In this document: positions 1 to 64,000 of the stretch, piece after piece | Numbering within the stretch: the stretch's first letter is position 1 | How the letters are laid out: every line of letters begins with the position of its first letter | Assembly: GCA_019748195.1 (NCBI GenBank) | Contig: JAIEPW010000079.1 | Location: 1-64,000 of the forward strand | Direction of reading: 5' to 3' | DNA from: Bryobacteraceae bacterium | GTDB lineage: Bacteria; Acidobacteriota; Terriglobia; Bryobacterales; Bryobacteraceae | DNA: 64,000 bases | Position numbers and translations under genes: made by a program | The notes under the pieces: generated by a model | Told to the model about the DNA's origin: nothing | The model's database searches: none | Seen by the model: the letters and a program-made list of their open reading frames with translations, nothing else

Positions 1-74
1 GCCGGCCTCTTCCTCTGTCAAGGGGTGGGGAATTTTCGACCGGCACTATGGGGATTTTTGCACCGGCGCTGACA
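1..74. mobile_element. End of an IS21-like insertion sequence
   Basis: Two 21-base near-identical direct repeats lie at 27-47 and 50-70 (GGGGAATTTTCGACCGGCACT-like, with 23-base periodicity), and the block ends GCGCTGACA at 74. Read from the other strand it begins TGTCAGCGCCGG. Multiple terminal direct repeats and a 5'-TG...CA-3' end are typical of IS21-family elements. The transposase genes would lie to the left, outside the window. The assignment rests on pattern memory, not on a database match. Confidence 0.6.
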
Positions 75-340
75 AATGTGGAGCTATCCAAGGCCAAGTA
101 GCCTAACTCGACTAGGCTCTGGGTTGATGACGCGCCATCCGGAAGTAGAGGTTGCAGCAGGCGCGTTGGGCTAGGTGTTGCAACACGATGTAATACCTGA
201 TGCTAGCCATAACGAGAGATATGCGGTGCGCTGGATGACCTCCCCGAATTTGGAGGACTGGCCCAACTGTTCGCAGGCTATCTGTAGCGGCTTTTTCCTT
301 TAACGGGAATGCCCTGGCTGGCAGGATACGCCTTGACTCC

Positions 341-3300
341 ATGACTGATAGCAAGCTCGAACTCGTCGTCGAAATCGACACGAATAGGGCCAATGCGTCC
401 ATCAAGAGTGTCAACTCCAGCCTGTCGAGCATGGAGGCGGCCGCAGCCAAGAGCGCGCGCGGAGCGTCCGCTGGAATTGATGGGCTGACTGCCTCGATGG
501 TGAAAGGCGCGGCGGTCGGCACGGTTCTGGGCCGCGCGTTCGAGAAAGCTGTTGGCTGGCTGCGGGAGTACGGCGCCGAGATCGTCAAGTATGCCGCGCG
601 CACGCAGACACTCGGCGTGGTCACCAGTCAACTTGCGAAGGTCAACGACTACAACGCGGCCTCCGTGAACCGCCTGGTGGACCGCATCAAGCAGCTCGGC
701 GTGTCCACCCAGGAAGCCCATGGCGTCGTCCAGCGGATGATCTTCGCGGAACTGGACTTGTCGAAGGCGACGGATCTCGCGCGCGTGGCCCAGGACGCCG
801 CCGTCATCTCTGGTGTCAACTCCTCGGAAGCGCTTGAAAACATCATCAAAGGGATCACGACGGGCCAGACCGAACTGCTCCACACGATGGGTCTACAGGT
901 CTCCCTCGAGCAGGTCATCCGTGAGGAGACGAAGAAGCGCGGCCACGCCCTGTCGGAGGCAGAGAAGCGCGAGGCGATGCTGAACCGGGTCCTCCAGGAG
1001 GGCGTCAAGATCCGGGGCGTCTACGAGGCGGCGATGGGCACCGCAGGCAAGCAGATGACCTCGCTTACGCGCCTCTGGCAGGAAGCGAAGAACGCCTTGG
1101 GCGAGCAGTTCCTGCCTGAGTTCTCGAAGCTGATCAAGGTGCTGTCGGAGTCGCTTGAGTGGGTGCGCAAGAACTCGAGCGAGATTGCCAGCTTCGTGAA
1201 GATCTTCGGCGCCACGGCCGTTGGCGCTGCGGTCGGGCAGTTCATCAGTTGGATGGCAGCGGCTCGGACGTCCGTACTGGCGCTGAATGCCGCGATGGCG
1301 CTGAATCCGTGGATTGCCGGCGGCATGCTGATTGCGGCTGCGGGCTTCGTCGGCTACGAGCAGTATCAGAACTTCCAGAACCAGCAGAAGGCGATGGAAC
1401 AGGACATCCGGGATGCGACCATCCGCAACGCCATCACCAAGGATCGCAAGTCGGTCGACGATCTGAAGAAGGCGGGATACAGCGAGCAGGAGATCAAGGA
1501 CGCCTTCTTCGGCCGCCGCAAGGTCATTCCCGGCTTCGAAGACGAGATCCCCGCGGATTGGAAGAGTCCCGCTGGTCTCGCCACCATCGAGCGGGATGAC
1601 AAGGGCTTCCGTCTGGTGTTCGCGAAGAAGGAGAAGACCGAGGCCGAGCGTCGCGCCGAGGAGGAAGCGCGCGAGGCTGCCAAGGAGCGCGCCCGGAAGC
1701 AGGCCGAGTTTGCCCTTCAGCTTGAAGATGACGCCGTCGCGTCCAGGAAGTCAGGTCTAACCGGCTACGCGCGCGACGTGGCGGAGATGAATACGCGCAT
1801 CAAGAAGGGCACCACGTACCTGGAAAAGAACGGCATCGAGCAGGTGGCGCCGCTCACCCAAGCGGCATGGCAGTCGGTCCTGGAGATCATGCGGAACAAG
1901 TTGGCCGCATGGAAAGAGGAGTTGCACAAGAACACCGTCGAGTACTTCCGCGACTACGTCAAGGAAATGGAGGAGGCGGACAACCGCCGCCGCGAACTTG
2001 AGGGCAAGCAGTTCCAGGAGCGGCTCGCCAATAATGCACGGATCGCCGAGGCGAACCTGGCGCACATCGAGACGGTGTACTCGTTCGAGGAGCGGCGCGC
2101 GGGATTCGTTCGCGACGCCCAACTCCGGGCCCTCGACGCCGGCAATGCGCAGACAATCGAACAGAAAGTAGCCGTCGAACAGCGCAAGGCGGCCATCGAG
2201 ATCGAGCACATCACCCGAGTGCACGAGATCCGGATGCGGCTGTTTGACCTTGAAACATCCCGCATGGTGCTGGAGGAAGAAGCCACGCTCAAGCGACTGG
2301 GCTATCGGGTGGACGAGATCCAGGCGCGGATCGCCGAACTGACGGCGCAGAGGGACGAGATCAAGCGGTTTCAGCAAGAGGCGACCGACACAGCTGTGCA
2401 AGGGGCGCGGGAGAGCGCCACCATCCGTCAGGCGCAGATCGTCCGCGACCAGAACCAGCGCATCTTCGATTCCTTCAAGCGGCAAGCCGAGGGCGTGTTC
2501 GATGCTCTGTTGACCCGATCGCAGTCGGTTTGGTCGGCGATCGGCAACTCACTGAAGACGGCTCTGCTGACCGCCATCAAGGACGTCGTCACGTCGCGAG
2601 TGGCCGCGATGCTGATGCAGTTGTTCACGGGGCAGCGGGTCGGCTTCGCGCAGGCTTCCGCCGGCGGAGGTGGTGTGCTGGGCGGGCTTGGCGGAATGCT
2701 GGGTGTCGGCGCGGTGCCGGTGTTCGGCGGGACCTCAATGCCCGGAGCCACGCCTCCTTTCGTTCCGAGTGGGAGCACCGTAGGGACTGGTGGAATGCTG
2801 TCGAAGGCCGGATGGGGCGCGACGCTCGCGAACCTGAAGTCCTTCGCCGGAATCGGCGGCAGCGTACAACTGGCGCCCGGTGTGGCCACCACGTGGGAGG
2901 CCGCGACCATGGGCCAGAAGCTCTCCGCCATCGGCAAGTCGAACGCGGCACTGATGGGCGGCGCCATGGTCGCGATGTATGGCCTCCAACGTGGCGGGCT
3001 CTCCGGCCTCGCGATGACCACGGCTGGCGGCGCCATGATCGGCTACAAATTTGGTGGCCCGATCGGAGCGGCCATTGGTGCCGGGATCGGCGCAGTGGCT
3101 GGTCTGGTTCGGCTGTTCGTCAAAGGTGCGCAGGACAAGGCGCGCGAGAAGATCAAGGCCACTTACGGGGTCGACGTCCGAGACAAAGGCGTGCTCAAGC
3201 AGATTGTCGATATCGCCAAGCAGGGCTTCGGCGGCAATCTCGACATGGCGATCCGGAGCCCGCAGATCCGCGATCTCGTCGAACTGTACGCGCTTTCCAC

Positions 3301-3616
3301 CGGACAAGGGACATCCGGGCTTCCAGCCACGCTGCGGCCTGTCTCGCTGCTGCAGCAGGGCGGAAGCCTCTTCCAATCGAATCCCGGTGGCCTGACCCTC
3401 GACCGCATCGGAAGCGGCACGCCTGCGTCCGCGGCACCCACGGTGATCAACATCACGGTGCCAGGTGCCAAGGAGTTCTTCGAGAAGGAAACGGTACGCG
3501 TCGTGGTGCAGAACCCGCGCGCCGTCCAGTCGGCTGCGATGGCGGCGACCAAGCAGAACGCGGGCCGGCGTGAAATGACCGGGCTGCAACTCAGCCCCGG
3601 ACTGATCGTGTCATGA
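341..3616 (+). CDS. Phage tail tape measure protein
   Basis: At 1091 aa this is the longest early gene of the tail module. Tape measure proteins set tail length and line the tail lumen. The N-terminus has the alpha-helical, Ala/Lys-rich start typical of the family. A hydrophobic stretch lies around residues 285-340, a highly charged coiled-coil (many Glu/Arg/Lys) around 430-700, and Gly/Ala-rich hydrophobic segments around 770-930. The stop overlaps the start of the next gene by four bases (ATGA), so the two are translationally coupled. No strong ribosome binding site precedes the ATG, so the true start could differ slightly. The identification is from length, composition and context. Confidence 0.85.
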   Translation: MTDSKLELVVEIDTNRANASIKSVNSSLSSMEAAAAKSARGASAGIDGLTASMVKGAAVGTVLGRAFEKAVGWLREYGAEIVKYAARTQTLGVVTSQLAKVNDYNAASVNRLVDRIKQLGVSTQEAHGVVQRMIFAELDLSKATDLARVAQDAAVISGVNSSEALENIIKGITTGQTELLHTMGLQVSLEQVIREETKKRGHALSEAEKREAMLNRVLQEGVKIRGVYEAAMGTAGKQMTSLTRLWQEAKNALGEQFLPEFSKLIKVLSESLEWVRKNSSEIASFVKIFGATAVGAAVGQFISWMAAARTSVLALNAAMALNPWIAGGMLIAAAGFVGYEQYQNFQNQQKAMEQDIRDATIRNAITKDRKSVDDLKKAGYSEQEIKDAFFGRRKVIPGFEDEIPADWKSPAGLATIERDDKGFRLVFAKKEKTEAERRAEEEAREAAKERARKQAEFALQLEDDAVASRKSGLTGYARDVAEMNTRIKKGTTYLEKNGIEQVAPLTQAAWQSVLEIMRNKLAAWKEELHKNTVEYFRDYVKEMEEADNRRRELEGKQFQERLANNARIAEANLAHIETVYSFEERRAGFVRDAQLRALDAGNAQTIEQKVAVEQRKAAIEIEHITRVHEIRMRLFDLETSRMVLEEEATLKRLGYRVDEIQARIAELTAQRDEIKRFQQEATDTAVQGARESATIRQAQIVRDQNQRIFDSFKRQAEGVFDALLTRSQSVWSAIGNSLKTALLTAIKDVVTSRVAAMLMQLFTGQRVGFAQASAGGGGVLGGLGGMLGVGAVPVFGGTSMPGATPPFVPSGSTVGTGGMLSKAGWGATLANLKSFAGIGGSVQLAPGVATTWEAATMGQKLSAIGKSNAALMGGAMVAMYGLQRGGLSGLAMTTAGGAMIGYKFGGPIGAAIGAGIGAVAGLVRLFVKGAQDKAREKIKATYGVDVRDKGVLKQIVDIAKQGFGGNLDMAIRSPQIRDLVELYALSTGQGTSGLPATLRPVSLLQQGGSLFQSNPGGLTLDRIGSGTPASAAPTVINITVPGAKEFFEKETVRVVVQNPRAVQSAAMAATKQNAGRREMTGLQLSPGLIVS

Positions 3617-4080
3617 CCCGCCAGGACCTCATCGAAAAGATCGCACGGGCGATCGCGGAGATGGAGGGCTTCTATCTCACCGCAGCGCAAGCGAAGGCGC
3701 GACGGCTAGCGCACCCGACGCTGGCGCAGATCAATGCGAATCCGGGCAACATTCGGCAGTGGCGCGATAAGCGCGGTCCGTATCCGACCAATCGTGGCTA
3801 CGTGGACTTCGTGGCATGGGCGGGGGCGCAGTTTCCCGGCGCCTCGCGTGAGGAGATGAGCCAACGAGCGATTGACGAGGGTTGGCGGATCCTGCGCGTG
3901 CTGATCGGCCAGTACCTCGATGGAAAGTACACACAAGGCAAGCAGCCCTCGGCTGAGGAGATGTTCCGGGTCTATGCGCCATCGACGGATGGCAACCATC
4001 CAGCGAACTACGCCCGCTTCGTCGCGGCCCGGATCGGAGCGCGGCCGGAGCAGCGCCTGCTGGACCTGGTGACGGCGTGA
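3613..4080 (+). CDS. Tail-associated lysozyme-like protein
   Basis: This is a 155-aa protein. The N-terminal part reads IARAIAEMEGF with the glutamate near residue 17, followed by NPGNIR near residue 47. This helix-Glu plus N-P-G-N combination recurs in phage transglycosylase or muramidase-like proteins that open peptidoglycan during DNA entry. The gene overlaps the tape measure stop (ATGA) and the following tail gene, placing it firmly in the tail operon rather than in a lysis cassette. It has no signal peptide or membrane segment. Catalytic activity is inferred from the motif only. Confidence 0.55.
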   Translation: MTRQDLIEKIARAIAEMEGFYLTAAQAKARRLAHPTLAQINANPGNIRQWRDKRGPYPTNRGYVDFVAWAGAQFPGASREEMSQRAIDEGWRILRVLIGQYLDGKYTQGKQPSAEEMFRVYAPSTDGNHPANYARFVAARIGARPEQRLLDLVTA

Positions 4081-4481
4081 TGCCTGGCTCGGTTCAAAAT
4101 GCGACGCCGCTGACGGTGCTGCCGACGAGCCTGTCGCGGGCGTTCGTGCATGAGCGGGAGTATCCAGTGCTCGACAACGAGTACCGCAACGGGGAGTCGC
4201 AGCGGAAGGCGCAGGCCAACAACAGCCGGAAGCGATGGCGGCTCGCGAAGCGGCTCGCGCCGGCGCAGCTTCAGACTCTCCGCGATTTCTTCGACGCCCG
4301 CAAGGGTCCGACGGAGCCGTTCTACTTCTACGACCCTTATGAGACCAGCCCGAAGTTCTCGCACGACCCAATGGGCCAAGCAGCAGCGGGCCGGTACACG
4401 GTTCGATTCGCGGGTGGCTGGAGCCAGTCTGTGTCGCTCGGCCGCGCGGACGTTTCGTTGGAACTCGTCGAACTCGCTTGA
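4080..4481 (+). CDS. Phage minor tail protein (DUF2460-like)
   Basis: This is a 133-aa protein starting at the ATG that overlaps the previous stop; a GTG three bases upstream is an alternative. The middle reads LRDFFDARKGPTEPFYFYDPYE, which resembles the 'F-F-x-x-R-x-G-x-x-x-x-F-x-F-x-D' core of small tail proteins that sit at the distal tail. The same type of module is found at the N-terminus of the large tail-tip gene downstream (6716-7087), so the module seems to occur twice in this operon. The function beyond tail assembly is not known from sequence. Confidence 0.6.
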   Translation: MPGSVQNATPLTVLPTSLSRAFVHEREYPVLDNEYRNGESQRKAQANNSRKRWRLAKRLAPAQLQTLRDFFDARKGPTEPFYFYDPYETSPKFSHDPMGQAAAGRYTVRFAGGWSQSVSLGRADVSLELVELA

Positions 4482-4490
4482 GGAATAGCC

Positions 4491-4874
4491 ATGCCGTTTT
4501 CGTCATACCTGGCGCAGAAGCTTCTAGAGAAGGCCTTCCTGGGGCAAGATTTCGCAGTGACCGAGCACTGGATCAGCCTTCACACCGCGGATCCGGGAGC
4601 AACGGGAACCAATGAGGCATCCGGTGGTCCCTACGTGCGGAAGGCGCTCAACCAATTCACGGCTGTCGACGACGACGGCGCGGCGAAGCGAGTGCGGAAC
4701 GTGCCGCCGCTCTTTATCCAGGTTGCAGCAGGCACCTACACGCACCTGGGTCTGTGGGACGCGGTCTCTGGCGGCAACTTCCTCGGCGGCGGACCGCTCT
4801 CCTCACCCGCAGCCGTTAACGATGGCGACTTCGTCATCATCCGCGAAAGCGATCTCTCCGTGCTCCAGAGTTAG
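4491..4874 (+). CDS. Phage tail protein, Gp80-like
   Basis: This is a 127-aa protein. The ISLHTADPG..GTNEASGGPYVRKA segment (about residues 26-50) and the later THLGLWDA motif are characteristic of small tail-fibre-associated proteins found in many siphophages and actinophages (Gp80-type). It lies between two small tail genes with about 10-base spacings on each side, and so is likely co-transcribed with the module. It is predicted to be structural. No enzymatic motif is visible. Confidence 0.65.
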   Translation: MPFSSYLAQKLLEKAFLGQDFAVTEHWISLHTADPGATGTNEASGGPYVRKALNQFTAVDDDGAAKRVRNVPPLFIQVAAGTYTHLGLWDAVSGGNFLGGGPLSSPAAVNDGDFVIIRESDLSVLQS

Positions 4875-4883
4875 AGGCTTCCC

Positions 4884-5360
4884 GTGTCCACCATCCGCAC
4901 GCAATTCGGTCCCGTTACGAACTTCAGCCTGACGCTCAACGGGCTCGCCTCGGCTTCGGGGCGCAGTTCGGCGAAGGTCGAGAACCAGAACAGCCACTAT
5001 ATCGACGCCATCTGCCAGTTCAAGCTGAAGACGGCGGCGGGATCACCGAGCGACCGCTACGCCATCTATTTCTTCGCCTGGGGATCAGCGGATGACGTGA
5101 GTCCGGCCTTTCCTGCAGGTATCACCGGCATCGATGAGCCGATCTTCGCCGCGCTCGAGACGCTGTCGCTCCGTCCTGTGGGCTCGGTGTACGTCGCCTC
5201 GTCCGGCACACTGATCACGCCGCCATTCTCGGTGGCTCCAGCGTTCGGCAACGTCCTGCCGCCTGTCTGGGGAATCCTGGCCATCAATCGCTCTGGGTTG
5301 GCGCTCGACGCCGCGGACAACATCGGCTTTTGGCGCGGCGTCGAGTTCGAGGTGTCCTGA
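4884..5360 (+). CDS. Hypothetical phage tail protein
   Basis: This is a 158-aa protein with a GTG start nine bases after the preceding stop. It is rich in Ser, Ala, Gly and aromatic residues and predicted to be mostly beta, with a conserved-looking DRYAIYFFAWGSAD block near residues 55-70. It is not recognised as a named family. Its position just before the LamG-type fibre protein, with a one-base stop/start overlap (TGATG) to it, suggests a virion structural role. Confidence 0.6.
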   Translation: MSTIRTQFGPVTNFSLTLNGLASASGRSSAKVENQNSHYIDAICQFKLKTAAGSPSDRYAIYFFAWGSADDVSPAFPAGITGIDEPIFAALETLSLRPVGSVYVASSGTLITPPFSVAPAFGNVLPPVWGILAINRSGLALDAADNIGFWRGVEFEVS

Positions 5361-6451
5361 TGCGCCAACTGATTGCAGAGATCGAACCGCAGTCGTGGGC
5401 GCCGATGGGCACGCCCGAGGAGTCATTGGATTTCGGCTCGTCGCTCATCGACGGCCTATATTCGCTGTGGCTACCGAGTGGCCTGGATCCACGCACATCC
5501 TACAATGCAGCCCACCTCAGCGGCAGGCGAGCCGCCACCATCGGCGAATCGGCATCCGCATATTACCGGAGGCGAGCCCAGTCGAGCCCCAATCCCTCGA
5601 CCGTTGCAGTGCCGGGCGGATTGGGTGGAAACGTGCCGACACCCTTTGGGCGCGCGTTCGCGTACAGCAATGAGCAGGCAGCGTTGTCCGTGGGCAGCCT
5701 TGGATATGTGCCGATGTACTCTGGCGACGGAACCGGAAAGGTCATTTCGTTCTCCGTCTGGTTCCGCATCAATCGGATCAATGGAACCGGATTCCCAACG
5801 CTCATCGGCAGCAGTTTCTCGACGGCATGGTGGCTTGGCATCCGCACGGCGACGGGCACGTACAAAGCGATCTTCCGAAATGGCTCGGCTCCGTATGGAC
5901 CGTTTGAATGGGGCAACTACAACGCCGACCTTCGGAAGATCTGCTGCGTGACGTTCCTGCTGCCATGCGACGTAAATCGGACGGCAAGTATCTTCCACAA
6001 CGGCGTGCTCGCTGTGCAAGGGACGCTTGCGAATGCGAGTTCGGTGGCCGGCAACCTCGAGGTCTGGCCGCTCTCGACGGCCACGACCGGCATGTTCGTT
6101 GAGATTTTCGGCTTTGCCGCGTGGAACCGGGCGCTGTACGCGGAAGAGATCCGTGACCTCGCACTCGGCCCATGGATGTTGCTCAGCAAGCGCGCCCGCA
6201 TCTGGTATGCGCCCCTTATGGCCTATCGCTCCGGGCAGATCGCTGCCCAATCGGGCCTGTCGGCGCTCATGCATCGAGGGATGACGCGGAGCGCCAGCAT
6301 AGCGGGTCAAGCAAGCATTTCCGCTTATCTGCGTCCACCGGACGCACCGGAGCGCACGTGGCGTTTGTCTCCGGAAAGACGGGCAATTGCACCCGCCGAG
6401 GAGCTTCGTAACTGGACCATCCCGCGCGAGCGCCGGAGCATCGAAGCATGA
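5360..6451 (+). CDS. Phage tail fibre-like protein with LamG-type domain
   Basis: This is a 363-aa protein from the ATG that overlaps the previous stop; a longer in-frame extension would run back into the upstream gene and is rejected. Residues about 115-265 read like a concanavalin A-like (LamG) beta-sandwich: VISFSVWFRI near 133, repeated hydrophobic strands, then VEIFGFAAWNRALYAEEIRDL, the terminal strand and helix typical of the fold. Such domains bind glycans, so host-surface recognition is likely. The C-terminal 90 residues are low-complexity and Ala/Arg-rich. The gene overlaps the start of the adaptor gene by four bases. Confidence 0.7.
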   Translation: MRQLIAEIEPQSWAPMGTPEESLDFGSSLIDGLYSLWLPSGLDPRTSYNAAHLSGRRAATIGESASAYYRRRAQSSPNPSTVAVPGGLGGNVPTPFGRAFAYSNEQAALSVGSLGYVPMYSGDGTGKVISFSVWFRINRINGTGFPTLIGSSFSTAWWLGIRTATGTYKAIFRNGSAPYGPFEWGNYNADLRKICCVTFLLPCDVNRTASIFHNGVLAVQGTLANASSVAGNLEVWPLSTATTGMFVEIFGFAAWNRALYAEEIRDLALGPWMLLSKRARIWYAPLMAYRSGQIAAQSGLSALMHRGMTRSASIAGQASISAYLRPPDAPERTWRLSPERRAIAPAEELRNWTIPRERRSIEA

Positions 6452-6711
6452 CGTTCACCAAGGATCCGCACGCGGTGCTCGACTACACCGTCGACTGGAA
6501 CCGCTGGCTCGTCGGTGACACCATTGCCACGAGCACGTGGCTGGTTCCTGCGGGCCTGACGAAGCAGGCGGAGTCGAAAAGCAATACCGCCGCAACCGTT
6601 TGGCTGTCAGGCGGGACCGCCGGCCAGAGCTACACCGTGACGAACCGCATTACCTCCGCTGCCGGCCGCACCGAGGACCGGTCCTTCACAATGCGCGTCG
6701 AGGAACGCTGA
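6448..6711 (+). CDS. Phage fibre-tail adaptor-type protein
   Basis: This is an 87-aa protein. The sequence KDPHAVLDYTVDWNRWLVGDTIATSTW, then TVWLSGGTAGQSYTVTNRITSAAGRTEDRSFTMRV, is the classic pattern of a small beta-rich protein widespread in prophages just before fibre or tail-tip genes, often annotated as fiber-tail adaptor. The ATGA overlap with the fibre gene upstream shows tight coupling. It is presumed to join the fibre to the tail. Confidence in the family is high; the role is from the literature on the family, not from this sequence. Confidence 0.75.
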   Translation: MTFTKDPHAVLDYTVDWNRWLVGDTIATSTWLVPAGLTKQAESKSNTAATVWLSGGTAGQSYTVTNRITSAAGRTEDRSFTMRVEER

Positions 6712-6715
6712 CCCC

Positions 6716-6850
6716 ATGCCAGACGTGATCGGCAACATCGCGGTCCCCGAGATCGCCGCTAGCGGTGTGTTTCCGCTGACGCCGGATTATCCGGTTGAGG
6801 TTCGACGCGATCACGAGGTGGTCGTCCACCAGTTCGGATCGGGCAACGCT
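6716..6850 (+). pseudogene. 5' fragment of tail-tip gene, cut off by frameshift
   Basis: The ATG at 6716 opens MPDVIGNIAVPEIAASGVFPLTPDYPVEV..HQFGSGNA and then runs into meaningless sequence. Family logic expects the next residues to read QRFLLGTGTRRFSIRKQWVRDAE, and exactly this is found in another frame from 6844. So the first 45 codons belong to the following large gene. The frame change is consistent with a one-base or a 16-base deletion near 6847. The downstream frame is closed by TGA at 6796, confirming that it does not itself extend upstream to a normal start. Confidence 0.75.
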
Positions 6851-6897
6851 TCCTGCTCGGAACCGGCACACGTCGCTTCAGCATCCGGAAACAGTGG

Positions 6898-9800
6898 GTG
6901 CGCGACGCCGAGCGCATCGCGCTTCGCAACTTTTGGGAGACGAAGTACGGGCCGTTCGGCGCCTTCACCTTCAGTGCGCCGAACGATGACGGCGGCGGCA
7001 CCACGTCGTTCGCCTGCCGTTTCGCCAATGAGCCTCTCTCCTGGGAGATGGTCGCCGATTGGGCGTGCTCGCTGGGCGTCACACTGATCGAGATCCCGAG
7101 TGGAACGCCCTCGTACACGCTGAACCAGACCGTCCACCGCTTCCCGTCTGCGTCTCTCCAGACTGCGCTGCTGTCACAGGTGCAAGAGATCATTCCGCTG
7201 GTGCGCATCCAGCCACTGGAGTCCGGATACCCCGCCATCCATCTGTCCGACCGCCGCTGCACAATCGGTGGGCAACTCTACCAGGCGCGGCTCTTGGAAG
7301 TCGATGGCATCTCGCAGTCGATAGGCAATGAATCCGACGAGGCGCAATTCTCCTTCGGCAACGCAGATCGCGTCATGCGCGATGTCGCCAACGACGTTGA
7401 CCTGTTCCGTGGGGAGATCGCCTTCAGCCTCTTCCAAGTTGGCACCGGCATCAAGCTCGATCTCTGGAAGGGCAACATCGTGAACTGGTCCTGCGACGCC
7501 GGGCCGGAGTTTCGCATCACTGCCGCGGACGGCCTCTACGAACTGAACCTGACTTATCCGACGCGCCGCATCTCGCGCACGTGCTGGAAGCCTTTCAAGG
7601 ATGGTCTCAATTGTCCTTACGCGGGCCCGGACACCACCTGCGACAAAGGTTTCGACACGCCCAATGGCTGCCGCACGCACGGCATGGACAACTACTTCGG
7701 CGGAATCATCGCCAAGCCGCAGGGCGTGCGCATCAAGGACAACTCAACAGGCGTCTTCGGCTTCGGCCGCTCGACGATCACCAGCGTCTCGCTGGTTGCC
7801 GATTCCATCTACGACCAGGTTCTTCCGGAGATCTACACCGACTCGAACCTGCCGGTGAACGCCAAGATCGCCTCCGGTCGCGACGAGAGCGACTTCTATG
7901 CAGCCGTCGGTATCGTTGGCGAGGGTCCGCTTGGCGCCTACGGAACTGGCCATAAGCTGGACGGCCAGTATCACCACGGCTATCCGGGTGCGCTGGGTCT
8001 CCTGACGAGCCTCGGTGAAGATCCCAACGCGGCACCGTTCGGGATGGACACGGATGCTCCCGTCGATCGCGCCGCCGGGACGGCATTCATGATGCTGCGC
8101 CGCGCCGACGCGCGCGGACTCCAGCTATCCCGTCTGAGCGAGCACGCGATGGAGGTCATCGTCAGCCAGGGGCTCGGTGGCTGGAAATGGGCCGCTCCCG
8201 GCACGCGCAGTTGGCAGGCTGCTCTGACGAATCCGATCTGGATCGTCGTGAACATGTTGCTGCGGGCCCGAGGGATTCGCACGGGCGCCTCCGCCACGAC
8301 CGACCTGCTGGATTACGCTGAAACTCTCTTCGACGTCGATGCCGCCGTGGCTGCCGCGTCGATCTGCGATGAACAGGTTGCCAAGATCGTCGGCGGCGGT
8401 AACGAGACCCAGTTCAAGTTCCGCGGCGTTCTGCAGGAGGAAAAGCCCTTCCGCGACTGGCTGCAGGAAGTGCTGATGAACTGCCTTGGCTACTACACCT
8501 TTGCGAACGGCAAAGTGAAGCTGGGCGTGCGCGTAAACTCATCGGCGGTCGAGGCCTTCACGGAGGGCAACATCCTGTTCCGGAGCCTGCAACTCGCACC
8601 GCTGCGGCCATCCTTCAATCACCTCACCGCCAACTTCGCTGACGAGGACTTCGAGTTCGTCGCCAACTCGATCTCGCTTTATGACATCGATCACGCGGCG
8701 TTGTTGGGTGGTGCAGGGCGCCCGCTGTTCCTGAAATCGACCGTCAACCTCGCGGGCACAGCATCGAAGTCGCAAGCTGCGCGCATCATCACCGTCCGGC
8801 TTCGTGAGGAACTGGGCGGCATCACGCCGGCGGAATGGAAGGCCGCCCGTCAGGTCGGATTCAAGACGACCGTGCTGGCGTTGAATACGGAGCCTGGCAT
8901 GGTCTGCTCGCTCACCCACCCCGAGATGCCGAACGGAGCGGGCGAGTTCAGAGTAATGGGTTGGCGGCTCAACCGTGATTACTCGATCGACATCCAGGGC
9001 CGCACCACGACGAATTCCATGTACGACCTGCTCGCTGGTCCGAAGCCCGTGGACGTCGTGCCGGATCCAGTTCCCAACGAGCCCGGTTTCGACTACGCGG
9101 CCCCGCCGGAGCCTGTCTTCGGCATTGCTCCCGCGCCTGGTGTCCTGGTCTTCGCCGGCGTCGGGTTCTACGACCTGACCAACACCAAGACGATCTCGAC
9201 CCTGACATTCACCGTCTGGCACTACGATGAGACGGCGCCTCTGCAGACCACACTTGCTGCGGGTATTGACGAATCCCAGACTGCAATCACCGCCGCCAGC
9301 CTCTCGTTGTTCTCCGAAGGGGACTACGCCGTGCTCGGCGCAGAGATCGTCCGCATCGTCAGTATCACCGGCAACGATGCGGTGATCGAGCGCGCGGCAA
9401 AGAACTCGACGGCCACGGCTCACGACGCAGGCACAAGGCTGATCCGGCTAGACAAGCGCCTGTTCATCTACAATGTGCCGCGCGATTTCTACGGCACGCC
9501 CGAATCCGGCGCCTGGGAAGCCCGTGAGCCATTCCGCTGCATGGCGGTCTGCGCGGTCGAACTGTTCGTCACCAACATCTTCGGCAACTCGCCGACCTCG
9601 GTGAACAACTACACGTCGAGCTTCATCGACGGCCGGATCCGCATCCTGAGCGGCCAACAGGTCGACCTCATTGTCGAAGGGATCATCGGCATCGAGAGCG
9701 ACGCCGTGCCTCCTGTGTACCTGCCGCAGGCGACCTCGATCGGCGATCTTTACGCCTATTGCCGCACCGCGCCAGTCGGCGGCAACATCACCGCCGTGGT

Positions 9801-9981
9801 CAAGGTGGCGGGCTCCGCCATCGGGACGGTGATCATTAACAACGGCCAGACCTTCCCGGCAAACTCGGTCGACGGCAAGGACCTCCCTGCCATTCAACCG
9901 AACCAGCCCATCACGCTCGACATCACTGGCGTGGGCCTGACCTATCCCGGCGAGCGCCTCGTCGTGACGATCCGCATGTAG
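6898..9981 (+). CDS. Phage tail-tip / host-specificity protein (5' truncated)
   Basis: The open frame of 1027 aa begins at a GTG inside the family's N-terminal domain, so the true protein should start at 6716. Its first 70 residues complete a DUF2460-like minor tail domain (FWETKYGPFGAFTF). Residues about 95-285 resemble phage BR0599-type proteins, including a cysteine cluster (C at the CWKPFKDGLNCPY..TTCDKGF..NGC block, residues 227-260) likely to bind a metal. From about 300 on, the protein resembles the large gpJ/GTA-type tail-tip proteins that form the baseplate hub. This makes it a fusion of three usually separate tail proteins. Translation of the truncated frame is uncertain. Confidence 0.7.
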   Translation: MRDAERIALRNFWETKYGPFGAFTFSAPNDDGGGTTSFACRFANEPLSWEMVADWACSLGVTLIEIPSGTPSYTLNQTVHRFPSASLQTALLSQVQEIIPLVRIQPLESGYPAIHLSDRRCTIGGQLYQARLLEVDGISQSIGNESDEAQFSFGNADRVMRDVANDVDLFRGEIAFSLFQVGTGIKLDLWKGNIVNWSCDAGPEFRITAADGLYELNLTYPTRRISRTCWKPFKDGLNCPYAGPDTTCDKGFDTPNGCRTHGMDNYFGGIIAKPQGVRIKDNSTGVFGFGRSTITSVSLVADSIYDQVLPEIYTDSNLPVNAKIASGRDESDFYAAVGIVGEGPLGAYGTGHKLDGQYHHGYPGALGLLTSLGEDPNAAPFGMDTDAPVDRAAGTAFMMLRRADARGLQLSRLSEHAMEVIVSQGLGGWKWAAPGTRSWQAALTNPIWIVVNMLLRARGIRTGASATTDLLDYAETLFDVDAAVAAASICDEQVAKIVGGGNETQFKFRGVLQEEKPFRDWLQEVLMNCLGYYTFANGKVKLGVRVNSSAVEAFTEGNILFRSLQLAPLRPSFNHLTANFADEDFEFVANSISLYDIDHAALLGGAGRPLFLKSTVNLAGTASKSQAARIITVRLREELGGITPAEWKAARQVGFKTTVLALNTEPGMVCSLTHPEMPNGAGEFRVMGWRLNRDYSIDIQGRTTTNSMYDLLAGPKPVDVVPDPVPNEPGFDYAAPPEPVFGIAPAPGVLVFAGVGFYDLTNTKTISTLTFTVWHYDETAPLQTTLAAGIDESQTAITAASLSLFSEGDYAVLGAEIVRIVSITGNDAVIERAAKNSTATAHDAGTRLIRLDKRLFIYNVPRDFYGTPESGAWEAREPFRCMAVCAVELFVTNIFGNSPTSVNNYTSSFIDGRIRILSGQQVDLIVEGIIGIESDAVPPVYLPQATSIGDLYAYCRTAPVGGNITAVVKVAGSAIGTVIINNGQTFPANSVDGKDLPAIQPNQPITLDITGVGLTYPGERLVVTIRM

Positions 9982-9998
9982 TCCCCCTCTTTCAAGCA

Positions 9999-12900
9999 AT
10001 GGAGACCATCTACAAGCTCCAGCCGAATCGTACGATCCATCTCCAGGGCTTCAACGATTTCGGTGCAGCGGCTGCCCTCCACTCCACCAGCGAAACCGGC
10101 TATACTGTCTCCGGCGTCTTCCGTGATGCCGCCGATTTCTGCGTCCTCGTCCTCTGGGAGCGGGACGATTTCTTCGGCCATCCCCGCTTCTCCTACCTGC
10201 CCGATTCCGACTTCACTGGAATCACCCTCACCTTCGACCTCGCCTATCAAAACCTCCAGTCGATCGACTCGCTGAAGTTCGCGACCATCGACTGGCCCTT
10301 CCTCAACTGCCTCACGACTTCCGGGCAGACCGTCCAACTCCGCCTGTTCGACCGTGCCACCCTAGTCGGCGGCACGTACACGAAGGCCTCCGGCACGTTC
10401 ACGTTGAACGACGCCGGCATGCAGGCCTTCGATCGCGTCACGCTCTGGTATCAGAACCTCGCCTTCGATTACATCGTGCCGGGAAAGCTGTGGACCGAGT
10501 TCCCGTTCTACGCGCAAGGCCAGGGGTTCACACACTCCGTGATCGTTGCAGGCCGGACCTACAACCATACGGAGGGCCCGGGCGAATCAAGCGCAGACGT
10601 TGCCTCCGCGATCGTGACGCTCGTCAGCGCCGATCCCGATGTCACGCCCTCGACCGGTAGTGCGGGCTACATGGTGAAGCTCACGCGTAAGCTCGACACC
10701 GGTGCCGCAACAAACATCTCGTCCACCTGGGGCGGAGCCGACACGATCTGGCAGGTCAAGCCAGCCACGGTCCAGCGCTCCATCCGCGACCAGATCAACA
10801 ACACGAACTGGGCTGGACTGGGTGTTCTCATTCCGCTGTCGGCAGCCGTTTCCGGAAACCAGATCACGATCACCGCGGAGCGGCCCGGCGTCGATGGCAA
10901 CATGGTCCGGCTGTATGAACTGCACAAGAACGGGAATCTATACTTATCGCCTGGCGTTCTGCACCTTTCGGGCGGAAGCTCCGATGCCACTTGGCGCGTG
11001 ACGATCGACTTCTCGGCCGAGGGGATCACGGACATCCAGAAGCTTTGGTTGACCTTTGCCCCTCGATTGAGGGATTCGGAGGCCTACGAACCCGAGGAGT
11101 GGTCCGCTACCTTCTCGAACTGGAGCATCGCGGATCCACAGGGCAAGCGAGCGCTGAAGGTCGCCGGACCGCTGTCGGTGCGAATCGAGGAGAACGATTC
11201 GTGGGTGAAATACCTCGGCTACTGGGAGTGGGCGCCAGACCAATTCTGGAGTCAAGGGCGCGCGGCACGCGCCGCGCAGGCGAACTCCAAAGCCATTGTG
11301 GAGACGTACTGCTCCGGCACCCACGACGTGTACCTTGGTACTCGACTCGACTTCGACTGCGGCATCATCGAGGCCCGGTTGGATGGCGGCGCGCCCGTCC
11401 AACTCGACTGCTACGAACCAGCCGCACGCGCGCGCCAGGTGCGTCGCAGGGTCTTCTCAAACGTTCCGGCTGGTAACCACTCCGTCGAGATCCGACTCAC
11501 CGGGACAAAGAACGCCGACAGCCAGGGCTTCTATTACTACTTCGATTTTCTCGATTGCGCCGTTCTCTCCGACGTGCCCGATGCGCCGGAGGTCCGCACC
11601 GATGTGGGCGTAGCCTGTGACTACGGAACGGACCACACCTACAAACTGTCGCCGCAGCGTCTCGTCTGGGCCATCCAGAAGATCGGCTTGGTCGGTGAGA
11701 TCGATCACTACGTCTCCGTCTACTGGTGGAATCAACGCCGGCGTTCGGGCGGATCCTTCCCCTCAGCCACTGTGACGTTTGCCGGCACGTGGGCCGGAGG
11801 CGACGAGGTCTTCCTGAACTTCAGCGGAACGCTGCTCGGCAAGAGCGTTTTCCCGGCGGACACGCCCGAGGCAATCGCGGCCCATTTCGCCAACTTCATC
11901 AACGAAACGCTGGTCGGGGTCTGGGCGGAGGCCGACGGCGGGCAACTCACAATCACCGTCCGTTCGCCGGCGCCAGCCTACAGCTATGCGCTGTCCGAAA
12001 CCCACTCCTCGGCCGCCGGAACGGTCAACATGACCGGATCACTCACTGGTGGCGTGATGGGCGAATGGATCATCGACGACGCCATCACTCCGGTGCTGAA
12101 CCGCGCCGCGCGGGACTGGCACGCCGACTACTTCGCCGAGCTCGTGGCCAAGGGCATGACGTGCGTGACGGCGTTCAGCCAGGAACTGGTGCTGCCGCCC
12201 GACGATCCGCCCACTGCCGTCTGGGTCCAGCGATATCCGGACGGCAATCCTGTCCAAACCGCAACCGGCTTCGGCAGCAAATTCTCGTCGCACTGCGCTT
12301 TTGCGCGGCCGTTCCGCGACTACATAAAGCACGCCTACGCAGAGGTCGCAACACTGATGGAAGCCGCGGGACTCGAGGTCCGGCTCCAGTTCGGCGAGGT
12401 CCTGTGGTGGTTCTTCCCGAACGCATCCGGAATGGCATTCTACGACGCCTACACCACGGCTGCCTTCCAATCCGCCCACAGCCGTCCGCTCCACCTCTTC
12501 CTCACACCGAATGACGACCCCTCGGCGAACGGCCACGTCGACGCCGACTTCCTGCGACAGACCGTCCGCGACCACGTTGCCGCCATCCGAGCCTACGTCC
12601 TCGCCAGTCACCCCAACACCCAGTTCGAGATACTCTGGCCGCTCGACGTCAACGATCCCGACACCCGCCAACTGAACCGCTATATCAACCTGCCCACGGA
12701 ATGGACCTCGAAGCCCACCAGCGGCTTCGACACGTTCATGATCGAAGGGTTTCAGTATGCCGGCCTCGACCGCAACATCGACAAAGTTCGCGCGATGGCT
12801 GCCTACCCCTTCGAGGTGCTGAACTGGCTCCGTGCCGACTGCCGGTACCTCATGGGCCACTTCAACTCCGGCTGGCCCTGGCAACGCGACTATCTCGCCG

Positions 12901-13007
12901 CACGCCGAGCACGAACTTCGCTCGTGAAACTCTGGGCCTACGACCACCTCTGCCTTTTCGCCCGCAATCTGCCACTACCGCCAGAAATTCGCACACACAG
13001 GGGCTGA
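9999..13007 (+). CDS. Large phage tail protein with TIM-barrel-like C-terminal half
   Basis: This is a 1002-aa protein. The N-terminal half is beta-rich with repeated jelly-roll-like segments. The C-terminal half (about residues 560-1000) reads like a glycoside-hydrolase-type TIM barrel: SVYWWNQRRR, GLEVRLQFGEVLWWFF, DAYTTAAFQSA, HLFLTPNDDP, FEILWPLDVN, FDTFMIEGFQY and a final GHFNSGWPW segment, each a hydrophobic strand ending in acidic or aromatic residues. The acidic residues in GEVLWW and IEGFQY are candidate catalytic glutamates. It is the last gene of the tail module. It could be a receptor-degrading enzyme or a structural sheath-like protein; sequence alone does not decide. Confidence 0.6.
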   Translation: METIYKLQPNRTIHLQGFNDFGAAAALHSTSETGYTVSGVFRDAADFCVLVLWERDDFFGHPRFSYLPDSDFTGITLTFDLAYQNLQSIDSLKFATIDWPFLNCLTTSGQTVQLRLFDRATLVGGTYTKASGTFTLNDAGMQAFDRVTLWYQNLAFDYIVPGKLWTEFPFYAQGQGFTHSVIVAGRTYNHTEGPGESSADVASAIVTLVSADPDVTPSTGSAGYMVKLTRKLDTGAATNISSTWGGADTIWQVKPATVQRSIRDQINNTNWAGLGVLIPLSAAVSGNQITITAERPGVDGNMVRLYELHKNGNLYLSPGVLHLSGGSSDATWRVTIDFSAEGITDIQKLWLTFAPRLRDSEAYEPEEWSATFSNWSIADPQGKRALKVAGPLSVRIEENDSWVKYLGYWEWAPDQFWSQGRAARAAQANSKAIVETYCSGTHDVYLGTRLDFDCGIIEARLDGGAPVQLDCYEPAARARQVRRRVFSNVPAGNHSVEIRLTGTKNADSQGFYYYFDFLDCAVLSDVPDAPEVRTDVGVACDYGTDHTYKLSPQRLVWAIQKIGLVGEIDHYVSVYWWNQRRRSGGSFPSATVTFAGTWAGGDEVFLNFSGTLLGKSVFPADTPEAIAAHFANFINETLVGVWAEADGGQLTITVRSPAPAYSYALSETHSSAAGTVNMTGSLTGGVMGEWIIDDAITPVLNRAARDWHADYFAELVAKGMTCVTAFSQELVLPPDDPPTAVWVQRYPDGNPVQTATGFGSKFSSHCAFARPFRDYIKHAYAEVATLMEAAGLEVRLQFGEVLWWFFPNASGMAFYDAYTTAAFQSAHSRPLHLFLTPNDDPSANGHVDADFLRQTVRDHVAAIRAYVLASHPNTQFEILWPLDVNDPDTRQLNRYINLPTEWTSKPTSGFDTFMIEGFQYAGLDRNIDKVRAMAAYPFEVLNWLRADCRYLMGHFNSGWPWQRDYLAARRARTSLVKLWAYDHLCLFARNLPLPPEIRTHRG

Positions 13008-13238
13008 CCATCGAAAAGCTCAACTGGCCCAACTTGTCTTGGGTGCGCTGCTGGTTTCCCCCAGTAAGTCTCGTCCAGACTGTTTGCGTGTGACTTGGAC
13101 GCAAGCACTTCCTCGTGAGATTGCGGGAGGACTCGTTGTGCGCTATTGTGTCCCCTACGGCGAACTCGCTCTTTGCTTATCGTCCCGGCACCCGAGATCA
13201 AGCCGGCGATTCCTGACCCGCTTGAAGAGTTCACTAGC
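13008..13238. other. Intergenic, prophage edge; no gene seen
   Basis: The 231 bases lie between the last tail gene and the end of the efflux operon on the other strand. Short frames on both strands are shadows without family features. This is where a right attachment site or decayed phage DNA could be, but no repeat with the left side of the window was recognised. Confidence 0.5.
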
Positions 13239-13871
13239 CTATTTCACAGCGCAAAGCGTTAGTAGAGTTACAAGGACAAAGCCGAATGGGATTGCGACAG
13301 AGGCTGTCGTGCTCCTGCTTCGCAGCAATCGCAAAAGCAAAGATGGGCCGAGAATCCAATACAGTTGTGCAGTCATCAAACCGGGAAAATACGATCGGGT
13401 CTGGAGGCTCCACCACGTGTGCGACACTGCGTTCCCGATTGCTCCGTAAACGATGAAGAACAGAACTGGCATCAGCATGAAGCGATGTCCCTTCACGAAG
13501 GCCGCCAAACAGGCGAGCGTGAAGATCGTATAGGAGAGCATGTTGAAGCTCACGAACAAACGGTCGGAGTAGGCCACGCCACCGTATAGCTCTGGAAAGC
13601 GCGTGGCGAAGCCCGTCGAGTATTCCTCGGCGAAGTGTAGGAACTGCACTGCGAGCCCGACGAAGAACAGCGGAACGAACGAAGCCGCGGACGGCGGCAC
13701 GACTTGCTTCCGGTAAATCTGGACGAAAGCAAGCCAAGAAAAGAGGAGCCCCGGAACGAAGGTGATGATGAGCGAGAGCCCGGAGCTCAGATAGCTAAAC
13801 GTGGCGGCCATCACCGTGGCGATGACCGTTCCGATGGCCAGGTCCTTCGTGGTAAGGGTGTCAGTACTCAT
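13239..13871 (-). CDS. HXXEE-domain integral membrane protein
   Basis: This is a 210-aa protein. The HFAEEYSTGF motif (about residues 72-81) is the H-x-x-E-E signature of a small membrane-protein family of unknown function. Five or six hydrophobic segments span most of the length. The start is placed at the ATG at 13871 because a GGAGG ribosome binding site lies nine bases upstream and a longer start would overlap the pump gene. It is the last gene of the efflux operon, four bases after the RND stop, so it may act with the pump or simply share its promoter. Confidence 0.75.
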   Translation of the reverse strand: MSTDTLTTKDLAIGTVIATVMAATFSYLSSGLSLIITFVPGLLFSWLAFVQIYRKQVVPPSAASFVPLFFVGLAVQFLHFAEEYSTGFATRFPELYGGVAYSDRLFVSFNMLSYTIFTLACLAAFVKGHRFMLMPVLFFIVYGAIGNAVSHTWWSLQTRSYFPGLMTAQLYWILGPSLLLRLLRSRSTTASVAIPFGFVLVTLLTLCAVK

Positions 13872-13875
13872 TTGG

Positions 13876-16800
13876 TTACGCCTCCGTCGCCAGCGCGCAT
13901 GTAACCGGTTCGTTTGCATTCGACTCATGGATCGTCGACCGCCATTTCACCCACTTCAGGTCGAGAACAAAGATGGCGTAGACGACCGGAACCAAGAGCA
14001 GAGTGATCATGGTCGAAAGGGTCAATCCGCCGATCTGGGTGTAGCAAAGCGGTTCCCACAGAGGGCCGCCATGCGAGGCAAGCGGAAACAGCGCGATCAC
14101 GGTCGCTCCCACGGTAATCAGTACCGGTCGCAGACGCATGATGCCGGCATCGAGTAGCGCCTCGCGCAGTGGTGCGCCGGCTTGGTGGCGCTCTTCAATG
14201 AAGTCGAACAGCACGATGATGTGACTGACGATGACGCCAACCAGGCTTGCGATTCCCAGGAACGCCATGAAGCTGAAGGGCGTACCCATAATGTAGAGCG
14301 CGGCGATGGAGCCGACGATGCCGTAGGGGATCGCGGCGAAGACAATGAACGGTTTGACGGCGTGCTTGAACTGAATCACCAACGCCAGGAAAATGGCTGC
14401 GACGGAGATTGCCATCACCAGACCTTGCTGCTTGAAGCCCTTGTTCTGTTCTTTGAACTCGCCTGCGATTTCGAGCTTCATGCCGGGCGGCAGGTTGCTT
14501 TCGAAAGTGCGGATTTCCGGCATGAACTCAGCAAGGAACTCAGACGCCAAGTGACCTTCGGCGGCGAAGGCGGAAACCGTGATCGTTCGAAATTGGTTCA
14601 GCCGACGTAGCTTGGCGGGCTGCATTTCGTAATCAACCGAGGCGACCTGCCTCAGTGGCACAGCCCTGGTCTGTTGCGACGACTGAACGTAGAGATTATC
14701 GAAGTTGCCGATTTGTGGCCTTTCTTCGAGGCGAAGACGCGCAACGACCGGGATATTCTTGTCACCGTCTCGCAGCGTAGCCACGGGAACCCCGGTGAAG
14801 GCAGAGAGCGAAGCATTGGCGACATCGTAGTTCGAGAGCCCGGCGAGGTTGGCGCGATCCGCGTCTACCTTGAGATTCACGGCTAGCGTGTCTTCCCCCC
14901 AGTCGTCCCGGATGCGGGTGAGTGCGGGCGAGCGCCTCAAGATCTGCTTCAACTTCGATGTATATTCGCGCAAAGCTGGGATGTCCTCGCCCGAGATGCG
15001 AATCGCAACCGGTACGCCAACTGGGCCGGTTTCTAGCGCGCGAACGTCGATGCGGGCATTGGGTACACCCTCGTTGAGGGCGCGCTGCAATTCGGGAAGC
15101 AGATGACTGGTCTCGTGCTTGTCGCGGGACTTGATGAGGATCTGCGCGTAGTTGAGTTGCGGCGGCTCCGGCGCGGCGGAGAACCAAAAGCGAGGTCCGC
15201 TACCGCCGACCCAGGACGTGAGGGACTCCAGCACGTCGCCTTTGGCTGTCTTCCTGATGATGTCCTCAGCCGTGAGCGTAGCTTCCTGTGTGGCGGCGAC
15301 CGGGGCATCCTCGGGAAGCCACACTTCGACGTAGGCGAGGTACTGCAAGTCGGGCGGGAAGAACTGCATCTTCAGGTTCGAACCAAACCAGAAACCGACC
15401 GCAAGAACGGCCGTGGAACTCGCGAGCACAGCCCAACGATGATCGATCGCCCAGCCCCCGATTCGCCGATAGATGGCAGCGAAGCCGCGCGTCTGATCGA
15501 TCCGACGTTCGGGCCGGCCGCGCAGCAAGTAGTAGCCCAGCAGTGGAATGAAGGTCATCGAAACCAAACGCGAGGCCACCAGTGAACTGGTGATCACCAC
15601 CGGCAGAGTGTAGATGAAGCGGCCGGTATCGCCCGTTAGCATCAGGAACGGGAGATACGCCACAATGTTCGTGATCGTCGCGTAGAGAATGGCGTGAGCC
15701 AGTTTTGTCGGGCCGAGCCATGAAGCGGTAGCGGGCGACTGTCCGGCGGCGAGCCCCCGCTTGATTGCGTCGCCTGCGACGACCGGATCATCTACCAGTA
15801 GTCCGAGGGCGATGATCAGACTCGCAATCGAAACCTGTTGCAGATCCACGCCGAGAAGTTGCATCATGCCGAAGGTCATGGCGAGTGTGATCGGGATCGA
15901 GACGGCCATGAGCGCGGCGGAGCGCCACTCCCAGAAACCGATCAGCGACACGAGTACGACCAGCGCGATGGCCTCCCACAAACTGCTCATGAACAGGTTG
16001 ACGTTTTCGGCGACTTGTAGCGGTTGGTCGGAGGTGCGCGCCATGATCAGGTCCGCCGGCAGACGCTTTCGAACATCGTTGAGGTTTTTGTCGACCGCTG
16101 TTCCGAATGCCCCGATCTGTTCGCCGGAGCGCATTTGAACATCGAGTGTGATCGCTCGCGACCGGCGCCAGTGGCCCTGCGAATCGCGCCAGTTGTAGTA
16201 GTGGAAGAAGCGCGCCGGGCTGGCGTATCCGCGCTGCACTTCGGCGAGATCGCGAACGTAGGCAGGCTTGCCACCTCCCAGCACCAGCATGTTCGCGATT
16301 TCCTGTTCGTTGCGGAACTCGCCGCTCGGAGCCAGCGTCAGGTTGCGGCCACCGACATCGACCGTGCCTCCTGGCATCGCGATGTTTCGTGCACTGAGCG
16401 ATTGCTTCAACGCAGCCGCGGAGACGCCGAACGAAGCCAGGCGCTCCTGGGAGTAGATCAGCTCCACCTGCTCTGCCACGACACCCGAGCGGCTGACTTT
16501 AGAAACAGGGGTAACCGTCTTGAGGCTCTTTTCGATCTGGTCAGTGAATTGGTCGAGTTCGCGATAGGTGTACTTGTCACCCGCCACCGCGGCGAGCGCC
16601 GATGGCAGCGCATTCAAGTCACGAACGATGAACGGCTGCCACGTGTCTGGATGAAGTTCGGCCCGCCAGGACTGCTTGTGCATGAAGGCGTTCAAGGCGC
16701 CCAGGATTTCCGCGTCCGTCTTCGTGGATCGTCCATCGATCGCAGCAAATCCTGGGCCATCGACGACTTGAAGGTCGTCCATTCCCGGCATCTGAGCGAA

Positions 16801-17436
16801 CGCATTCTCGGCCTCTCGAGCCAATCGTCGCGCTGGAGCGTTGTCCTCAAAGCGCGGGAACGCCACGACCAACGAGAAGCGCCCTTGCCTTGCGCCTCGC
16901 GCTTTCTCCAGCGCCGCGTGGATGTCTCGCGAACGCAATTCCAGGTCAACGCGGTCCGCCGGTGGACTAGCGACGGTAAGCATCAGGGCCGCCGTATCGC
17001 CGAAGTCCTTAATGAACTGAATCGGCCGCGCGCCGTCGGGCAGATCGTGAATGGCATCGAGCTTCAGCTTGATGTCGTCGAACTCCTTCGGCATATCCTT
17101 GGTGCGCTCGTCGAGCTGGATGTAGATTACGGCTTTGCCCGTGTGTGTCACCGAACGGATTTCCGTCACCTTGGAGTTCTGCGCGATGGTAGTCTCCACC
17201 TTTTTAGTGATGAGCTGCTCGACCTTCTCGGCCGGCATGCCGGGCCATTCGACCATGGCCATCGCCTCACGAATCGGGATGTCCGGGTCCTTGCGTTGTG
17301 GCATGTTCCAGTACCCGTAGATGCCCCACAGCATTGTGCCCAGCAGGAGGACCCAGGCCACGTGCCGCTGTTCAACAAAGAAGCGAGCCGTGTTGCGGGT
17401 GTTCGCGATAATGTCTTGATCTGATTCGTGTTGCAT
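13876..17436 (-). CDS. RND-family efflux transporter permease
   Basis: This is a 1186-aa inner-membrane pump of the AcrB type, exporting compounds by proton antiport together with the adaptor and outer-membrane channel encoded upstream. The first membrane helix is at about residues 28-45, followed by the porter domain. The proton-relay pair is present as GLLVDDPVV near residue 547 and is preceded by the usual helices. The protein is about 130 residues longer than typical family members. Most of the excess is an insertion at about 172-288 within the first porter region. Substrate cannot be read from sequence. Confidence 0.92.
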   Translation of the reverse strand: MQHESDQDIIANTRNTARFFVEQRHVAWVLLLGTMLWGIYGYWNMPQRKDPDIPIREAMAMVEWPGMPAEKVEQLITKKVETTIAQNSKVTEIRSVTHTGKAVIYIQLDERTKDMPKEFDDIKLKLDAIHDLPDGARPIQFIKDFGDTAALMLTVASPPADRVDLELRSRDIHAALEKARGARQGRFSLVVAFPRFEDNAPARRLAREAENAFAQMPGMDDLQVVDGPGFAAIDGRSTKTDAEILGALNAFMHKQSWRAELHPDTWQPFIVRDLNALPSALAAVAGDKYTYRELDQFTDQIEKSLKTVTPVSKVSRSGVVAEQVELIYSQERLASFGVSAAALKQSLSARNIAMPGGTVDVGGRNLTLAPSGEFRNEQEIANMLVLGGGKPAYVRDLAEVQRGYASPARFFHYYNWRDSQGHWRRSRAITLDVQMRSGEQIGAFGTAVDKNLNDVRKRLPADLIMARTSDQPLQVAENVNLFMSSLWEAIALVVLVSLIGFWEWRSAALMAVSIPITLAMTFGMMQLLGVDLQQVSIASLIIALGLLVDDPVVAGDAIKRGLAAGQSPATASWLGPTKLAHAILYATITNIVAYLPFLMLTGDTGRFIYTLPVVITSSLVASRLVSMTFIPLLGYYLLRGRPERRIDQTRGFAAIYRRIGGWAIDHRWAVLASSTAVLAVGFWFGSNLKMQFFPPDLQYLAYVEVWLPEDAPVAATQEATLTAEDIIRKTAKGDVLESLTSWVGGSGPRFWFSAAPEPPQLNYAQILIKSRDKHETSHLLPELQRALNEGVPNARIDVRALETGPVGVPVAIRISGEDIPALREYTSKLKQILRRSPALTRIRDDWGEDTLAVNLKVDADRANLAGLSNYDVANASLSAFTGVPVATLRDGDKNIPVVARLRLEERPQIGNFDNLYVQSSQQTRAVPLRQVASVDYEMQPAKLRRLNQFRTITVSAFAAEGHLASEFLAEFMPEIRTFESNLPPGMKLEIAGEFKEQNKGFKQQGLVMAISVAAIFLALVIQFKHAVKPFIVFAAIPYGIVGSIAALYIMGTPFSFMAFLGIASLVGVIVSHIIVLFDFIEERHQAGAPLREALLDAGIMRLRPVLITVGATVIALFPLASHGGPLWEPLCYTQIGGLTLSTMITLLLVPVVYAIFVLDLKWVKWRSTIHESNANEPVTCALATEA

Positions 17437-17448
17437 GGCTAGAGTCCT

Positions 17449-18615
17449 TTAGGGGATGAGTTTGACTTCTTCTCCGTCGGCCAGTTGCAGCCCGCCTGTG
17501 GCGATGACACGCTGGCCCGGATTCAGGCCCGCAACGATGGCAACGGCATTGCCCCGAACCGCTCCCAGAGTCACTGGCTGCAGATGAGCCTTGTTTTGCT
17601 CAACGGTGTACACGCCGTAGTCGGACGGTGATTTCACCACCGCGGCCAATGGAATCGATGGCGTCTGGGTTGGTTCCTTCTTGGGGGCGGCGATGACGGT
17701 CGCTACCATGCCGATCCTCAGAAGCTGCTTCGCGTTGGGGATAGCCACCTCAACGCCAAACACGCGGCTGGTGGGATCGGCGGCGGGCGAGATTGTGCTG
17801 ATCGTGCCTTGAAACTGCTGATCCGGAATCGCTTCCGCGCTAACGGTAAGCGTTCGGCCAGCGGGGAAACTGCCTAGTGCCATGTCGGGAACACCGAACG
17901 AGACCTTCGCCGTGCGCGTGTCAGCGATGGCGAAGGCGGGAGCGCCGGCTGACACTAAAGACCCGCGCGCGATCCGCTTCGAGATGACGACTCCGGCAAA
18001 CGGCGCAGTGAGGATGGTGTCCGCGAGGGTGAGTGACGCTTCTCTTTGTTGCGTGCCCGCGCCTTCGATGCGCGCCCGCTGTGCGGCGAGTTGAGCCAAG
18101 AGAGCATCCTTGCGCGCGGCGGCGGTGTTCTTTCGAGTTTGCGCCGCATCGAAGTCGGCCTTCGTCAAGGCCCGTTCCGAGAAGAGCGCACTGGCGCGGT
18201 CGAAATCGCTGACGGCTTGAGCCAGTCCCGCCTCCGCTTCGTTCAGTTGAGCGCGCAAGCCTTCCAGTGACGCTGTTGCGTCGGCCGCCACGGATTGGGC
18301 GTAGCCAACTCTGGTCTGATATTCGGACGCGCGGAGGCGTGCCAGCACTGTACCCGCTGCGACGACGTCGCCCTCCTGCAACTCGCGGCTTCCCGCCATC
18401 CCTATCTGTTCCACGTAGCCCGGGATTCGAAAGGCCAAATCGACCTGAGTGTTCGGCATGACGATGCCGGAGTAGCGAATCTCATTGGTGTCGTTTGTGA
18501 TTTCCGCGGCCACCGTCCGCACGGCAACGGGCTGCCGCTCCGCTGCGTGTTCTTCCTTTTTGCAGCCGGTGAGCACGATGGTCACCAGGCACGTTGTGAG
18601 AATATTGCGTTTCAT
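17449..18615 (-). CDS. RND efflux periplasmic adaptor (membrane fusion protein)
   Basis: This is a 388-aa lipoprotein that bridges the RND pump and the TolC-like channel. The N-terminal signal ends in the lipobox LTGC near residue 18. A barrel-sandwich (lipoyl-like) half lies around 60-95 (GDVVAAGTVLARL), then a long alpha-helical hairpin about 100-200 rich in Ala/Gln, the second lipoyl half (APFAGVVISKRIARGSLVSAGAP), and C-terminal beta domains (GLNPGQRVIATGGLQLADGEEV). The start overlaps the tolC-like stop (ATGA) with a GGAGAGG ribosome binding site, and the stop is 12 bases before the pump start. Confidence 0.92.
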   Translation of the reverse strand: MKRNILTTCLVTIVLTGCKKEEHAAERQPVAVRTVAAEITNDTNEIRYSGIVMPNTQVDLAFRIPGYVEQIGMAGSRELQEGDVVAAGTVLARLRASEYQTRVGYAQSVAADATASLEGLRAQLNEAEAGLAQAVSDFDRASALFSERALTKADFDAAQTRKNTAAARKDALLAQLAAQRARIEGAGTQQREASLTLADTILTAPFAGVVISKRIARGSLVSAGAPAFAIADTRTAKVSFGVPDMALGSFPAGRTLTVSAEAIPDQQFQGTISTISPAADPTSRVFGVEVAIPNAKQLLRIGMVATVIAAPKKEPTQTPSIPLAAVVKSPSDYGVYTVEQNKAHLQPVTLGAVRGNAVAIVAGLNPGQRVIATGGLQLADGEEVKLIP

Positions 18616-19928
18616 TGTTCCTCTCCCATGGATTTCTCTAGTTCGGCGCGCGCGGACCAGTAGGCCAGCAGCGCTTTCTGTGTGCGATCGTTGGCGGAAG
18701 CCAGATCCGCGTGGGCTTCAAGGACTGTCTTGAACAAGGTCGCGTTGTTGCGGTACCGGACCGCAGCCAGTCGAGCCGATTCCGTCGCGCTTTCCTGACC
18801 GGCACGACTGGCGGAAAGCAGCATCCGGGCTTCCTGCATCTTGCGATGTGCCACGCCCACTTCGAGCCGGATCTTGTCCTCCGCATCCTTCAAGGCGAGC
18901 GCTGCCTCCTGGATGCTCTTGTCCTTTTGTGCTAATTCGCTCCTTTTGCGGCCCCAATCAAAGACCTCCCAGCTGGCTTGTACTCCGGCGATGGCAACGT
19001 TCCGGGGCAAGCTGCTCGACGTATTGAAGGCCGAATAATAGGTGACGCTCAGGCTGACGTCCGGCACAAATTCGCTCTTCTTCTTTTGCCTGTCGATGTC
19101 CGCCTGTTGCAGCTTCAACCGTGCCTGCTCGATCTCGGGCCGTGCGGACACGGCTCTGGAGCGCGCGTCAGCAAGATCCGGCACCCAGTCGGCTTCGATC
19201 GCGGGCGAAACGCGAAAATTCTCTTCAAGCGAACGGCCAAGGAGGAGATTCAACTGCTCCTTGGCGTTGGCAAGGGGCCCCTGAAGGGCGGCCTTCTCGT
19301 ACTCCGCCTGGGCCATGCGAGCCTTGACGCTCAAGAGGTCACCGTCGAGTGCCGTTCCGACCCTCACATACTGGGCGGTCTGCGAGGACATCTCCCGCAG
19401 CAGGGCCAGCGACTGCTCGACGGTATCCAATGAGCTCTGCGTTTGCAGAATCGAATAGTAGGCGTGGCGAACTTGCTTGACCACCTCCTGGCGCGTGAGC
19501 CGCACCTGCTGCTTGGCGATTTCTTTCCCGATCTCGAGTTGCCGGATGCCCAATCCGATCCGTCGCTGCTGCGTCAATGGCAGCGAGACTTCGCTTGAAA
19601 CGATGGCCGTCGGCCTGCGCGCCGAGGTGATGTTCACTGTGTTGCCTGGGATCGGGCCAAGGCCGGCGTATTCGCCGAATGCGCCGCGCTCGAACGTCAC
19701 CGTAGGACGCGAGAGCAGCATACCGCTGGTGGTGGAAGTCTTGAAGGAGGGTAGCCGCTGCGTGCGCGCGGCGCGAATTGCGTCGTCCCCGGCGTTGGCC
19801 GCGATGGCGGCCTGCTGGATGGAGCGATTCTGTTCCAGGGCCATGCGGACTGCGTCATCGAGCGTCAGGAGTTGGCTTTGCGCCACTGCCACCGGAACCG
19901 CCACCAGATACATCCAAATCTGCTTCAT
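18612..19928 (-). CDS. TolC-family outer membrane efflux protein
   Basis: This is a 438-aa protein and the first gene of the efflux operon. It has a short signal peptide (to about AVAQS, residue 18), then LTLDDAVRMALEQNRSIQQA, the standard opening of TolC-family channels, and long amphipathic Ala/Gln/Arg helices in two internal repeats that would form the periplasmic tunnel. The ribosome binding site is AAAGGAG upstream of the ATG. No regulator gene is adjacent. The operon order tolC-adaptor-pump-HXXEE indicates a self-contained tripartite exporter. Confidence 0.9.
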   Translation of the reverse strand: MKQIWMYLVAVPVAVAQSQLLTLDDAVRMALEQNRSIQQAAIAANAGDDAIRAARTQRLPSFKTSTTSGMLLSRPTVTFERGAFGEYAGLGPIPGNTVNITSARRPTAIVSSEVSLPLTQQRRIGLGIRQLEIGKEIAKQQVRLTRQEVVKQVRHAYYSILQTQSSLDTVEQSLALLREMSSQTAQYVRVGTALDGDLLSVKARMAQAEYEKAALQGPLANAKEQLNLLLGRSLEENFRVSPAIEADWVPDLADARSRAVSARPEIEQARLKLQQADIDRQKKKSEFVPDVSLSVTYYSAFNTSSSLPRNVAIAGVQASWEVFDWGRKRSELAQKDKSIQEAALALKDAEDKIRLEVGVAHRKMQEARMLLSASRAGQESATESARLAAVRYRNNATLFKTVLEAHADLASANDRTQKALLAYWSARAELEKSMGEEQ

Positions 19929-19942
19929 CGGTTGCTCCTTTG

Positions 19943-19959
19943 GGGCGATTTGTTCGCCC
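19943..19959 (-). promoter_or_regulatory. Small hairpin in efflux operon leader
   Basis: The inverted repeat GGGCGA-TTTGT-TCGCCC sits immediately upstream of the ribosome binding site of the tolC-like gene. It may be an operator or a translation-modulating hairpin. No regulator is encoded next to it, so the role is speculative. Confidence 0.3.
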
Positions 19960-20025
19960 GTCAGGTTCCACTGTGAGGCAGAGCCGCGAAAATAGGCAGG
20001 TGAGCAAACGTAATCCGGGCGTGAG

Positions 20026-21393
20026 CTAACGGAGGTGAAGGCGGCTATCGGAGAGGTCCAGGCGGTACATCATCAGGTTGTAGTCGTACCGGGGCGTCAC
20101 GTTCTTGGGATTGGACAGGAAGTCGGAATACGTTCCGGTGAAGTAGATGTACCGGCCGCCTTGCTGATCGAGCGCCGGGTGGTGGACAACCTCATAGAAT
20201 GCGTAGCGGTCATGCGTGAGCACCTGACGCGCGCGATCCCACGGCCCAAGGGGAGTAGGAGCTTCCAAGAACCAGATCTCGCCCAGCTTGGATGCGATCC
20301 CATCCACTTCCTGCGCCAGCATGATCCAGCGCTTTCGATAGGCGTTCCATTGGACAGAGGTTGAACGGAGCTTTAGCTTGCGCCCGCTCGCGGCATCGAC
20401 GATCTCTGGATCGGTAACCGGCAGCCGCTCGTATCGGGAGAGGTCCAGAACGTCTCGCCACTGGGCCCGGACGCGAGTTCGCGGTGTGGGGTTACCGTCC
20501 GCGAAGTAGAAATAGCGAACTCCCCCTTCGGTGACCGTAAACGCAATGCCGTCCGGGAAGACCGGCGCATGGGCATCCCATTTCACGTGCGGCTCGAAGA
20601 TGTTCTTCGCCTCATTGAATAGAGCGATCCCGCGTTCGTGGGGCGTTTTGCCGAGCCCAGTGCCACTGTCATAGCGGACGATTAAGCGTTCAACGCCGCT
20701 TTCATCCGGCAGAACCATCGGAGTGTAGGGCCAGGTCAGTCCTTTCGTGTTTGTCTCGATCATGGGCTTGACGAAACCGGTTGGCTTCACGAAGAAGTCG
20801 AGATCCACGCCGATAGCAGGTTCGATCCCGCCTTTACCTGGCAAGCCCGATGTCGCAACCGCCGAAGCCAGATTGATGTCATTCAGGCCGTTCGTGTCGC
20901 CGAAGAACCAGTACAGCTTGTCGTTGAACACCACGGTCGAAGCCCCGTCGGTGCCCAGAATATCGGCATTGAGGAGTGGCTGGCGGATGGGACTCCTCTC
21001 ACCGAGCAACGCGGTGTCGCGATAGATACCTTCGCCTGTCAACCGGTATAGGCGCTCGGCAATGTTGATTCGCTTGAGGCGAATGGTCGTCCTGCCCCCG
21101 GGAGCCAGCAGGATCTTCGCGCCCTTGAAATCCGTCCCAGCGAGCACTGGGGGCTGGTAGCCGTGACTGCTGATTTCGAAAAAGACCTCGCGGCCCATCA
21201 GGTGGGGTTCATGAAACGCCACCAGCCCGTTTGAGTCGGTGCAATAACGGACTGCGTTGAACGGCGTCAGTTCGACAAGCGGGACGCCGCGGCCCGTTGC
21301 ATCATCGACCACTTCAATTCGGTGGTAGGGAGCCGGCTGGCGGCATCCGGCGCAAAAGGCCCAAACGGCGAGGAATGCCAGTGACTTGGACAC
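20026..21393 (-). CDS. Lipoprotein with DUF4185-like beta-propeller domain
   Basis: This is a 455-aa protein with a signal peptide and a lipobox (FCAGC, cysteine about residue 17), so it is likely lipid-anchored. Residues 25-105 read like a carboxypeptidase-regulatory-type beta domain (IEVVDDATGRGVPLVELTPFN). The rest (130-450) contains VVFNDKLYWFFGDTNG, FADGNPTPRTRV and YIYFTGTYSDF, strand-turn motifs of five-bladed propellers similar to DUF4185 and glycosidase families 43/68. The function is not known; carbohydrate binding or hydrolysis is one possibility. The gene ends 97 bases upstream of the tolC-like start. Confidence 0.65.
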   Translation of the reverse strand: MSKSLAFLAVWAFCAGCRQPAPYHRIEVVDDATGRGVPLVELTPFNAVRYCTDSNGLVAFHEPHLMGREVFFEISSHGYQPPVLAGTDFKGAKILLAPGGRTTIRLKRINIAERLYRLTGEGIYRDTALLGERSPIRQPLLNADILGTDGASTVVFNDKLYWFFGDTNGLNDINLASAVATSGLPGKGGIEPAIGVDLDFFVKPTGFVKPMIETNTKGLTWPYTPMVLPDESGVERLIVRYDSGTGLGKTPHERGIALFNEAKNIFEPHVKWDAHAPVFPDGIAFTVTEGGVRYFYFADGNPTPRTRVRAQWRDVLDLSRYERLPVTDPEIVDAASGRKLKLRSTSVQWNAYRKRWIMLAQEVDGIASKLGEIWFLEAPTPLGPWDRARQVLTHDRYAFYEVVHHPALDQQGGRYIYFTGTYSDFLSNPKNVTPRYDYNLMMYRLDLSDSRLHLR

Positions 21394-21439
21394 TCCTCAT
21401 TCTCGACCGTCGGTGGGCCACCGGGAGAGTGAGCGGCCG

Positions 21440-23248
21440 TTAGCTAACGGGCGCCCTTCCATGTAAATTCATGATTCTAAGCAATTTGTCGAATCTTGCA
21501 TCCTTCCTTAAGGGTGCGTAATAAGGATCGACGTTCAACAAATCCACGAAGATCGCCCGGTCTTCGATGGCGGCGCTTAACGCCGCGAATGCCCGGTCGT
21601 GCTCGCCCATCCCAACATAGGCGCCAACGTAGGCCAGCGGTGTAATGTACTGTGTTTTCGCGGCCTGCTCAAGCTGCGCGAGCAACCGTTGACACTCGTC
21701 TGGTTTCCCGGCGCGGAACAGCGCTCCTGCGAGCATCCCCAAATGCGTCGGGATCGGCATTTCGTGGATGTGCCTCGAGAGTACCTCGACCGCGGTCCCG
21801 TAGTCGCCTCGATGCATGTGGACCAAACCAAGGATCAGCCGCGAGTCTGGAAAATCCGGAGCCACCTTCATCGACTCGTTCAAGTACTGCAGGGCCGTCG
21901 AATCGTCTCCGCGAAGGTAGGAAAGGAAGCCTTGCCGTCCGAACCCGGAGGCCGCTAGCGGATTGAGCTTCAGCGCCGCCGCAAGTTCTGACTCGGCCTG
22001 GTCGAACCGTCCGAGCATCGACAAGACCATTCCGTACCAGGTGTGGGCGCCGTAGTTGCTCGGCTGCAGCGAAATGGCTCGCTGGAAGTGCCTTTCCGCT
22101 TCCGCCCAGTCGAAATCCCAATGCGCGCTGATTCCACCCATGACTGTCCATCCCTCGGCCGACTCGGGATTCAGCTCAACAGCGCGCTCCGCATTCCGGC
22201 GGAGAACCGGAAGCACCTTGGCGCCGCATTCAATCCCAAACAGCGCTAACGCCGCCCAGCCCGTGGCGACCCCGGCGTACGGATCGGCATAGTCCGGATA
22301 TGCCCGGGTCAGTTCCTCAAACTGGCGTATTGCCGCATAGAGACCCGGAACATTCTGTTGGTGGACCAAGTGCGACGCCCGGATGAATCCTGTGTAAGCT
22401 TCCAACGGTGGCAAGTATGCGCCGCGCAGCGGGCGAACCGGAAGTTTTGCATGCAGTGTTTGCGCAATGGCCAACGAGATCTCTTCCTGAATAGCGAAGA
22501 TGTCATGCAGTTCCCGGCGGTAGGTCTCGGACCAAAGATGGTAGCCTTTGCCGGTGTCTATGGCTTGCGCCGTGATGCGCAACTGATTACCGGCCTTTCG
22601 AACGCTGCCCTCCACGATGACCTGTACTCCGAGGCGTCGCCCGACGTCACGCAGATCGATCGCCTGCCCCTTGAACTGAAACGCAGATGTTCGCGACACC
22701 ACGGCGAGACTTTCAATCGCCGCGAGGGCGTTGATGATCTCCTCCGTTATCCCATCGCAGAAGTAGTCTTGCTCCGGCTCCGGGCTCATGTTGACGAAGG
22801 GGAGGACGGCGACCGTTGTGTAATCGTCGCGTGGGGGAAGTACGGCCGCAACAGACGGAATCGGCTTCACGGCTGGGGTTAGGCTTCGGAACAGCGGCAC
22901 GTAGTTGCCGGGGCGAAGCCCAATCAGCACCGGATCGCTGCTGCCCACGCCTTCGTAATAAGACTTAAGCTTCGTGCGCAGCCTCCGCGCCTCCACGCGA
23001 ACGATAGAGTCGATGCTGGGATCGTACTTGTCGTCCCGGTCGAAGACCTCCATGGCAACAACGAATTCCTTGAGTCGATCGAGGTCGTTCTCTAGGGTCC
23101 GCTCGACGATAAAACGCAGGAACCGGCAAAGGCGCTGGGAGGAAATGAACCCGTCGCTGGCAAGAATACGGGCGAGTTGCGCCCGTACGCTCTCGGCGGA
23201 AACCGGCACGTCGGACTGGCCCAGCAGATCGCCTGTAGTCCCTTGCAT
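21440..23248 (-). CDS. TolB-like / TPR protein
   Basis: This is a 602-aa protein. Residues 15-125 carry the helical RLCRFLRFIVERTLEND..VFDRDDKYDPSIDSIVRVEARRLRTKLKSYY block seen in acidobacterial and proteobacterial adenylate-cyclase-like proteins. Residues about 145-265 are the TolB N-like module (VAVLPFVNMSPEPEQDYFCDGITEEIINAL). Residues about 280-590 are tetratricopeptide repeats. There is no catalytic cyclase domain, DNA-binding domain or signal peptide. Proteins of this architecture are probably regulatory scaffolds. The gene is separated by 46 bases from the lipoprotein gene, so the two may be co-transcribed. Confidence 0.75.
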   Translation of the reverse strand: MQGTTGDLLGQSDVPVSAESVRAQLARILASDGFISSQRLCRFLRFIVERTLENDLDRLKEFVVAMEVFDRDDKYDPSIDSIVRVEARRLRTKLKSYYEGVGSSDPVLIGLRPGNYVPLFRSLTPAVKPIPSVAAVLPPRDDYTTVAVLPFVNMSPEPEQDYFCDGITEEIINALAAIESLAVVSRTSAFQFKGQAIDLRDVGRRLGVQVIVEGSVRKAGNQLRITAQAIDTGKGYHLWSETYRRELHDIFAIQEEISLAIAQTLHAKLPVRPLRGAYLPPLEAYTGFIRASHLVHQQNVPGLYAAIRQFEELTRAYPDYADPYAGVATGWAALALFGIECGAKVLPVLRRNAERAVELNPESAEGWTVMGGISAHWDFDWAEAERHFQRAISLQPSNYGAHTWYGMVLSMLGRFDQAESELAAALKLNPLAASGFGRQGFLSYLRGDDSTALQYLNESMKVAPDFPDSRLILGLVHMHRGDYGTAVEVLSRHIHEMPIPTHLGMLAGALFRAGKPDECQRLLAQLEQAAKTQYITPLAYVGAYVGMGEHDRAFAALSAAIEDRAIFVDLLNVDPYYAPLRKDARFDKLLRIMNLHGRAPVS

Positions 23249-23366
23249 CGTCTAATGTTAGCGTTCCTCGATCTGGCAGACAATTGGACCATCTCACGTC
23301 CCCCTCACGTCTCATAACGCGCCTTTTCGAGTCTTGACCGGTAGTCTGGGGCTGAAAGGAAAGTTG

Positions 23367-23813
23367 ATGAAGTTTTTCACGTTAGTACTTTTCACGCTGG
23401 GCATTGCGGCCGCCGCGGAGCCGGAAGTCACCACGTGGGATCGTGTTACCGCACTTCGTCCGGGAACTAAAGTCGAAGTCATTCACGGGAATCTGAAACG
23501 TCTCCAGGGCCAGGTCGTGCGCACTTCCGCCGCCGACATCACGGTGCAAGGTAGTGCCACCCCCGAGACCGTCGCGAAAGTCGATGTGGTGAGGGTAAGC
23601 ACGATAGAGAACAGCCGGAAGAAGCGTGCGCTCCTCGGTTTGGCAATCGGGGCCGCTGCGGGGGCTGCAGCATTCGTCGTCGGTGCGAATGCCGGCGACG
23701 TCGATATTCGCCGCGACCTGATCGCCGGTGCGGGCGGCGCAGCGGGAGGTGGCGTGGGCGCACTCGTGGGTGCGGCGACCGGCGGGCCGAAGACAATTTA
23801 TCGCAGGCCCTAA
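23367..23813 (+). CDS. Secreted glycine-zipper protein
   Basis: This is a 148-aa protein with a signal peptide (MKFFTLVLFTLGIAAAAE). The start is set at 23367 by a GAAAGGAAAG ribosome binding site; the longer frame upstream is not a likely start. Residues 20-75 form a small beta domain resembling RNA/ligand-binding SH3-like folds (GTKVEVIHGNLKRLQGQVV). Residues about 95-140 are Gly/Ala-rich helices with G-x-x-x-G spacing, as in membrane-inserting glycine zippers. The function is unknown. Confidence 0.65.
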   Translation: MKFFTLVLFTLGIAAAAEPEVTTWDRVTALRPGTKVEVIHGNLKRLQGQVVRTSAADITVQGSATPETVAKVDVVRVSTIENSRKKRALLGLAIGAAAGAAAFVVGANAGDVDIRRDLIAGAGGAAGGGVGALVGAATGGPKTIYRRP

Positions 23814-23824
23814 GGGGGTATGCA

Positions 23825-24202
23825 ATGGACGAACCACGCGTCATCATTGTGGCTGCGGACAGGTGTGTCGATCCCGACATCACGGCAGCGACCACAGCCT
23901 TGGGCTATGGGGTGTTGCCGGTGCAGACCGTGAATGAGGCGGTCATCACCGCCCAACGAGAGGGTGCCCGTGTCGCGGCGATTCTATCTGGAGTCGCACT
24001 TAAGGATGGGAATTGGTGCGACCTTGTGGAGAGACTTAGAAGCCTAGGATGTGAAGCGCCCGTGGTGTTGTGTTCAAGCGAGGGTTCGGCCGAGACTTGG
24101 TGGGACGCTTTGGAGCACGGGGTCTGGGAGGTCGTTTCTGCGCCGATTACTGCTCACGCTCTCGAACGCATTCTGAAGGAAACGCACCAAAAGAGGAATT
24201 GA
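23825..24202 (+). CDS. Degenerate receiver-like domain protein
   Basis: This is a 125-aa stand-alone protein with the alpha/beta pattern of response-regulator receivers (IIVAADRC, AAILSGVALKDGNWCDLVERLR, APVVLCSS, WEVVSAPITAHALERIL). The acidic pocket, the phospho-accepting aspartate (Ser in AAILSGV) and the conserved lysine (replaced in SAP) are all missing, so it cannot be phosphorylated in the usual way. It is 11 bases downstream of the glycine-zipper gene and 3 bases before the racemase gene, and so is probably in one transcript. The role is unknown. Confidence 0.6.
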   Translation: MDEPRVIIVAADRCVDPDITAATTALGYGVLPVQTVNEAVITAQREGARVAAILSGVALKDGNWCDLVERLRSLGCEAPVVLCSSEGSAETWWDALEHGVWEVVSAPITAHALERILKETHQKRN

Positions 24203-24205
24203 AGA

Positions 24206-24910
24206 ATGAAGGCCATTGGGTTGATCGGCGGCATGAGTTGGGAGTCGTCGGCTCTGTACTACCGAATCATCAACGAAGAGACCAAGCGGCGACTCCGCGG
24301 GCACCACAACGCGCACAGCGTAATGGTGACGATCGACTTCGCGGAGGCTGATCGGATGATGCACTCCGGGGATTGGAACGGCCTTGCGGCCCTGCTGAGC
24401 GACGCAGCCGGCTGTTTGGAGCGCGCGGGTGCCGATTGTGTCCTGCTGTGCACGAACACGATGCACAAGCTCGCAGACAAGATCGTCGCAAGCGTCCACA
24501 TACCGCTGCTGCACATCGTTGACGCAACGGCGTCCGCAATTCTGCGGAATGGCCATCGCAAGGTAGGGTTGCTAGCAACGCGATTCACGATGGAAGAGCC
24601 ATTCTACCGGGATCGTCTCAGCCAGCGCTTCGGCATTGAGGCGATCGTACCGCCGGCGGACGCGCGCGCGGAAGTACACAGAATTATCTTCGAGGAGTTA
24701 TGTCACGGGGCGAGCCGGCCTGAGTCCCGAGCGGCCCTGGTCCGCATCATCGAACAATTTCGGAATGAGGGCGCAACCGCCGTCATTCTCGGCTGCACAG
24801 AAGTCGAACTGCTCATCTCCGATGCCGACTCTTGTCTTCCGACGCTCCCATCAGCAAGAATTCATGCACTGGCGGGCGTAGACTTCGCGCTGTCCCGAGG
24901 TGATGTATGA
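24206..24910 (+). CDS. Aspartate/glutamate racemase family protein
   Basis: This is a 234-aa protein. It opens with IGLIGGMSWESSALYYRIIN, the classic start of the amino-acid racemase/YgeA-type family. Both catalytic cysteines are present: C82 in LLCTNTMHK and C197 in LGCTEVELL, which act as the two acid/base residues in PLP-independent racemisation. It is cytoplasmic. The start overlaps nothing; the stop overlaps the hydrolase start (ATGA), implying coupling. Aspartate is the likelier substrate, but the family is broad. Confidence 0.85.
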   Translation: MKAIGLIGGMSWESSALYYRIINEETKRRLRGHHNAHSVMVTIDFAEADRMMHSGDWNGLAALLSDAAGCLERAGADCVLLCTNTMHKLADKIVASVHIPLLHIVDATASAILRNGHRKVGLLATRFTMEEPFYRDRLSQRFGIEAIVPPADARAEVHRIIFEELCHGASRPESRAALVRIIEQFRNEGATAVILGCTEVELLISDADSCLPTLPSARIHALAGVDFALSRGDV

Positions 24911-25722
24911 AGTCTAAGCACCATCATCAAGGCTGTGATCTCGCCTATACTGTCGAGGGGTCCGGACCGCCCGTGGTCTTCATACAGGGTGTGGGTGTCC
25001 ACGGTTCCGGATGGCTTCCCCAAGTCCGGGCGCTGGCTGACCGGTTTACGTGCCTAACCTTTGACAACCGGGGCATCGGCGAAAGCCAGCCGAGACCCGC
25101 GCGACTGTCAGTGAAGCAGATGGCCGACGACACAGCGGCCCTGATGGACGCTTGTGGCTGGGACTCAGCCCACGTAGTCGGCCATTCGCTCGGTGGCCTC
25201 GTTTCTCTCCAGTTGGCACTGGACAATCCTCGGCGCGTGCGTAGCCTCTCCCTGTTGTGTACTTTCGCGAACGGAGCCGAAGCGACCAAGCTGAGTCTCC
25301 GGATGCTCTGGGTCGGCCTAAGGACGAGGATCGGTACCAGGCGTCAGCGCCGGAACGCATTCCTGAAACTAGTCCTGCCTCCCGATCATCTCGCCAGCGC
25401 AAATCGCGACGCCCTGGCGAGCGAATTGGCTTTGCTATTCGGACATGACTTGGCTGACCAGTCGCCGATCGCACTAACGCAGTTGGCCGCGATGCGGGCA
25501 TGCGACCTCACTCCGCGACTCGCCGAAATCCGAGGCACTCCGACCCTCGTTGTGAGCGCGAGCCACGACCGCATCGCACGCCCCGAACTCGGCGCCGCCA
25601 TCGGGGAAGCCATACCTGGTGCCAGATTTTGCACTTTTGCCCACGCATCCCACGGCCTACCAATCCAGTTTTCGGCGGAAGTGAACGAGGTGCTGGCAAG
25701 ACATCTCTACGGTCGGGCTTGA
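24907..25722 (+). CDS. Alpha/beta hydrolase
   Basis: This is a 271-aa hydrolase. GSGPPVVFIQGVGVHGSGW gives the oxyanion loop, GHSLGG near residues 92-97 is the nucleophile elbow (Ser about 94), and HASHGLPIQ near the C-terminus supplies the catalytic histidine, with an aspartate in SASHDRIA. It resembles the esterase/3-oxoadipate enol-lactonase-like group. It overlaps the racemase gene by four bases. There is no signal peptide. The substrate is unknown. Confidence 0.85.
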   Translation: MKSKHHHQGCDLAYTVEGSGPPVVFIQGVGVHGSGWLPQVRALADRFTCLTFDNRGIGESQPRPARLSVKQMADDTAALMDACGWDSAHVVGHSLGGLVSLQLALDNPRRVRSLSLLCTFANGAEATKLSLRMLWVGLRTRIGTRRQRRNAFLKLVLPPDHLASANRDALASELALLFGHDLADQSPIALTQLAAMRACDLTPRLAEIRGTPTLVVSASHDRIARPELGAAIGEAIPGARFCTFAHASHGLPIQFSAEVNEVLARHLYGRA

Positions 25723-26448
25723 ATGGAACTCCCGATCGTTATTCGGACTAGTCTCTGTCTGCTCGAGCTGAGCTATGAGTGCTTGTTGTATGCAGAGAGG
25801 ACATTCGAGCACCGGCAGTTGTTTTCGGTCAACGCCGTCAGCCCAGGAACTGAGATTTAGGTGGGGATCCGTGCAACTTATCCATGCCTGTCTGGCTGAG
25901 GTTCTCCGACAGTCAACTAGTTTTTCGGTTCGGAGCGTCGCCCAAACCCAGGCCGTCTGACGCAGTAAAATCAAGTACTTGCCACGCCCCCGGCTTGGCT
26001 CTCAAGAGACGCCCTGGGTCGATGGAGCCCGAGAATACTCATCTCCTGATCATGGCGACTTGGGCCAATGACCACGATTTTGCCCTACGGAGCCACTCCT
26101 TCGAACGCGAAGTTCCGACTTCGCCCGCTTTACTCCTATTCGAGACCTGCGCGTCCGGGCCTCGCTCTCCACCATGATCGTTGAGCCCCCCGGTCGCCCT
26201 CAACCCGTCGACACTCTCGGGGTTCTCTGTTGGCATCACCGAATCCGGGCCTCACCTCGTCTCTAATTCCGAAAATCGCGGAACTCGTACATCCGTTTCA
26301 TTCCCGAAAACCCGAGATGGGAGGCATATCCAAGCCGTCGAGTTCCCCACCTCGGCATAGGCCGCTTAGTACTTCTTGCATTCCTTTAAGTCTTGATTTC
26401 TTAATCCCAAATGCGTAACTTCGAGAGGTACGTTCGCTTGGAGGTTAC
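25723..26448. other. 726-base intergenic region, mostly empty
   Basis: Short frames here (up to about 105 codons, on both strands) overlap each other and the 3' end of the hydrolase gene, lack ribosome binding sites and show no family features. The last 60 bases hold the promoter of the PEP-CTERM gene. The low-coding stretch may be decayed DNA. Confidence 0.5.
26393..26444 (+). promoter_or_regulatory. Promoter and RBS of PEP-CTERM gene
   Basis: The element TTGATT (26393-26398), a 17-base spacer and TAACTT (26416-26421) fit a sigma-70-type promoter. GGAGG at 26440-26444 is the ribosome binding site of the ATG at 26449. Confidence 0.5.
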
Positions 26449-27195
26449 ATGTTCCGCTACTGCTTCCTATCCTTCGCAACGCTCGCGCTTGGTATGCCCG
26501 CCTGGGGCGGCTCCATCGTTGTAAACCATGACGAGTGGACCACCTCCAACACGGGATTCTCCAACGCCGGAGGGTCCAATGCGGCTAACTTCGTCCTCAA
26601 TGCCGCCAATTTTCTCACTGGGGGAAGTGGCGACATTCTGATCTACTCCACTAATTTCTCGCTGAATCAATCGAGCTTCCTGAACACTCTTACCGGCGCC
26701 GGTTACACCGTCCAGCAGCATTCCGTGAATCCCATCGCGACCTTCGATCTCGCTTCCATCTCCGGTTTCGAGGCGATCTTCCTGGCCGGCCCGCCCGTCC
26801 CCGCGAACCTGGCGGTGCTCACCGCCTACGTAAACCAAGGCGGCAGCGTTTATCTGGCTGGAGGGACGGCTGGTATCGGCTCGGCCGCCGATGAAGCGGC
26901 AGCCTGGAATCCATTCCTGAACGCCTTTGGGTTGAGCTTTGGCAGTCCCTTCAACGGAGTCTCCGGCAACATCGCACCCAGCACATCTCACCCGCTCTTT
27001 AGCGGCGTCGCGCAGCTTTACTACAATAACGGCAACACGGTCTCAGCCATCGGCCCGGGAGCGTCGATCATCGCCACCAACTCCCAGGGCCTTGGTCTGA
27101 TCGGAATCGCTACCCCGGTGCCGGAACCCGCCACCACGCTGCTGACGGCCGCGGGCGCCCTCGGTCTTTGGCTTCTGCGCCGCCGCGCGGCCTAA
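26449..27195 (+). CDS. PEP-CTERM sorting-domain secreted protein
   Basis: This is a 248-aa protein. It has an N-terminal signal peptide (cleavage near PAWGGS), a Asn/Ser/Gly-rich body with VFLAGPPVPANLAVLTAYVNQGGSVYLAGG-like strands reminiscent of a flavodoxin/glutamine-amidotransferase-type fold, and a C-terminal PVPEPATTLL..GLWLLRRRAA tail. That tail (V-P-E-P, hydrophobic helix, arginine cluster) is the PEP-CTERM signal recognised by exosortase for surface or matrix export. No exosortase gene is in the window. The molecular function is unknown. Confidence 0.85.
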   Translation: MFRYCFLSFATLALGMPAWGGSIVVNHDEWTTSNTGFSNAGGSNAANFVLNAANFLTGGSGDILIYSTNFSLNQSSFLNTLTGAGYTVQQHSVNPIATFDLASISGFEAIFLAGPPVPANLAVLTAYVNQGGSVYLAGGTAGIGSAADEAAAWNPFLNAFGLSFGSPFNGVSGNIAPSTSHPLFSGVAQLYYNNGNTVSAIGPGASIIATNSQGLGLIGIATPVPEPATTLLTAAGALGLWLLRRRAA

Positions 27196-27305
27196 GCGGC
27201 TTCCCCCGGTTTGCATCCGCGGTGAACAGGCGCGACGCCGTCTGGCTCTCGATTGGGGCCCCGCATGGGTGGCTCCGCGGCTGACCAGCTAAACTGGTAG
27301 GACCG

Positions 27306-29165
27306 GTGGAAGAAGAGGTACTCGGCAAAGCATACGATGCGCGGCTGATGCGCCGGCTCCTCGGCTACCTGCGCCCGTATCGCAAACAGGTGATCTGGTC
27401 CCTCATCCTGCTCACCGTCCACTCCCTGCTCCAGATCGCGGGACCGCTCCTCACCAAAACCGCGGTGGACCGCTATCTCGCGCCCACCACCCCGCCCGCC
27501 GCCACCTGGCTCGATCCCTGGCTCTCGGCCGACCCCTGGATGGGCATCCTCCAGATCTCCGGCATTTACATCCTGGCGATTCTGGGAACACTCCTGCTCA
27601 GCTTCGGAGAAACCTATCTGATGCAGTGGACCGGGCAGCAGGCCATGTTCGACCTGCGCAAGCAGATCCTGGGCCGCCTGCAAGTGCTCGACGTCAACTA
27701 TTTCGATCGCAACCCCGTCGGCCGACTCATCACCCGCGTCACCAGCGACGTCGACGCCCTGAATGAGTTATTCGCCTCCGGCCTCGTGACCATCCTGGGT
27801 GACTTGCTGATGCTCGGCTTCATCCTGATCGCGATGTTCCAAATGAGCCCCGGCATGACGCTGTTGATGCTTGCCGTGATGCCGCTGGTGGTGCTGGTTA
27901 CGGCGATCTTCCGGCGCAGTGTGCAGCAAAGCTATCGCCGCATCCGCACCGCCATCGCGCGCATCAACGCTTACCTCCAGGAGCACATCAACGGGATCGC
28001 TGTGTTGCAGCTCTTCAATCGTGAAGCGAAGTCGCGCCAGGAATTTGAGGAGATCAACCGTGACCACATGGTGGCATTCAAGGACTCAGTCACCGCCTAC
28101 GGATGGTTCTACCCGAGTGTCGAGTTCCTCAGCATGCTCGCGCTCGGCGGATTGCTCGCTTACGGCGGCGCGCAAGTGGGCGGCGGTGAGCTCAGCATCG
28201 GCGTGCTCGTCGCGTTCTTCCAATATGGGCTGCGCTTCTTCCGTCCCATTCAGGACCTGAGCGAGAAGTACAACATCCTTCAGGCCGCCATGGCCGCCAG
28301 CGAGCGTATCTTCAAGCTACTCGACACCGGCATCGCGGTCACGAATCCGCCTCGGCCACGCCCCTTTCCCGAAGGTCCGGCAGCCATCGAGTTCGACCAT
28401 GTGTGGTTCGCCTACAAGGACGAGGACTGGGTGCTCCGCGATGTCAGCTTCCGCATCGAACCCGGCGAAACCATCGCCGTCGTGGGCCACACCGGGGCGG
28501 GGAAGACCACGCTCACCAATCTCCTGCTCCGCTTTTACGACGTGCAGCGCGGCGCCATCCGCCTGGGCGGCATCGATATCCGCGAGTTCGCCCTCGACGA
28601 ACTCCGGCGCCACTTCAGCATCGTCCTCCAGGACCCCTACCTGTTCACTGGGACCATCGCCTCCAACGTACGGCTGGGCACCGACGGAATTTCCGATCGA
28701 GACCTGGAATCCGCCGCGCGCCAGGTGAACCTTCTGGACTTCGTCCAAAGCCTCCCCAACGGCTTCGATCATCCGGTTCAGGAGCGCGGCTCGGGCTACT
28801 CCACCGGCCAGAAGCAGTTGATCAGCTTCGCCCGCGCCCTGGCCCACGACCCGGAGTTCCTGATCCTGGACGAGGCGACGTCCAGTGTCGACACCGAGAC
28901 GGAGCGGAAGGTCCGCGAGGCGCTCGAAAACCTGGTAAGCGGCCGAACGTCCCTGATCATCGCCCACCGCCTCTCCACCATCCAGCGCGCCGATCGCATC
29001 CTCGTGATGCACAAGGGGCAGCTCCGCGAGAGCGGCACACACCAGCAACTGCTGGCCGCCCGTGGTGTTTACTGGAAGCTGTACCAGTTGCAGTATCAGG
29101 ACCAGGAACGCGAGAAACGGGAGGAAGCCCATGCCGGCTCTGAGCTACCCAGTGGGGAAATTTGA
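27306..29165 (+). CDS. ABC exporter, fused membrane and ATPase domains (MsbA/MdlB-like)
   Basis: This is a 619-aa half-transporter. It has six membrane helices in residues 20-330, then the nucleotide-binding domain: Walker A GHTGAGKTT near 393, Q-loop VLQDPYLF, the signature as YSTGQKQLISFARAL (S-T-G-Q instead of S-G-G-Q), Walker B FLILDEATSSVD near 519, and the H-loop IIAHRLSTI. It would work as a homodimer exporting lipids or drugs. It starts at GTG after a TAGGA site. Its 3' end overlaps the following DinB gene by 35 bases. Confidence 0.9.
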   Translation: MEEEVLGKAYDARLMRRLLGYLRPYRKQVIWSLILLTVHSLLQIAGPLLTKTAVDRYLAPTTPPAATWLDPWLSADPWMGILQISGIYILAILGTLLLSFGETYLMQWTGQQAMFDLRKQILGRLQVLDVNYFDRNPVGRLITRVTSDVDALNELFASGLVTILGDLLMLGFILIAMFQMSPGMTLLMLAVMPLVVLVTAIFRRSVQQSYRRIRTAIARINAYLQEHINGIAVLQLFNREAKSRQEFEEINRDHMVAFKDSVTAYGWFYPSVEFLSMLALGGLLAYGGAQVGGGELSIGVLVAFFQYGLRFFRPIQDLSEKYNILQAAMAASERIFKLLDTGIAVTNPPRPRPFPEGPAAIEFDHVWFAYKDEDWVLRDVSFRIEPGETIAVVGHTGAGKTTLTNLLLRFYDVQRGAIRLGGIDIREFALDELRRHFSIVLQDPYLFTGTIASNVRLGTDGISDRDLESAARQVNLLDFVQSLPNGFDHPVQERGSGYSTGQKQLISFARALAHDPEFLILDEATSSVDTETERKVREALENLVSGRTSLIIAHRLSTIQRADRILVMHKGQLRESGTHQQLLAARGVYWKLYQLQYQDQEREKREEAHAGSELPSGEI

Positions 29166-29652
29166 AATGCCGTCCGGCGTCACGCCGGAGGACCGGCGGC
29201 GCTGGATTTCTGAAATCGCGGAGCTTCCTGCTAATTTCCGCGCCGCGGTGAAGAACCTGGACGATCCGCGGCTCGACACCCCCTATCGGCCCGGCGGCTG
29301 GACCGTCCGGCAGGTGGTGCACCACGTTTTTGACAGCCATGCGAATGCCTATATCCGCACCAAGCTCGCGTTGACCGAGGATCGCCCGGTGCTGCGTCCC
29401 TATGACCAGAATGAGTGGGTGAAGCTCCCCGATTACGGCATGCCCATCGGGGGAACGCTGACGCTGATCGAAGGGCTGCACGACCGCTGGACATCGCTGC
29501 TGCGGACCCTTGGCCCCGAGCACTGCACGCGGCGGCTGTTCCATCCCGAAAGCGGCGAGCACGATGTGGACTGGCTGATGGCGTTGTATTCCTGGCACGG
29601 GCGTCATCACACAGCGCACGTCACCGCCCTGCGCCAGAGGATGGGCTGGTAA
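29131..29652 (+). CDS. DinB-superfamily protein, YfiT/bacillithiol-transferase-like
   Basis: This is a 173-aa protein. YPVGKFEMPSGVTPEDRRRWI and the segment LDTPYRPGGWTVRQVVHHVFDSHANAYIR closely fit YfiT-type metal-dependent DinB proteins. The metal-ligand histidines are in VVHHVFDSH and WHGRHHTAH. These proteins transfer thiols or hydrolyse metal-dependent substrates. The start at 29131 is preferred because the alignment begins there; the longer frame would run further into the ABC gene. The stop overlaps the next gene (TAATG). Confidence 0.85.
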   Translation: MPALSYPVGKFEMPSGVTPEDRRRWISEIAELPANFRAAVKNLDDPRLDTPYRPGGWTVRQVVHHVFDSHANAYIRTKLALTEDRPVLRPYDQNEWVKLPDYGMPIGGTLTLIEGLHDRWTSLLRTLGPEHCTRRLFHPESGEHDVDWLMALYSWHGRHHTAHVTALRQRMGW

Positions 29653-30662
29653 TGCCGCGCGTTCGCGATCTGGGCATCATCGTCGGCGGGCTGCCGCCGG
29701 GGCCGCGCAACGCGATTACCGATGTCGCCGGGGTTCGCGTTGGGCATGCGACGCTGGTCCGCGCTCCCAACATCCGCACCGGCGTAACGGCCATCCTGCC
29801 GCATTCCGGCAATCTGTTCCGGGAGAAAGTTCACGCCGCGATTCACGTCGGCAACGCCTTCGGAAAGCTGATCGGCTCCACCCAGGTAAACGAGCTGGGT
29901 GAGCTCGAAACTCCGATTCTGCTCACGGCCACGCTCAATGCGTTCCGGGTTGCCGACGAGCTGGTGAGCTACATGCTCGCGCTGCCGGGGAACGAGAATG
30001 TGCGCTCCGTCAATCCGGTTGTCGGGGAGACCAATGACGGTCTGCTGAACGACATCCGCGCGCGCGCTGTCGGCCACGACGAGGTGTTTGGAGCTTTGCA
30101 AATCGCCCAGGACGGCGATGTCGTTGAGGGCGCGGTCGGCGCGGGCGCCGGCACCGTGTGCTTCGGCTGGAAGGGCGGCATTGGAACTTCGTCGCGCAAG
30201 GTCCGCGATTTCACGGTCGGTGTGCTGGTGCAGTCCAATTTCGGCGGGCGGCTGACGATCAATGGAGTACCCATTGCGTCGGTCCTGCAGCCCAAGGAAC
30301 GCGACGCGGCCGACGGCTCCATCATGATGGTGGTGGCCACGAACGCCCCGGTGGAGCATCGCAACCTCAAGCGCATGGCGGCACGGGCGATGATGGGCCT
30401 CGGCCGGACGGGCGCCGCCGGGTCCAACGGCTCGGGCGATTATGTGGTGGCTTTCTCGACGCAGCGCGGCGCGCCGTTCCTGGGCAATGACGCGGTGTCG
30501 CCTCTGTTTCCCGCCGTCATCGAAGCTACCGAGGAGGCGATCTACAACTCTCTGTTCCAGGCCGAAACCGTGACCTCGAACGGGCGGAGTGTGGAGGCGC
30601 TGCCGGTCGGGAAGGTTGTGGAGGCGATGAAGCGGTACCGGGTAATCGGGGGCAAAGGGTAA
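29652..30662 (+). CDS. P1-family peptidase (DmpA-like aminopeptidase)
   Basis: This is a 336-aa protein. MPRVRDLGIIVGGLPPGPRNAITDVAGVRVGHATL is the DmpA-family opening, and NGSGDYVVAFST near residue 258-270 carries the serine that becomes the N-terminal nucleophile after self-cleavage. Family members are L-aminopeptidases/D-esterases active as processed heterodimers. The start ATG overlaps the preceding TAA. The row of ABC exporter, DinB and peptidase genes is likely one transcript but without obvious shared function. Confidence 0.88.
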   Translation: MPRVRDLGIIVGGLPPGPRNAITDVAGVRVGHATLVRAPNIRTGVTAILPHSGNLFREKVHAAIHVGNAFGKLIGSTQVNELGELETPILLTATLNAFRVADELVSYMLALPGNENVRSVNPVVGETNDGLLNDIRARAVGHDEVFGALQIAQDGDVVEGAVGAGAGTVCFGWKGGIGTSSRKVRDFTVGVLVQSNFGGRLTINGVPIASVLQPKERDAADGSIMMVVATNAPVEHRNLKRMAARAMMGLGRTGAAGSNGSGDYVVAFSTQRGAPFLGNDAVSPLFPAVIEATEEAIYNSLFQAETVTSNGRSVEALPVGKVVEAMKRYRVIGGKG

Positions 30663-30780
30663 CACGTGGCGCAAGTTGCCGTTCAGACTGGTGGGCGCGG
30701 AATCTCCTTGCGCCCATCGCTAGTGGTTGGCCGGCGGGCCGAGCGTCCGGCCTACTCCCGCTAAGAACAGGAGAGTCGTT

Positions 30781-31535
30781 ATGAGGAGACGTGAGCTGCT
30801 CGCTTGCAGAGCAGCCTTTCCAATGATGCTCAGTAGCGCGAGAGGAGGATCGCAATCGGGTCAACGAGCTCGATCCCTCCTTCGGAGGATGCAAACAGCT
30901 TTGGGCGGTGCTGATCGGCTTGCCGATGTCCGTGATCTGGACTGGGCCGTCACCGCGCGAACCTGGAATGAATCCGGCCTGGCAACCCCGGATATCACGC
31001 GACGAATCCGGTGGATTCGGCCGAACATCTTCCGGAAGACCAGCGCTCTGGAAACCTCTTTGTCATCGCGTTCTTCGACGGGACAGCAGGTTGGGAAGTT
31101 GTTCCGGATGCGGGCTTCCTGGAGCTCAAGAGCCGCGAACTGGAGATCGTCCGCAAGGAAGCTCGAAGCTTCCTGCTAAAGCTGTGGCTTGCGGATCGTG
31201 ATCCTCGGTATCGCATCGACTCTGGCGGAGATGGAATTATCCGAATCACCGCAAGCGACGTTGCGGTAGATATCTTTGTCGACCCGACTTCCGGATTGCC
31301 GGTTCGACGCTCGGGCGTAAATACCTCCGCGTCCGGCACCGTGAACGGCAGCTACCAGCAGGTTCGTCAACGTACGGAGGTTCTCGAGTGGCGGACCGTC
31401 CGGGGGATACGGTGGCCGTTGAGGATACTGAACATTCACAACGGTGTGAAGCGGGCCGAAATAGTAATGAACGCTATCACGATCAACTCCGGTCTGGACC
31501 GCAACACACTTTCCGATCGAGCGCCGGCGGTTTGA
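30781..31535 (+). pseudogene. Frameshifted secreted protein gene (LolA-like?)
   Basis: A frame from ATG 30781 (MRRRELLACRAAF..ALGGADRLADVRDLDWAVTARTW..IRPNIFRKTS) and a frame ending at 31535 (GNLFVIAFFDGTAGWEV..LFVDPTSGLPVR) read as one protein if one base is restored near 31045-31060. The first frame becomes meaningless after KTS and the second only makes sense from SGNLF. The pattern of 'AxGGxxxLxxV' followed by a beta-rich body resembles outer-membrane lipoprotein-sorting-like (LolA/LolB fold) secreted proteins common in Acidobacteria. It is presumed inactive unless the shift is a sequencing error. Confidence 0.65.
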
Positions 31536-31707
31536 TCACGCGCCCGCACGGCCGCCTACTTGACGTCCCCGCACAGCTTCCGCGTGCTCGTTCGTAACAG
31601 AGGCCAGATGTACATGACCAGCACCGGTCGCACCGCTAGGCCGTCCAGGGCCTTTGTTGTTAACTGCCAAACATCGTTGACACTTGGGGCGCCGGATGGG
31701 GCTCCAG

Positions 31708-31764
31708 CTTCGGCATACCGCTTCGGCCAGGTGTTTCCCGTCTGACGGCTGATGCGAACTCTGG
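31708..31764. repeat. Diverged repeat, copy A
   Basis: The 57 bases beginning CTTCGGCATACCGCTTCGG match 32267-32324 at roughly five positions in six, with two small gaps. The minus-strand reading of both copies includes a short T-W-x-x-x-Y-A-E-A peptide pattern, so they may be remains of one coding family or a small dispersed repeat. Confidence 0.6.
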
Positions 31765-32266
31765 AATAGCTCCGCGAAGCCCCGCTCTTGCCGCATCGCC
31801 AGCACCACAATTGCAACCGCTCTTCGACTACACTCGACTCGCCCCCTGCTGCTTCCAACTGTCAAGGATGTCTTGTCCTGAAGTGTCAAGTATGTCCGGA
31901 CAAGGAACACCCGAAGGCGGCGTGGCTAGCGCCGGACCAGGACCTCGCGCAAGCTGTCCCGGCTGAGGAAGAACTTCACGGACTGGAAATCGAGGGGAGT
32001 GCCAGTTCCATGTGTTCCGGCTGGTCGCCGTTGCGGTGAGGCTCCGATAGCTGCAAAATGATGAAAATCTAAGCTTGGTCTGCCGAGGACGGTGTTCTTG
32101 TTACTCGGGATATGGAGGAGGCGGAACAGGCACTCGGGGCGCGGCGCCAGTCCCGGCTGTTCCGCAGGCTTGTACCCTTAGCCCAAGAAGAGCTTGAATC
32201 GCCGGTACGCGAGGCCCGAAGATCGTTGGAAGTTGATGAAACGCGGCGGCGCGGTATGGCGAACGG

Positions 32267-32324
32267 CTTCGGCATACAGCCTCCGCCAGGTGTATCCCAG
32301 ACTGATGGCTGATGCCGAACCTGG
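32267..32324. repeat. Diverged repeat, copy B
   Basis: This is the partner of 31708-31764, beginning CTTCGGCATACAGCCTCCG and in the same orientation, about 560 bases away. On the minus strand an open stretch here reads GYTWRRLYAEAVRHTAPPRF before a stop. Confidence 0.6.
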
Positions 32325-32532
32325 TCCACCGTTGTTTCAGCGTCGACTTCGAGACGGGTGGGGCCTTGTGCAGGCTAAGCGCCGACTTGCAGCGGGGTCG
32401 CAGAGCAAGCCGACGTTGTGCCTTGCCTGGACTTTCTGGGGTCTTCCCACGCTTGAGGGCGCCGTCTTGAGTTTACTGGAGGAGTCCGGTTCCGGCCCGT
32501 CGCGAAGCGCTTTGGCGAGCAGCAGCGGGGCG

Positions 32533-33549
32533 TTAGGCAGCCTTGATTTCGGTCCACAGCCGGTCCCGCAGCTTGCGGGACGCCGGCGGCTGCGGCTCGA
32601 ACCACTCCCCCTTGCGGCGAATCTCCTCGGGCGGGTAGAGGACGGGATTGTCCCGCACCTCGGCGGGCAGCAGCCCGCGAGCCGCGCCGTTGGCGGTGGC
32701 GGTCCCTGTCGCCACTACGATCGCCGCCGCGACATCCGGCCGCAGCAGGTAGTCGATGAACCGGTGGGCAAGCGCCTGGCGGCGGCTTTCGCGCAGGATG
32801 ACCGCGTTATCGCAGAACAGCGGGAATCCTTCCTCCGGATGGGCAAAGGCCACCCGATCCGTCTCGGCGATCGCCTGTTGCGCGGTGATGGCCCAAGCCT
32901 GCGCCGCCTGCACGTCTCCGGCGACAAGCTGGTCGCGGACTTCGGCGTTCAAGAACGCGCGAATGCGTTTCTTCAGCTCCAGCGCTTCCGCCTGCGCGGC
33001 ACGCAGTTCAACCGGATCGGCCGAGTTGATGGAGAAGCCGAGCTTCTTCAGGCAAGCGCCCAGCACTTCCACCGGATCGTCAAGCAGCGTGATGCGGCCT
33101 TGCAGGGGATCCCGCCAAAGGTCCGCCCAGCGCCGGATCGCGAGGTGCTTCTGAAACGCGATGCCGGTGGAGCCGTGCATGTAAGGGATGCCCCACCGCA
33201 GTTCAGGGTCCCACGGGGGACGCCGGAACCCGGGCTCGAGACGATCCAGGTTGCGCAACAGCTCATGACGCACGGGCGCCAGCAGGTTCAGCGCGCGAAG
33301 TCCCTGCAGATCCTCGGCCGGCGGAAACACGACGTCCCAGCCGGAGTTGCCGCTCATCACCTTGGCGAACAATTCCGCCGAGCTTTCGAAAGTCCCGTAG
33401 CGAACCTCCACCCCAAACTCTTTTTCGAAATTCGGAATCGTTTCTTCAGCTACGTAGTCCGACCAGTTGCAGACGTTGAGGCGGAGCGTCCGCGAGCCGC
33501 CGCAGCCGGCGACTCCTGCAAGTCCGGACAAAAACACCCGCCGCTTCAT
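32533..33549 (-). CDS. potD: Polyamine-type ABC transporter substrate-binding lipoprotein
   Basis: This is a 338-aa protein that captures polyamine (spermidine/putrescine) outside the membrane for PotABC. A signal ending in a lipobox (VAGC, about residue 16) anchors it. LRLNVCNWSDYVAEETIPNFEKEFGVEV is the standard PotD/PotF opening; YGTFESSAELFAKV, DVVFPPAEDL and IPYMHGSTGIAF follow in order. Start ATG 33549 overlaps the potC stop (ATGA). Longer in-frame upstream sequence lies inside potC and is rejected. The exact substrate is inferred from the family. Confidence 0.88.
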   Translation of the reverse strand: MKRRVFLSGLAGVAGCGGSRTLRLNVCNWSDYVAEETIPNFEKEFGVEVRYGTFESSAELFAKVMSGNSGWDVVFPPAEDLQGLRALNLLAPVRHELLRNLDRLEPGFRRPPWDPELRWGIPYMHGSTGIAFQKHLAIRRWADLWRDPLQGRITLLDDPVEVLGACLKKLGFSINSADPVELRAAQAEALELKKRIRAFLNAEVRDQLVAGDVQAAQAWAITAQQAIAETDRVAFAHPEEGFPLFCDNAVILRESRRQALAHRFIDYLLRPDVAAAIVVATGTATANGAARGLLPAEVRDNPVLYPPEEIRRKGEWFEPQPPASRKLRDRLWTEIKAA

Positions 33550-34304
33550 GACCGTTGCAGCCTTTCCGAGACGACGATCAGCACGCCGAGCCCGAAGACG
33601 ATCACGGTGGAAATCGCATTCAGGGCGGGCGAGACCCCGCGCCGGGCGGCGGCGTAAATCGCCATCGGCAGCGTCTCCGAATCGACTCCGGCCACCAGGG
33701 AGGTGATGACGTAATCGTCCATGGAAACCGTGAAGGCGAGGAGCGCGCCGGCGATCACTCCCGGCGCGATTCCCGGCAAGGTCACCCGCCAGAACGCCTG
33801 CCATTCCGTCGCGCCCAGGTCCATGGCGGCTTCCTCCAGGGCGGGATCGAACGTGCGCAGCCGCGCCAGCACCACCACCACCACGTAGGCGATCGAAAAC
33901 GCGACGTGCGCGGCGATCACCGTGTGCAGGCCCAGGCGAACGTCCAGAAAGCGGAAGAGTCCCTGAAAAAAGGCGAGCAGCGCCACGCCCCACACGATCT
34001 CCGGCGTCACCAGCGACAAATACAGGGACCCGGCCATCACCGGCGATCGCCGCTTCCACATCCCATACGCCGCCAGGGTTCCGATCACGGTGGACAGCAC
34101 CGCGGCGGCGATGGCGATCGCCAGGCTGTTCGCGCTTGCCTCCATCAACTGGCGGTCGGCGAATGCCTCGGCGTACCACTTCCAGGAAAACCGCTCCCAC
34201 ACGGCGGACTTGGCCGAGTTGACGCTGAAGGCCGCGAGCACCAGCAGCGGCAGATGCAGGAAGGCGTATGCCGCGGCCGCGTACGCCGCCAGCCATCGGG
34301 TCAC
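33546..34304 (-). CDS. potC: Polyamine-type ABC transporter permease
   Basis: This is a 252-aa protein with six predicted membrane helices. The EAA-type cytoplasmic loop EEAAMDLGATEWQAFWRVTLPGIAPGVIAGALLAF (about residues 155-190) couples to the ATPase; FTVSMDDYVITSLV is characteristic of PotC. It starts at a GTG overlapping the potB stop (GTGA); the long frame extending upstream is a shadow of potB. It forms the channel with PotB. Confidence 0.88.
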   Translation of the reverse strand: MTRWLAAYAAAAYAFLHLPLLVLAAFSVNSAKSAVWERFSWKWYAEAFADRQLMEASANSLAIAIAAAVLSTVIGTLAAYGMWKRRSPVMAGSLYLSLVTPEIVWGVALLAFFQGLFRFLDVRLGLHTVIAAHVAFSIAYVVVVVLARLRTFDPALEEAAMDLGATEWQAFWRVTLPGIAPGVIAGALLAFTVSMDDYVITSLVAGVDSETLPMAIYAAARRGVSPALNAISTVIVFGLGVLIVVSERLQRS

Positions 34305-35131
34305 AGCAGGCTCTCCGGATCGCGGCGCAACAACAGCACGAGGAGCACGGCGACCACGGACATCAGGACCATGCCCGCCGCGGCGCCGAAGGGCCAATCC
34401 CGGCCCGCCGTAAACTGATTCTGAACCAGGTTTCCGATCAGCACCGTCTTGGAGCCGCCCAGCAGATCGGAAGTGATGTAGGCGCCCAGGGACGGAACGA
34501 AGACCAGAAGCGCGCCCGCGCGGATTCCGGGCGCGGCCAGCGGGAGGGTGACGCGGAGGAGCGTCGCCCACGGGCTCGCTCCCAGGTCCGCCGCGGCGTC
34601 GCGCAGCAGCGGATCCTGCCGTTCGAGTGTCGCGTACACCGGCAGCACGAAGAACGGAAGATACCCATAGACCAGGCCGGTGATTACCGCGCCGTCGTTG
34701 TAAAGCAGCGGCATGGGCTCACTGATCGCGCCCGTGGCGATCAGCATCGTATTGAACAATCCAGTGTCGCGCAACAGGAACACCCAGGCGTAGGTGCGGA
34801 TCAGAAAGCTGGTCCAAAAGGGCAGAATCACCAAACTCAGCCAAAGATTCTTGCGCGAGCTGGCGCGCGCGACAAACAGCGCCAGCGGGAATCCCAGCAC
34901 GGCGCACAGAACAGTGGCGATTCCGGCCAGCACAAACGACTTCGCCAGAATGCCGAGGTACAGAGGATCGGCGAAGCGCGCCAGGCTCTCCGCGGTAATT
35001 GGCAATTCCACGCCGCCATACATCCCACGAGTGAGGACGCTGTACGCCGCCACGATCCCCATGGGGATCCAAAATCCGAGCGCGATCACCAGCCAGGCGG
35101 GAGCGAGGAACAGCGAGCGCAGCCGCTTCAC
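34301..35131 (-). CDS. potB: Polyamine-type ABC transporter permease
   Basis: This is a 276-aa inner-membrane protein with the PotB helix pattern. YSVLTRGMYGG and TSFLIRTYAWVFLLRDTGLFN match the family, and the coupling loop LRDAAADLGASPWATLLRVTLPLAAPGI lies near residues 180-210. Start ATG overlaps the potA stop and its own stop overlaps the potC start, so all four proteins are translationally coupled. Confidence 0.9.
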   Translation of the reverse strand: MKRLRSLFLAPAWLVIALGFWIPMGIVAAYSVLTRGMYGGVELPITAESLARFADPLYLGILAKSFVLAGIATVLCAVLGFPLALFVARASSRKNLWLSLVILPFWTSFLIRTYAWVFLLRDTGLFNTMLIATGAISEPMPLLYNDGAVITGLVYGYLPFFVLPVYATLERQDPLLRDAAADLGASPWATLLRVTLPLAAPGIRAGALLVFVPSLGAYITSDLLGGSKTVLIGNLVQNQFTAGRDWPFGAAAGMVLMSVVAVLLVLLLRRDPESLL

Positions 35132-36099
35132 CGCTGGAACCTGCGCTCGTTCTCAACCGGCCAGCTCAGGAACACGGTGTCGCCGGGACGGAAGCCGTCG
35201 GCGGCCGCCCGGACCTCGGCGGTGAAGCGGTCGCCCGATTCGAGCCTTGCCTGCAGATGAATCAGGTTTCCCAGGAACGCCGACTCGATGATCGTGGCTC
35301 GCAGGGCGCGGGATCCGCCGTTCGGCGGCGTCCGCGAAACCTGGACCGCTTCCGGACGGATGCCGCAATCGCCCAGCCAGTTCATGGCGCCCAGAAACTC
35401 GGCGACAAAACGCGTGCTCGGGTGGAGATACAGATCGCGGGGCGTGCCGGTCTGCTCCAGCAGGCCGGCATTCATCACCGCCATGCGGTCGGAGAGGGAT
35501 AACGCCTCTTCCTGATCGTGGGTAATGAAGAGGAATGTGATTCCGACGCGCCGCTGAATCGCTTTCAGCTCGGACCGGACCTGCTTGCGCAGCTTCGGAT
35601 CGAGCGCGGACAGCGGTTCGTCCAGCAGCAGGAGATCGGGCTGCACCACCAGTGACCGGGCCAGGGCGACACGCTGCTTTTCGCCGCCCGAGAGTTGAGC
35701 CGGCTTGCGAGCTTCCTTGCCGGCCAGTTCCAGCAAGGCGAGCAGTTCGGTGGCCGCCCGCTCCCGCTCCGCCGGGGGCTTCCGCTGCAGGCCGAATTCG
35801 ACGTTGCCCCGGACCGTCAGGTGCGGAAACAGAGCGTAGCTCTGAAAGACAGTGGAGACGTTGCGGTCGTACGGCTTCAAGCCGTCCAGGCGCGTCCCGT
35901 TCAGCCAGATCTGGCCCGAGGTGGGCTCTTCGAAGCCGGCGATCAGCCGCAGCGTCGTGGTTTTCCCGCATCCTGAGGGTCCCAGGAGCGAGAAGAACTC
36001 GCCTTGCTGGATCTGGAGGGAGATGCCGCGGACGGCCTCGTGGCCGGGGTAGTGCTTGGTCAGCTCGCGAAGATTAAGGAACGATTGCTCCACGGACAT
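35128..36099 (-). CDS. potA: Polyamine-type ABC transporter ATPase
   Basis: This is a 323-aa protein that powers uptake and is the first gene of the operon. Walker A GPSGCGKTT lies near residue 40, the Q-loop in FQSYALF, the signature LSGGEKQR near 140, Walker B LLLLDEPLSALD near 160, and the H-loop ITHD. The C-terminal 90 residues form a TOBE-like regulatory domain (IRPEAVQV..FLGNLIHL). The start was taken at the ATG giving MSVEQSFLNLRELTKHY. Confidence 0.9.
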   Translation of the reverse strand: MSVEQSFLNLRELTKHYPGHEAVRGISLQIQQGEFFSLLGPSGCGKTTTLRLIAGFEEPTSGQIWLNGTRLDGLKPYDRNVSTVFQSYALFPHLTVRGNVEFGLQRKPPAERERAATELLALLELAGKEARKPAQLSGGEKQRVALARSLVVQPDLLLLDEPLSALDPKLRKQVRSELKAIQRRVGITFLFITHDQEEALSLSDRMAVMNAGLLEQTGTPRDLYLHPSTRFVAEFLGAMNWLGDCGIRPEAVQVSRTPPNGGSRALRATIIESAFLGNLIHLQARLESGDRFTAEVRAAADGFRPGDTVFLSWPVENERRFQR

Positions 36100-36159
36100 T
36101 GGTGAAAGACGAATGGTACCTGAAGTTGGCTACACAATCTACCCACACGCGCAGCCGTT

Positions 36160-36819
36160 TCAGATGACGCCAGGCTCGCTTTCCGATCGCGCCAGGATCT
36201 CTCGCCAGTGGTAAACGTGCCGCCCTGTTTCTCCGCGCAACGCCACCGCCACCATCGCCCGGCCCACGGCCTCGGCGGGAGTGGCGCGATACCGGGATAA
36301 ACCGCCCGCCAGCAGAGGCCCCACGAGCTTGGCCAGGGCCAGGCCGATCCGCTCTCCGGGGCGGGATTCCAGCCGGGGCCCATCCAGCACTCCCGGCCGG
36401 AAGATGTGGACTTCCGGAATCGGCAGCGCGGAAACCGCTGCCTCCACTTCGCCTTTCGTTTTCAGATAGAAGTTGCCGGACGCCGGGTTCGCGCCCGCGC
36501 TCGAGACGATCAGGAATCTGGGGCAGTCCGCGCCGGCGGCCGCCTGGGCCAGCCGCAGTGCGTACTCGAAGTCGACCTTGCGGAACGCTTCTCGCGAGCC
36601 CGCCCTGCGGATCGTGGTGCCCAGCGCGCAAAACACGTCCGCCCCCGGGGGCAGCGAAGGCGGTGATTCGAAATCGCTTTGCCGCTGCTCCAGGTTGGGC
36701 GCCTCGGTGGGATTCGGCCGGCGCCCCAGCGACAGAACCCGATCGTAATGTTTCAGGAGCGCGGCCAGGCAATAACCGCCCACCAGCCCCGACGCCCCCG
36801 CGATCACTGCGGTTCTCAT
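36160..36819 (-). CDS. NAD(P)-binding atypical SDR protein
   Basis: This is a 219-aa single-domain protein. The Rossmann motif is VIAGASGLVGGYCL at the N-terminus, followed by VLSLGRRPN, VFCALGTTI, FLIVSSAGANPASGNFYLKTKGEVEAAV and IFRPGVLDGPR. This is the pattern of the TIP30/HTATIP2-like and YbjT-like atypical short-chain dehydrogenases. A catalytic Tyr-x-x-x-Lys is present as Y-L-K-T-K in an atypical form. It lies alone between potA and the divergent sdh operon. The substrate is unknown. Confidence 0.8.
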   Translation of the reverse strand: MRTAVIAGASGLVGGYCLAALLKHYDRVLSLGRRPNPTEAPNLEQRQSDFESPPSLPPGADVFCALGTTIRRAGSREAFRKVDFEYALRLAQAAAGADCPRFLIVSSAGANPASGNFYLKTKGEVEAAVSALPIPEVHIFRPGVLDGPRLESRPGERIGLALAKLVGPLLAGGLSRYRATPAEAVGRAMVAVALRGETGRHVYHWREILARSESEPGVI

Positions 36820-36968
36820 CGCCCCTCCGCCCGCCGCTACATTTCATCACACCGCGAGGGACTTGTTATCATCAATTACTTAGGACACTCCTTCCGGACG
36901 CCGTTTCGGGCAAAAAACACCGCGCCGACACGCCAGTCCGGGCGTGCCCACCGGTTGGATTTCGAAAC

Positions 36969-37655
36969 ATGAGTGCAGCCAGCGCAGCAGCGATCAAAGA
37001 CTCCCGTCTGTCGAGATTCTGGAACGCCACCAACGGCAAGAAGGCGGTGATGGCGGTTACCGGATTGATTCTGGTCGGCTTCGTGATCGGGCACATGGCG
37101 GGAAATCTGCAGATTTTTCTCGGCCCCGAGAAATTCAACGCCTACGCAGCGGCGCTGAAGGCGCTGCCGGCGTTGTTGTGGGGCGCGCGAGCGGTCCTGT
37201 TGCTTTCGGTGACGCTGCACATCTGGGCGGCGATCGCCTTGTGGCAACTGAAGAATGACGCCCGGCCTCAGAATTACGTGAAACGTAAGCCGATCGCTTC
37301 CAGCTATGCGTCCCGCACCATGTATTGGAGCGGGCCCATTCTTGCCCTGTTCATCTTCTATCACCTGCTGCACTTCACCATCGGAGCGGGAGGGACCGCG
37401 TTCGATCCCGTGGACGTCTATTCCAATGTGATCGCCGGATTCCGCGTTTGGTTTCTGTCGGTGTTCTATATGGTCGCCATGGGCCTGCTGTGCCTGCACC
37501 TGTATCACGGGATCTGGAGCATGTTCCAGTCGCTCGGTTTCCAGCACCCCCGTTACACGCCGGTGCTGCAAAAGGCCGCGCAGGCGATCGCCGTCGTCGT
37601 GTTCCTTGGATTTGTCTCGGTGCCGGTCGCGGTTCTGGCCGGCTGGGTGAGCTAG
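36969..37655 (+). CDS. sdhC: Succinate dehydrogenase cytochrome b subunit
   Basis: This is a 228-aa membrane anchor of complex II of the type that has one large subunit with five helices (Bacteroidetes/Firmicutes-like). [37 protein letters not shown] is the family hallmark. Histidines in GHMAGN, LHIWAA, YHLLHF and [12 protein letters not shown] are candidate ligands for two b hemes. The start at 36969 is chosen because the family opens there; the much longer upstream frame is a shadow. It is five bases upstream of sdhA. Confidence 0.92.
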
Positions 37656-37659
37656 ATCA

Positions 37660-39573
37660 ATGAAACTCGAGTCGAAGATACCCTCCGGTCCCATTGAGCA
37701 GAAGTGGGACAAGGCGAGGTTCGAATACAAGCTGGTCAACCCGGCGAACAAGCGCAAGTTCAACGTGATCGTGGTGGGAACGGGGCTGGCCGGCGGGTCC
37801 GCGGCGGCCACGCTGGGCGAACTCGGCTATAACGTCAAGTGTTTCTGCTTCCAGGATTCGCCGCGTCGCGCGCACTCCATCGCCGCCCAGGGCGGCATCA
37901 ACGCGGCGAAAAACTACCAGAATGACGGCGATTCCATTTATCGCCTGTTCTACGACACGGTGAAGGGCGGCGACTTCCGGGCGCGCGAGGCGAACGTGTA
38001 CCGCCTGGCTTCCATCTCAGTCAACATCATCGATCAATGCGTCGCGCAGGGCGTCCCCTTCGCGCGGGAATACGGCGGCCTGCTCTCCAATCGCAGCTTC
38101 GGCGGCGCGCAGGTCTCGCGCACATTCTACGCCCGCGGCCAGACCGGACAGCAACTCCTGCTCGGCGCCTACCAGGCGCTGGAACGCCAGATCGACGCCG
38201 GACGGGTGAAGATGTTCCCGCGGACCGAGATGCTGGACCTGATCGTGATCGACGGGAAGGCGCGCGGCATCGTGACCCGCGACCTGGTGACCGGCGCGAT
38301 CCAGACTCATCTGGCTGACGCCGTGATTCTCGGCACCGGCGGATACGGCAACGTCTATTACCTCTCCACCAACGCCAAGGGATCGAACTGCACGGCGATC
38401 TGGCGCGCGCACAAGCGCGGCGCCGCCTTCGGCAATCCCTGCTTTACCCAGATCCACCCTACTTGCATCCCGGTCTCCGGCGATTATCAATCCAAGCTGA
38501 CCCTGATGTCGGAATCGCTGCGCAATGACGGGCGCGTCTGGGTTCCCAAGGTGAAGGGCGATACGCGGCCTCCCCGACAGATCCCCGAGGACGAGCGCGA
38601 CTATTACCTGGAGCGGAAGTATCCCAGCTTCGGCAACCTGGTGCCGCGCGATGTCGCCTCCCGCAACTCCAAGGCGGTTTGTGACGAAGGCCGCGGCGTG
38701 GGTCCGAGCGGGCTCGCCGTGTATCTCGATTTCACCGACGCCATCAAGCGCATGGGTGAGCAGACGATCCGCGAGCGCTACGGCAACCTCTTCGACATGT
38801 ACCAGCGCATCACCGACGAGAACCCCTACGAGGTTCCGATGCGCATCTACCCCGCTATCCATTACACGATGGGCGGCCTGTGGGTGGACTACAACCTGAT
38901 GTCCACGATTCCCGGGCTGTTCGTGATCGGAGAGGCCAACTTTTCCGATCATGGAGCGAACCGGCTCGGCGCCAGCGCGCTGATGCAGGGCTTGTCCGAT
39001 GGCTACTTCGTGATCCCCTATTCCCTCGGCAACTACCTGGCCAGCGAGAAGCTGGGCAAGGTGGAGGAGACGGCGCCGGAAGTCAAGGAAGCGCTGGCTG
39101 GAATCACCGGGATCACCAACAAGCTGCTGAGTGTCCGCGGCAGGCGCACGGTGGACAGCTTTCACCGCGAACTCGGCAAGATTATGTGGGACGAGTGCGG
39201 CATGTCGCGCAACGCCGCGGGGCTCACCCAGGCCATCGACCGCCTGCGCGCGCTGAAGGATGAGTACTGGCAGAACGTCAATGTTCCCGGGTCCGCCGGC
39301 GAGCTCAATCAGGCGCTCGAGAAGGCGGGCCGTGTCGCCGACTTTTTTGAGCTCGGCGAATTGATGTGCATCGACGCCCTGCAGCGCGAGGAAAGCTGTG
39401 GCGGGCACTTCCGCGAGGAGTATCAGACGCCGGAAGGCGAAGCGCAGCGCGACGACGAAAAGTTCAGCCATGTCGCCGCCTGGGAGTACGCCGGCGCCGG
39501 ACGCAGCCCCGTCCTCCACAAGGAGCCGCTGAATTTCGAGTACGTCAAGCCCTCCCAGCGAAGCTACAAGTAA
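37660..39573 (+). CDS. sdhA: Succinate dehydrogenase flavoprotein subunit
   Basis: This is a 637-aa FAD-binding catalytic subunit oxidising succinate to fumarate. The dinucleotide fold [17 protein letters not shown] lies near residues 35-50. The FAD-linking histidine is in [14 protein letters not shown], the active-site region includes HPTCIP and [14 protein letters not shown], and the C-terminal [16 protein letters not shown] block binds FAD. Cytoplasmic face of the inner membrane with SdhB and SdhC. Confidence 0.95.
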
Positions 39574-39587
39574 GAAGAAAGCATCCG

Positions 39588-40397
39588 ATGAAACTTACTT
39601 TCCACATTTGGCGCCAGAAGGACGCGAAGTCCCCCGGACAAATGGTCCGCTACGAATCGGACAACTTCAATGAGGACATGTCGATGCTGGAAGCATTGGA
39701 TGTCCTGAACGAGGAATTGATGAACCGGGGCGAGCTCCCGGTGGCTTTCGAACATGATTGCCGCGAAGGCATCTGCGGCTCCTGCGGCTTCATGATCAAC
39801 GGCGTGGCTCACGGACCAGTGCCCGCCACCACGGTCTGCCAGTTGACGTTGCGGCACTTCCAGGACGGCGAAGAGCTATACCTGGAGCCCTGGCGCGCCC
39901 GCGCGTTCCCCATCCTGAAGGACCTCGTCGTCGATCGCAACGCATTCGACCGGGTGATCCAGGCCGGCGGCTACATCAGCGTCTCCACCGGCTCCGCGCC
40001 CGATGGGAACGCGATCCCCATTCGCAAGGAGAATGCGGATCGCGCCATGGACTACGCGTCGTGCATCGCCTGCGGAGCGTGCGTCGCCGCCTGCCCGAAC
40101 GCGTCGGCGGCTCTGTTCACCGGAGCCAAGATCTCCCACCTCCGGCAGCTTCCGCAGGGCGAGCCCGAACGCCACGAACGCGCTCTGCGTATGGTGGCGC
40201 AAGTGAACGCCGAGATGTTCGGCAACTGCACCAATATCGGTGAATGCGCCGCCGTGTGCCCCAAGGAGATCCCGCTCGAGGTCATCGCGCAAATGAACCG
40301 CGACTTCCTGGCGGCCTCCTGGGCCGCGCGCAAGCAGCCGTACCAGGATCCGGCGGAAGAGAAGCGCTGGCAGCAGTACGACTCGGCCCACCGCTGA
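39588..40397 (+). CDS. sdhB: Succinate dehydrogenase iron-sulfur subunit
   Basis: This is a 269-aa protein carrying electrons from FAD to the membrane quinone. The 2Fe-2S ligands are in [11 protein letters not shown] (from about C59) with a later Cys, the 4Fe-4S site in [12 protein letters not shown] (from about 159), and the 3Fe-4S site in [16 protein letters not shown] (from about 215). The start ATG 39588 is 14 bases after the sdhA stop with an AAGAAGAAAG site. The stop is seven bases from the convergent DinB gene; a CCCGC-TAGC-GCGGG hairpin spans the junction. Confidence 0.95.
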
Positions 40398-40404
40398 GCG
40401 CCCG

Positions 40405-41004
40405 CTAGCGCGGGTACTTCGCGTCCTGCTTCACTTCGTTCAACTGCGCCGTGTGGCGGAGTGTGTGCGCCGACATCAGCACCAGGTACTGATACGCGTC
40501 CATGGAACCGGACACCCGCCCCCGCAAGTCATCCTGCGTGGATTTGACCCACTCAATGCTTCGCTGGCGCCGGCTGTGGAACTCGGCCACGAAGCTCTCC
40601 GGGGTGGGGAACTTCCCGCTCGGCTGCAGCGTCTCCGGTGCTTTCGCCTTCTCCGAACGGTCCACGATCCGCGCGATCAGCTTCTCATCCTCGGCCCGGC
40701 CGAACCGCGTGCGATCCGCCGCGACCGGGAGCTTCAGCAGGCGGCCGGTCACCATCCCGAACAACCCGTCCTCGGTGGCCGCCAGGTGCTCGGCGCATTG
40801 GGCGATGCTCCAGCCCCCGCCCGCCGGCTGGTGATTCCACTGCTCCTTGGTCAGCCCGGCAATGGACTTCAGGAGTTCCTGACGCGACGTCTCCAGGTGG
40901 CTTGTCAGGAAGTCGCGGTCTGCCGGGGTAAGCGTTTGCCGGTCCTCGGCGGCGGCTAAGGCCAGCACGAAGAAGGGAAGTGAGAATCGGTTTGCGAGTT
41001 TCAT
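40405..41004 (-). CDS. Secreted DinB-family protein, copy 1
   Basis: This is a 199-aa protein with a signal peptide (MKLANRFSLPFFVLALAAAED). The segment NHQPAGGGWSIAQCAEHLAATE near 60-85 carries the first metal-type histidine, and SAHTLRHTAQ the later pair, giving a DinB four-helix bundle. An in-frame TAG immediately upstream fixes this start. It is about four-fifths identical in protein to the gene at 46219-46818, and the DNA just upstream of both is also alike, so they are duplicates. It may act as a periplasmic metal- or thiol-dependent enzyme; the substrate is unknown. Confidence 0.8.
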   Translation of the reverse strand: MKLANRFSLPFFVLALAAAEDRQTLTPADRDFLTSHLETSRQELLKSIAGLTKEQWNHQPAGGGWSIAQCAEHLAATEDGLFGMVTGRLLKLPVAADRTRFGRAEDEKLIARIVDRSEKAKAPETLQPSGKFPTPESFVAEFHSRRQRSIEWVKSTQDDLRGRVSGSMDAYQYLVLMSAHTLRHTAQLNEVKQDAKYPR

Positions 41005-41289
41005 AGATGCCTATTCAACGTTTCCACCCCCGTCATTGCGACAGGTCCCCATGCGGGTGATCAAAATCGCCTGGCGAACTCGCATGCGCAATTTCTTGGT
41101 GAGCTGGAATCCGCACAATTACCCTGTTGGGTGATCGTACGGGCTGACTTGGCGGATTGCCGGCGCCGGCCGCGGAACAAGACGTACGCGGCTGCGTTGA
41201 AGGCGGGCGCGGCATCGGAATCGGCGCCGGAGAACAAGCCCGGGGGGCACCGGACCGCGGGCGTCAACGGGCTGGTGGATCGCCGCGCC

Positions 41290-41556
41290 GCTGGCGTGAG
41301 GTGGGGTGGCACGCCGGCCGCGCGTTGGCGACCACCCACGCGGATTGCCCGCCCATTTCGAGCGCCACGCGCGTCCCGGCCCGGCCGGCTGCGCGCTCAG
41401 ATACTTGTACAAAGCCGCGCGCTTCATGGGCAACACGCCTTCGGCGAGGATCTCGCCGGCCTCGTCGAGTTCGCAATAGCGCAGCGTGCGGTCACTCAGG
41501 TCAAGCCCGATGGTCCGGGCCGGTAGCGGGGAAACGGTAATGGTATGCTTCGGCAT
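41290..41556 (-). pseudogene. IS110-family transposase remnant (N-terminal part)
   Basis: From ATG 41556 the minus strand reads MPKHTITVSPLPARTIGLDLSDRTLRYCELDEAGEILAEG. After a frameshift near 41400 it reads RVALEMGGQSAWVVAN. G-L-D-L-S-D-x-x and V-A-L-E-x-G are the first catalytic motifs of the DEDD-type IS110 transposases. The rest of the protein is missing or unrecognisable, so the copy is dead. The remaining bases 41005-41289 carry no recognised gene. Confidence 0.7.
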
Positions 41557-41780
41557 GGCTGGTCTCTTTCTGCACCCCCAGGGAGTGCGTTGGTCTTCTT
41601 TCACCAGCGAGCTTACCGCCGCTGGAGAGAGGCCAGCCCGCTCATCCTATCTGTCCCCCGAACCTCCTGATAACCACAGCCTTCTTATGTACACATTATC
41701 AAGTAAGGGATTGTACGAGTACTTGCCAATAGTGGCCAGGAGGCCCGGGAGCTCACAGAGTCATTGAATTGGCTAAAGCC

Positions 41781-42410
41781 ATGCAAGTGAAACTTCGTAG
41801 ACCCGCCATCCCTATTTTGCTCATTGCCTTCACGGCTGCGGAAGGTCAAACCCTTCGCTCGGGAAAGCTGACGGAAAGCTGGCTTAGGGGGCGCGCTCTC
41901 TCGGACTGGTCGTTCGAGAGCGAAGATACACGAGGCGCTGAGCTTCTTCTCCGGGTACGGGTTGAGCGTAGTAGCGGGGTTTTGCTGGAACAGGTAACGT
42001 TGTTCAAACCCTTGGGAAAGCCAGCGAAGGTCGAGTACCTCCGCGCCACGCGCAGCTTTCTTGATGTTGCGGTCGAAAATCCTGACTTACCTTTGACATC
42101 ACTCACTGATAAAACGGAGCCGCAGCGGATTGTACGCCCGATGCCGGCGTTGAAGCTGCAGGATGTTGCTAGATCGTTTTTCGGTGCGTTGAACAGAGCT
42201 GTGCTCGCCATGACAAATGTCCCTGAGAAGCAAGTCTGGGTACTCGATGGAACACGATACTTTATTGAATTCCGTCAACCTACGCGTCGACTTCGCTTTA
42301 CTGTTCAAGAGGATGAAAGCGATCACCTGTCGGTTTGGGCCGGAGCGTTCATGAAGCAATATGGACTCGCCACATCAGGGGGCATTCGGGGACAGGAAGT
42401 TGTGAAATAA
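41781..42410 (+). CDS. Secreted protein of unknown function
   Basis: This is a 209-aa protein from ATG 41781; a TTG 12 bases upstream is an alternative. The N-terminus is a signal peptide (RRPAIPILLIAFTAAEGQTL). The body is a beta-rich sequence with FESEDTRGAELLLRVRVER and VWVLDGTRYFIEFRQPTRRLRFTVQED and no recognised family. Codon use and the flanking IS remnant and RAYT copy place it in the accessory island. Confidence 0.55.
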   Translation: MQVKLRRPAIPILLIAFTAAEGQTLRSGKLTESWLRGRALSDWSFESEDTRGAELLLRVRVERSSGVLLEQVTLFKPLGKPAKVEYLRATRSFLDVAVENPDLPLTSLTDKTEPQRIVRPMPALKLQDVARSFFGALNRAVLAMTNVPEKQVWVLDGTRYFIEFRQPTRRLRFTVQEDESDHLSVWAGAFMKQYGLATSGGIRGQEVVK

Positions 42411-42422
42411 TCACCAAAACAA

Positions 42423-42708
42423 TTCTGGGGTTCGGGGACGGTCGCCTCATTTTCCTCCGGGCTCCCCTCAGCGATTCCGGTAACTTCAACCTCCCGCGCG
42501 ACTTACCTTCCGCCCCGCCCTCTTCCGCCGAGCCTCAATCCGGAAGTCCCCCTCAATCCGTCGAAGCCACTCCTCCCTACCCAACGGCAGCCCGACGCCG
42601 TGGCCTCACGAATCCGCTGCAGCATCGCCGCATCTGCTAAACCCAATTCCAGGGCGGACTTCCAGCTCTCTGGCGTGTACCGTTGCCGCCACCGCACCAA
42701 GTCCAGTC
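42423..42708 (-). repeat. RAYT 3'-partial copy 1
   Basis: This stretch matches the 3' end of the RAYT gene and its downstream end at 43861-44150. It starts with TTCTGGGGTTCGGGGACGG and continues through GGCTCCCCTCAGCGATTCC and the final 60 or so codons. It retains 19 bases that the complete copy has lost, so it still encodes RWRQRYTPESWKSALELGLADAAM. No full reading frame remains. Similarity ends near 42708. Confidence 0.75.
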
Positions 42709-42787
42709 CCGCGAACGCCCCGCAATTGCCGCTCCGGATAGCTAGGATGCACCGAGGGTAAGTTGATCGAGGCAGCCTCGCTACAAT

Positions 42788-43501
42788 TTAACGATGCCCC
42801 GACGCGCCCGCGTTTTGTGCAGATGCACTACGTCGGAGCCAATGAGTCCCAGCAACGGCGCACAACCCTATCGCGGTCAGCAGCAGGGACGCCGGCTCTG
42901 GCACCGCCGCGGAAGCGGCAAAGGTTCCCTGGCCTGTTGGCGAATGGTTCTGGGTGAAGGTAAGGTTCCCGAGCGTGGTGTAAACGAACAGACCTTCCGA
43001 GTAATTAACGCCTCCTGGGATCGCCGTTATCGGGCCGATGGACGTTCTGAGATCGTAGCCTAGCAGCGCATTGCTCCCGATGAGGCCGATTCCGGTAAAG
43101 GAATTTAGAGTCGGAGGGTTGTCCAGCGTTCCGATCACCACGTACGGCAGTACAGGAAACTGAGAATCGATGGGAATAGGCGAAGGGAAGGAAAACACTC
43201 CAACTGGATTCGGGCTCACACCCGGCTCCGCGCCTCCGGTGACCGTAGCGGTTCCGATGCCGGCGATCATCACGGTTGTTGAACTGGCTACATTGGCGAA
43301 AACTTCATATCCTTCAAGACTAAGGGAAACTACGTTGGCCGTATCCGCAGTCGCAGTCACCTGTACCAGGGCGTTTGTAAAAGGGATTCCGCCGATCGTG
43401 CCGGACGCGGTTCCGGTCACTACATAATTGATCTGACCTGCAGTCGCCGCCAAACTGAACGCCAACGCCAGGAAAAGAAATTTCTCCTTTTGGAACATCA
43501 A
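42788..43501 (-). CDS. PEP-CTERM sorting-domain secreted protein
   Basis: This is a 237-aa protein with a signal peptide (MMFQKEKFLFLALAFSLAATAG), a Thr/Val/Gly-rich beta body (GTASGTIGGIPFTNALVQVTATADTANV) and a C-terminal AAVPEPASLLLTAIGLCAVAGTHWLRRS exosortase-type signal. The tail is followed by about ten extra residues. The gene stands alone inside the accessory island. The function is unknown and no exosortase is in view. The start could be either of two adjacent ATGs. Confidence 0.8.
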   Translation of the reverse strand: MMFQKEKFLFLALAFSLAATAGQINYVVTGTASGTIGGIPFTNALVQVTATADTANVVSLSLEGYEVFANVASSTTVMIAGIGTATVTGGAEPGVSPNPVGVFSFPSPIPIDSQFPVLPYVVIGTLDNPPTLNSFTGIGLIGSNALLGYDLRTSIGPITAIPGGVNYSEGLFVYTTLGNLTFTQNHSPTGQGTFAASAAVPEPASLLLTAIGLCAVAGTHWLRRSASAQNAGASGHR

Positions 43502-43867
43502 AGCTGTCGCCTCCCAGAGCCGAGGATCCGCTGCACCTTCAGATTATGCCCGACGTTGTATCCTGTCAATTGCAATATACGCACACGTGGTACTTGTAAG
43601 TACCGGTCGTCCTGGTCCAGATCATCTCTATGATGTGGAGCTCTAGGATGCCCCTCTTGTGATAGAAAAGAAATATTTCCGGAACGCGCGAATAAGGCGC
43701 TGCCGGCCAGGGATGCGCAGGAATTTGCGATCGGACTCCCTGACTCGGCTGACTCGGGGACGGTCACCTCAATCCCCTTGGACGCACCGTCACACTGTGG
43801 GCTAACGACTTTGCGCGATCTATCGCCGGTACAACGAGCAGTGACCGGCATTGGATAATGGTTCTGG
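43502..43867. other. Intergenic, holds a solo RAYT end
   Basis: No gene recognised. At 43753-43771 the motif CTCGGGGACGGTCACCTCA is a lone copy of the RAYT element end, not followed by the rest of the element. Confidence 0.5.
43753..43771. repeat. Solo RAYT/REP terminus
   Basis: CTCGGGGACGGTCACCTCA matches the terminal motif of the three RAYT copies, about 100 bases left of the full element. It is too short to judge alone, but the match is exact to the core. Confidence 0.55.
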
Positions 43868-44609
43868 GTTCGGGGACGGTCACCTCATTTTCCTCCGGGC
43901 TCCCCTCAGCGATTCGGGTAACTTCAACCTCCCGCGCGACTTGCCTTCCGCCCCGCCCCGCCCTCTTCCGCCGAGCCTCAATCCGAAAAGTCCTCCTCAA
44001 TCCGCTGCAGCCACTCTTCACGGCCCAACGGCAGCCCGAGCGCCGTCGCCTCACGAATCCGCTGCAGCATCGCCGCATCTGCTAAACCCAGCTCTCTGGC
44101 GTGTACCGTTGCCGCCACCGCACCAGGTCCAGAAGGCCGTTCCGCAAGTGCGCCTGTGCCTAATCGGGCTCTCTGCGGATTTTGCTCGACATAAACCATT
44201 GCCGCCCGGAAATGTTCTTCATCCATTGGAACCGATTGAAAACGAGCCTGAAACAGGTGCCCCTTGCGGCGCAGCCGCACGTGGATCGCCCGCGCATAGT
44301 CCCCGTGGAGCCGGCGAAATAGCCGCCCCAGAGCTTGCTCGTTCCGCGGGACCAGAATCAGGTGGACATGGTTGGGCATAAGGCAATATCCGAGGATAGC
44401 CACGCCGTAGTGCCGGGCATACTCGGCGAGCAAGTTCAAGTAAAGGCGATAATCTTCGGAGCGGAAGAAAATCTTCTGTCGATAATTACCCCGTTGGGTG
44501 ATATGGTGGGGAAGGCCAGGGATTACAATGCGCGCAACGCGGGGCATACCAGGAAGTGCGATCCACGCCAGATTCCTCGCAAGGGAAATGAGGCGACTGT
44601 CCCGCGAAC
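43868..44609 (-). mobile_element. RAYT element with inverted ends
   Basis: The RAYT gene is flanked by GTTCGGGGACGGTCACCTCA (left, 43868) and, on the other strand, GTTCGCGGGACAGTCGCCTC (right end, 44609), a near-perfect inverted pair of about 26 bases. Left end to gene stop is about 110 bases; gene start to right end about 36 bases. The right end directly abuts the Rhs fragment at about 44610. Inverted REP-like flanks are typical of RAYT units. Confidence 0.75.
43978..44547 (-). CDS. REP-associated tyrosine transposase (Y1/HUH)
   Basis: This is a 189-aa single-strand transposase. MPRVARIVIPGLPHHITQRGN is the family start, MPNHVHLILVPR (about 57-68) supplies the H-x-H metal motif, and YVEQNPQRA (about 118) carries the catalytic tyrosine. 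Compared with partial copies nearby, residues about 128-148 are read out of frame between two small deletions that restore the frame later, and the usual W-S-S region is missing, so activity is doubtful. It is expected to cut and paste REP-like hairpins. Confidence 0.85.
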   Translation of the reverse strand: MPRVARIVIPGLPHHITQRGNYRQKIFFRSEDYRLYLNLLAEYARHYGVAILGYCLMPNHVHLILVPRNEQALGRLFRRLHGDYARAIHVRLRRKGHLFQARFQSVPMDEEHFRAAMVYVEQNPQRARLGTGALAERPSGPGAVAATVHARELGLADAAMLQRIREATALGLPLGREEWLQRIEEDFSD

Positions 44610-45502
44610 GCCATCAGTACGACTCCTTGAAGCGCCTGATCTCCGCGACGGCTTCGGGTTCCATGACTTTGGCGCAGACCTATGGCTATGACGGGTTCGG
44701 CAATCTGTTGTCGAAGACCGGGTCCGGCAATGGCGGCGGTGGCGGTCCGGTCAGCGCCAGCTACCTGATCAACCCGGCGACGAACCGGCCCTTCAGCGGC
44801 CACACCGCCGCCGGACTGCCAACGAGCGGCGGTTTTGACAACGACAATCGGATGATCTCGACGCTATCCACGTCCGGCTATTCGGAGTACTTCGCCTACT
44901 CGCCCTCTGGCAAGCGGGTGTGGAACCAGGGCATGCGGCCCATCGATCCGTTTACGGAAGAAACCGTGCAGGAAGTCTGGTTCTGGAGCCCGCAGGGCCA
45001 GCGGCTCGCCCAAGTGGGCGCGCCCGTGTTCGCCTTCAAGGAAGCGAACCTGTATCACGGCGGCAAGCTGGTGGGCCAGTACAACAGCGCCGGAGCCCAC
45101 GTCTTGAAGACCTCCGACCGCCTCGGCTCCTTCGGCAAGTACTACCCCTACGGCGAGGAGCGCAATCCCACCGGCGCATCGGGCGAAAAGTTCGCAACAT
45201 ATTTCCACGACAATGTCGTGGGCCTGAACTACGCCGACCAGCGCTGGCACGCCAACTCCGGCCGCTTCCTCACGCCCGACCCCTACCAGGCCAGTGGTGG
45301 TCCTTCCGACCCGGGTGATACTAAGTTCCGTCCTCTGCGGGGGAGGAGATGTTTTGTGAATACCGAGACAAATGAAGTGTGGTGTCGGGACAGAGACCAC
45401 GGCGATCATTGGGAAGTGTACAAGAAGGAGAAAGACTTGGACTACAGAGATAGGCGCCATCGCGCAGTCTGGGACAGTGGTTGTATCCGCCAACGCTTTT
45501 AG
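44588..45502 (+). CDS. Orphan Rhs C-terminal fragment with toxin tip
   Basis: Rhs sequence begins at HQYDSLKRL (about 44609), straight after the RAYT right end, so the N-terminal two thirds of the protein are gone. It contains YGYDGFGNLL, FDNDNRMIS, YSPSGKRVW, the hyperconserved GLNYADQRWHANSGRFLTPDPY that closes the shell, and a 66-residue tip rich in charged residues with DRDHGDHWEVY. This D-x-x-H-G-D..E pattern resembles the active site of colicin E3-type cytotoxic ribonucleases. The ATG at 44588 lies within the RAYT end, so expression is uncertain. Confidence 0.7.
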   Translation: MRRLSRERHQYDSLKRLISATASGSMTLAQTYGYDGFGNLLSKTGSGNGGGGGPVSASYLINPATNRPFSGHTAAGLPTSGGFDNDNRMISTLSTSGYSEYFAYSPSGKRVWNQGMRPIDPFTEETVQEVWFWSPQGQRLAQVGAPVFAFKEANLYHGGKLVGQYNSAGAHVLKTSDRLGSFGKYYPYGEERNPTGASGEKFATYFHDNVVGLNYADQRWHANSGRFLTPDPYQASGGPSDPGDTKFRPLRGRRCFVNTETNEVWCRDRDHGDHWEVYKKEKDLDYRDRRHRAVWDSGCIRQRF

Positions 45503-45516
45503 GAGGCTGTAGACTG

Positions 45517-45822
45517 ATGAACGAAGATCCGCTAGAGCATCGGCCAATTCAGTTGAACATGAAATTGCTGCCAAAGATTGACCCGGAGGATCACGGTCCA
45601 GGCACCATTAAGATTGAAGGGGATGCACAGTCCTTACAATATCTTGTGGATAGGATAACCGCTCTTCTTCAAGAGGATGACTGCGGTGTGCACTTGATGG
45701 TTGAACTCGGGATCTTTACCGACGACACACAGTATGATCTTTACCTTCATCGGCTCCCTTGCATCAACGATATCTTGCGGGACCGCGCTCGTGAGCAAAG
45801 TCAAACCGAGGACGGAAAATGA
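45517..45822 (+). CDS. Candidate immunity protein for the Rhs tip
   Basis: This is a 101-aa acidic protein starting 14 bases after the Rhs stop with an AGGAGG ribosome binding site. About 21 Asp/Glu against 10 Lys/Arg fits an inhibitor of a basic nuclease tip. No recognised immunity family. Small acidic genes immediately after Rhs/CdiA toxin tips are usually the cognate immunity, so this is assigned by position. It ends at the start of the third RAYT copy. Confidence 0.6.
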   Translation: MNEDPLEHRPIQLNMKLLPKIDPEDHGPGTIKIEGDAQSLQYLVDRITALLQEDDCGVHLMVELGIFTDDTQYDLYLHRLPCINDILRDRAREQSQTEDGK

Positions 45823-45852
45823 GGCGTGTTCGGTGCCTGTTCCACCTGGGCA

Positions 45853-46180
45853 ATTCGGGGACGGTCACCCCATTAACGTCCGGCCTCCAGTCCGCGATTC
45901 CGGTAACTTCAGCCTCCCGCGCAACTTACCTTCCGCCCCGCCCTCTTCCGCCGAGCCTCGATCCGAGAGTCCTCCTCAATCCGCCGCAACCACTCCTCAC
46001 TGCCCAACGGCAGCCCGAGCGCTGTGGCCTCATCAATCCGCTGCAGCATCGCCGCATCTGCTAACCCCGGCTCCAGTGCGGACTTCCAGTTCTCCGGCGT
46101 GTACCGCTGCCGCCACCGCACCGAGTTCCGCAAGTGCGCCCGCGCGCTAATCGCGCTTCTCTGCGGACGTTGCTCGACAT
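45853..46180 (-). repeat. RAYT 3'-partial copy 3
   Basis: Similarity to the RAYT 3' region runs from the TTCGGGGACGG end (45855) to about 46180, ending at a CATGAACC that matches the sequence just after the catalytic tyrosine codons of the full copy. It contains RWRQRYTPENWKSALEPGLADAAM and AHLRNS in one frame, showing the original reading frame. In this copy the catalytic tyrosine codon is histidine. Confidence 0.75.
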
Positions 46181-46218
46181 GAACCTTGATAGCGCTAGAA
46201 GCCGCACTCCTGAACTCA

Positions 46219-46818
46219 TCAGCGCGGATACTTCGCGTCCTGTTTCACGTCCTGGATCTGGGCCGTGTGCCGCAGCGTGTGCGCGGACATCATCACCAGG
46301 TATTGATACGCGTCCATCGTTCCGGCCACGCGCCCGCGCAAATCCTCCTGGGTGGACTTCACCCAGTCGATGCTCCGCTGCCGCCGGCTCTGGAACTCAG
46401 GCTCGAAGCTTTCCGCCGTGGAAAATCTGCCGCTGGGTTGCAGCATCTCCGGCGCCTTCTCCTTTTCGGAGCGGTCTAGCTCGTGTGCGATCACTTTCTC
46501 GTCCTCGGCGCGGCCGAACCGCTTGCGATCCGGCGCAACGGGCAGTTTCAGAATTCGCCCGGTCACCATGCCGAACATTGCGTCTTCGGTGGCCACCAGG
46601 TGCTCGGCGCATTGCGCGATGCTCCACCCGCCGCCTGCAGGTTGATGATTCCATTGCTCCTTGGTCAACCCGGCGACCGCGGTAAGCAACTCCTTCCGCG
46701 ACCTCTCCAGATGACCGGTCAGGAAGTCGCGGTCCGCCTGCGACAGCGTTTGAGCGTCCTCGGCGAACGCCAGCGCGATCAGGAGGAAGGGTAAGGCGAG
46801 TCGGTTTGCGAGCTTCAT
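46219..46818 (-). CDS. Secreted DinB-family protein, copy 2
   Basis: This is a 199-aa paralogue of the gene at 40405-41004 with the same signal peptide (MKLANRLALPFLLIALAFAED), WNHQPAGGGWSIAQCAEHLVATE and SAHTLRHTAQ metal motifs. The longer frame with ten extra residues is rejected because copy 1 has a stop there. It is divergent from the fumarase gene, sharing a 54-base gap. Copy 1 lies next to sdhB, so the pair brackets the accessory island. Confidence 0.8.
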   Translation of the reverse strand: MKLANRLALPFLLIALAFAEDAQTLSQADRDFLTGHLERSRKELLTAVAGLTKEQWNHQPAGGGWSIAQCAEHLVATEDAMFGMVTGRILKLPVAPDRKRFGRAEDEKVIAHELDRSEKEKAPEMLQPSGRFSTAESFEPEFQSRRQRSIDWVKSTQEDLRGRVAGTMDAYQYLVMMSAHTLRHTAQIQDVKQDAKYPR

Positions 46819-46871
46819 ATGCGTATTCAACGTTTCTACCACCGACATTGCGACAGGTCCAGAATGAATTT

Positions 46872-48188
46872 ATGGACTACCGCATCGAACACGACTCAAT
46901 GGGCGAGATGAAGGTTCCGGCGGGCGCCTGGTACGGGCCGCAAACCGCCCGCGCGGTCGAGAACTTCCCCATCAGCGGGCATCGCCTGCAGCGGCCGTTC
47001 CTGGAGGCGCTGGGGCGAATCAAAGCAGCCGCCGCAAGGTTCCACGGCTTGCCCCGCGTGGAGCAGGCGGCGCTCCGCGTCGCCGCGGGCGAACTTGACT
47101 CCGAGTTCCCGGTCGACGTGTTCCAGACCGGCAGCGGCACCTCCACGAACATGAACGCGAACGAGGTGATCGCCCGGCTGTCGGGCGCGCATCCCAACGA
47201 CGACGTGAATCGCGGCCAGTCCAGCAACGACGTGATCCCCAGCGCGCTCCACATCTCTGCCGCGGTTATTGTCCATCGCGATCTGCTGCCCGCGACGCGT
47301 TCGCTCGCCGCCGCTTTAGCGGGCAAAGCCGCGGAGTTTCATGGCGTCATCAAGATCGGCCGCACCCACCTGCAGGACGCCGTTCCCATCCGGCTGGGGC
47401 AGGAGTTTTCTGGTTATTCCCGTCAAGTTCGAGCCTCCGCGGAGCGCGTGGAAAGTGCGCTGGACGGGATCTATGAGCTGGCGCTCGGTGGAACGGCGGT
47501 GGGAACCGGGCTGAATGCGCCGCCGGGCTTCGCCGCCGCCGTGATCGCGGACATCGCGCGCGAGACCGGACTCCCGTTCCGCGAGGCAGACAATCACTTC
47601 GAAGCTCAGGCGGCGCGCGACGCCGCCGCGTTTCTCTCCGCCGCGCTTCGGAATTACGCGCTGGCGCTGACCAAGATCGCCAACGACATCCGCTGGCTGG
47701 GGTCCGGTCCCCGCTGCGGCATCGGAGAACTGCGCCTCCCCGCCGTCCAGCCCGGGTCGAGCATCATGCCGGGCAAGGTGAACCCCGTGATCGCCGAAAG
47801 CGTGTTGATGATCTGCGCTCAGGTGGTGGGACATGACGCGGCCATCGCCTGGTGCGCCGCCGCCGGCAACTTCGAGCTCAACGCGATGCTGCCGCTGATC
47901 GCCTGGAACCTGCTGGATTCCATCGACCTGCTGGCGGCCGGCACGCGTAACTTCGAACTGAAACTGGTCCAGGGGCTGGAGGCGGATCGCGCCCGTGCCG
48001 AAGCATTTGTCGAGCAGTCCCTGGCCATGGTGACTGCCCTGGCGCCGGTGCTGGGGTATGATCGCGCGGCGGAGATCGCGAAACAGGCATACTCCTCCGG
48101 ACGTAGCGTTCGGGAGGTGGCGCGGGAGCTCAGCGGCCTGGACGCGGCGGAAATCGACCGGCTGCTGAATCCGGAGAGCCAGGTGTAA
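46872..48188 (+). CDS. fumC: Class II fumarate hydratase
   Basis: This is a 438-aa oxygen-stable fumarase interconverting fumarate and malate; with sdhCAB nearby it covers two consecutive TCA-cycle steps. The signature GSSIMPGKVNP lies near 295-305, the substrate segment TGSGTSTNMNANEVI near 95-110, and SSNDVIPSALHI and GRTHLQDAVPI in order. The start is the ATG giving MDYRIEHDSMGEMKVP; the longer frame has no family match. No strong ribosome binding site. Confidence 0.92.
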   Translation: MDYRIEHDSMGEMKVPAGAWYGPQTARAVENFPISGHRLQRPFLEALGRIKAAAARFHGLPRVEQAALRVAAGELDSEFPVDVFQTGSGTSTNMNANEVIARLSGAHPNDDVNRGQSSNDVIPSALHISAAVIVHRDLLPATRSLAAALAGKAAEFHGVIKIGRTHLQDAVPIRLGQEFSGYSRQVRASAERVESALDGIYELALGGTAVGTGLNAPPGFAAAVIADIARETGLPFREADNHFEAQAARDAAAFLSAALRNYALALTKIANDIRWLGSGPRCGIGELRLPAVQPGSSIMPGKVNPVIAESVLMICAQVVGHDAAIAWCAAAGNFELNAMLPLIAWNLLDSIDLLAAGTRNFELKLVQGLEADRARAEAFVEQSLAMVTALAPVLGYDRAAEIAKQAYSSGRSVREVARELSGLDAAEIDRLLNPESQV

Positions 48189-48195
48189 ACAAAAT

Positions 48196-48224
48196 CGGCC
48201 GCCCGTCACGGGGACCAGCGGCCG
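48196..48224 (+). terminator. Candidate terminator after fumC
   Basis: The stem CGGCCGC...GCGGCCG encloses an inner CCGTCACGG hairpin starting eight bases after the fumC stop. No T-run follows, so rho-independent function is uncertain. Confidence 0.4.
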
Positions 48225-48358
48225 GATGCCGAAGCATTTTGAAGTAGGAGAAGGTTCAAACTTCGCTTCGATTCTGCGCTCCGCCGGCCTCCGCGCCAAT
48301 CACCCCACGGTCCTGATTCGTACCGGTACCCGCCAGCCCGAATGCTAACCTGGACATC

Positions 48359-49186
48359 ATGGGTCCTCAAGCAGAGCAGCCGAAGCTGCCTATCCCCGGC
48401 GTCCAGAACCTGATCGCGATCGGTTCGGGCAAGGGCGGCGTCGGAAAAACCACCGTTTCCGTGAACCTCGCCATCGCGCTGTCCCAGATGGGTCATCGCG
48501 TCGGGCTTCTCGACGCGGACGTGTACGGTCCGAACGTGCCGCTCATGATGGGCATCCACGAGACTCCGAAAGCCATCGGCGAACGCATCCAGCCGCTCGA
48601 GAAATACGGCGTCACGCTGATGTCCATGGGCTTTCTGAATCCGGGGGACCGCCCGCTGATCTGGCGCGGACCCATGCTGCACAGCGTCATTCAGCAGTTC
48701 TTACGATCGGTGGATTGGGGCGAACTGGAGTATCTGCTCATCGATCTTCCCCCCGGAACCGGGGACGTTCAGCTTTCCCTGATCCAGACGGCGCCGCTGA
48801 CGGGCGCGCTGGTGGTCACCACGCCGTCCGACGTCTCGCTCGAGGACGCGCGTAAAGCCGTGAACATGTTCGGTCAGGTGCGTGTTCCCGTACTCGGCTT
48901 GGTGGAGAACATGAGCTACCTGATCGTGCCTTCCACGGGCGAAAAGCTCGACGTTTTCGGCACCGGCGGCGGGAAGCGGACCGCCGAGGCGATGCAGATT
49001 CCATTCCTGGGCGAGTTGCCGCTGGACCCGCAGGTGCGCGTCGGCGGTGACTCCGGCTCCCCGGTGGCGATCCACGGGGAACAGGACGATCGCGCCGAGG
49101 GTTTCTTCCGTATCGCCCGCAGCGTCGAGGAACGCGCCGCCGAGTCGCGGGGAGCGAAGAAGCCGACCATCGAAATCGCCGATTGA
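48359..49186 (+). CDS. mrp: Mrp/ApbC-family P-loop ATPase (Fe-S carrier type)
   Basis: This is a 275-aa protein. The deviant Walker A GKGGVGKTT (about 24-32), DADVYGPNVPLMMG, LLIDLPPGTGD and a C-terminal LVENMSY..FGTGGG segment identify the Mrp/NBP35 family, which loads Fe-S clusters onto apo-proteins. The usual C-x-x-C after NMSY is absent here (VPST instead), so cluster binding by the standard mode is not expected. It lies between fumC and the regulator operon without an apparent shared operon. Confidence 0.88.
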   Translation: MGPQAEQPKLPIPGVQNLIAIGSGKGGVGKTTVSVNLAIALSQMGHRVGLLDADVYGPNVPLMMGIHETPKAIGERIQPLEKYGVTLMSMGFLNPGDRPLIWRGPMLHSVIQQFLRSVDWGELEYLLIDLPPGTGDVQLSLIQTAPLTGALVVTTPSDVSLEDARKAVNMFGQVRVPVLGLVENMSYLIVPSTGEKLDVFGTGGGKRTAEAMQIPFLGELPLDPQVRVGGDSGSPVAIHGEQDDRAEGFFRIARSVEERAAESRGAKKPTIEIAD

Positions 49187-49275
49187 TTGACTGAGTCAAG
49201 GAATTTTGGTTGACGTAGTCAACTATCTTAGACCTCAAGTACCGTCTTGACAAAAGAACTGGTCAAGAGCATAAT
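49187..49275 (+). promoter_or_regulatory. Promoter with three palindromic operators
   Basis: Three inverted repeats share the arms TTGAC/GTCAA: TTGACTGAGTCAA (49187-49199), GTTGACGTAGTCAAC (49209-49223) and TTGAC..10 bases..GTCAA (49247-49266). The third overlaps a strong promoter: TTGACA at 49247-49252, 17 bases, CATAAT at 49270-49275. Transcription would begin near 49282-49283, at the GTG of the regulator gene. The arrangement suggests autorepression by the regulator. Confidence 0.6.
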
Positions 49276-49282
49276 CGACTGC

Positions 49283-49900
49283 GTGATCCCTCTCCAGGTC
49301 ATTCAGTCGCCCGAGGTCGCCTCCGTTCTCCTGAAGCCGGAGCGCCTCAAAATGCTCGAATTCCTGCGCGAGCCTGACAGCGCCACCGGCATCGGCAGGA
49401 AGATGAACCTCGCCCGTCAGTCGGTCAACTACCACCTGCGGGACCTGGAAAAGCATGGTCTGGTTCGATTTGTCGAAAACCGGACCAAGGGCAACTGTGT
49501 CGAACGGGTGCTGCAGGCGACGGCGCGCAGTTACGTCGTGTCGCCGGCGGCTCTCGATCGCCTGGGGCAGGATCCGGAAACCCTTCGCGACCGCTTCTCC
49601 TCGGCCTATCTGGTCCAGGCCGCGGCGGCGGCAATCCAGGAAGTGACACGTGCGCGGGAGCGCGCCGGCGAGGCAGGGAAGCCGATCGCGACCCTCACGC
49701 TCGAAGCCGACATCCGCTTCCGCAGCGCCGAGGAGCGCGCCAGCTTCGCCGAGGAGCTCACCGCATCCATCGCGGCGCTGGTAGCGAAGTATCACAGCGA
49801 CAGTGCGGCAGACGGGCGGACCTTCCGCCTGCTGTTGGGGTCGTATCCGAAACTCAGCGAACCGGCCGGGCCCGCGGCGGCCACGGTCAATCTGGAGTAA
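49283..49900 (+). CDS. ArsR-like winged-helix transcriptional regulator
   Basis: This is a 205-aa protein starting at GTG 49283. A TTG 36 bases upstream in the same frame is rejected because it is the -35 box of the promoter. Residues about 10-75 form the winged helix (LLKPERLKMLEFLREPDSATGIGRKMNLARQSVNYHLRDLEKHGLV), with the recognition helix in ARQSVNYHLRDLE. The C-terminal 110 residues are helical and unassigned. Gene pairs of ArsR-like regulator and AHSA1-like protein are common and usually self-regulated. It probably binds the operators upstream. Confidence 0.8.
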   Translation: MIPLQVIQSPEVASVLLKPERLKMLEFLREPDSATGIGRKMNLARQSVNYHLRDLEKHGLVRFVENRTKGNCVERVLQATARSYVVSPAALDRLGQDPETLRDRFSSAYLVQAAAAAIQEVTRARERAGEAGKPIATLTLEADIRFRSAEERASFAEELTASIAALVAKYHSDSAADGRTFRLLLGSYPKLSEPAGPAAATVNLE

Positions 49901-49905
49901 TCAAC

Positions 49906-50673
49906 ATGGAACAAGCGGTAATGCCGGTGGAGAAGCGCGCGCACGAAACCGTAATCGAAATCGACGCGAGCATCCAGGACGTTTGGCGGGCAATCACGGA
50001 TCCGGAGTGGATCTCCAAGTGGTTCGCCCCCGTGATGAAAGTCGAGCCCGGCGCGGGCGGCTACATGATCGCCGACTGGGGTCCGGGCATGGAGTGGAAA
50101 ACCATGATCGAGGCCTGGGAGCCGGAGCGGCGGCTGACCACCGCCGAGACCCGCGACCGCGTCTTCGCGCCGGTGGACGCCGACAAAATGCAGCCCTGCC
50201 GTCTGGTTCAGGACTGGACGCTGGAATCGAAGGACGGTCGCACGGTGCTCCGCCTGGTCCATTCCGGCTTCGGCTCGGGGGACGGCTGGGATCATGAATT
50301 TGAAGGCACGCGCGAAGGCTGGCGCGGGTGCTTCTTCCGCCTGAAAACCTGGATGGAGGGACACCGCAACGACAGCGTCCACAACCGCATCGTCACCCGC
50401 CTGTGCCCCGGTCTGGAGCCCGAAGCGGCGCTGGCGCGAATCGAGCCGGAAGCGGGTCCCCTGCGCGTGCACATGCGGGACCGCCTGCACCTGTGCGGCA
50501 CGGTGCCCGAATGGAACGGAGGCATCCTGAACATCTCCGTGCAGCGCGTCGCCTCCGGCGCGATGGCCTACGCCGAGACGGTGCTCTACGGCATGACGGA
50601 CGAGCGCGCTTCGCGGATCGAGCGGTTGTGGTCCGACAAGCTGTCCAAACTTTTTCCGGAGAGGGCCGCATGA
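49906..50673 (+). CDS. SRPBCC/AHSA1-like protein
   Basis: This is a 255-aa cytoplasmic protein. KRAHETVIEIDASIQDVWRAITDPEWISKWFAP is the first strand and helix of the SRPBCC (Bet v1-like) ligand-binding fold, with VLRLVHSGFGSGDGWDHEFEGTREGWRGCFFRLKTWME the long C-terminal helix; a second, less clear copy occupies residues about 155-250. It starts six bases after the regulator gene and overlaps the next gene by four. It probably binds a hydrophobic ligand. The function is unknown. Confidence 0.8.
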   Translation: MEQAVMPVEKRAHETVIEIDASIQDVWRAITDPEWISKWFAPVMKVEPGAGGYMIADWGPGMEWKTMIEAWEPERRLTTAETRDRVFAPVDADKMQPCRLVQDWTLESKDGRTVLRLVHSGFGSGDGWDHEFEGTREGWRGCFFRLKTWMEGHRNDSVHNRIVTRLCPGLEPEAALARIEPEAGPLRVHMRDRLHLCGTVPEWNGGILNISVQRVASGAMAYAETVLYGMTDERASRIERLWSDKLSKLFPERAA

Positions 50674-51146
50674 AACGCGGCCTTCTTCTTCTGGTGGCCG
50701 CTTCCGCGCTGGCGGCCGATCGCCATGCGGGTCTGGAGGCTCTGAAGGGGCTCGCCGGAAGCTGGAGCGGGGTGCGCTCCGACGGCAGTGCGGTGGCGGC
50801 GACTTACGAAGTGGTGGCCGACGGCACCGCGATCCTGGCGCGGCTGCACAATGACGGCCGCACGGATATGGTGACGATGTTCACCATCGACGGGGCGGGG
50901 CTCGCGGCCGAGCATTATTGCGGCGACGGCAATCAGCCCCGGCTGCTGAGCGGTCCGGTTGCCTCGGGGCAGCGGGTGTTCCGCTTCCAGTTCTCCAGCG
51001 CGCGCAACCTGGCGAGCCCCGCAGCGGGGCGGATGACCGGGCTGGTGATCACCATTGAGGGCAAGGATCGCTTTAGTGAGGAGTGGATCTGGACCGAGGG
51101 CTCGGCGAGGCATGGGAGCGTGTTTCGGTACCAGCGGGTGAAGTGA
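50670..51146 (+). CDS. Secreted lipocalin-like protein
   Basis: This is a 158-aa protein starting at ATG 50670 that overlaps the previous stop (ATGA). A signal peptide (MKRGLLLLVAASALA) is followed by LEALKGLAGSWSGVRSDGSAVAATYEVVADGTAILARLH and further strands, the layout of small calycin/DUF1579-like beta-barrels. The third gene of the regulator operon. The longer frame upstream is a shadow. Confidence 0.65.
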   Translation: MKRGLLLLVAASALAADRHAGLEALKGLAGSWSGVRSDGSAVAATYEVVADGTAILARLHNDGRTDMVTMFTIDGAGLAAEHYCGDGNQPRLLSGPVASGQRVFRFQFSSARNLASPAAGRMTGLVITIEGKDRFSEEWIWTEGSARHGSVFRYQRVK

Positions 51147-52113
51147 AGAAACGCGCAGCTCACCAGACGCGGCAGGCTGCCGCGCGATCATGTTAATCGG
51201 CATGGGGGCACTCACAGGAAGCTTTCAGACTTGCTTCCAGGCCGCCACGACCGCCATGCAGGTCGGCCAGTATGTTTCTCACGAAGCGATCAACGACGTC
51301 CTTTTCTAAAGGTGGCAACACCGGGCTACCCGGCCCTAGGCAAGCTCTGCTACGTTCTCGGGTAGGAGGTCTTCCGGAATCAGCCTACAAGAGTCTATTC
51401 GTCAACGTGGACTCCAGGTCGTTTTCTTCGAGAGCGTCCTCCCTCGCTGCCTTAAGGTTCACGGCAAGTTATCGCGGCCTAGTCCGGATTGATGAACCAT
51501 CTGAACTGATCGATGTCGTGGATAAGCTGACGAACCAGGCAATGGTGATCGTCTTTGTGTTTGGTGCGAATCTGGAGAGTTCGTTTCTCGAACGTGCTCG
51601 GCAGGTTGAACAGCGTAGCGATCCTGGTTGCGGCGTCAAGAACGATTCTGGCTACCTGCTTTACGTCGTCGATGCTGACCGATATGATTCGCCGACTGGG
51701 ATGTTTCATTTCCTGTCATGCGGTGGCGATGACCCTTGGCTCAAACTGTTCAGCGAAATGACAGCCGAGTGAGGGGAGAGGGAGAACTAGCTCTGGGGTG
51801 ACCTTCCCCGCACATTCGTGCACATCGACCCGCCGCCCCGGGGCGGGGATGGCGTTTCCGCCCACTTTACTTGCTCCAGGGAGCGATGGGACCTAGTCCT
51901 GCAGAGGGCCCATTCGCGGGCTTTCAATGCTCGGACTGCGGTGGGGAATGCCTAAGCGAGTAGCCCTCGTTATGGGCGTGTACTGAACAGGCGGAACTGG
52001 CACACGCCTCCCTGGGAAGCGGCCAGCCCAGTGCTCCTTTCCGGCGCGAGTGTCTCCCCGTGTCCCTTTTTTCCGCATTGTTTCGCTCATAGAATCAGAC
52101 GGCGGGTACTTTC
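51147..52113. other. Gap with one doubtful small gene
   Basis: A 166-aa frame at 51272-51772 is listed separately. The rest (51147-51271 and 51773-52113) shows no gene; a 39-aa frame at 51189-51308 lacks a family match. Base composition is less GC-rich than the neighbours, fitting an accessory region. Confidence 0.4.
51272..51772 (+). CDS. Hypothetical protein
   Basis: This is a 166-aa frame starting at an ATG. The second half (DEPSELIDVVDKLTNQAMVIVFVFGANLES..GYLLYVVDADRYDSPTGMFHFL) has a plausible alternating strand/helix pattern. The first 70 residues are Ser/Arg-rich and look non-coding, so the real start may be later. No family recognised. Confidence 0.3.
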   Translation: MFLTKRSTTSFSKGGNTGLPGPRQALLRSRVGGLPESAYKSLFVNVDSRSFSSRASSLAALRFTASYRGLVRIDEPSELIDVVDKLTNQAMVIVFVFGANLESSFLERARQVEQRSDPGCGVKNDSGYLLYVVDADRYDSPTGMFHFLSCGGDDPWLKLFSEMTAE

Positions 52114-54108
52114 ATGCGAACATTGATTCCTCAAACATTGACAGCAGTGTTGTTTGTAACTGCAATCCACGCGGATGATAGGATCATTCCTAATCCAACC
52201 CGAGTCCACCTGCTTCCTAAATGCCTAGTCAACCCGCCTCGCAGCGCCACCTCCGCTGGACGGATAGCTGAGGCGCTGGCGGGGATCTTCGTGCCGAAGT
52301 TGATCGAAGCCGGACTCCAGGGGGTCGGCGGCGCTCTTAAGAAAGCCGGCGAGGTCGCCAGGACGCAAGCTATTGGCGTCGCGACTACGGATATGTACGT
52401 CAGCAACCCGCTCGCACAACTTTCGCCCGCGCCTTTTGGCTGTGTTGTGGCATTTGTTGAGGGGTCTTCCAGAAACGAGGGCTCTTATCATGAAACGACA
52501 AAAGCCGCAATCCAAGCGCTGCGACGGGCCGAACTGCTTCCCGACCAAACTGCGGCTCTCTGGATCTGGGAAGCTTCCGTACTGCCGTCGGACGATGGAA
52601 CGTCGATTCAGCTCGATACGACTCACTTGTCGGTAGCGGAGTTCCTCGGAGGGCGCGGAAACGAACGTGAGTTCGTAGTTTCGCTCGCTGTCGCAACACC
52701 CAACTCCACAGCTGACGGGGAGACGATCGCATTCGGCAACATCAACATGGGCAAGATTCGGCGCAATGAGCCGTGGCAACCGCAGGAGCGCGAATTCCGC
52801 CGCAGCAATCTGCTTCCTTGGGAAAAGATCTCGGACTTGTCCTTGGCAGTCTGGAAGCAAGATGCTGAAGCCGGGGTCGGCGCCCGCCGCTATATGCCCG
52901 CGACCGTGTCGGTTACGCTCACCGAGACCGATAATGGCAACGCCTTCCTGCGCAAATTGGGCGAGGTCCTGTCGGGCACCAGCTCTGACACGGCAAAGGT
53001 ACTGACCAGCGCTGTCTTGCCCAGGCCGCGTAAGGAACGCAGTGCCGCAGAAGAACTCGAAGGAGAAAAGCTCATCGCAGCGGAAGAAGAAGCCTGGATC
53101 GCCTATCTCAAGGCCGGGGAGGCTGTTGCTGGGGCAAGAGCGAACTCACAACCGTTGGGCGCGTTGATAGCTGACGAGGAAGCGAAGAAGCGCGCTTGGG
53201 AGAGAGCGACTCGACTGCTGAAAGCGGCGGGCGGCGAGCCGCCACGACGCATCCCGCCTGAGCCCCCTCGTGCCCTCGCCCCTGTCGGAACTGCCGAAAG
53301 CTCCGAGTCGGGAAGCCGCTCCGTCGAGTCCGGCCCGCGTTCAGAACTGTCGCCTTTGACTGCGGGCCGGGTCGAACAGAAGATCATCGGCGGCAAACCC
53401 GCCGAGCCCGGGGCCTGGCCGTGGCAGGTGGCACTGATCGATGCGCTTGGAGGGCATCAATTCTGCGGCGGGACACTCGTCGCTCCAAGGTGGGTCCTGA
53501 CGGCGATGCACTGCATTGCAGGTAAGTCCGAGGACCGAATCTTTGTTCGTGTCGGCGTAACAGACCTGAGAGATCGAATGGCCGGGGCTTGGCGTAACGT
53601 TGTTGCTTTCGAGAGGAATGCTCAGTTCAATCCGAAGAACCTCGACATGGACGTAGTGCTGTTGAAGCTGGCCAATGACGTCACACCTGCCGAGGGGGTT
53701 CAGTTCGCGGAATTTGTGAAGTCGGACGAAGAAACCGCCCTTCAGGTGGCGGGTCAGCCGGTCACAACGATCGGTTGGGGTCGAACCTCCCCGAATGGGC
53801 CGACTTCGCCGATTCTACGGCAAGTGGAAGTTGCCATCACAAACTTCAAAGAATGTCTTGCTACTTACGCCAATCCAAATCTTCCAGAGATCTACCGAGT
53901 AACGGAAAATATGATGTGCGCTGCGCGACCGCAGCGTGATTCCTGCGGAGGCGACAGCGGTGGACCACTCGTTGTCAGAACGGATAACGGAATCCGGCAG
54001 ATCGGAGTGGTGAGCAAGGGAAGGGAATGTGCGCTCGAAAACTTCCCGGGAGTTTATACTCGGGTCGTCCCAGCCTTGGAGTGGATCAAAGAAACAACCC
54101 AGCGCTAG
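52114..54108 (+). CDS. Secreted trypsin-fold (S1A) protease with large N-terminal extension
   Basis: This is a 664-aa protein. A signal peptide (to about residue 20) is followed by about 400 residues of unrecognised sequence, including a helical segment rich in Lys/Glu (about 320-370) and a Pro/Ser linker (about 375-415). The protease domain starts at IIGGKPAEPGAWPWQVAL (about 424): His in TAMHC (about 465), Asp in LDMDVVLLKL (about 513), Ser in SCGGDSGGP (about 614). Asp six residues before the Ser (RDSCGGDSGG) predicts cleavage after Lys/Arg. A zymogen-like activation before IIGG is likely. Confidence 0.85.
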   Translation: MRTLIPQTLTAVLFVTAIHADDRIIPNPTRVHLLPKCLVNPPRSATSAGRIAEALAGIFVPKLIEAGLQGVGGALKKAGEVARTQAIGVATTDMYVSNPLAQLSPAPFGCVVAFVEGSSRNEGSYHETTKAAIQALRRAELLPDQTAALWIWEASVLPSDDGTSIQLDTTHLSVAEFLGGRGNEREFVVSLAVATPNSTADGETIAFGNINMGKIRRNEPWQPQEREFRRSNLLPWEKISDLSLAVWKQDAEAGVGARRYMPATVSVTLTETDNGNAFLRKLGEVLSGTSSDTAKVLTSAVLPRPRKERSAAEELEGEKLIAAEEEAWIAYLKAGEAVAGARANSQPLGALIADEEAKKRAWERATRLLKAAGGEPPRRIPPEPPRALAPVGTAESSESGSRSVESGPRSELSPLTAGRVEQKIIGGKPAEPGAWPWQVALIDALGGHQFCGGTLVAPRWVLTAMHCIAGKSEDRIFVRVGVTDLRDRMAGAWRNVVAFERNAQFNPKNLDMDVVLLKLANDVTPAEGVQFAEFVKSDEETALQVAGQPVTTIGWGRTSPNGPTSPILRQVEVAITNFKECLATYANPNLPEIYRVTENMMCAARPQRDSCGGDSGGPLVVRTDNGIRQIGVVSKGRECALENFPGVYTRVVPALEWIKETTQR

Positions 54109-54125
54109 GCAACAGGAGTCAATAC

Positions 54126-55598
54126 ATGCGAATGGCGATCGTTCTCTTTTTGTCCGTCCTGCCCGTGATGTCGGGGGAGACCCTTGCGGATGTAGTGAAA
54201 CGCGGTTCGCTGCGTGGAGTGATTCAACGGTCCCCCGACGGTAGAGTCGCCGTGCGGACGCCGTCCGGCGACAACTTCGCTGTAGCGCCGGGCCTCAAGA
54301 TAAACCTGCTCGAAGGTGTGCCCTTGAAGTTTGACAAGCTCGAAGTTCGCAATGGCCTACTGGACTTCGCTCATGCACACGCCGATCTGAGCAAGGAAGC
54401 AGTCTTGCGGAACTTCGGCCAACTCAGCGCCAAGTCCAAGGACGCTCTCACGGATCTTTCCGGGCGCGTAGAGAAGTACCGCGAGATGGCGGAGAAGAAC
54501 CCTGGCCGAGTTGCCGAGGGAGAGAAACTCGACGTCGAGGCAGGACTTGGAAGGGCACGCCGCGAGACAGCTCACGACTATGCAGAAGCAATTCGGACGG
54601 GCGATCGGGTCAAGGCTGACGAAGCGATCCGCAGCACACGCAGCATTCAAATCGTTGAGAAGCAGATCTACAACTTATACGATAATTATCCGCCTGAAGA
54701 CTACCGGAAGATTTACGAGAACACCAAAGGTGGAGTGGCACTCGCATTCAACAACGTGGCCTTGTGTAGCGCTGTACTGATCGGCCCGGATCTTGTCCTT
54801 ACCGCAGGTCATTGCTTCAAGAACCAGCAGTGGGAGTCAGCAGAAGTGTGGTTCAACTATTCGCCAGAGGGGCTGACGCGAGGCGTGAAGTCAGCTTGCT
54901 CCGATTCGCCCATTAGAGGCAACGATCTTTACCGGATCAAGCGAATCCTTTCTCCGGCGCCTGAGCGAGTTCTGGATCTGGCGGCCGGTCGTTTGGACCA
55001 CGCACTGCTCGACTACGCGCTCATTGAGGTCGAGCCCGGACAGCACGGCAGGAAGGCGGGGGAGTGTTGGCCGGCGCAATGTCTGACCGCAAGCCGCGAA
55101 CTCTCAAGGAGAGAAGCCTTGTACGTTATCGGGCATCCACAGCGTGCGCCGCAAACGGTTCATGACAACTCGCGTGTCTTCTTGCCGTTTCAAGTCGTTG
55201 GCAGTGAATTCGACGTATTGAAGGCTGATATCGCGGCGGAACTGGACAAACATCCCAAACGTGACGAGCTCGCGAAGGAGTTCACAAGCAGCTATCGCGA
55301 GACTAAGGATTCGCAGGGACGGTCTTCCTGGAGCTTGTACGATGTCCGGCAACAGGGCCAGCCGAGGATCGGAATCGAAGCGGATACCTTTGGTGGGAAC
55401 TCCGGTTCACCTGTCTATGAACGCCGTAATCATTGCATCGCCGCGCTTTTCGTTTCTGGATCTCCTGATTTCGCGGAGCCGCCCGGAGGTGCTGTCGGAT
55501 GGGCCAGGCATGAAAGTGCGCTGCCGATATCGGTGATCGTGAAGGATCTGGATGCGCAGCTCAAGACTTGGCGTGATTTGGGCGTAGTTATCCGATGA
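54126..55598 (+). CDS. Secreted trypsin-like protease (V8-type)
   Basis: This is a 490-aa protein with a signal peptide (MRMAIVLFLSVLPVMSGE). Residues 20-195 are a charged, partly coiled-coil region. The protease core has TAGHC (His about 228), LDYALIEV (Asp about 295) and FGGNSGSPVY (Ser about 426). The G-G-N-S-G-S-P-V active-site loop is of the glutamyl endopeptidase/V8 kind rather than the trypsin kind. It starts 17 bases after the first protease gene, so both are probably co-expressed. Confidence 0.85.
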   Translation: MRMAIVLFLSVLPVMSGETLADVVKRGSLRGVIQRSPDGRVAVRTPSGDNFAVAPGLKINLLEGVPLKFDKLEVRNGLLDFAHAHADLSKEAVLRNFGQLSAKSKDALTDLSGRVEKYREMAEKNPGRVAEGEKLDVEAGLGRARRETAHDYAEAIRTGDRVKADEAIRSTRSIQIVEKQIYNLYDNYPPEDYRKIYENTKGGVALAFNNVALCSAVLIGPDLVLTAGHCFKNQQWESAEVWFNYSPEGLTRGVKSACSDSPIRGNDLYRIKRILSPAPERVLDLAAGRLDHALLDYALIEVEPGQHGRKAGECWPAQCLTASRELSRREALYVIGHPQRAPQTVHDNSRVFLPFQVVGSEFDVLKADIAAELDKHPKRDELAKEFTSSYRETKDSQGRSSWSLYDVRQQGQPRIGIEADTFGGNSGSPVYERRNHCIAALFVSGSPDFAEPPGGAVGWARHESALPISVIVKDLDAQLKTWRDLGVVIR

Positions 55599-55779
55599 CT
55601 GCTTAATCTCCTCGGCGGCTCCATCGCGTTCGCGTCGTACCACGTCGAACCGCCCTCAGTGCCTGCCGGGCGGCCTCTGATGGATAACAATGTCAAGGAT
55701 TGGCCGTATCGTTGCCCGATTTGACGATCAGCGCGCGTTCGTCATGGGGTCTTCGCCGCTTCGACTCGTCCAAACGCGA

Positions 55780-55812
55780 AACGGCCCGGCGACTCACCAT
55801 CGCCGGGCCGTT
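55780..55812. terminator. Candidate bidirectional terminator
   Basis: The perfect 13-base stem AACGGCCCGGCGA / TCGCCGGGCCGTT has a seven-base loop between the convergent second protease gene and M48 gene. There is no clear T-run, but the position favours terminator function. Confidence 0.6.
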
Positions 55813-55834
55813 CGCAGGGAGAAACTCAACTGAC

Positions 55835-56884
55835 TTAGTTCGGACGCCGCTTCAGGGTCGGACGCTCGTCCTCGTCCGTGGTCTTGCCCTTCTCGTCACC
55901 CTTGCCTTCCGGATCAATGGTGCCCGAGCCAGGACGCCGGCTCAGCCGAGGACGGTTCGGATCCTGCTCCACCGGCTTCACGCGAGCCTTCATCGCCGCC
56001 AGCCGCGCCTTCACCTGTCCGAACTCGGACGTATCCAGAACGTACTCCGGCTTGGCTTCCAGGTAGCGCTGAATGTGACCTTGCGCGTTGCCGATGCGAT
56101 CGTCGGTGGGCGGGTGCGTGGAGAAGACCTTGGCCATCGTGCCCGGTTTCTTCTTCTCCATCGTCTGCAGCTTCTCGAAGAAATCGACAAACGCCGTCGG
56201 ATCGTAGCCTGACTTGTACAGGTACTGCAAGCCGAGATCGTCCGCTTCCTTCTCAAAACCGCGGGAGAAGTGCAGGAAGCCGACCGGGATCAGGATGCTC
56301 GCCGCCTGGCGGATGCCGAATCCGGCCCAGCCGCCCATGAAGATCAGGGGGATGGTGGCGTAGTTGGCGATCTGGCCTCGGGTGGCCTGGCGGGTGCCGT
56401 GGCGAGCCGCGACGTGCGCGATCTCATGCGCCATCACGCCGGCGAGCTCGGCTTCATTCTCGGCGCGCAGAATCAGGCCCGAGTTCACGAAGAAGAAGCC
56501 GCCGGGGAGCGCGAACGCGTTCACATCCTCGCTGTCGATCACCTTGATGGTGAAGGGCACCTTGGCGTCGGAGTTGCGCACCAGGTTCTGGCCCACGCGG
56601 TTGACGTACTCGGCGATCACCGGGTCATCCACGATCTTCGCCTGCCGCTCGATGTCCTGAGCGAGCTGCTTACCCAGGCCGATCTCCTTTTCGATCGAAT
56701 AGAAGTTCACCTTGCCGTCCACGTCGCGGTTGCCGATCTCCTCGGCATCCTTCTTGGTGGGCTTCTTTTTCCCGGTGTTGTCGACGCGCTCGGTCTTGTC
56801 GGTCTTGGCGGCTTTGTCCTCCGCCAAGGCAGCAAACGGAGCGAGGAGGGCGACCGCCACTACGCTCGAAAGGAAACGCCGCAT
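55835..56884 (-). CDS. M48-family metalloprotease
   Basis: This is a 349-aa protein. Signal peptide MRRFLSSVVAVALLAPFAALAE; the start at 56884 excludes six upstream residues. HEIAH (about 151-155) with a downstream glutamate in FEKEADDLGL forms the zinc site; FALPGGFFFVNSGLI precedes it. A hydrophobic segment follows the zinc site. It resembles BepA/YfgC-type periplasmic proteases of envelope quality control. The C-terminal 70 residues are charged and disordered, ending in a Glu/Lys/Arg-rich tail. Confidence 0.88.
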   Translation of the reverse strand: MRRFLSSVVAVALLAPFAALAEDKAAKTDKTERVDNTGKKKPTKKDAEEIGNRDVDGKVNFYSIEKEIGLGKQLAQDIERQAKIVDDPVIAEYVNRVGQNLVRNSDAKVPFTIKVIDSEDVNAFALPGGFFFVNSGLILRAENEAELAGVMAHEIAHVAARHGTRQATRGQIANYATIPLIFMGGWAGFGIRQAASILIPVGFLHFSRGFEKEADDLGLQYLYKSGYDPTAFVDFFEKLQTMEKKKPGTMAKVFSTHPPTDDRIGNAQGHIQRYLEAKPEYVLDTSEFGQVKARLAAMKARVKPVEQDPNRPRLSRRPGSGTIDPEGKGDEKGKTTDEDERPTLKRRPN

Positions 56885-56939
56885 TGATTCACTCCTTGCC
56901 AACCGCTGTCTCTATCGGTCAGTATAGACCTTTCTAAAG

Positions 56940-58079
56940 ATGGAACGTACTCCAGCCCTCACGGGTTACCACAATCTGACGGTGAACCGGAGGGGCGAGT
57001 TCCCGGTGACCCGCCGCCTGATTTACCTGAACCACGCGGCGGTGGCTCCGCTCAGCCGCCGCGCCGCCGAGGCGATGAAGAAACTCGCGGACGACGCCTG
57101 CGAATACGGATCGCTGCACTATTCCGACTGGGAAGCGACTTATGCCGCTCTGCGAGAATCCGCCGCGCGCATGATCGGCGCCTCCGCAGCCGAAATCGCC
57201 ATTGTGAAGAACACTTCGGAAGGGATCTCCACGGTCGCGCTGGGGATGGACTGGAAACCAGGCGATAAGGTGGTCGCGTTCCGGGAGGAGTTCCCGGCCA
57301 ACCTGTTTCCCTGGCAGCGGCTGGCCGCGAAAGGCGTGCAGGTGGAGTGGTTGTCCATTTACGATTCGCTTGAAGGGATCGACGAGGCGGCTCGGGGAGC
57401 GAAGCTGCTGGCGATCAGCTATGTCAATTATCTCAGCGGCTTCCGGGCAAATCTGGAGGCAATCGGCGAGATCTGCCGGCGGCGGGGCGCGTTCTTCTTC
57501 GTGGACGCGATTCAGGGTCTCGGCATCTTTCCGGTCGATGTGGAGCGGATGCGTATCGACGCGCTGGCTGCCGACGGGCACAAGTGGCTGCTGGGACCCG
57601 AGGGCTGCGGGATCCTGTACCTGCGGCGGGAGTGGCAGGACCGCATCGAGCCGGTGGAGTTCGGCTGGACGAATATCGCCGGATTCAACGATTATGCCTG
57701 CCGCGACATGAGCCTGAGAGCGGATGCCGGACGGTACGAGTGTGGCACGCTCAACACCATTGGAGTCTATGGCTTGCGCGCAGCTTTTGATCTATTGCTG
57801 GAAGTTGGGGTGGAGACTGTCGCCGAGACTGTTCTTGGTCTTACCGGCCGCATCGCGGCGGGCGCCGCGGCACTGGGGTACGAGACGGCGATCCCGCATG
57901 AGCCGGAAACGGGTTCGGGGATTGTTTCGGTGCGAAAGGAGGGGCTGGATTCCGGCGACCTGGTCGGGCGACTGCGGGCGAACGGCGTGGCGGCGTCGCC
58001 GCGGCAGGGGTGGCTTCGGTTGTCTCCGCACTTTTATGTTACGTCAAATGAGATAGATCGGGTGCTTGGGATGCTTTGA
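56940..58079 (+). CDS. Class V aminotransferase (PLP enzyme)
   Basis: This is a 379-aa protein. IYLNHAAVAPLSRRAAEAM opens the family; the PLP lysine is in DGHKWLLGPEG (about 214) and the cofactor aspartate in FFVDAIQGLG. It is likely an isopenicillin-N epimerase/cysteine-desulfurase-like enzyme of unassigned substrate. The active-site cysteine loop of desulfurases is not evident. It stands alone, divergent from the M48 gene. Confidence 0.88.
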   Translation: MERTPALTGYHNLTVNRRGEFPVTRRLIYLNHAAVAPLSRRAAEAMKKLADDACEYGSLHYSDWEATYAALRESAARMIGASAAEIAIVKNTSEGISTVALGMDWKPGDKVVAFREEFPANLFPWQRLAAKGVQVEWLSIYDSLEGIDEAARGAKLLAISYVNYLSGFRANLEAIGEICRRRGAFFFVDAIQGLGIFPVDVERMRIDALAADGHKWLLGPEGCGILYLRREWQDRIEPVEFGWTNIAGFNDYACRDMSLRADAGRYECGTLNTIGVYGLRAAFDLLLEVGVETVAETVLGLTGRIAAGAAALGYETAIPHEPETGSGIVSVRKEGLDSGDLVGRLRANGVAASPRQGWLRLSPHFYVTSNEIDRVLGML

Positions 58080-58112
58080 TTTCTGGGTTGCCGTATCATC
58101 GAGCACCGGATG

Positions 58113-58164
58113 TGAGTGAAAGGCACTCATATTACTGGACATGGTGACGCTAACGTGGTATTCT
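58113..58164 (+). promoter_or_regulatory. HAIR-like operator and promoter of clpB-lon
   Basis: TGAGT (58113-58117), seven bases, ACTCA (58125-58129) matches the core of the HAIR operator bound by the heat-shock repressor HspR. Just downstream TGGACA (58136-58141), 17 bases, TATTCT (58159-58164) is a plausible sigma-70-type promoter. Together they predict heat-shock control. hspR itself is not in the window. Confidence 0.55.
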
Positions 58165-58189
58165 CAACCTAGAGTTTCGAGGCACCACC

Positions 58190-60805
58190 ATGGACTTCAA
58201 CCGGTTTACTGAAAAAGTTCAAGACGCCGTTCGCGCATCGCAGGCAATCGCCAGCCGCAACGGCCAGCAACAAATCGAGGTCGAGCATTTGGCGTTGGCT
58301 CTGCTGGAGCAGGAGGGCGGCCTGGCGCCGTCGATTCTCCTCAAGAGCGAGCTGAATCTCGAGAGCCTGCATCGCCGGGTGAAGCAGGAAATCGACCGCC
58401 TGCCCAAGGTTTCCGGCGGACCCATGCAGGCGGATCAGGTATACATCACCGGGCGGCTGCAGAAGCTGCTGACCACGGCCGAAGACGAAGCCAAGCGCCT
58501 GAAAGACGACTACGTGTCGGTGGAGCACGTGCTGCTGGCGACGCTCGAAGACAGCGGCGCCACGGGGCGGATCCTTAAGGAGTTCGGACTGACGCGGGAG
58601 CGTCTGCTGAAGGCGCTGCAGGAGGTCCGGGGCAGCCAGCGCGTGACCACGCAGAATCCGGAGGCCACCTACGAGGCTCTGGAGAAGTACGGCCGCGACC
58701 TGACGAAGCTGGCGGCGCAGGGCAAGTTGGACCCGGTCATTGGGCGCGATGAGGAGATCCGCCGCGTGATTCAGGTGTTGTCGCGGCGCACCAAGAACAA
58801 TCCGGTGCTGATCGGGGAGCCGGGCGTGGGAAAGACGGCAATCGTGGAAGGTCTCGCGCAGCGCATCGTTCGCGGCGACGTTCCGGAAGGCTTGAAGAAC
58901 AAGAGAGTCGTATCCCTGGACATGGGCGCCCTGATCGCGGGCGCGAAGTTCCGCGGCGAGTTTGAGGAGCGGCTGAAGGCGGTTCTTAAGGAAGTGCAGT
59001 CGGCCGAAGGCGAGATCGTCCTTTTCATCGATGAGCTGCACACCGTTGTCGGGGCCGGCAAGGCGGAAGGCGCGATGGACGCGGGCAATCTGCTGAAACC
59101 CATGCTGGCGCGCGGGGAGCTGCATTGCATCGGCGCGACCACGCTCGATGAGTACCGCAAGCACATCGAGAAGGACGCGGCGCTGGAACGGCGCTTTCAA
59201 ACCGTATTCGTGGATCAGCCGAGCGTGGAAGACACGATCTCGATTCTGCGCGGATTGCGCGAGCGGTACGAAGTTCATCACGGCGTGCGCATTAAGGACT
59301 CGGCGATGGTCGCGGCGGCGGTGATGTCGAACCGCTACATCTCGGATCGTTTCCTGCCGGACAAGGCCATCGATCTGGTGGATGAATCGGCGGCGAAGCT
59401 GCGCACGGAAATCGATTCGATGCCGGCGGAACTGGACGAGATTCTGCGGCGCACCATGCAACTGGAGATCGAGCGTGAGGCGCTGAAGAAGGAGTCGGAC
59501 GCCGCCTCCAAGGACCGCCTGGCGAAGCTGGAACGCGAACTCGCGGAGTTGAAGGAGGGCAGTTCCGCGTTGCAGGCGCAGTGGCAGGCGGAAAAGGACG
59601 CGGTGCAGCGGCTGCGCTCCACGCGGGAGCGGATGGAGCGGGTGAAGCTGGAAATCGAACAGGCGGAGCGCAGCTATGACCTGAACAAGGCGGCGGAGCT
59701 GAAGTACGGCAAGCTCGCCGGGCTGGAGCGGCAGCTCGCCGAGGAGCAGAAGACGCTCGAGGACAAGCAGCACCAGGCGCGGTTGTTGAAGGAAGAAGTG
59801 GACGAGGAAGACATCGCCGAAGTCGTCAGCCGGTGGACGGGCGTACCGGTCACCAAGCTGCTCGAAGGGGAGATGCAGAAGCTGCTGCACCTGGAAGACG
59901 AGTTGCACAAGCGCGTGATCGGGCAGGATGAGGCGGTGGAAGCGGTTTCGGAAGCGGTGATGCGGGCGCGCAGCGGGTTAAAGGATCCCAAGCGGCCGAT
60001 CGGCAGCTTCATTTTCCTGGGTCCCACGGGCGTGGGCAAGACGGAGCTGGCGCGGGCGCTGGCGGAGTTCCTGTTCGACGACGAACGCGCGATGGTGCGC
60101 ATCGACATGTCGGAGTACCAGGAGAAGCACACGGTTTCGCGTCTGGTGGGCGCGCCTCCCGGATATGTTGGATTCGAGGAAGGCGGCCAGTTGACCGAGG
60201 CGGTGCGGCGCAGGCCGTACTCGGTGGTGCTGTTCGATGAAATCGAGAAGGCGCACACGGATGTATTCAACGTGCTGCTGCAGGTGCTGGATGACGGACG
60301 TCTGACCGACGGGCAAGGCCGGACGGTGGATTTCAAGAACACCATTGTGATCATGACTTCGAATGTCGGCAGCCCGCGGATCCTGGAGTATCGGGGTTCC
60401 TTCGAGGGTCCGGGGTACGAGCGAATGAAGGACGCGGTGCTCGAAGAGTTGCGGCGGGGATTCCGGCCGGAGTTCCTGAACCGTGTCGATGAGATCATCG
60501 TCTTCCACTCGTTGACCGAGGATCACCTGGAGCGGATCGTGGAGATTCAGCTCGAAGGTCTCCGGAAGCGGCTGGAAGAACGGCACATTACGCTGGAGCT
60601 CACCGCCGGCGCGCGCACCCACCTGGTGCGCTCCGGGCACGATCCGGCGTACGGGGCGCGGCCGTTGAAACGAGCCATCCAGCGCGAGATCGAAACACCG
60701 CTGGCCCGGAAGATTCTGGCAGGTGAAGTGCGGGATGGACAGAACGTGTTGATTGACGCCGCGGGCGCGGGCTTGCGGTTTGAAACCCAACCGGTCCACG
60801 CCTGA
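58190..60805 (+). CDS. clpB: ATP-dependent disaggregase ClpB
   Basis: This is an 871-aa hexameric chaperone that pulls proteins out of aggregates with DnaK. The N-domain (residues 1-150) starts [21 protein letters not shown]1 has Walker [10 protein letters not shown] near 207 and [21 protein letters not shown]; a coiled-coil M-domain spans about 400-530; NBD2 has GPTGVGKTE near 611 and [16 protein letters not shown]. The start ATG has a GAGG site. Lon follows 53 bases later in the same direction. Confidence 0.95.
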
Positions 60806-60858
60806 GCAAGTGAAACTTCAGGGGCGCGGAGGAATCTAAGAGGAAGGACGACGACCAC

Positions 60859-63222
60859 ATGAACGTACTCGAAAACAACTTCCAGACGCTGCCGGTGCTG
60901 GCGCTGAAGAACTCAGTGCTTTTTCCCGGGCTGGTGATGCCGTTATCGGTGGGCCGCCCCGGGTCGATTCAGGCGTGTCTTGCCGCGCAGGCGACGGAGG
61001 AAAAGGAGATCGTTCTGGTGGCGCAGCGCGATCCTTCCACTCAGGATCCCGACGGGTCCGATCTGTACACCATCGGCACCAAGGCGGTGATCCGGAAACT
61101 GGCGCGGGTGAACGAAAACCTGCTGGAAGTTCTGGTATTGGGCTCCGAACGGGTGGTAGTGCTGAAGCTGGAGCGCGCTTCGGGCGAATACCTGCAGGCG
61201 CGGGTGCGCACTTTGCCCCTTCCGGTGGACTCGAGCCGGGAGGTGGAGGCGCTGGCGCTGAACGTCGTGGAGCTTGCCACCAAGATGGTGGGCCTCACGC
61301 AGGCGCCGCAGGCGACCCAGGAGCTGACCCGGCTGCTGGCCTCCAACGATGAAGATCCGCTGCGGATGTGCCATCTGATCGCGACGCTGTTCAACCTGGA
61401 GCATTCCAAGGAGCAGCAGTTGCTGGAAGCCGAGACGCGCCTGGACGCGCTGCGCATGGTGCACGGCTGGCTGGCGCATGAAGTGGAAGTGCTGGAGCTG
61501 CGGTCGAAGATCGCCAGCGAAGCGCGCAACGAGATGTCGAAGGAGCAGAAGGAATACGTGCTCCGGCAGCAGCTTCGCGCCATCCAGCAGGAGCTCGGCG
61601 AAAAGAATCCAGAGCAGGCGGAAGTGGAAGCGTTGAAGGAACGCCTGGAAAAAGTCACCCTACCCGAGGAAGTTCGCAAGGAAGCCGAGCGTGAGATGTC
61701 GCGGCTGGAGCGTTTGTCGGCGGGACAGCCGGAATTCCACGTGATCCGCACGTATCTGGAGTATGTGTGCGATTTGCCATGGTCCAAGTACACCGAGGAT
61801 TCGCTGGATCTGGCGCGGGCGCGGGCGATTCTCGACGAGGATCACTACGGGGTCAAGGAAGTGAAGGAGCGCATTCTGGAGCACCTGGCGGTGCTGAAGC
61901 TGAATGCGAACGCCAAGGCGCCGATTTTGTGCTTCGTGGGCCCTCCGGGCGTAGGCAAGACGTCGCTGGGCCAGTCGATCGCGAAATCGCTGGGACGCAA
62001 TTTTGAACGGATGAGCGTCGGCGGCATGCACGACGAGGCGGAGTTGCGCGGCCACCGCCGGACCTATATCGGCGCGATGCCGGGACGCGTGATCCAGGCG
62101 ATGCGCCGCGCCGCGGCCGCCAACCCGGTGATCATGCTCGACGAGGTGGACAAGATGGGGCGCGACTTCCGGGGCGATCCGGCGGCGGCGCTGCTTGAAA
62201 TCCTCGATCCGGAGCAGAACAAGAACTTCCGGGATAATTACCTGGACCTGCCGTTCGACCTGTCGAAGGTGATGTTCATCTGCACGGCGAACACGCTGGA
62301 TACGATTCCGCGGCCGCTGCTGGATCGCATGGAGATCCTGCGGCTGGCCGGATACAGCGAGGAAGAAAAGACGCAAATCGCGCGCCGGTATCTGATTCCG
62401 CGCCAGCTCAGCAACACCGGAGTCCGCCAGGAGCAGGCGACGATTCCCGACGAAACGCTGCGGAGGCTGATCTCCGGCTACACGCGGGAAGCCGGCGTGC
62501 GCCGGCTGGAACAGACGATCGGCCGGGTGATGCGCAAGATCGCGTTGAAGATCGCCGAAGGCGAGATCGGCGAGGTTGTGATCACTCCGGAACAACTGGG
62601 TGATCTTCTGGGTCCGGAGATCTTCCTGCCGGAGGAAGCGCGGCGGGAGATGCCCGCCGGGGTCTCCGCGGGCCTGGCCTGGACCGAGACCGGCGGCGAG
62701 GTGCTCTATATCGAGGCGGCGCTGCTGCCGGACGGCAAGGGGCTGACGCTGACCGGGCAACTGGGTGAAGTGATGAAGGAGTCGGCGCAAACGGCGAAGA
62801 GCTTTGTCTGGAGCCATGCGCGCGAGTTCGGAATCGACACCGAGAAGTTCAAGGAATCCGGCGTTCACGTGCATGTGCCCGCGGGCGCGATTCCCAAGGA
62901 TGGACCGTCAGCGGGGATCGCGATGACCGTCGCGCTGGCGTCGCTGTACTCGGGAATTCCGGCGCGCATGGACACCGCGATGACCGGCGAGGTGACGCTG
63001 ACCGGGCTGGCGCTCCCGATCGGGGGCGTGAAGGAGAAGGTGCTGGCGGCGCGGCGCGCGGGCATCCGGCGGGTGGTGCTGCCCAAGGCCAACCAGAAAG
63101 ACATGCGGGACCTGCCGGAAGAGGCGCGCGCCGAGATGGAGTTCATCTTCGTCGAGCGCGTCAGCCAGGCCATCGAGGCGCTGATGCCGGGCATGAAGCT
63201 CAGCCCGGCGCGAGCCGCCTGA
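60859..63222 (+). CDS. lon: ATP-dependent protease Lon
   Basis: This is a 787-aa soluble AAA+ protease degrading damaged and regulatory proteins. An N-terminal substrate domain opens LPVLALKNSVLFPGLVMPLSVGRPGS; the AAA+ domain has GPPGVGKTS near 360; the protease domain has Ser in KDGPSAGIAM (about 684) and Lys in GGVKEKVLAA (about 724). The GGAAGGA site and short gap to clpB imply co-transcription, presumably under the same HAIR operator. Confidence 0.95.
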   Translation: MNVLENNFQTLPVLALKNSVLFPGLVMPLSVGRPGSIQACLAAQATEEKEIVLVAQRDPSTQDPDGSDLYTIGTKAVIRKLARVNENLLEVLVLGSERVVVLKLERASGEYLQARVRTLPLPVDSSREVEALALNVVELATKMVGLTQAPQATQELTRLLASNDEDPLRMCHLIATLFNLEHSKEQQLLEAETRLDALRMVHGWLAHEVEVLELRSKIASEARNEMSKEQKEYVLRQQLRAIQQELGEKNPEQAEVEALKERLEKVTLPEEVRKEAEREMSRLERLSAGQPEFHVIRTYLEYVCDLPWSKYTEDSLDLARARAILDEDHYGVKEVKERILEHLAVLKLNANAKAPILCFVGPPGVGKTSLGQSIAKSLGRNFERMSVGGMHDEAELRGHRRTYIGAMPGRVIQAMRRAAAANPVIMLDEVDKMGRDFRGDPAAALLEILDPEQNKNFRDNYLDLPFDLSKVMFICTANTLDTIPRPLLDRMEILRLAGYSEEEKTQIARRYLIPRQLSNTGVRQEQATIPDETLRRLISGYTREAGVRRLEQTIGRVMRKIALKIAEGEIGEVVITPEQLGDLLGPEIFLPEEARREMPAGVSAGLAWTETGGEVLYIEAALLPDGKGLTLTGQLGEVMKESAQTAKSFVWSHAREFGIDTEKFKESGVHVHVPAGAIPKDGPSAGIAMTVALASLYSGIPARMDTAMTGEVTLTGLALPIGGVKEKVLAARRAGIRRVVLPKANQKDMRDLPEEARAEMEFIFVERVSQAIEALMPGMKLSPARAA

Positions 63223-63224
63223 CG

Positions 63225-63650
63225 CTAAATCGCCCGGAAGAGCTGTTCCCGCCGGGCGATCCACTCTTCGCTCGAGAAGATTCGGGGACCGACCTCGATC
63301 AGCCGCGGGAGGAGTTCAAAAACCTCGCCGGGCCCCCACGGTTGGCCCGATCTTGTTTTGATGGCGGCCCGGTTCAGGTCCACCGCGATCTGGCTCAGCC
63401 GCTTGTCGGCCACGATCCCTTCCATGATGAAAAGCAGCGCTTGCACTTCTTCCGGATTCTCCTCCAAGTGCTGGGCGTCAGCCGCCACGCGCAATCCGAA
63501 TGGGACCTTCTCCCGAAAGACGAGGGGCGCCTGGGAAGTGATCTCGCGCTCCCATTCCACGTTCACCAGCCGCCAACCATACTCGGCCTGCTTGGCCAGG
63601 TAGTCGGCCGAGATTGGGCCGGACCAGCTTTCGCGAACTCGTTCTTTCAT
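63225..63650 (-). CDS. Small recombinase-like protein
   Basis: This is a 141-aa protein convergent with lon, with only two bases between stops. VQALLFIMEGIVADKRLSQIAVDLNRAAIKTRSGQPWGPGEVFELLPRLIEVGPRIF resembles the recombinase (PF07508-like) helical domain of large serine recombinases, but the catalytic resolvase domain is absent. It could be a DNA-binding remnant. The N-terminal 55 residues (YGWRLVNVEWEREI) are of unknown type. Confidence 0.55.
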   Translation of the reverse strand: MKERVRESWSGPISADYLAKQAEYGWRLVNVEWEREITSQAPLVFREKVPFGLRVAADAQHLEENPEEVQALLFIMEGIVADKRLSQIAVDLNRAAIKTRSGQPWGPGEVFELLPRLIEVGPRIFSSEEWIARREQLFRAI

Positions 63651-63902
63651 CGCGCTTGCTCCTTCGCGGCGTTCCCTGCAGTTCCCTTGCCGCCTGTAAC
63701 TGATTGACGGGCTGAGGTGTCTTGGAAGGAGAGCTGTTCAGGTATGGGACTTCGAGCGCCAGGGGTGGGATTTGTGGCCTACTACTAATTGGGGTATCGT
63801 TTGTAGGATGCCCATATCCAGTACACAACGCGCTTTACTTTTCCGGCGCGGGCGGGTAGCATAGAGGCACCCCCGAGATATTTCTGATGAGAGGGGCTAG
63901 CT

Positions 63903-64000
63903 TTGCTCAAACTAAAGCGGGTCGAACTCCAAGGGTTCAAGTCCTTTTGTGATCGAACGGAGATGCGGTTTCACGGCAGCGGCATTGCCGCGGTGGTGGG
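63903..64000 (+). CDS. smc: Chromosome segregation protein SMC (5' end only)
   Basis: This is the first 32 codons from TTG 63903, reading LKLKRVELQGFKSFCDRTEMRFHGSGIAAVVG and running off the window. This is the SMC N-terminal head before the Walker A. GAGGGG upstream is the ribosome binding site. It continues to the right. Confidence 0.85.
   Translation, partial: MLKLKRVELQGFKSFCDRTEMRFHGSGIAAVV

Follow-up and report, generated by a model that had tools for sequence, protein, structure and literature searches.

The gene for an ArsR-type regulator in the window (the whole stretch of 64,000 nucleotides, or 64 kb, that was analysed) is preceded by three palindromes built from the same TTGAC/GTCAA arms, which raises two questions: where its message and its protein begin, and whether all three palindromes are read by the regulator itself. 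A preliminary description answered that the message is apparently leaderless and that the regulator probably represses it. The analysis presented here favours, with a probability of roughly three in four for the explanation as a whole, an arrangement with two regulators, in which a leaderless arsR-AHSA1 operon would be self-repressed through the palindrome nearest the gene and the other two palindromes would form a tandem operator for a MarR-GNAT protein encoded on another contig of the same genome. The control region (positions 49187-49290) and its flanks comprise the following features:

48359-49186, plus strand: gene for an Mrp/ApbC-type Fe-S carrier ATPase (mrp; PF10609, E 2.9e-95), with the stop codon TGA at 49184-49186
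49187-49199, no strand: palindrome 1, TTGAC-TGA-GTCAA (TTGACTGAGTCAA), distal half of the predicted MarR-GNAT tandem operator
49210-49222, no strand: palindrome 2, TTGAC-GTA-GTCAA (TTGACGTAGTCAA), proximal half of the predicted MarR-GNAT tandem operator
49245-49268, no strand: palindrome 3, TCTTGAC-N10-GTCAAGA, spanning the -35 box and predicted to be the ArsR-type regulator's operator
49247-49266, no strand: core of palindrome 3, TTGAC-N10-GTCAA, read directly from the letters
49247-49252, plus strand: -35 box TTGACA, from the letters, the promoter score and the homolog comparison
49270-49275, plus strand: -10 box CATAAT, separated from the -35 box by a 17-base spacer
49281-49283, plus strand: predicted transcription start, at or beside the GTG, placed from the position of the -10 box (distance from -35 box to start codon kept in 47 of 52 homologs)
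49283-49900, plus strand: ArsR-type (HTH_20) regulator of 205 aa when counted from the GTG at 49283-49285 (Pfam PF12840, E 1.9e-08, read from the TTG at 49247)
49906-50673, plus strand: AHSA1 (Aha1-like, SRPBCC) protein, probably in the arsR operon (Pfam PF08327, E 3.4e-14)

The palindromes, the TTGACA and the CATAAT ending at 49275 can be read directly from the letters as first described, and one palindrome, the third, does cover the -35 box. The gaps, given earlier as 9 and 23 bases, measure instead 10 bases between palindromes 1 and 2 and 24 between palindromes 2 and 3, 23 being the exact distance between the centres of palindromes 1 and 2. Palindrome 1 is directly abutted by the mrp stop codon, and the tandem formed by palindromes 1 and 2 lies 61-96 bases 5' of the GTG, without overlap of the arsR promoter. 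The two kinds of site differ in architecture, palindromes 1 and 2 being arranged in tandem with an N3 centre and palindrome 3 having an N10 centre, and their conservation also differs. The promoter TTGACA-17-CATAAT scores 11/12; the 1.1 kb scanned contain two promoter-like sites, this one included, against an average of 0.1 in shuffles, and no terminator-like site was found in 48900-50000 (shuffles, mean 1.0).

On the minus strand, a weaker promoter-like match at 49225-49253, TTGTCA-17-TAAGAT (9/12), is directed from arsR toward mrp, and its start would fall near palindrome 2. Elsewhere in the window, inspection by eye discloses (i) an ORF at 44498-45822 that combines YD/Rhs-like repeats with a variable tip, then a short overlapping ORF at 45481-45822, the two resembling an Rhs-type end and its possible partner gene, and (ii) an ORF at 52114-54108 comprising a long N-terminal region and then a trypsin-like serine protease part (IIGGKPAEPGAWPWQ...GDSGGP).

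The leaderless GTG start, as the preliminary description proposed, is well supported by comparison of the regulator's homologs. Upstream DNA was examined for 52 of these, the own gene included, and all 52 of the 45-base upstream stretches differ; G060, G117, G074 and a second piece of G012, being contig ends or fragments, stand outside the counts. The start codon was taken near the conserved N terminus, with identical candidate starts in the matched shuffles; start positions in the alignment were chosen by hand, and the aligned first residue is no evidence. A TTGACA-like -35 box (at least 5/6 letters) stands 34-40 bases 5' of the start codon in 47 of the 52 homologs, against 562 of 10,400 matched shuffles (5.4%), and at 34-37 bases in 39 of 52 (318 of 10,400 matched shuffles; 225 of 10,400 in a less closely matched shuffle control), a count that tests the distance of the -35 box, the -10 letters varying among homologs. 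The five misfits are L089, L104, L107, L113 and L114. A Shine-Dalgarno-like 4-mer at the usual place occurs in one of the 47 homologs with the layout, the set scored for it out of the 52, and is absent in the own gene, where the -10 box ends 7 bases before the GTG, inside the 5-8 bases taken to define a leaderless start.

This distance of 7 bases is also why the TTG at 49247 is in frame with the GTG, and the frame between them is open, which invites a different account: a leadered message from a promoter further upstream, a protein that starts at the TTG, and a TTGACA/CATAAT that is coincidental coding sequence. Of the 47 homologs that share the layout, 19 likewise possess some in-frame start further upstream; the remaining 28 have none, so that for these the leaderless start is the sole one. 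By eye, no Shine-Dalgarno-like letters precede the TTG, and neither the promoter score nor the conserved distance to the start codon speaks for coincidence. We judge the leadered message very unlikely and the longer protein unlikely, in line with the earlier remark that this TTG is the -35 box itself.

Self-repression of the ArsR-type regulator through palindrome 3, its predicted operator, is well supported too. The position of the palindrome over the -35 box argues for it, and, with the -35 box taken as left arm, 24 of the 47 layout-bearing homologs match the partner arm at 5/7 positions or more (517 of 23,500 in permuted controls) and 12 of 49 homologs scored match it at 7/7, as in the perfect TTGACAAATTAATTTGTCAA of L069. 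The 20-base palindrome is absent in 23 of the 47, many of which display by eye a different inverted repeat, ACCGA...TTCGGTG-like, around the same leaderless promoter; at least two forms of operator thus appear to exist in the homolog family. Also by eye, such a repeat replaces TTGACAA...TTGTCAA in L065, L076, L091, L093, L096, L097 and others.

The regulator contains a single Cys and no ELCxC-like motif, which we take to be the metal-binding motif of ArsR/SmtB proteins, and on that basis it is called motif-free; its 205 aa exceed the usual length of ArsR proteins. The best PDB match of its profile is PH1932. At E 1e-20 or better, a profile from seven homologs has matches in 47 of 200 family genomes, the own one among them, and in 31 of 76 genera; a search of the genome-contig collection with the protein returned no relative. 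Downstream, an AHSA1-like ORF follows in 28 of the 29 homologs with at least 1 kb of downstream DNA, own included, the exception being L068. Gene order, absence of the metal motif and patchy distribution (47 of 200 family genomes) are those of ArsR-COG3832 (Aha1) pairs.

Palindromes 1 and 2 are the only exact copies of TTGACNNNGTCAA in the window. With one mismatch the window holds 4 matches against 1.26 expected, a count equalled in 4 of 100 shuffles, so that single near-matches alone are little proof. In the genome from which the window comes, a 5.83-Mb draft in 154 contigs, exact TTGACNNNGTCAA occurs at 26 sites (reversed control, 13), and eight of these form four pairs, each with a 23-base distance between centres. 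The 36-base tandem is found in 4 exact copies and in 6 at up to 3 mismatches, against 0 for the reversed pattern. Besides the window, the copies lie (i) on C42, exact, beside a CocE-type hydrolase gene and a MarR-GNAT gene; (ii) on C46, exact, between the 3' ends of a convergent gene pair whose products resemble, by eye, DinB and thioredoxin, the DinB-like one matching no NCBIfam model; (iii) on C101, exact, beside divergent enoyl-CoA hydratase and methyltransferase genes; (iv) on C134, with 1 mismatch, beside a GGACT-family gene and a tRNA-Val; and (v) on C50, with 2 mismatches, beside a short ORF and an ADOP permease gene. According to a simple ORF caller, none of the six pairs is inside a long ORF; those on C42, C101 and C50 overlap the 5' end of a called ORF (on C50, one of 70 residues that begins within the pair), and the others are intergenic. 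The 17 unpaired exact sites have no partner of more than 7/10 letters within 60 bases, and 16 of them are inside ORFs by the same caller. The exception, a single exact TTGACAAAGTCAA at L063:1001-1013 (C153), overlaps the last 4 bases of a called ORF and is possibly a further target.

One MarR-GNAT fusion gene was found in the own genome (E 1e-30 or better), the one on C42, and the tandem there overlaps its start codon, with the 23-base period of the window. In a collection of 84,980 genomes, exact tandems elsewhere are carried by ten contigs, four of them just upstream of a MarR-type gene in unrelated bacteria: a full MarR-GNAT fusion lies downstream in Desulfovibrio, Sinanaerobacter and Peribacillus, and in Victivallales the frame consists of the MarR part only (152 aa). 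The other six, and one viral match, are not at MarR genes. The MarR part of the own fusion is nearest to PDB chains named 'multidrug resistance operon repressor', presumably MexR, and its GNAT part retains an R-x-x-G-x-G loop, RGLGIG, which we assume to be the acetyl-CoA loop. From these comparisons, the TTGACNNNGTCAA tandem is best read as a pair of predicted operators of this MarR-GNAT protein. Contig C42 also holds a second pair of ArsR and AHSA1 genes (L042:5034-5924), convergent with the MarR-GNAT gene; among 42 MarR-GNAT loci scanned, with short flanks, no other had an ArsR-AHSA1 pair beside it.

The preliminary reading, that all three palindromes are ArsR operators, for which the shared TTGAC suffices and the extra sites strengthen self-repression, draws on the TTGAC/GTCAA common to all three and on their position within 82 bases of one gene. 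The arms, however, are 3 bases apart in palindromes 1 and 2 and 10 in palindrome 3, and none of the 51 other ArsR homologs carries the tandem in its upstream DNA (300 bases scanned, fewer at contig ends), the best of them matching 14/20 letters against 20/20 here. Nor was an ArsR gene seen beside the tandem on C46, C101, C134 or C50, and the same tandem is found at MarR-GNAT genes elsewhere. We consider it unlikely that one regulator reads all three sites, and the earlier interpretation is partly supported, or half right: conservation in relatives, which had been named as a check, supports self-repression through palindrome 3, by way of its arms, and gives no such support for palindromes 1 and 2.

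A further possibility is that the tandem is a low-copy repeat or a structural element (mobile hairpin, terminator or segregation site). It is palindromic and could fold, several copies adjoin gene ends, and the C46 pair between convergent 3' ends, where a promoter is unexpected, counts against an operator. Against this, the copies differ in centres and spacers and are thus not recent copies, and the tandem recurs at MarR-GNAT genes of unrelated bacteria; we hold a repeat or structural element to be quite unlikely. An RNA hairpin or terminator was rejected separately, the centres of the two palindromes not fully pairing in most copies by eye and no terminator-like site being found in 48900-50000. 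An operator of PadR/ADOP type, prompted by the ADOP permease near the C50 pair, was dropped when the pattern matches led to MarR-GNAT genes; two proteins of the own genome pass the ADOP permease family cut-off, and such permeases are typical of Acidobacteria.

The assignment of the tandem to the MarR-GNAT protein was also followed through homologs collected by protein, with the motif unused and the four genomes found by motif left out. Matches were obtained in 27 of 396 genomes of the phylum and 28 of 200 of the family (own in both, some partial) and in 69 plasmid records, of which 9 were picked for taxon spread; the scan omits L122 (too little upstream DNA), the partial matches L132-L136 and L139-L141, the second rows of G455, G370 and G581, which have no locus, and the family rows G077, G110 and G056. 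A pair was defined by a period of 21-23 and at least 16/20 letters and a single site by at least 9/10, thresholds fixed after first looks. Pairs occur upstream of 8/20 phylum, 12/26 family and 2/9 plasmid homologs (shuffles, at most 0.03%) and single sites upstream of 8/20, 20/26 and 4/9 (shuffles, at most 0.5%); 12/20, 14/26 and 7/9 homologs fall below the pair threshold. By the same definition the window pair has 20/20 specified bases and period 23, and family-wide support is partial. Some of the homologs below threshold display the same symmetry with half-sites TTGTC, TTGCC or TTGCT, as if the operator letters had changed along with the protein. At L126-L130, L138 and L142-L144, the upstream palindromes read TTGTC...GACAA (or close to it) or TTGCT...AGCAA.

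In the clear pairs of family and phylum homologs the period is 21 or 22; it is 23 at the own MarR-GNAT promoter and in the other exact pairs of the own genome, and this common period ties the window pair to that protein. A search of 120 other family genomes, with up to 1 mismatch allowed, found no 23-base tandem, which is no counter-evidence because the MarR-GNAT pairs of the family have periods 21-22. At up to 2 mismatches, the tandem with period 22 is present in 5 of 17 genomes (G160, 5 copies; G171, 4; G115, 2; G068 and G510, 1 each) and with period 21 in 6 of 16, one copy each, all controls being 0; some of these matches are MarR-GNAT promoters themselves, and among 11 loci looked at, six (L191-L193, L197-L199) fall within ORFs. 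With 3 mismatches allowed, 6 of 11 MarR-GNAT genomes contain the 21-base tandem, the reversed control also matching in 4 of these 6; given these control matches and the ORF-internal loci, no regulon is claimed in relatives.

Taken together, the two-regulator explanation would operate as follows. A sigma-70 promoter, TTGACA-17-CATAAT, would place the 5' end of the message at the GTG (49283) or no more than a few bases away, and the ArsR-type regulator would be made from this leaderless mRNA; its dimer would then bind palindrome 3 over the -35 box and repress its own arsR-AHSA1 operon. The MarR-GNAT protein encoded on C42 would bind palindromes 1 and 2 as a pair of adjacent dimers with a 23-base separation, and would thereby add a second control layer, the operon being one of a small set of MarR-GNAT targets. 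The effect of this protein at arsR is the least certain part: it may block transcription entering from mrp or may activate, a block being slightly more likely. The conserved arrangement suggests that a leaderless start and an operator over the same promoter can be kept together across many genera, which would make the starts of transcription and translation one control point.

A broader proposal, for which the chances appear evenly divided, is that TTGAC-N3-GTCAA and its half-site variants, often in pairs 21-23 bases apart, constitute a general operator code of MarR-GNAT proteins across phyla, and that the own protein, via its acetyltransferase part, couples an acetylatable or acyl-CoA-linked signal to a leaderless, self-repressing ArsR-Aha1 stress module. 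If true, the code would make MarR-GNAT regulons readable from sequence. The tandem would provide a sequence handle on the targets of these fusion regulators and would link one such regulator to an ArsR-Aha1 module.

Neither the ArsR-AHSA1 operon type nor MexR-type sites are new; the novelty is the predicted operator assignment for MarR-GNAT proteins, for which no operator or motif appeared among the literature matches listed, a set covering few subscription papers. Leaderless genes, as characterized in the available part of Zheng et al. 2011 (PMC3160421), have their -10 element some 12 bases 5' of the start codon and no Shine-Dalgarno sequence, and were found in three of three acidobacterial genomes at a mean of 13.3% of genes; arsR resembles them in both respects, and the mechanism itself is thus not new. 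The difference is that the layout is followed here through one regulator family along with its operator (compare PMC3160421).

For the gene pair, the accessible portion of Makarova et al. 2009 (PMC2701414) places ArsR-COG3832 pairs among toxin-antitoxin-like two-gene modules, with a preference for seeing them as resistance modules over true toxin-antitoxin systems, and counts 9 of them in Solibacter usitatus. The operon shares with these modules an ArsR-type HTH gene beside an Aha1/AHSA1 gene, the missing metal motif and the patchy distribution, and differs in its probably leaderless promoter, its predicted operator and its predicted second regulator, none of which is described in that portion (PMC2701414).

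Among MarR-type regulators, PA3458 resembles the predicted binder in family and in having a partly palindrome-like ChIP-derived motif, TTTCAGTTGGAAGCA (PMC8070244); that motif differs from TTGACNNNGTCAA, and a GNAT fusion is not described in the accessible part of the source (PMC8070244). A further likeness concerns MexR, whose site, as given in the available text, is GTTGA-N5-TCAAC in two copies at mexA (PMC5063474). Shared with it are the TTGA-N5-TCAA core, the two neighbouring sites and the MarR-type DNA-binding domain of the predicted binder; palindrome 2 fits the MexR site fully, and palindrome 1 has A and G as its outer letters (PMC5063474). In contrast to MexR, the predicted binder here is a MarR-GNAT fusion, the inner positions are invariably C...G, neighbouring sites are spaced by 21-23 bases, and the target genes are others (PMC5063474).
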